Assembly (NCBI GenBank): GCA_020355945.1
Contig: CP070627.1
Span: 4,559,369 to 4,577,958, forward strand
Reading direction: 5' to 3'
Length of the DNA: 18,590 bases
Source: Candidatus Aminicenantota bacterium
GTDB taxonomy: Bacteria > Acidobacteriota > Aminicenantia > UBA2199
The notes below the pieces were generated by a model. The model saw nothing but the letters and a program-made list of their open reading frames with translations, made no database searches and had not been told where the DNA came from. This document shows positions 1 to 18,590 of the stretch, one piece after another; position 1 is the first letter of the stretch, and every line of letters starts with the position of its first letter. The translations under genes and the position numbers were made by a program.

Positions 1-94
1 GGATGAAAGACACATCCAACGTTTTATTTTCTGAGAATGCCAATAAGCCTAAACAGGACCCCAGCAATATTACCGACAGTATTTTTTTATACAT
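1..94 (-). CDS. 5' end of an exported protein gene (cut by window edge)
   Basis: Only the first 31 codons are in the window. The minus-strand ATG at 94-92 has a GGAG ribosome site 5 bases upstream and a strong promoter further up. The peptide begins MYKKILSVILLGSCLGLLAF, followed by SENKTLDVSFI. This is a typical signal peptide: a short lysine-rich start, a hydrophobic core and a probable signal peptidase I site near AFS/E. A lipobox reading (LLGSC at residues 10-14) is possible but would give an unusually short leader, and hydrophobic residues continue past the Cys. The product is therefore exported, but its function cannot be told from this fragment. It is transcribed divergently from the phosphonate-related cluster. 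Confidence 0.7.
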   Translation of the reverse strand, partial: MYKKILSVILLGSCLGLLAFSENKTLDVSFI

Positions 95-156
95 TTTATC
101 TCCATGATTTTGCCCGATTTTTTATGGGTATATAAAAAAACCATAAAAACCATGAG

Positions 157-185
157 AATATATCAAGAGGCAAGAAAAAAGTCAA
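157..185 (-). promoter_or_regulatory. sigma70-type promoter for the left exported-protein gene
   Basis: Read on the minus strand, TTGACT (185-180), a 17-base spacer and TATATT (162-157). Both boxes match the consensus at 5 of 6 bases with ideal spacing. The start would lie near 150, giving a leader of about 55 bases before the ATG at 94. It is divergent from the promoter at 216-244. Confidence 0.65.
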
Positions 186-215
186 GCATTTTTTTATTAT
201 TTAAGAAAAAAACAA

Positions 216-244
216 TTGACTTTCTCTTTTTTGTTTCTTATACT
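216..244 (+). promoter_or_regulatory. sigma70-type promoter of the Ntn hydrolase/phosphonate cluster
   Basis: TTGACT (216-221), a 17-base spacer and TATACT (239-244). The start would be near 251, about 30 bases before the ATG at 283. The two divergent -35 boxes are only 30 bases apart, so a regulator bound between them could affect both units. Confidence 0.7.
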
Positions 245-282
245 TTATTATCTACAATTCACAATAAAAAAGGAGGATAAAT

Positions 283-2211
283 ATGGCAGGTGAGAATGAT
301 GGACATTTCGAGTTTTTAAAAAAAGCGTTTAGTCAGGATGGTTTTAATGTCAAAAATTTTAAGGAGGATAAACGGTTGAAGAATCTTCCCTATGTTACCC
401 CTAAGGGTTACATGGAATTTGAGGGCAAAATCGGTCTCCTGGCAGAACATAAGACCTCTGTAAATTCGGTTACCGGTGAACCTAAAAAAACCTATTATGT
501 GGAAGGTACCCATAAACAGATGGGGTTTCTTTTGGGGCTAATGGCAGAACCGGAGGTTTCACGGATGGCCACGGAATTTGCTGCAAACATTCCCATGAGT
601 TTTTTCAGATCCGAAGAGCTTTCCCAAACATCAGACTCTTCTCTATTTGATAAGCTTAAAGAATTGTTTGTGGAATTAATTGGAAAGGCAGCCCGGAAAG
701 ATATAGGGGCGGATATTCCTGAAGAATATCAAGAAGAAATGGAAGGGATTTACGAAGGGTGTAAAGAGGTAAATCCCGAACTTAAAGGAGACCAACAAAA
801 AGAGAAATTCATGCAAAAGTTGTGGGCGATTAATTTTGGTCATGATCTTGCGATGGCGCATATCTATACGGGTGAGATTTTTGCTAAGAAAAAGATACCG
901 CCCTTTTTATTAAGGGTTCCCATTATGTGTAATGCGTATTCCATCTACGGTGATGTGGTTGAAGGAGGTAAACATTATTTTGGTAGAGATTTTATGTTTC
1001 CCACTGGTAATGTTTACCAGGATACGGCTTGTTTAATTATTTATAAGCCGGAGGCTGAAGAAGGAAAAACGTTCCTGCCGATTGTGAGCCAGACAGCACC
1101 GGGTATTTTTGGCAGCATGGCAGCCCTGAATATTGAAGGTGTGGCCATTGGTGTGGACATGACTCCTTCCCAATTATGCAACCCGGCCCGGCCTGGGATT
1201 AATTCGCTGGCGCTTGATCGAGACTGCATGGAACACTGCCCCACCATAGAAGATGTGGTGAGCCATATGGTGAAGGCCCAGCGGGGAGTCTCATGGTTGT
1301 ATCCGGTGGCGGATGGAAAATCCGATAAAACCTGCATTGTCGAAGCCGGATGCAATATCGGCGACGAACCCTATCCTTACTTTAAATACCTTCCCAAATA
1401 TTATAAAAAAAAATTGAAGGATTTGAATGAAGACTATATTCTCCAAATGAGGGAAAAATACGGGACACCAACTCCCCAAAAGGGTTTAATCCCCCGTTGG
1501 GGTGATTATACCTACCCCATGGATTACATTACTGATTTTAATGAAAAAATATGGAACATCTTTTACAAAGACCCTATTTATAAGCTTAGACGTGGGATAT
1601 TTGATATTATTAAAGATCTCATCATGCTTATTTTCAGTCCGTCTGTTTATAAGTTATTAAAAATCTTCAGAGAGGAATTAAAGGAACTATTCAGACATGT
1701 CCCCTATGATCCCAGGCAATTTGGTGAAGATGGGTATATTAATAAAACCTGGACAGATCAAAATTGTCCGGGGTCCTTTTATTTTGCGCCTCAACGGGAA
1801 ACCCTCAGTAATGTCACCGTGGTTTCCAATCACCCTATCACACCTGAAATGCGGCTGACAGCCATGAACGAATGGGTGGCGCTTGCGGCTGCCAGTGAAC
1901 TCAATGGTATGCAATGGCGGTACGATGAAGTAAACAAAGAACTCCTGCAAGCCATTGCCAAAGCCAAAGACCCGGAAAATCCCCAGCTGATCACCGAAGA
2001 CACAGCGTGGAGAATTATTAATTTCCTGTCACCGGAACCGGGTTATAAATTCCCCACTTTTCGCAATCCCAAGGGGGCTTCCTGGAAAACCAGGCAGGTT
2101 CACGGCAGTGTGTCCCTTTTTGAGTTGAAAGAGAGAAAAATTAAAAGTCTATTTGGTTATTACGGTGATGAACCCATAACAATAACTTTACCCAATTATA
2201 TTGAGGGGTAA
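283..2211 (+). CDS. C45/acyltransferase-type Ntn hydrolase
   Basis: The 642-residue protein has no signal peptide and so is probably cytoplasmic. The start is fixed by AGGAGG six bases upstream. Residues 71-87 (YYVEGTHKQMGFLLGLM) fit the N-terminal signature of the C45 family (acyl-CoA:6-aminopenicillanate acyltransferase-like). Around 211-237, RVPIMCNAYS followed by GRDF fits the expected pattern of an N-terminal Cys nucleophile after self-cleavage (Met215/Cys216) with a nearby R-D-F. Known members are self-processed Ntn hydrolases that hydrolyse or transfer acyl groups on amide bonds; the substrate here is unknown. It is longer than the roughly 350-400 residues of simple members, with extra sequence at about 105-200 and a hydrophobic/basic stretch at about 410-480. 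It heads a same-strand cluster with phosphonopyruvate decarboxylase 160 bases downstream, so a role in acylating or deacylating a phosphonate product is conceivable but unproven. Family call fairly sure, substrate not. Confidence 0.7.
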   Translation: MAGENDGHFEFLKKAFSQDGFNVKNFKEDKRLKNLPYVTPKGYMEFEGKIGLLAEHKTSVNSVTGEPKKTYYVEGTHKQMGFLLGLMAEPEVSRMATEFAANIPMSFFRSEELSQTSDSSLFDKLKELFVELIGKAARKDIGADIPEEYQEEMEGIYEGCKEVNPELKGDQQKEKFMQKLWAINFGHDLAMAHIYTGEIFAKKKIPPFLLRVPIMCNAYSIYGDVVEGGKHYFGRDFMFPTGNVYQDTACLIIYKPEAEEGKTFLPIVSQTAPGIFGSMAALNIEGVAIGVDMTPSQLCNPARPGINSLALDRDCMEHCPTIEDVVSHMVKAQRGVSWLYPVADGKSDKTCIVEAGCNIGDEPYPYFKYLPKYYKKKLKDLNEDYILQMREKYGTPTPQKGLIPRWGDYTYPMDYITDFNEKIWNIFYKDPIYKLRRGIFDIIKDLIMLIFSPSVYKLLKIFREELKELFRHVPYDPRQFGEDGYINKTWTDQNCPGSFYFAPQRETLSNVTVVSNHPITPEMRLTAMNEWVALAAASELNGMQWRYDEVNKELLQAIAKAKDPENPQLITEDTAWRIINFLSPEPGYKFPTFRNPKGASWKTRQVHGSVSLFELKERKIKSLFGYYGDEPITITLPNYIEG

Positions 2212-2216
2212 CTTTT

Positions 2217-2280
2217 AACAGTTCCCCCATGCCATGGGGCCCCTGTCCGTGTCCATCCTTGTTAGCCCGGGGCTGTTTTA
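2217..2280 (+). terminator. GC-rich dyad after the Ntn hydrolase, weak terminator or repeat remnant
   Basis: A GC-rich island sits in an AT-rich gap. CCCCAT (2225-2230) and ATGGGG (2234-2239) form a 6-base-pair hairpin with a 3-base loop. AACAG (2217-2221) with following C's can also pair with GGGG-CTGTT (2269-2277), which ends in TTTT. It could attenuate transcription between the first two cluster genes, but the T tract is short and the long stem is interrupted. The rest of the gap to 2371 shows no gene. Confidence 0.3.
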
Positions 2281-2371
2281 AGGCCAGAACTGCCGGATAA
2301 TCGAAATACAGCATAGAAATATAACAAAGATTGTGATAAAATTAAGTATAAATAATAACGGAGGAAAGCAC

Positions 2372-3487
2372 ATGATTTCACCAGTGGTTTTTTCAAAAAA
2401 ACTAATTGAACTGGGATTTGATACGGCTGTGGGTGTCCCGGACTCTACATTTAAAGGATTGATATCCTATTTCAGTTCCCAGGATGTGTTTAACCATGTG
2501 ATTGCCTGCAACGAATGCGAAGCCATGGGAATTGCTGCCGGTTACTACCTGGCCCACGAAAAACCGGCCATGGTGTATATGCAGAACTCGGGATTCTGTA
2601 AAACCCTCAACCCTTACACCTCGATGCTGGCCGCGGATGTTTATTCTATCCCGGGGCTGATGCTGGTGGGATGGCGGGGTGAACCCGGTAAAAAAGACGA
2701 ACCCCAACATAAAATGATGGGACGCATTATGTTGGACTTATTTAAGGTGATGGAAATAGAGTATACCATATTAGCGGAACCAGGATGGGAAAGCCAACTG
2801 GAAAACGCTCGGGACTACTTGAACCATCACGATCGACCGTATATCATTGCCATTAAAAAAGGAGTTTTCGATGATTTTAAAATCCCGGGAGAAAAGAGCC
2901 AGGCAGTGATGACCCGAGAGGAAGCGTTAAATATTATCGTGGAGAGTACTCCCGGAAATGCGGTCTTTGTGTCCACTACTGGTAAGACATCCAGGGAGTT
3001 GTTTGAAATCCGGGAACAGAGAAAAGAACCTCACGGCACTGATTTTTATACTGTTGGTTCAATGGGGTGTGCGTCTTCTATTGCGTTTGGCGTGGGATTG
3101 GCGGATTCTCAAAAGAAAGTGTTTATTTTAGATGGTGACGGTGCAGCACTAATGCAATTGGGAACCCTGGCCACTATCGGTCATTATAAAAATCCCCGGT
3201 TGAAACATATTATTATAGATAACAATTCCCATGAATCCACCGGGGGTCAGCCCACGGTGTCCGGGAGTGTTAATTTTATTGACATTGCCCGCGCCTGTGG
3301 TTATGAATATGTGGCCTGTGCGGATAACCCGATGGATTTGAGAGAATGTTTCAGTCACCTGGAGGCCAATAACCAATTGTCTTTGGTGGTGGTAAAGGTA
3401 AAAAAGGGTTCACGACCGGACCTGGGCAGACCCACTACAACACCACGAGAGAATCGCGATGCTTTTATCGAAAATTTCCGGCGATAA
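2372..3487 (+). CDS. Phosphonopyruvate decarboxylase (ThDP-dependent)
   Basis: The product should convert 3-phosphonopyruvate to phosphonoacetaldehyde plus CO2, the irreversible step that drives phosphonate biosynthesis. The ATG at 2372 is preferred over an in-frame ATG at 2333 because GGAGGA lies just upstream and the protein (371 residues) then begins MISPVVFSKKLIELGF, as in the Ppd/AepY/Fom2 family. The N-terminal pyrimidine-binding half carries GVPDSTFKGL (21-30) and the catalytic Glu in CNECEAMGIAAGYY (Glu48). The C-terminal pyrophosphate-binding half has GDGAALMQLGTLATIG (255-270) and the metal-binding asparagines in IIIDNNSHESTGGQPT (281-294). That HESTGGQPT stretch distinguishes this family from acetolactate synthases. 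Sulfopyruvate decarboxylase is a close relative and cannot be fully excluded, but the next gene, a phosphonoacetaldehyde reductase candidate, supports the phosphonate reading. Length and motifs look intact. Confidence 0.87.
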   Translation: MISPVVFSKKLIELGFDTAVGVPDSTFKGLISYFSSQDVFNHVIACNECEAMGIAAGYYLAHEKPAMVYMQNSGFCKTLNPYTSMLAADVYSIPGLMLVGWRGEPGKKDEPQHKMMGRIMLDLFKVMEIEYTILAEPGWESQLENARDYLNHHDRPYIIAIKKGVFDDFKIPGEKSQAVMTREEALNIIVESTPGNAVFVSTTGKTSRELFEIREQRKEPHGTDFYTVGSMGCASSIAFGVGLADSQKKVFILDGDGAALMQLGTLATIGHYKNPRLKHIIIDNNSHESTGGQPTVSGSVNFIDIARACGYEYVACADNPMDLRECFSHLEANNQLSLVVVKVKKGSRPDLGRPTTTPRENRDAFIENFRR

Positions 3488-4643
3488 GGTAATTATTGGT
3501 GAAGGAGCGTTGTCTCAATTGGATAACATCCTTCCCCGGTACAAAAACATCTTGTTATTCAACGATAAAGACGGGTTTCATCCTTGCGGCGCCGCGGGTT
3601 ATTTTAATCAAAAGTTTTTGCGGGGTGCAGGGGCAGTTTTTTCAAAAAGCGCCCCTGCCCGCCGGAGGCAAAGTGTTCAGTATGTCTCTTATGCGGGTAA
3701 GGCATTGCCTATTGAGGATGTGGAGGAAAAATACCGGGAGGTAAAACATAATACCGGTGTTGATTTGATTATTGCAGTAGGAGGTGGGACCATTATTGAT
3801 ATCGCGAAAATTATTTCCATTGCTTATTCCAATCAATGTGAAAAAGTGGAAGAAATTTTATCCGATAAAACATTGGAAAACCGGTTGGATTCGGTATTTA
3901 TTCCTACGACTGCGGGCACAGGCAGTGAAGCCACTTCCTTTGCCGTGGTGTACAAGGATAAAGTGAAAATATCCATCGATCGTAAAAGTTTGCTGCCTAC
4001 TTATATTGTATTGGACCCTCTTTTGTTGAAATCTTTGCCTATACCTATATTAAATTCTACTGTATTGGATGCGTTAGCCCAGGCTGTTGAGTCGATTTGG
4101 GCCAGGGGAAGTACCGGGGAATCAAAGGAATACTCTAAAGAGGCGATTCGGTTGATTTTGGATAATCTTGATAAAGAGAATACCATTGAGCGCTTGAGTC
4201 AGGTCCAGGTGGCCAGTCATCTGGCAGGTAAGGCCATTAATATTTCTAAGACCACCTTACCCCATTCCATCTCATATCCGATCACTTCTTATTTTGGTGT
4301 ACCTCATGGGATTGCAGTATTTTTGACGCTGCCAAAAGTGGTGGAGTTGAATTATTTTACCACAGGAGATACGTTACAAAGTGGTGTTCGATTAGCGGAT
4401 ATCCGGGAGAGTTTTTCTATTTTGTTTTCTCTTTTTGGGGTGGATGGGATTGAGGGGCTGCGGGGGAGATTGGAGAATGTGTTAGTTGAGTTGGGGTTTA
4501 AGACCAGGCTGCGGGATTATGGGATAGGGCGGGAGGCGCTTTCGTTTCTTGCTGACAATGCACTGACCAAGGGGCGCAGTGATAATAATCCGCGCCAGGT
4601 TGACCGGGATGATGTATTGAGGCTGCTGGAGGAGATATATTGA
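3459..4643 (+). CDS. Phosphonoacetaldehyde reductase-like iron-ADH-fold enzyme with in-frame repeat insertion
   Basis: Expected reaction: NAD(P)H-dependent reduction of phosphonoacetaldehyde to 2-hydroxyethylphosphonate, after the upstream decarboxylase. The gene overlaps that gene by 29 bases and has no good ribosome site of its own, so translational coupling is likely. The 394-residue protein shows the group III alcohol dehydrogenase pattern: nucleotide-binding AVGGGTIIDIAK (106-117), PTTAGTGSEAT (149-159), LDALAQAVES (203-212) and GVPHGIA (280-286). Against FucO (Asp, His, His, His), the four metal positions read Asp204, Gln208, Tyr273 and His283. From memory the Gln and the S-Y are usual in the phosphonoacetaldehyde reductase branch, so this need not mean loss of function. 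Residues about 49-72 (QKFLRGAGAVFSKSAPARRR and neighbours) are encoded by a dispersed palindromic repeat lying between the first Rossmann strand region and the PIEDVEEKY segment. The reading frame stays open across it. Confidence 0.8.
   Translation: MLLSKISGDKVIIGEGALSQLDNILPRYKNILLFNDKDGFHPCGAAGYFNQKFLRGAGAVFSKSAPARRRQSVQYVSYAGKALPIEDVEEKYREVKHNTGVDLIIAVGGGTIIDIAKIISIAYSNQCEKVEEILSDKTLENRLDSVFIPTTAGTGSEATSFAVVYKDKVKISIDRKSLLPTYIVLDPLLLKSLPIPILNSTVLDALAQAVESIWARGSTGESKEYSKEAIRLILDNLDKENTIERLSQVQVASHLAGKAINISKTTLPHSISYPITSYFGVPHGIAVFLTLPKVVELNYFTTGDTLQSGVRLADIRESFSILFSLFGVDGIEGLRGRLENVLVELGFKTRLRDYGIGREALSFLADNALTKGRSDNNPRQVDRDDVLRLLEEIY
3602..3672 (+). repeat. Dispersed palindromic repeat, copy A, inside the reductase gene
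   Basis: About 70 bases. The left end TAATCAAAAGTTTTTGCGG (3605-3623) is identical over 19 bases to copy B. The core is a perfect 8-base-pair stem, GCAGGGGC (3627-3634) with GCCCCTGC (3651-3658), enclosing AGTTTTTTCAAAAAGC. The right end CCGCCGGAGGCAAA (3659-3672) is shared with copy C. It lies inside the reductase ORF and supplies about 22 codons without a stop. Confidence 0.8.
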
Positions 4644-4732
4644 AGAACTAATCCGAAAATTAAGCTGCAAAATTCCCCGGACTTTACCCCGGCTTTCACA
4701 GGCAAAATTTAATAAAAAGTTTTTACTTAGAC

Positions 4733-6808
4733 TTAATATTGTTTAGGAACGATTTCTACGATTGCATCCTTTTTGGACATGGCGCCGTCGGGTGCAGTTT
4801 TAATAAAAACCAGGTGGAAGGATCCCAGGTGTCCTGGTCCAGGTATCCAGGAGAAAACACCGGTTTGGGGATTCAAGGTGGAACCTACGGGCAGTGACAT
4901 CATCCGATCGCCCACCACCAGGTAACCCGAATATGCAGTGTCAAGGGCTGGCAGATCAGACAAATGGATTTCGATTCGTTCCATTTCCGGGATAACAACC
5001 CGGTTCATGCCTTTTTCATCGAGGGGAACAGCAATAGGCAGGCTGTCTTCATCATAACCCTGTTTCACTCGAACGGGTGAGAAATTTTCTACCGGGAGCG
5101 CATCGATTTGCAAGAGGGGAAGGACCGCGGTTTTCATCCCTTGAACGGAGGAGGGACTGGAGGGACTGGTATTATTAATAGTGAAGTACCGGCTGCCAAT
5201 GCCATCAGAGTTGCCGCCGCTGTCCCTGGCGGTCCATTGGATGGTATGCACACCATTGGCATAGGCGGTGGTGTCCAGGTAAAAGTAGCCGGCAGCACCA
5301 TTGCTGTTGGCATAACCCGGGAATAACGAGGCCAGGTCAGCCCTATAAACATTATAAGTTGGGTTCCCAAGATTCACCCCATCAACAAAAACATTAAGAG
5401 TGGAACCATCGGTGGGAATATAATTGGGCTGCGGTGTTAATGCCCATCCCCAGTTGACATAGCTGCTGCCCGAAGCAGTTCCACCCTGGGAGGGTGTATC
5501 GATAGCGCCAAAGGGTTTAACCGCATTGGCATTATCACAGTAGATGGTTTTGCTGCCCAACGTAGTGGTTTTGCCCACTGCATCAGTGGCAATGGCATAA
5601 AGTGTATAGGTCCCGTTTCCGCCATTAGGTAGAAAGTTGGTCAGCAGCATATAACCCCAACCAGCCCTGGTGTTATTGGGATATTGAGGATATGCAGCAG
5701 CCACATCGGGTCGTGCACCTTCCACGAATGAGGCATCCCCGACAAAAAGCAACTGGCTGCCCTGTCCTCGATAGATTTTCACATGTTCAACACCGCTGTC
5801 ATCCAGGGCCCAGCCGGTGACAGCGATACTGCTGGCAACATTCGATTGATCAATGGGTGTAGCAAATTGTCCGAAGGGGGGGTTCAATTCCGGGAGGGGA
5901 CTGTATACCGCTTCGTACCATTCAAAAGAGTTAAAGTAAGAACCCGAGGCCTGGTTGTAGTCGGCAAACAAGAACCATACATCAAAGGGTTCATAGGTTT
6001 GCGGATAGATAGCGCTGGTTGAGCTACCGTAAGTGGCGCCGTCAACAAAATCCCAGTCAACATCAAGGACCCTTGAGTCGTCATTATTAAAAACCGCAAA
6101 ATGTACTTCGGTATAATACGTGACGTAATTGGAACTGTAATTCTTGACATCGCCGTAGAATTCCAATAAACCAGCGGTATTTTGCTTATAGACACTGCCA
6201 TAAAAGTCCAACCATGCATTGGCCCAGGGGTAGGTGGTGGAATCTTCAGCGGTAAAATTCACTGAATAATAATAGGCATCTGCATAAGAAACATCAGGCC
6301 AGACCCAAAAGAACCCGTATTCCCCGGGGGCAATCTCATTGGTGCAGTAACCGCTGGTGCCATATTGCACATTGTAGGTTCCACCATACACCCATCCCGT
6401 ATCGTACCCCAGGTAGTTTTGATTGATGTCATAAAAATCTACTTCTGCCTCTACCATGGCTGCGTATGAGGTACCCGCGTTGTAACAAAGTGCGGTCATG
6501 TAAACATCACCCGCTTGATTTTGCCAGTTGGTATAACTGCTGTCCAACTGGATATCAACCGCATTCGGGTTGTCAGCACTAATCCTTTGTCCCGGGGAAC
6601 CAAATTTTTCGTACAATTCCTGCCTGCGGTACTTTGCCTGGAAGAGACGGTCACGCTTGGCTTGCATCTCTTCAGCACTGAGCTGTTGGGTTAATTCAAC
6701 CGGTTCAGGTCTTTTGATTAATATTTTCTCTTCTCCTTTCGCACTCAACTGGTACGAAAAAGAAAAGATAACGGTTAAAACCAATACAAAAAGAATGATC
6801 TTTTTCAT
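4733..6808 (-). CDS. Secreted multidomain FxLYD/Ig-like protein
   Basis: The 691-residue protein starts at an ATG preceded by AGGAGG and has a clear signal peptide (MKKIILFVLVLTVIFSFSYQ, cleavage near LSA/K at about 23). A short charged, probably helical stretch follows (about 40-70). Two tyrosine-rich beta domains then resemble FxLYD modules: about 86-185, and about 205-300 beginning LLEFYGDVKNYSSNYVTYY. Two Ig-like/bacterial 'Big' modules follow (about 320-425, with VTGWALDDSGVEHVKIYRG, and about 435-545). A C-terminal putative-Ig module (about 595-690) carries TLNPQTGVFSWIPGPGHLG, typical of cadherin-like He_PIG domains. No catalytic motif was seen. It is probably a cell-surface or secreted binding/structural protein. 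Own promoter upstream; convergent with the reductase gene, with only 89 bases between the two stops and no clear shared terminator. Alternative: the non-catalytic part of a surface enzyme complex. Confidence 0.75.
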   Translation of the reverse strand: MKKIILFVLVLTVIFSFSYQLSAKGEEKILIKRPEPVELTQQLSAEEMQAKRDRLFQAKYRRQELYEKFGSPGQRISADNPNAVDIQLDSSYTNWQNQAGDVYMTALCYNAGTSYAAMVEAEVDFYDINQNYLGYDTGWVYGGTYNVQYGTSGYCTNEIAPGEYGFFWVWPDVSYADAYYYSVNFTAEDSTTYPWANAWLDFYGSVYKQNTAGLLEFYGDVKNYSSNYVTYYTEVHFAVFNNDDSRVLDVDWDFVDGATYGSSTSAIYPQTYEPFDVWFLFADYNQASGSYFNSFEWYEAVYSPLPELNPPFGQFATPIDQSNVASSIAVTGWALDDSGVEHVKIYRGQGSQLLFVGDASFVEGARPDVAAAYPQYPNNTRAGWGYMLLTNFLPNGGNGTYTLYAIATDAVGKTTTLGSKTIYCDNANAVKPFGAIDTPSQGGTASGSSYVNWGWALTPQPNYIPTDGSTLNVFVDGVNLGNPTYNVYRADLASLFPGYANSNGAAGYFYLDTTAYANGVHTIQWTARDSGGNSDGIGSRYFTINNTSPSSPSSVQGMKTAVLPLLQIDALPVENFSPVRVKQGYDEDSLPIAVPLDEKGMNRVVIPEMERIEIHLSDLPALDTAYSGYLVVGDRMMSLPVGSTLNPQTGVFSWIPGPGHLGSFHLVFIKTAPDGAMSKKDAIVEIVPKQY

Positions 6809-6848
6809 CTTTACCTCCTATTTAATTATCTCTTTTTAATGAACCTTA

Positions 6849-6877
6849 ATTGTGGCATACGGAATTTTTTTTGTCAA
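6849..6877 (-). promoter_or_regulatory. Promoter of the FxLYD/Ig-like gene
   Basis: Read on the minus strand: perfect TTGACA (6877-6872), 17-base spacer, CACAAT (6854-6849, 4 of 6 consensus bases). The predicted start near 6842 leaves a leader of about 34 bases containing AGGAGG before the ATG at 6808. Confidence 0.6.
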
Positions 6878-6889
6878 GGTATTAATTTT

Positions 6890-6933
6890 AAAAAAAAGGC
6901 GAAGCATTTTATATGGATTTAAAATGCCTCGCC
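6890..6933 (-). terminator. Intrinsic terminator of the small minus-strand unit
   Basis: On the minus strand a 14-base-pair stem (arms 6933-6920 and 6911-6898, one G-U pair, 8-base loop) is followed at once by seven T's (6897-6891). On the plus strand one pair becomes a mismatch, so the minus strand is the natural direction. It would end transcripts coming from the promoter at 7175-7204 and shield the promoter at 6849-6877. Confidence 0.75.
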
Positions 6934-7047
6934 CCGACATTTATTTTTACGCCCTCATTGGTCAGCCTATATTTAACAATCCTCTTTGCTCCGCTGTGCA
7001 CAACCACCATGTAGTGTTGTCCCTGGTATCCGGAGCATGGCAACCAC

Positions 7048-7107
7048 CTAAAGCGAAAAGATAAAGCTGATAAGCAGCAGTATGATAATAATAATTATTT
7101 TTTTCAT
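7048..7107 (-). CDS. 19-residue hydrophobic microprotein or leader-peptide remnant
   Basis: The minus-strand ATG at 7107-7105 has a perfect AGGAGG five bases upstream and reads MKKIIIIIILLLISFIFSL before TAG. The peptide is two lysines followed by an all-hydrophobic run, long enough for one membrane span or the core of a signal peptide. It sits in its own apparent transcription unit: promoter at 7175-7204, about 60 bases of leader, terminator at 6890-6933. A shift of minus one near the TTTT at 7052-7055 would join it to an open frame down to 6962 that contains ALGGCHAPDTRDNTTWWLC and ends LLNIG. That would make a protein of about 47 residues with a possible lipobox (LGGC). So it is either a genuine membrane microprotein, a short leader peptide, or a small lipoprotein/secreted-peptide gene broken by a one-base change. 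I do not recognise a family. Confidence 0.5.
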   Translation of the reverse strand: MKKIIIIIILLLISFIFSL

Positions 7108-7174
7108 TCTTTCCTCCTGCATACACCCTGTGTTACTTTTTACATTGGGCCTTGTGCTTAAATTTGCAAATAAA

Positions 7175-7204
7175 ATGGTATCACATCATTCAATCCCCTG
7201 TCAA
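7175..7204 (-). promoter_or_regulatory. Promoter of the microprotein unit
   Basis: Minus strand: perfect TTGACA (7204-7199), 18-base spacer, TACCAT (7180-7175, 4 of 6). The start would be near 7168. The dyad TGAGTA-N4-TACTCA at 7205-7220 directly abuts the -35 box and could be an operator. Confidence 0.55.
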
Positions 7205-7220
7205 TGAGTAAAACTACTCA
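7205..7220. promoter_or_regulatory. 16-base dyad next to a -35 box
   Basis: TGAGTA (7205-7210) and TACTCA (7215-7220) are perfect inverted repeats separated by AAAC. The dyad touches the outer edge of the TTGACA box of the minus-strand microprotein promoter, a usual position for an activator or repressor site. No regulator gene is nearby. Confidence 0.35.
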
Positions 7221-7230
7221 AATTTTATTT

Positions 7231-7391
7231 TTAGCCACCAGGTTACACGAAGCAGGGGGCGCCCTCAGCCCAAGAAAACTTTGCCTGGCACCAAAATCGC
7301 CAAAATCCACTCGCGGCGGGGCTTGACCACAAACGGCAGCTAACGTATAATTGATTCCTTTTTAAAAACCCTGTCTCTTTGTCTTTGTGGC
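7231..7391. repeat. AGCCAC...GTGGC-bounded segment
   Basis: The left end AGCCACCAGGTTACACGAAG (7232-7251) and the right end CTCTTTGTCTTTGTGGC (7375-7391) are imperfect inverted copies of the same motif. They resemble the ends of the inverted repeat at 14700-14786. About 120 bases of GC-rich sequence without a convincing gene lie between. The right end runs up to the ribosome site of the glycosyltransferase gene, so it forms part of that gene's leader. Confidence 0.45.
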
Positions 7392-7407
7392 AAAAAAAGG
7401 AGAAGCT

Positions 7408-9855
7408 ATGATAAAAACATGGCGTTTGAAAAAAGTAGAAATCATCGTGGCAGTGTTCATTCTCCTGTTTTCCATGGGTTTGCGCATCAATGCCCCAAGA
7501 GCAGACCTTCCCTCCCACATCACCTTCAGCGGCAGCATCCTCACAGATGAAGGCAACCAATGCCATAACTCCAGGAGTAAAACCCTCTACGACCAATGGT
7601 ACCCGGATGACTGGCGAATCACCAACTATAATCCCATTCTACCCTGGATCAAATACGGCATTTTTAAAATCTTCGGCGTCGGCCTGCTGCAAATGCGACT
7701 GGTTAATTATCTATTTGCGGGACTCTCCCTGCTTTTCTTTTTCCTCACCTTGAAATCCTATTTCCAGCAAAATTTCAAATTTGCCCTACTGGGAACTCTT
7801 TTGTTGGGGTTCAATTTTCTCTACGTCATGTACAACAAAATCGGCACCTTTGAAACCTCCATTATCTTCTGGGTCATATTAACCCTCTATTTCCTTGAAA
7901 AATATCGGGGGGAAAGAAAGAGCATATTTCTTATCCTGGCCGGTGCTTCCACCTTTATGACTTTTATTTTCAAATCCATCATGGCCTACGCCTTACCCCT
8001 GCCTTTTGTCGCTTATATCCTGGTATACCTGTTTAATAAGCCGGATGAAGAAAAAATTTCAATAAAAAAAGGGATACTCAATATCTTTTTTATCCTCCTG
8101 GGAATATTGATTTTATTTATTCCCTGGTATCTCTTCCACTATCTGCCCAATAAGGAATGGATCATCAGCGCCCCGGGTCAGTATATGGAAAATTTGATGT
8201 TCCCCGGGAGTTTGGAAAAAGCCTTTCGCAATTTTCTCGCCTTTCCCTGGAAAAACCAATTCTATAAAATGCCTATTGTGTGGTTGAGTGCGATTCTTTA
8301 CGTTCCGTTGTTTTTCAGGCGCTTGCTGCGCAAAGAAGCAAAAATGACAGAAATCGGTTATACACTTTTCTTCTTTGCTCATACCGCTGTATTTCTCATT
8401 ATGTCCTACCGCCCCACCCGTTATTTTATCCCGGTAATACCCGCCATGGTGTTTATGACAGTGGTGCTGTGGCAACGATGGGCATCAATATCATCATCCC
8501 CGGAAAAACCTGTCTCTTATGGGTATATAGAAAAATCAGTGATTTTTATCGTGGACATCCTGTGGCTTTCCCTGGCTGCCTACTTCTGCTTGATTCCCCT
8601 GTTTACCCGCTATTTCCTATCAATCCCCCGCCCCCCATTCTCTATTTTTTATTTCATTGTTTCGGCGATCCTGGTGGCGGTGGTTTATTTGATAAAATCT
8701 CTTTACCGGCAATACGTATGGAAACCATTGAAACCCAAATACCTGCTTATCCCTTTAATCGTACTAATGATCGTGGTTTCCCTGGTTATTAACATGAGTT
8801 ATTATTGGCAGTGGAACGCCGATAAAACCTATGTCATCCGGGATATTTCCCGCGAATTGGGAGAAAAGCTGGAGGATGCCTATATCGGGGGAATGACTTC
8901 AACAGTGGCAGTAATGGAAAACCGGCACAAAGCCCTGTGGCTTTACCCCGATTTTGTCAATTGGGATGCCCATACCTTTGAAAAATACCCCTTAACCCAT
9001 GCACTGTTGGGCACTGATGTCAGCAAAGAAATCATTCATTTTTTCAACCAGTGGCCGGAACGCATGAAGCGGGCAAAACTTTTGACAGTCTACCCTTTAA
9101 AAAATTACTTTTTGCACCTATATTCCTTTGTGGGCCCCTATATCAGTCATTGCACCATAGAAAACGGCCAAAAATATCGATTGAAAGTGGTGAATCCATC
9201 AAAGCGATTGGTTAAAACCAGGGTTGGAGAGGTTTATTATTTTAAGAAAAAACCGGGTGAGAAATCACAAGAACCGGCTTTCCGGGTTTATAAAGGGCAG
9301 CAGGTATTTACATTAGCACCCGGTGAAAATGAGATGGTAATCCTGGTAAAAGAACCGCCGGGAAGTAATGCCGCCTCACTGCTTTTTTACCTGGATTATC
9401 CCCATCCGTTTGGAAAAGATAAACTCAGGTATGAGGGTGAAAATTTCCCGGGAAAAATCGGATTCAACAAAAGAGACCGCAGCGCTTCCCATGGTTATAC
9501 CCGGTATTTTGACCGTGCTCGCCAGGTGCCGGGATTTTTAAGCTATGGTCCGGCTGTACCCTATGCCAGGGGATTTTTAATTGCGGATTTCAAATTGAAA
9601 TTTGCTAACTTAAAAACAAAGCTCAGGCCTATTTGTCGATTGGACATTTATTCCTATCAAGATAACGGTCCGGTGGCAGAAGGGGTGATTAAACCCGCGG
9701 ATATAAAGAAAAACAAGACGCATATCTATCGGCTTTATACCATCATACCGGGGACAAAAAAGTTGGAATTCCGCATTCAAACGGAAAAGTGGGCGGATAT
9801 TTCTTTTGATTATATTGATGTAACATACTATCAGGGCTATGTTGTGAATTTTTAG
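7408..9855 (+). CDS. GT39-type (ArnT/PMT-like) membrane glycosyltransferase
   Basis: The ATG at 7408 is chosen over an upstream in-frame GTG (7387) because AGGAG lies six bases before it; the protein is then 815 residues. It begins with a cytoplasmic basic stretch and a first membrane segment (about 10-26). An exterior loop with acidic residues follows (ILTDEGNQCHNSRS, Asp47-Glu48), as in GT-C glycosyltransferases that use polyprenyl-phosphate sugars. About ten more hydrophobic segments extend to about residue 475, including LVNYLFAGLSLLFFFLTL and GILNIFFILLGILILFIPWY. The C-terminal 340 residues look like an exterior soluble domain, mostly beta. The likely role is transfer of a sugar from a lipid carrier to a protein, lipid or glycan on the outer face of the inner membrane; donor and acceptor are unknown. 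It stands alone, with a palindromic repeat after its stop. Family call good, specificity unknown. Confidence 0.75.
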   Translation: MIKTWRLKKVEIIVAVFILLFSMGLRINAPRADLPSHITFSGSILTDEGNQCHNSRSKTLYDQWYPDDWRITNYNPILPWIKYGIFKIFGVGLLQMRLVNYLFAGLSLLFFFLTLKSYFQQNFKFALLGTLLLGFNFLYVMYNKIGTFETSIIFWVILTLYFLEKYRGERKSIFLILAGASTFMTFIFKSIMAYALPLPFVAYILVYLFNKPDEEKISIKKGILNIFFILLGILILFIPWYLFHYLPNKEWIISAPGQYMENLMFPGSLEKAFRNFLAFPWKNQFYKMPIVWLSAILYVPLFFRRLLRKEAKMTEIGYTLFFFAHTAVFLIMSYRPTRYFIPVIPAMVFMTVVLWQRWASISSSPEKPVSYGYIEKSVIFIVDILWLSLAAYFCLIPLFTRYFLSIPRPPFSIFYFIVSAILVAVVYLIKSLYRQYVWKPLKPKYLLIPLIVLMIVVSLVINMSYYWQWNADKTYVIRDISRELGEKLEDAYIGGMTSTVAVMENRHKALWLYPDFVNWDAHTFEKYPLTHALLGTDVSKEIIHFFNQWPERMKRAKLLTVYPLKNYFLHLYSFVGPYISHCTIENGQKYRLKVVNPSKRLVKTRVGEVYYFKKKPGEKSQEPAFRVYKGQQVFTLAPGENEMVILVKEPPGSNAASLLFYLDYPHPFGKDKLRYEGENFPGKIGFNKRDRSASHGYTRYFDRARQVPGFLSYGPAVPYARGFLIADFKLKFANLKTKLRPICRLDIYSYQDNGPVAEGVIKPADIKKNKTHIYRLYTIIPGTKKLEFRIQTEKWADISFDYIDVTYYQGYVVNF

Positions 9856-9870
9856 TCACAGAGCAAAAAA

Positions 9871-9937
9871 TAATCAAAAGTTTTTGCGGAGAGTGGCGGG
9901 TACAGGGGGGCAGTTTTTTCAAAAAGCGCCCCCCTGG
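9871..9937 (+). repeat. Dispersed palindromic repeat, copy B
   Basis: Starts 16 bases after the glycosyltransferase stop. TAATCAAAAGTTTTTGCGG (9871-9889) matches copy A exactly. The hairpin CAGGGGGGC/GCCCCCCTG encloses the same AGTTTTTTCAAAAAGC interior as copy A. The right end found in copies A and C (CCGGAGGCAAA) is missing, so this copy is truncated or diverged there. No T tract follows the stem, so it is not a normal intrinsic terminator. The rest of the gap to 10091 holds the short tandem repeat at 10019-10053 and no gene. Confidence 0.75.
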
Positions 9938-10018
9938 TACTAAATTGCAATTTCGAACGTTTAGGGGGTTCTGAATTTCAATTTCAGGCGAAAAATAAGA
10001 GATAAAGATATATCATAG

Positions 10019-10053
10019 AGGTGAGCGGGTGAGCGGGTGAGCTTAACCGCTCA
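10019..10053 (+). repeat. 8-base tandem repeat with dyad
   Basis: GTGAGCGG is repeated at 10021-10028 and 10029-10036, with a partial third unit GTGAGC. The inverted partner CCGCTCA follows at 10047-10053. It lies about 40 bases upstream of the DUF4097 start and could fold in the mRNA leader or bind a protein. Confidence 0.45.
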
Positions 10054-10091
10054 GGAAGTTTGATAAAAAATAAAATATAAGGAGTTAAACA

Positions 10092-11006
10092 ATGAAACAT
10101 TTTAAATTATTCGGACAAAAAACATTATTATTGGTACTGATGTTATCGCTTCTCTTTTTAAATGTACAGGCCGGAGACAAAAAAGAGGTCAACAAAACGT
10201 TTAAACCCAAAGAGATTGTCGATATCAAAGTCGTCAGCGGTGACTGTGTTATCAAAAAAGGAAACAACAGCGAAATCAAGGTTCACCTGGTGTATACGTA
10301 TCCCCCTGACAAATTCGAACCTGTATTTGAAGAAAAAGGAAACACACTTATTTTAAAAGAAGAATTTCACAAAACCGAAGGGAAATGTAATATCCATGGA
10401 GAATCCCACTGGACAGTGACCGTACCGGAAAAAACAAACATTGAATTTAAAGCAGCTTCCGGTGACCTGGATGTGGCTGGTTTGAAGAGCAGCATATCGG
10501 CTAAATTAGCCTCCGGTGACGTTACGGTGAAGGATTTTAAAGGAAAGATCAAACTCAAAGCCGCCAGTGGTGAGCTCAATGTAAGTGATTCCACCGGTGA
10601 AATGACTGTAGGGGCAGCTTCCGGTGATATTGAACTCTCCAATGTAAAGGGCACCTTTAATGTCAAAGCAGCCAGCGGTGATATTGATGCATCCGGGATT
10701 GAATTTAATGAACCCAGCAATTTCGAAGCCGTATCCGGTGAAGTTCTCGTTAAACTTGCCAAAAGCAGCACTGTGGATTTGAACCTTAAAACGGTGTCGG
10801 GAGATATCACCCTGGATTACAATGGGAACCCGGTAAAGGGATATTTTAAATTTAAAGGCATGAAGGGCAATATTCACTCAGATATTCCTTTTGACAACAA
10901 AGAAGGCTCCAAATACAGCCCCTTTGTTAAAAAATATTTTAAAAAAGGTGATTCCCCGGAGATTACCCTTAAAGCAGTCTCAGGGGATTTAACCTTTAAA
11001 AAATAG
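10092..11006 (+). CDS. Secreted DUF4097-type beta-repeat protein
   Basis: The 304-residue protein has a start set by AAGGAG eight bases upstream. A signal peptide (MKHFKLFGQKTLLLVLMLSL...VQAG, cleavage near residue 28) is followed by a regular series of about nine repeats of roughly 20 residues, each with a V/A-S-G-D/E turn: VVSGD, AASGD, LASGD, AASGE, AASGD, AASGD, AVSGE, TVSGD, AVSGD. This is the hallmark of the DUF4097 'putative adhesin' family, which is expected to form a parallel beta-helix-like stack. The repeats begin at about residue 50 and run to the very C-terminus (AVSGDLTFKK). No catalytic residues are seen. It is probably a periplasmic or surface protein. Family members often sit near envelope-stress regulators, but none is seen here. 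A terminator-like hairpin follows. Confidence 0.8.
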   Translation: MKHFKLFGQKTLLLVLMLSLLFLNVQAGDKKEVNKTFKPKEIVDIKVVSGDCVIKKGNNSEIKVHLVYTYPPDKFEPVFEEKGNTLILKEEFHKTEGKCNIHGESHWTVTVPEKTNIEFKAASGDLDVAGLKSSISAKLASGDVTVKDFKGKIKLKAASGELNVSDSTGEMTVGAASGDIELSNVKGTFNVKAASGDIDASGIEFNEPSNFEAVSGEVLVKLAKSSTVDLNLKTVSGDITLDYNGNPVKGYFKFKGMKGNIHSDIPFDNKEGSKYSPFVKKYFKKGDSPEITLKAVSGDLTFKK

Positions 11007-11015
11007 CAGTATTAC

Positions 11016-11064
11016 GGGGCAGGCAAAAATAAGGTATTTGGCAGGTCGCAAGCCTGCCCCTTTT
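11016..11064 (+). terminator. Terminator-like hairpin after the DUF4097 gene
   Basis: A perfect 9-base-pair stem, GGGGCAGGC (11016-11024) and GCCTGCCCC (11052-11060), is followed by TTTT, ten bases after the stop codon. The 27-base loop is longer than usual and the T tract is short. It runs straight into repeat copy C. Confidence 0.5.
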
Positions 11065-11140
11065 GCCTCCGGCAGCCAGGGGGAAGGCGCATAGCGCATG
11101 GCGCTTTGCGCATAACCCCCCGCAAAAGCTTTTGATTAAA
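11062..11140 (-). repeat. Dispersed palindromic repeat, copy C (inverted)
   Basis: Read on the minus strand it starts TAATCAAAAGCTTTTGCGGGG and ends TGCCGGAGGCAAA, matching the ends of copy A. The interior sequence differs completely but again forms a long hairpin: GGGGG/CCCCC outside, GCGCA/TGCGC and AGCGC/GCGCT inside. Conserved ends with a changed yet still paired interior suggest selection on structure or a modular mobile element. Confidence 0.7.
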
Positions 11141-11194
11141 CAAAAAAGCCCTTCTCGATGGCCGAACGGCCTAAATATGTTGCCAATCATGGGC

Positions 11195-11222
11195 TTGACA
11201 TCAGGAAATAAACCTGTAAACT
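11195..11222 (+). promoter_or_regulatory. Promoter of the methyltransferase gene
   Basis: Perfect TTGACA (11195-11200), 16-base spacer, TAAACT (11217-11222, 4 of 6). The start near 11229 gives a leader of about 36 bases. Confidence 0.45.
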
Positions 11223-11264
11223 GGTAACATTACAAAACAATATTTTTCTAAGTATTTATAGAAA

Positions 11265-11921
11265 ATGAAAGAAAATTTACAGGAACGAATCGACCAGGCC
11301 TATAAACAAATTAAACACATTTACAAGAAAAAAGGTTTACTTCAATCCTTTTATACCTCTTACCGCCTGCGCACATGCCCCATTAAACGCATTTTTCACC
11401 TGATCCCCGAAGGGAAACATTATATCGATGTGGGCTGCGGATATGGCTTCATATCCCTGTGGACTGCCCTGGTATTTCCCAAAGCCAATGTCATTGGCAT
11501 GGATATCATCCCCTCCAGGATTCAATTGGCCGATCGACTGATACCAGGGGCAAACATCAAAAATCTCAAATTCCTGGTGAAAGACATTACCAAAGAAACC
11601 ATTGAAGATTCGGAAATCATTTTGTTGATTGATCTGTTTCATCATGTCCCCTTTGAAAATCAACTCCCCTTCCTTGGGCAGTGCATTGATAAAACACCCA
11701 AAGGCGGGTATATTGTTTTTAAAGATATTGATCGGAAACCCTGGTGGAAATTTCGATTTAATTATATCCAGGATTTTTTGTTTACCGGTCAGAGGACGTA
11801 TTGTCGGGATAAAGATGAGTACATGAGATTTTTCAAGAAGAATGGTTTTGAGGCAGAGTATTTTGATTTGAAAAAGGGTTATGCTTATGCGCATTACCTG
11901 ATCCGGGTAAAAAAAGTATAA
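11265..11921 (+). CDS. Class I SAM-dependent methyltransferase
   Basis: The 218-residue protein has a Rossmann-fold methyltransferase core. Motif I is YIDVGCGYG (53-61, the SAM-binding glycine loop). The acidic residue at the end of strand 2 is in VIGMD (Asp80). The strand-4 region is IILLIDLFHHVPF (118-130), where D-x-x-H-H resembles small-molecule O- or C-methyltransferases. The N-terminal 40 residues are basic and helical. The substrate is not recognisable. The ATG has no clear Shine-Dalgarno sequence (A/T-rich upstream), so the start is less certain than for its neighbours, but nothing else in frame fits better. It appears to be a single-gene unit with a promoter at 11195-11222 and a strong terminator at 11925-11955, convergent with the amidohydrolase gene. 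Confidence 0.75.
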   Translation: MKENLQERIDQAYKQIKHIYKKKGLLQSFYTSYRLRTCPIKRIFHLIPEGKHYIDVGCGYGFISLWTALVFPKANVIGMDIIPSRIQLADRLIPGANIKNLKFLVKDITKETIEDSEIILLIDLFHHVPFENQLPFLGQCIDKTPKGGYIVFKDIDRKPWWKFRFNYIQDFLFTGQRTYCRDKDEYMRFFKKNGFEAEYFDLKKGYAYAHYLIRVKKV

Positions 11922-11924
11922 TTT

Positions 11925-11955
11925 AGCCACAAAGCATAGAAACAGTGGCTTTTTT
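11925..11955 (+). terminator. Intrinsic terminator of the methyltransferase gene
   Basis: AGCCAC (11925-11930) pairs with GTGGCT (11945-11950) across a 14-base loop, followed by TTTTT. It starts four bases after the TAA stop and ends next to the stop of the convergent amidohydrolase gene. The stem uses the same AGCCACAAAG motif as the repeats at 7231-7391 and 14700-14786. Confidence 0.65.
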
Positions 11956-11956
11956 A

Positions 11957-13162
11957 CTATTCTTTGCGAATGATAACGCCTTCGTGAATTACCAGGCGTA
12001 CCTTTGTCAACGATTGTAAATCTTCCAGGGGATTACCCTCCACAACGAGAACATCAGCCAATTTCCCCGGTTGCAATGTACCCAGTTCATCTTCGAGATT
12101 GCATACGTGAGCTGCATTGCGTGTTGCAGCCACAATAATTTGCATGGGAGTCATCCCGGTCTCTCGCATCAGTTGGATTTCCTTAATAGGCATGCCCACT
12201 TGAACACCGGGTAGAGAACCGGAATCATTACCCAATGCCACTTCCCCACCAGCCTTGATAAAACGCCGGAAAGCATCTATCCCCCTTTCTCTGAAAGAGG
12301 GTGGTGTGGCTTCAAGTGTTGGTATCCAGTAAATCCCGGACTTGACTATTCGCTGGATGAGCGCATCGGATTTTTTTCCAAAGCTAGCCAGGTGGTTGAC
12401 GTCATCCACACCGGCATCTAAAGCAATACGCAGTCCATGGGCACTGATGACATGGGCGGCCACTGGTTTACCTCGCTGATGGGCGGTTTTAACAATAGCA
12501 GCCACTTCCTCCCGGGAAAGGACCGGGTTTAATGGCGAATTCAAACCGATCTTGATCACATCTGCGCCGTCATCAACCAGTTGATTGACTTTTTCCATGG
12601 CATCTTTAGGGGAAGTTACAATTAAAGAAACCTCTTTTATGAATCCCTTTGGAACAGTAAAAACCGGCCCGGCCACCACTACCCGGGCACATTTCGGATT
12701 GGTACGCAGTTTATCACGCAAAGTAAACCACGGCAAATCAGCAGCCGCAGCCAAATCCCGCACAGTGGTCACCCCTTCCCGTGCCCAGGTTTCCAGGAGA
12801 CTTTCATTGTATTTGCTGTGAACGTGGGTATTGATGAACCCGGGAAGTATCGTACCCCCGGGAAATGAGATAATTTGTGCATTTCCAGGTATCTCTATTT
12901 CTTTACGGGGTCCTACTGCTGCAATACGTTTACCTTTAATCACAACGGCAGCATCTAGCACCGGTTCGGCACCAGTACCGTCAATGAGCGTGCCGGTGAG
13001 CACCACAGGAATCCCTGCAGAGGGTCGGGCATCTTCTATGGTCCGGGCAGGGGATTGAGCAGCCGCAGGTGGTTCTTTCCCGGGCTTTTGATTGGAACAG
13101 GCACTAATCAATAGTAAAAAAAACAAAATTAAAAGGGGTATTAATTTTTGTTTTACATTCAT
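11957..13162 (-). CDS. Amidohydrolase-family lipoprotein
   Basis: The 401-residue protein starts at an ATG with GGAGG seven bases upstream. It has a lipoprotein signal peptide with lipobox ISAC (Cys22), so it should be anchored to a membrane facing the periplasm or outside. A metal-dependent TIM-barrel hydrolase of the imidazolonepropionase-like/prolidase-like group follows. The HxH motif is in GFINTHVHSKY (His113, His115); Lys204 in DVIKIGL is the probable bridging lysine; His237 in VAAHV and His257 in DVNHL are further ligands; Asp313 in ALGNDSG is the catalytic aspartate. The C-terminal GKLADVLVVEGNPL is the usual beta-sandwich signature. All expected metal ligands are present, so it should be active. 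Relatives cleave C-N bonds such as cyclic imides, dipeptides with C-terminal proline or other amides; the exact substrate cannot be told. It is the last minus-strand gene of the right-hand block, 411 bases from the preceding gene, so probably separately transcribed. Confidence 0.85.
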   Translation of the reverse strand: MNVKQKLIPLLILFFLLLISACSNQKPGKEPPAAAQSPARTIEDARPSAGIPVVLTGTLIDGTGAEPVLDAAVVIKGKRIAAVGPRKEIEIPGNAQIISFPGGTILPGFINTHVHSKYNESLLETWAREGVTTVRDLAAAADLPWFTLRDKLRTNPKCARVVVAGPVFTVPKGFIKEVSLIVTSPKDAMEKVNQLVDDGADVIKIGLNSPLNPVLSREEVAAIVKTAHQRGKPVAAHVISAHGLRIALDAGVDDVNHLASFGKKSDALIQRIVKSGIYWIPTLEATPPSFRERGIDAFRRFIKAGGEVALGNDSGSLPGVQVGMPIKEIQLMRETGMTPMQIIVAATRNAAHVCNLEDELGTLQPGKLADVLVVEGNPLEDLQSLTKVRLVIHEGVIIRKE

Positions 13163-13573
13163 TCGATTTCCTCCGGTTGCATATTAATTGGTGAAACATA
13201 AAACCATATAAATTGTACAACAGGAATGAAAAAAAATCGACCGTAAAGATGATATAAGACAACATTTTTATAGTTTTAGAGAATACCACCGGCAGAATGT
13301 CGGATTTTTTGAAATTGTTGAATGGGAATTTTGGGATGTATTATCGAAAATAGTAGACTCCCAATACGTTAATGAGCTGTTTGGTTCGAAAGATGCTCTT
13401 TTTGGTGCTTGCGATTCAAGGGGAAAAAAGCAAATAAAAACTTGCACATTTGCACGCACCGTCCCTCTTTTCTCTTGTTTGATGAGAACAAGGGTCACTT
13501 TTGCTGCTATCCTTTGAAATCATCTTATCAACCGGGTTCATAATTTCGCACCACATCCCGCGACACGGAGACT
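13163..13573. other. Long gap without a supported gene
   Basis: This 411-base stretch separates the amidohydrolase gene from the second propeller gene. A possible minus-strand promoter for the amidohydrolase has TACAAT at 13217-13212 with a poor -35 box. At 13289-13310 a plus-strand hairpin CCGGCA-GAA-TGTCGG (one G-U pair) is followed by A and six T's, although no plus-strand gene precedes it. A 76-codon minus-strand frame (13498-13268, GTG start, weak ribosome site) and a 95-codon stop-free plus-strand frame (13230-13514, no start codon) overlap here. Neither is convincing as a gene. Confidence 0.4.
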
Positions 13574-14674
13574 CTATTTAGGAAGGGAAATTTCGTATTT
13601 GGCGATTTTTCTTTCTCCCTCCATATCTTCCAAAATGACATACAAATGACCCTTCTTTAGGCATAACACATCTCCGAAACTGAGGCTGTTTGATATGGAT
13701 TCCCCTTCTCCGGGAGTAAATATACTATGATATAAATATTTCCCGTCAAGAGAAAAAATGTCGATGGGCTGGCTTTTCCAATGGGTGACGATATTGTTTA
13801 GAAAAATGAAGACCCGGCCGTCTTCTATCCAAATACGATTAAAATAGGTTAATTCATTAGAAAGATGTTTGACTGCGGCTTCACTTTCATGTTCCACCCG
13901 CGACCCCCGAAAATAATTATAAATAATCTTTTTCTTAAGGTCATTGGAGATTTTTGGCTGTTGCCGCTGCAGGGAAAACCGGTTAATCATGTTGCCATCA
14001 AGATCGATCATATTGATCTGATAAGAATCATCCATACCATAGTAAACCCGTTTGTTTTGGGGATCAAAACTTAATTGCAGCATCTTAGTAAATCCTGGTA
14101 TTGCAGCGATCATCCCGGACCTTGTCACCCTGGCCTCATATAATATGTCTTTTATGATCCGTTTTTTCCCGGTGTGAAGGTTCACATATTTTATTTGTAC
14201 ATTTTCTCGAACCGGCGGCGGGGCGGAAATATATTCGTTTTCATTGATAAAATAGTAAGGTATGATTCCAATACTGATGGAGTGGGTTTTGATATATTCC
14301 CCATTGTTTGAAAAATAGTGTAATTTAGCGGGGTAATCATAAATAACCAGTTTGTCCTTTACTGCAAAAATTAATCCTTCACGGGCGACTTCTCCGGGTC
14401 CCTGCCCTTTCTTTCCAAAGGTGGCTTTTAATTTTCCATTTTTATCAAGAATGTAATTCAAAGCGAACTTCTCATCGTAAATATAAACGATTTCGTCGTC
14501 TGATACGGTTATTATAGGAGAAACGATGGGATTTCCTCCTATTTCGGTAATCTCCCATACTTTCCGAGCCTTTAAATCCCAAACACCTTTTAAGGGTTTG
14601 TCAGGGTTGACCACTTCGGATAGTAGGGGAAATACAAAAAACAACCACACCACAAAAAATAATATTTTTTTCAT
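13574..14674 (-). CDS. Exported six-bladed beta-propeller protein (second paralog)
   Basis: The ATG at 14674 is preferred over one at 14707 because AAGGAG lies seven bases upstream and the product (366 residues) then begins with a clean signal peptide, MKKILFFVVWLFFVFPLLSE. The mature protein opens VVNPDKPLKGVWDLKARKVWEI, nearly the same as the paralog immediately upstream. It carries the conserved blade signature GKKGQGPGEV, then repeated strand pairs ending with DIFSLDGKYLYHSIFTPGEGE and GHLYVILEDMEGE. This fits the '6-bladed beta-propeller' family common in Bacteroidota and Aminicenantota, which usually are periplasmic or surface binding proteins without known catalysis. Separated from its paralog by a 110-base gap containing a long inverted repeat. 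No promoter was seen, so it may be co-transcribed with the upstream gene if the repeat allows read-through. Confidence 0.8.
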   Translation of the reverse strand: MKKILFFVVWLFFVFPLLSEVVNPDKPLKGVWDLKARKVWEITEIGGNPIVSPIITVSDDEIVYIYDEKFALNYILDKNGKLKATFGKKGQGPGEVAREGLIFAVKDKLVIYDYPAKLHYFSNNGEYIKTHSISIGIIPYYFINENEYISAPPPVRENVQIKYVNLHTGKKRIIKDILYEARVTRSGMIAAIPGFTKMLQLSFDPQNKRVYYGMDDSYQINMIDLDGNMINRFSLQRQQPKISNDLKKKIIYNYFRGSRVEHESEAAVKHLSNELTYFNRIWIEDGRVFIFLNNIVTHWKSQPIDIFSLDGKYLYHSIFTPGEGESISNSLSFGDVLCLKKGHLYVILEDMEGERKIAKYEISLPK

Positions 14675-14699
14675 TGTCTTTCTCCTTATAATGTTTTTT

Positions 14700-14786
14700 T
14701 TAGCCACGAAGTTACACGAAGGTACACGAAGTATTTTATAAAAGAAGATTCTCTTTCTTTGTGCCTCTTTGTGTATCTTTGTGGCT
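14700..14786. repeat. Imperfect inverted repeat between the two propeller genes
   Basis: The left arm AGCCACGAAGTTACACGAAG (14701-14720) and the right arm ending TTTGTGTATCTTTGTGGCT (14768-14786) are reverse complements with a few mismatches. Both arms extend into further ACACGAAG/CTTTGTG units. The right arm includes bases of the stop codon of the first propeller gene. The motif recurs at 7231-7391 and in the terminator at 11925-11955. It may be a REP-like or MITE-like element or act as a transcript-end structure. Confidence 0.65.
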
Positions 14787-15906
14787 ATTTTTTCATTGGC
14801 AGCGAAATTTTGTATTTGACAATAGATATCTCACCGTCACTGTCCTCTAACACCGCATAAAGATAACCCTTTTTGATTTCAATGTTATTGATAACCGTAG
14901 GAAAATAGATTCTTGAACCGCTGCCGGGTTTGAAAAGCGCCCGGTATAAATATTTACCGTCAAGGGAAAAGATATCCATGGCCTGGCTGTCACTATAGGG
15001 GCCTAAATTCACTGCCAATACGTAAACCAGTCCCTCATCGATTAAAATCCGGCAGAAATGCATCAATTCACCGGGGAACCGATGGACATGTTCTTTAATA
15101 GGCACGTTTATGCGCATTAATTCAAAAAGTTCCGCGATTTTTTCTTTTTCGATTTTTTGTTTTGCCCGGTCCAGGGAAAAGGTATTGACCACCGAACCAT
15201 TTAAATTGGCCACCCGGATCACATAAGCGTCGTTCATTCCATAATAAATTTTGCGGTTCTTGCAGTCATAGCCCAGGATCATCCGGGAGTGCAGCGCATC
15301 CAATCGCATCGGTTGACCTCCCGGTATTGGCGTGGGTTTATCTTTATATGAATATTCCGCAATGGTCTTTTTTTCACCTGTTTTTAGCAGAAAGTGAGTA
15401 ATGGTTCCTTTATCCGGCCAGGACCTGGCGCCAATGGCATAGGTATTCCCGGTGGTGAATATGTATTCATCTTCAGCGATAAAAAACCGGGGGAAATGAC
15501 CCATGGTATTTACCACCACGGATCTGATATATTCTCCTTCCCGGGAAAAATAATGGAGCCTGCCGATATCAATGGCAGCGAGTTTATCATCAGCTAGAAA
15601 AGAAGCCAGGTGCATCCGGACTTCTCCCGGTCCTTCGCCCTTTTTGGCAAAGGCCCTTTTAAAACGACCTTCACTGTCAAAGATAAAACTGGCCTGGTTT
15701 TTAAAGTCATTGACATAAAGGGTTCCATCCTCGGAAACCACAAAATCGGGAGTGGCAAATACCTTACCGTTGGCATGGGTCAATTCCCAAACTTTCAGGG
15801 GTTTCAAATCCCATTCTCCTTTTAATGGTTTGTCAGGATTTTTAACTTCTGCCGAAAGTAAAAATACAGCCAACAACAATATAATCAATAAAATAATTTT
15901 TCTCAT
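14785..15906 (-). CDS. Exported six-bladed beta-propeller protein (first paralog)
   Basis: The ATG at 15906 is chosen over an in-frame ATG at 15981 because GGAGGT lies six bases upstream and gives a 373-residue protein with a signal peptide (MRKIILLIILLLAVFLLSAE). The longer form would overlap the preceding gene and hide the signal peptide. The mature start VKNPDKPLKGEWDLKPLKVWEL and the internal AKKGEGPGEV are shared with the downstream paralog. The C-terminal blades (DIFSLDGKYLYRALFKPGSG, GYLYAVLEDSDGE) also align with it, so the pair arose by tandem duplication. It is expected to be a periplasmic or outer-surface binding propeller; no catalytic motif is seen. It lies 71 bases after the HEAT-repeat gene on the same strand, so an operon with that gene is likely. 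Confidence 0.8.
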   Translation of the reverse strand: MRKIILLIILLLAVFLLSAEVKNPDKPLKGEWDLKPLKVWELTHANGKVFATPDFVVSEDGTLYVNDFKNQASFIFDSEGRFKRAFAKKGEGPGEVRMHLASFLADDKLAAIDIGRLHYFSREGEYIRSVVVNTMGHFPRFFIAEDEYIFTTGNTYAIGARSWPDKGTITHFLLKTGEKKTIAEYSYKDKPTPIPGGQPMRLDALHSRMILGYDCKNRKIYYGMNDAYVIRVANLNGSVVNTFSLDRAKQKIEKEKIAELFELMRINVPIKEHVHRFPGELMHFCRILIDEGLVYVLAVNLGPYSDSQAMDIFSLDGKYLYRALFKPGSGSRIYFPTVINNIEIKKGYLYAVLEDSDGEISIVKYKISLPMKK

Positions 15907-15977
15907 TTTTTTACCTCCTGGGGATTGAGTATTTACGCCAAAGATATAGTCTATTTGCAAAAGTATTTCGACCATAA

Positions 15978-17537
15978 TCATGATTCCGAACCATGTTTTT
16001 CTATGAAATTTTGCCTATTTTGCTTCCACCACTGCTGCCACCATTCTGCGGACTTTCCCTTTTCTCCCGGATAAGGCTCTCCATGTCCGGTAATCATATA
16101 TAGTTCATAATTGATAGTAAATATCACATCCCTTGCTTTCTCCTTCTTTAACTGCTCAATCAGTTTATCCACAACCCGGACGTCTTTAAAAAATCCCAAT
16201 GCTCTTACCACAGACTCTCTTAATTCTTTATCCTCATGATCAAGCTTTTTCAGCAAGATATCCAGGGCACGTGGTTCTTTTAACTCCGCCAGGGCTCTTG
16301 CAGCCTGTAAGATCACTACCTTGTCTCTATCATTTAGTGCTTTTATTAACGGTTCCACCGCCCGTTCATCCCCTAGATAGCCTAAATATTCTGCTGCAAC
16401 TGCTCTTATAATTGGGGCATTATCATTGAGTTTGTTTACCAATGGCATCATTGCACATTTTCCATATAACAAGAATCCATAATAGAACCGGCTATCAAAA
16501 AGATCATTATTAAACCCCTTCTCCCAGCGATTTTTTATTACTCCCATATGAACATTAATGGCTGGATCTTGAAAAGGCCATGGAGCTCCAAATAAAAACA
16601 CGTACAGTACAACTGTCGCCAGTGCCAGGATAACGCCTTTTTTTCGTATCACCACAGGAACCGGAACCCCGCTGCGCCCTAATCCCTTCCTGAAAAAGGA
16701 TAACATCCCCCCAATCAATGTAAGCACCATTGCTGTCATCAATACAGGTTTCATGATGGTTATAAAGGACATCGTAACCATGATGGCAAAACTGAAAATG
16801 TAATAATTCGTAATTAGCTGTGTCCCATTGACCAATCCGAAAATTATAGTGAAAACTCCGATAACCATAAGTAATCCGGTGATGGAAAAAAGCAAATTTT
16901 GTCGCTCCCGGAACTTTCCTTTTAAAAAAATTGCCCCGAAAAACAACAGGTTCTGGATCATATAGAAAATAAATATCAGTACTTTAAGATAGTGATACGA
17001 TTCCAAATAAGGTAAAATCACGTCTCGCTGAGGAAAATAATCCGAGTAACTCACCTCATGAGGAAAATTATAATAAAGATGAATTCCCAGGTTCAACTGC
17101 CAGAGCAAAAATATGGAAGCCAGGATGAATTTTAAAACCGGTATATAGGGTTTATCCTCTTCTTGTACTTCTTTCCAGGCCAAAAATAATACGCTGCACA
17201 CTAAACCTGCTGAAATGATACTGACAATGAGTGGGAAAGGGGATTGGGATTCCAAATAATTAAAGCCTTGAATTTTGATTTCAAAAAATTTACAAATGTA
17301 GAAAAAAACCGGAATTCCAAACAAAAGGATTGAGAAAAAAGCTATTGAAAGAAATTTTACCACCCATTGATTTAACTTCGAATCTTCGGGAATACTTTTT
17401 ATCCACAACCACACCCCAATGAATGAAAGTACAATAGATACAAGAAAAATCCAATTCAGTTCTATATTGAAACGTAAAATTTGCAATTGAATCAACGGGA
17501 TCCATGATATGATTAGTAATGAAGTTGAGAGTTTCAT
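15978..17537 (-). CDS. Multi-pass membrane protein with C-terminal HEAT repeats
   Basis: The ATG at 17537 (519 residues) is preferred over one at 17636 because AAAGGA lies eight bases upstream and the extra 33 residues of the longer form are hydrophilic and come from a GC-rich palindrome. The first two thirds contain about ten hydrophobic segments, such as LLIISWIPLIQLQIL, NWIFLVSIVLSFIGVWLWI, GLLMVIGVFTIIFGLV and GVILALATVVLYVFLFG. Residues about 368-470 hold HEAT/PBS-type helical repeats (IRAVAAEYLGYLGDERAVEP, then VVILQAARALAELKEPRALD, ELRESVVRALGFFKDVRVVD). The tail has the W-rich ending EWWQQWWKQNRQNF seen in other HEAT-repeat proteins. The repeat part is probably a protein-docking scaffold; the membrane part is not a family I recognise. 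Likely co-transcribed with the propeller gene downstream. Confidence 0.7.
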   Translation of the reverse strand: MKLSTSLLIISWIPLIQLQILRFNIELNWIFLVSIVLSFIGVWLWIKSIPEDSKLNQWVVKFLSIAFFSILLFGIPVFFYICKFFEIKIQGFNYLESQSPFPLIVSIISAGLVCSVLFLAWKEVQEEDKPYIPVLKFILASIFLLWQLNLGIHLYYNFPHEVSYSDYFPQRDVILPYLESYHYLKVLIFIFYMIQNLLFFGAIFLKGKFRERQNLLFSITGLLMVIGVFTIIFGLVNGTQLITNYYIFSFAIMVTMSFITIMKPVLMTAMVLTLIGGMLSFFRKGLGRSGVPVPVVIRKKGVILALATVVLYVFLFGAPWPFQDPAINVHMGVIKNRWEKGFNNDLFDSRFYYGFLLYGKCAMMPLVNKLNDNAPIIRAVAAEYLGYLGDERAVEPLIKALNDRDKVVILQAARALAELKEPRALDILLKKLDHEDKELRESVVRALGFFKDVRVVDKLIEQLKKEKARDVIFTINYELYMITGHGEPYPGEKGKSAEWWQQWWKQNRQNFIEKHGSES

Positions 17538-17579
17538 GGATATTGTCCTTTTTGGTTTAGCTGGGTTCAAGGTATTGGT

Positions 17580-17632
17580 CCCTGCCCGGCGGGGGGCACC
17601 GTTGACTGCCAGGTGCACCCCCTCCGTGACGG
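17580..17632. repeat. GC-rich palindromic island between the slipin and HEAT genes
   Basis: GGGGGGCACC (17591-17600) and GGTGCACCCCC (17612-17622) form a stem of about ten pairs with one bulge and an 11-base loop, inside a roughly 70% GC patch. No T tract follows on either strand at the stem, so it is not a clear terminator. CCCTGCCCGGC at its left end loosely recalls the right part of repeat copy A, but the match is too short to join it to that family. Confidence 0.4.
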
Positions 17633-17669
17633 ACACCTCTTTAATCTTTTTGATTTTTTTTACATTGCC

Positions 17670-18578
17670 TTACTTTTTTGCTTTTTCTTTTTTCTTTTCT
17701 TCTTCACTGGTTTTAGCTAATGCGGTCATTCCACCGATGGCCCCCAGGTTCATAGATTCCAAAGCGGAGCTGGGCACAATCACCAATGAACCTTTTTCTT
17801 TAAGGCCTTCAAACAACATATTCATACCCCGCAGTTGTAATGCCACCGGGTTTTCCTGGTATTGTTCACTGGCTTTGGCAAATTTTTCTGCGATTTCGGT
17901 TTCAGCGGTTCCTAAAATGATCCGGGCCTGGCGTTCCCGTTCCGCCTGGGCTTGCTTACTCATGGCATCTGCCAGGGCGGAGGGAATGACAATGTCCTTG
18001 ATTCCCACTGTTTGACAGGTGATGCCCCAGGGATTGGTATGCTCATCCAGGTTAACTTGCAGTGCTTCTGCGATTTTCTCCCGGTTTTGCAGCAGATCGG
18101 CCAGGTCATGTTTACCGATGGTATCTCGCAGTGAGGTCTGGGCAATATAGTAAACCGCTTTCGTATACTCCTTGACTTCCAGGGCAGCCTTCTCCGTATC
18201 CCAAACCATCCAGAACACCACCGCATCCACATTGACCGGCACGGTATCCATGGTAAGGGTTTCTTCCGCCTTAAAATCAGTGACCCGGACCCGCTGATCA
18301 ATGTACTTATACACCTGGTCGATAATTGGTATAATAAAGAAGAGCCCCGGTCCCCTTAAACCGATAAACTTTCCCATCCGTAATATAACGGCTTTTTCCC
18401 ATTGCCCGGCAATCCTGATGGCAACTGCAAGAAAAGCAGCAATTATAACGACTACTGCGGCCAAAATGATATTGATTATGTTGAGAAGGAACAACACCCC
18501 ATCAAGGGCAATAATAACAATGAAAACAGCCACGGCGACGGGATTAACAACAAATTCTCTCCTATTTTCATCAAACAT
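17670..18578 (-). CDS. Slipin/stomatin-like SPFH (band 7) membrane protein
   Basis: The 302-residue protein is complete; its ATG at 18578 has AGGAGGT six bases upstream at the very edge of the window. Two hydrophobic stretches (about 11-35 and 36-55) anchor it. The SPFH/PHB domain (about 60-215) contains EKAVILRMGKFIGLRGPGLF, FIIPIIDQV, the KAEETLTMDTVPVNVDAVVF stretch, and TSLRDTIGKHDLADLL, all typical of bacterial slipins. A charged helical part, QAQAERERQARIILGTAETE, follows and should drive oligomerisation. Residues after about 245 are a short tail ending in lysine/glutamate runs. Slipins form membrane microdomain scaffolds and are often encoded next to an NfeD-like protease partner; none lies within the window, though one could lie upstream beyond it. 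Family call is firm. Confidence 0.9.
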   Translation of the reverse strand: MFDENRREFVVNPVAVAVFIVIIALDGVLFLLNIINIILAAVVVIIAAFLAVAIRIAGQWEKAVILRMGKFIGLRGPGLFFIIPIIDQVYKYIDQRVRVTDFKAEETLTMDTVPVNVDAVVFWMVWDTEKAALEVKEYTKAVYYIAQTSLRDTIGKHDLADLLQNREKIAEALQVNLDEHTNPWGITCQTVGIKDIVIPSALADAMSKQAQAERERQARIILGTAETEIAEKFAKASEQYQENPVALQLRGMNMLFEGLKEKGSLVIVPSSALESMNLGAIGGMTALAKTSEEEKKKEKAKK

Positions 18579-18590
18579 AGCTTACCTCCT

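Follow-up and report, generated by a model that had tools for sequence, protein, structure and literature searches.

We propose that the window, by which we mean the whole 18,590-nucleotide stretch of Candidatus Aminicenantota bacterium DNA analyzed here, holds members of a family of hairpin-forming, non-autonomous repeats that land in and around Aminicenantes genes, are tolerated in protein loops, and have their interiors rewritten. We consider this explanation likely. It is slightly more likely still that the element is a coding palindrome that is tolerated by the gene holding it and does not inactivate it, and we give the rewriting of the interior an even chance of being correct.

Three copies of a palindromic repeat in the window

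The repeat is real, and the window contains three copies of it. The left end, TAATCAAAAGTTTTTGCGGGG, was found at 3605-3625 (+), 9871-9891 (+), and 11118-11138 (-) with 0 to 1 mismatches, and even with up to 3 mismatches allowed it had zero matches in 200 dinucleotide shuffles. The right end, GCCGGAGGCAAA(G/A), was found at 3661-3673 (+) and 11061-11073 (-); one further match, at 10170 and with 2 mismatches, belongs to no copy. Copy 1 (3606-3671, plus strand; its end matches span 3605-3673) codes for NQKFLRGAGAVFSKSAPARRRQ, residues 50 to 71 of a reductase. Copy 2 (9871 to about 9937, plus strand) and copy 3 (11061-11138, minus strand) both lie between listed open reading frames (ORFs). The preliminary description had placed the same repeat at 9871 and 11062. 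There are indeed copies at both places, but they are unequal: copy 2 is without the right end, and copy 3 keeps both ends around a different interior, a GCGC-rich hairpin of the type called C below. The 26-nucleotide core hairpin (hairpin A, GGGGCAGTTTTTTCAAAAAGCGCCCC) is the same in copy 1, at 3630-3655 (plus strand), and in copy 2, at 9907-9932. By eye, the right end of copy 1 (plus strand) could form a small stem, GCC-GGA-GGC, and the ends of the element show a short, imperfect TTTGC/GCAAA pairing.

RNA folding of copy 1 (z = -3.7) and copy 2 (z = -3.5) beat 200 of 200 shuffles in both cases. Copy 3 was not outstanding against shuffles (z = -1.5 on the minus strand and -1.2 on the plus strand), of which 12/200 and 30/200, respectively, folded as well. 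From end to end, copy 1 is 69 nucleotides long and copy 3 is 78. Between the same marks they measure 66 and 75 nucleotides, each a multiple of three, an observation resting on two copies of which one is under coding constraint. Copy 1 can be read without a stop in every forward frame and in one reverse frame, and a second reverse frame runs open until it meets a stop at the left end of the element. Copy 3 is open in three of three forward frames and copy 2, which has lost its right end, in two of three. No Rfam family passed its gathering threshold in the window. A match to Rfam Clostridiales-2 (22.1 bits versus a threshold of 58.6; E = 0.002 to 0.005 in small searches), which aligns with the GGGGTGCAGGGG hairpin, was taken as chance.

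The window also contains other repeats. Downstream of copy 2, at 10020-10042, there are 2.9 copies of a tandem repeat of GGTGAGCG; tandem-like peptides (VSGSVGQ) also occur inside long inserts. A 32-nucleotide direct repeat containing ACACGAAG is found at 7221-7252 and 14690-14721 (88% identical), and beside it lies a 10-nucleotide tandem, CACGAAGTTA, at 14705-14732. The adjacent minus-strand ORFs at 13574-14707 and 14785-15981 are apparent paralogs (NPDKPLKG.WDLK-like start, DNA repeats D4 and D7).

Copy 1 lies in frame in a reductase gene

The gene holding copy 1 in frame (3459-4643, plus strand) encodes an iron-containing alcohol dehydrogenase (Fe-ADH); its ORF scores over the cut-offs of Pfam PF00465 and PF25137, the Fe-ADH fold. 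Phosphonoacetaldehyde reductase models all remained below their cut-offs on this ORF (best, 174.3 versus 423.7). The adjoining gene (2333-3487, plus strand), which overlaps the start of the reductase, encodes a phosphonopyruvate decarboxylase (TIGR03297, 421.5 bits; cut-off, 312.5), and next to it the name phosphonoacetaldehyde reductase is plausible. A 642-residue ORF at 283-2211 resembles a C45 autoproteolytic hydrolase (64.4 bits, below the NCBIfam cut-off of 85). In the reductase itself, Q208, four residues past D204, is invariant in 38 aligned rows; other Fe-ADHs have a metal-binding His at this position.

The preliminary description had about 22 residues added at positions 49 to 72, unlike anything expected there in the ADH fold. 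The peptide is in frame, at residues 50 to 71, and the alignment shows no such peptide in insert-free orthologs. A clean 22-residue insertion was wrong, however: insert-free orthologs (23 of the 42 tree rows) have 12 to 16 unrelated residues at the site. Thus, the net gain in the window reductase is about 11 residues, and native sequence was replaced, not merely split. Carrier orthologs have 25 to 101 residues at the same site. The predicted structure is a confident Fe-ADH fold in which the insert holds the sole internal low-confidence segment, and the NQK of the insert peptide lies at the end of a predicted helix. This model suggests that the insert is a low-confidence loop that is probably disordered; such a loop would presumably be exposed at the surface.

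Tolerance in a loop and inactivation of the enzyme had both been offered as outcomes of the insertion. The fold model agrees with the first. A gene decaying as a pseudogene after inactivation might be expected from the loss of native residues and the replacement of a helix end by the insert, but we find this very improbable. The ORF is full length and 80 to 84% identical to the carrier orthologs, except P0020 and P0021 at 72%; the predicted fold is confident; the residues common to 38 aligned rows, the window protein included, are kept; and 19 carriers of varied length all have long open frames, though the database favors such proteins. Judged from sequence and model, inactivation by the insert is unlikely, and the enzyme is probably active.

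The same peptide occurs in unrelated proteins

A search with the insert peptides alone returned 100 proteins at E ≤10, namely 8 reductases that were already among the orthologs and 92 others, and 62 of these 92 were at E ≤1e-3. Each of the 92 has 18 or more residues in common with the element peptide, read in the same frame. Once the element was masked, the proteins formed 38 clusters (BLAST E 1e-10, 60 residues). By source name, they include glycerol-3-phosphate dehydrogenase, folylpolyglutamate synthase, DXP reductoisomerase (DXR), thiamine-phosphate synthase, glycosyltransferases, methyltransferases, and an ABC-F protein. The element is internal in 57, N-terminal in 21, and C-terminal in 14, where terminal means starting before residue 40 or ending within 20 residues of the C terminus and may include contig ends. 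An organism name was available for 13 carriers, a minority of the rows: 12 were Aminicenantes (P0012, P0126, P0139, P0157, P0158, P0177, P0195, P0205, P0218, P0223, P0227, and P0230), and 1 was Acidobacteriota (P0234). The likening of the element to the in-frame palindromes of Rickettsia is thus borne out by the presence of the same peptide in many unrelated proteins, of Aminicenantes where named.

An artifact of assembly or gene calling is barely conceivable as the source of this pattern. Many carriers are on short metagenome contigs, but the contig given for the window protein is 9.1 Mb long, and the carrier entries derive from jgi, ncbi, ena, and lgn.

The size of the insert differs between proteins. 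In the DXR P0123, 30 residues stand against one in the solved chain 6mh4_A. In the acyl-CoA ligase P0170, a variable native segment of similar length aligns with the element, and the net insertion is therefore not the same in every gene. The folylpolyglutamate synthase P0122 has the element at 246-270, but its alignment to a solved chain ends at 237, nine residues before the element, and restarts at 327; this alignment therefore gives no insert size. Five unrelated proteins (P0121, P0122, P0136, P0177, and P0193) have a second shared peptide, approximately HDNEFSPGNDEN, directly before the element, as if another repeat module were attached.

One reading frame dominates

Searching with four other frames of the element gave 27 proteins at E ≤10 (7 in f2, 3 in f3, 8 in r3, and 9 in r2), 9 of them at 1e-3. 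Frame f1 dominates; the f1 query consisted of two variants and the others of one guessed consensus per frame, and with such unequal queries a strict comparison of the counts is not warranted. Of the 8 r3 proteins, 6 terminate on the element or one residue past it, which fits a stop supplied by the TTTTGATTA end of the element itself. In a protein database, only inserts that preserve a long open frame are visible, not frame-breaking copies. Four fragments (P0019, P0032, P0086, and P0093) begin after the site, which may reflect either contig ends or broken frames.

These data bear on the idea that the element is removed from the RNA like an intron or skipped by the ribosome, so that its frame would be irrelevant. 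The strong hairpin of copies 1 and 2, the fixed sites, the tolerance of large inserts, and the invisibility of frame-breaking copies in a protein database would all suit such a mechanism. Nevertheless, f1 is the dominant frame among the matches, with the query imbalance noted, and no Rfam family reached its threshold in the window. We regard removal or bypassing as highly improbable, slightly more so than the pseudogene.

The site is kept while its interior changes

By eye, the reductase inserts have four types of interior: A (GGPGGAVFSKSA), B (GVQGDGFLEKSP), C (ARKAQSAERQANITIGAVRHAPCAMR, which resembles copy 3 of the window), and D, which is long and has VSGSVGQ tandems. P0021 was left out of this typing. 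We placed the types on a reductase tree of 42 rows with 9 open forks. Four well-supported sister pairs differ in interior type. The types need 9 changes on the tree, and 346 of 1,000 shuffles need as few or fewer; thus, no link is seen between interior type and descent. Ahead of the new left end, 9 of the 19 reductase carriers have a short stub of an older one, and in P0009 and P0200 to P0202 an element start is followed by a spacer and then another element. The other proteins behave similarly: types A and B are mixed in 9 of 13 multi-member clusters, and one of these 13, the adenylating enzymes, has two or more different sites. Taken at the level of sequence, this turnover suggests that an occupied site is overwritten, through re-insertion or through recombination between copies.

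The insert-free P0017 is nested among carriers. A single carrier clade was not rejected (p-AU = 0.125, or 0.115 with P0020 and P0021, i.e., all carriers), and the shared sites may reflect one old insertion that was inherited, instead of many events.

We also considered that the peptide is under selection as a functional segment, for instance a tail or loop used in binding, and that its location in repeat DNA is coincidental. Orthologs do share the site, and one frame is favored. However, the orthologs swap the interior for unrelated peptides of 25 to 101 residues, and the peptide is present in 38 clusters of otherwise dissimilar proteins. A selected segment is improbable, and the peptide presumably has no function for the host.

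The explanation that we prefer is a tolerated repeat. Short (about 65 to 80 nucleotides), hairpin-forming, non-autonomous repeats of Candidatus Aminicenantes, presumably mobile, would insert within or near genes. An intragenic copy would survive if the frame is kept and the position is a loop or a protein end, and it would then yield a basic peptide that is rich in glycine and proline and probably disordered. With all three forward frames open in copies 1 and 3 and lengths of 66 and 75 nucleotides, the element would be suited to this. Once occupied, a site would tend to remain occupied while its interior is rewritten: a fresh copy may insert into the left end of its predecessor, or dispersed copies may recombine with each other.

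Elements of similar build outside Aminicenantes

A 4.4-kb plasmid labeled C. difficile matches 49 nucleotides of copy 1 (89.8%, E = 4e-8). Short plasmid matches of copies 2 and 3 (E = 0.05 to 0.8) were taken as chance, as was Rfam Flavobacterium-1 on the plasmid locus (24.3 versus 58.9 bits). In the order of genome G007, whose locus L006 is titled Ruminococcaceae UBA5396, 21 of 197 genomes match at E ≤1e-3 (best, 4e-11), with at most 4 candidates scored per genome among the matches listed. Many of these kin copies have a AAAGTTTTTG-like box and a TTTTTTCAAAAAG hairpin, often with a second small hairpin; by eye, the outer stem of the TTTTTTCAAAAAG hairpin varies on both sides between copies. 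Thirty of the 39 copies that could be placed (of 41 loci) are outside long open frames. The remaining 9 are in open frames with 40 codons on either side, and by eye L109 alone among these resembles a known gene, with a match of just 25 nucleotides. An exact gapped kin pattern was found in 3 of 245 genomes of the class, with 67 matches in one 1.5-Mb genome (G370) and zero in reversed-pattern controls. The exact pattern is patchy, not general. At loci L119 to L128 (G370, G236, and G374), the kin palindrome, AAAGTTTTTG-N-TTTTTTCAAAAAG, is accompanied by a second hairpin, and at several of them, by eye, a gene appears to start directly downstream of it. The likeness may be due to common descent or to convergence.

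Phages gave no match to the element. In viral contigs, an 18-mer had 2 matches, judged by eye to be chance, and two stricter patterns had 0. A 15-mer had 4 one-mismatch matches in 3 of 20 genomes, below the reversed control (24 in all). Scanning genome contigs with the reductase gave at least 80 loci; among the matches listed, the best full-length identity was 36% (partial, up to 46%), and no locus was titled Aminicenantes; these loci thus provided no empty counterpart of the insertion site in DNA.

Comparison with known systems

Rickettsia palindromic elements (RPE) are palindromic repeats inserted in frame in many unrelated genes, where they encode a conserved peptide, according to the accessible parts of two accounts (PMC10969869 and PMC2996958), the first of which gives a length of about 150 bp. 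The accessible part of a third gives CGTC as the tetranucleotide at RPE ends and GTAG as the tag of REP elements (PMC3733652). Our element resembles RPE in being a hairpin-forming palindrome in several copies, with copies 1 and 2, but not copy 3, folding better than shuffles, and in encoding a conserved peptide in frame within many unrelated ORFs. It differs in its host, Aminicenantes instead of Rickettsia, in its length of about 65 to 80 nucleotides, about half that of RPE, and in the interiors swapped at a kept site, with composite inserts of up to about 100 residues. The three window copies also lack both CGTC and GACG. Because the CGTC end is absent and the length is about half, we did not file the element as RPE. 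It is a variant of the coding-palindrome kind that works like the Rickettsia coding palindromes.

Like REP elements with their RAYT (Y1) transposases, the element is a short palindrome in several copies, kin copies are numerous in some genomes, and 5 of 10 kin genomes have a match to the profile Y1_Tnp. Movement by such a transposase is unlikely all the same, though less so than the other alternatives. The three window copies have no GTAG, CTAC, or CGTC on either strand, and, unlike REP elements, ours has many coding matches. G370 has no PF01797 match despite its 67 pattern matches. None of the 11 PF01797 loci in the 10 kin genomes holds the exact boxes, a weak negative for a Y1 link because the AAAGTTTTTG box itself occurs in only 23 of 40 element loci and because these genomes are kin, not Aminicenantes.

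Other coding repeats can be likened to the element from partial descriptions. In-frame coding palindromes outside Rickettsia occur in Wolbachia and Methanocaldococcus jannaschii (accessible part of PMC2996958); by description, they are alike in coding in frame and have other hosts. MITE-like repeats within genes, ERIC among them, have ORFs that become fused to genes (accessible part of PMC10969869) and are likewise small gene-fused repeats by description. PARCEL repeats are also palindromic and protein coding, but they occur as tracts of repeats, often in membrane proteins (accessible part of PMC2996958), whereas here we find single inserts, mostly in proteins that are enzymes by name. A literature search, with most subscription papers out of reach, found nothing on coding palindromes in Aminicenantes or on a Clostridia form of the palindrome, and nothing on the element was seen in the accessible part of PMC12306157.

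Implications

A broader proposal, which we hold tentatively and with somewhat more doubt than belief, is that the palindrome fixes a tolerated in-frame site as a coding slot whose interior is repeatedly overwritten, and that a class of such palindromes spans phyla. If this is true, orthologous enzymes would exchange whole loop peptides at an unchanged site, and the cross-phylum class would combine AAAGTTTTTG with a TTTTTTCAAAAAG hairpin and, in some gut Clostridia, would lie mainly between genes. For annotation, a shared 25-residue peptide in otherwise unrelated Aminicenantes proteins does not mean homology. The 38 protein clusters, with inserts whose site is kept and whose interior is swapped, offer ample material for comparing how repeats turn into protein loops. 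An uncultured bacterial group, Aminicenantes, shares the coding-palindrome habit of Rickettsia, Wolbachia, and M. jannaschii.
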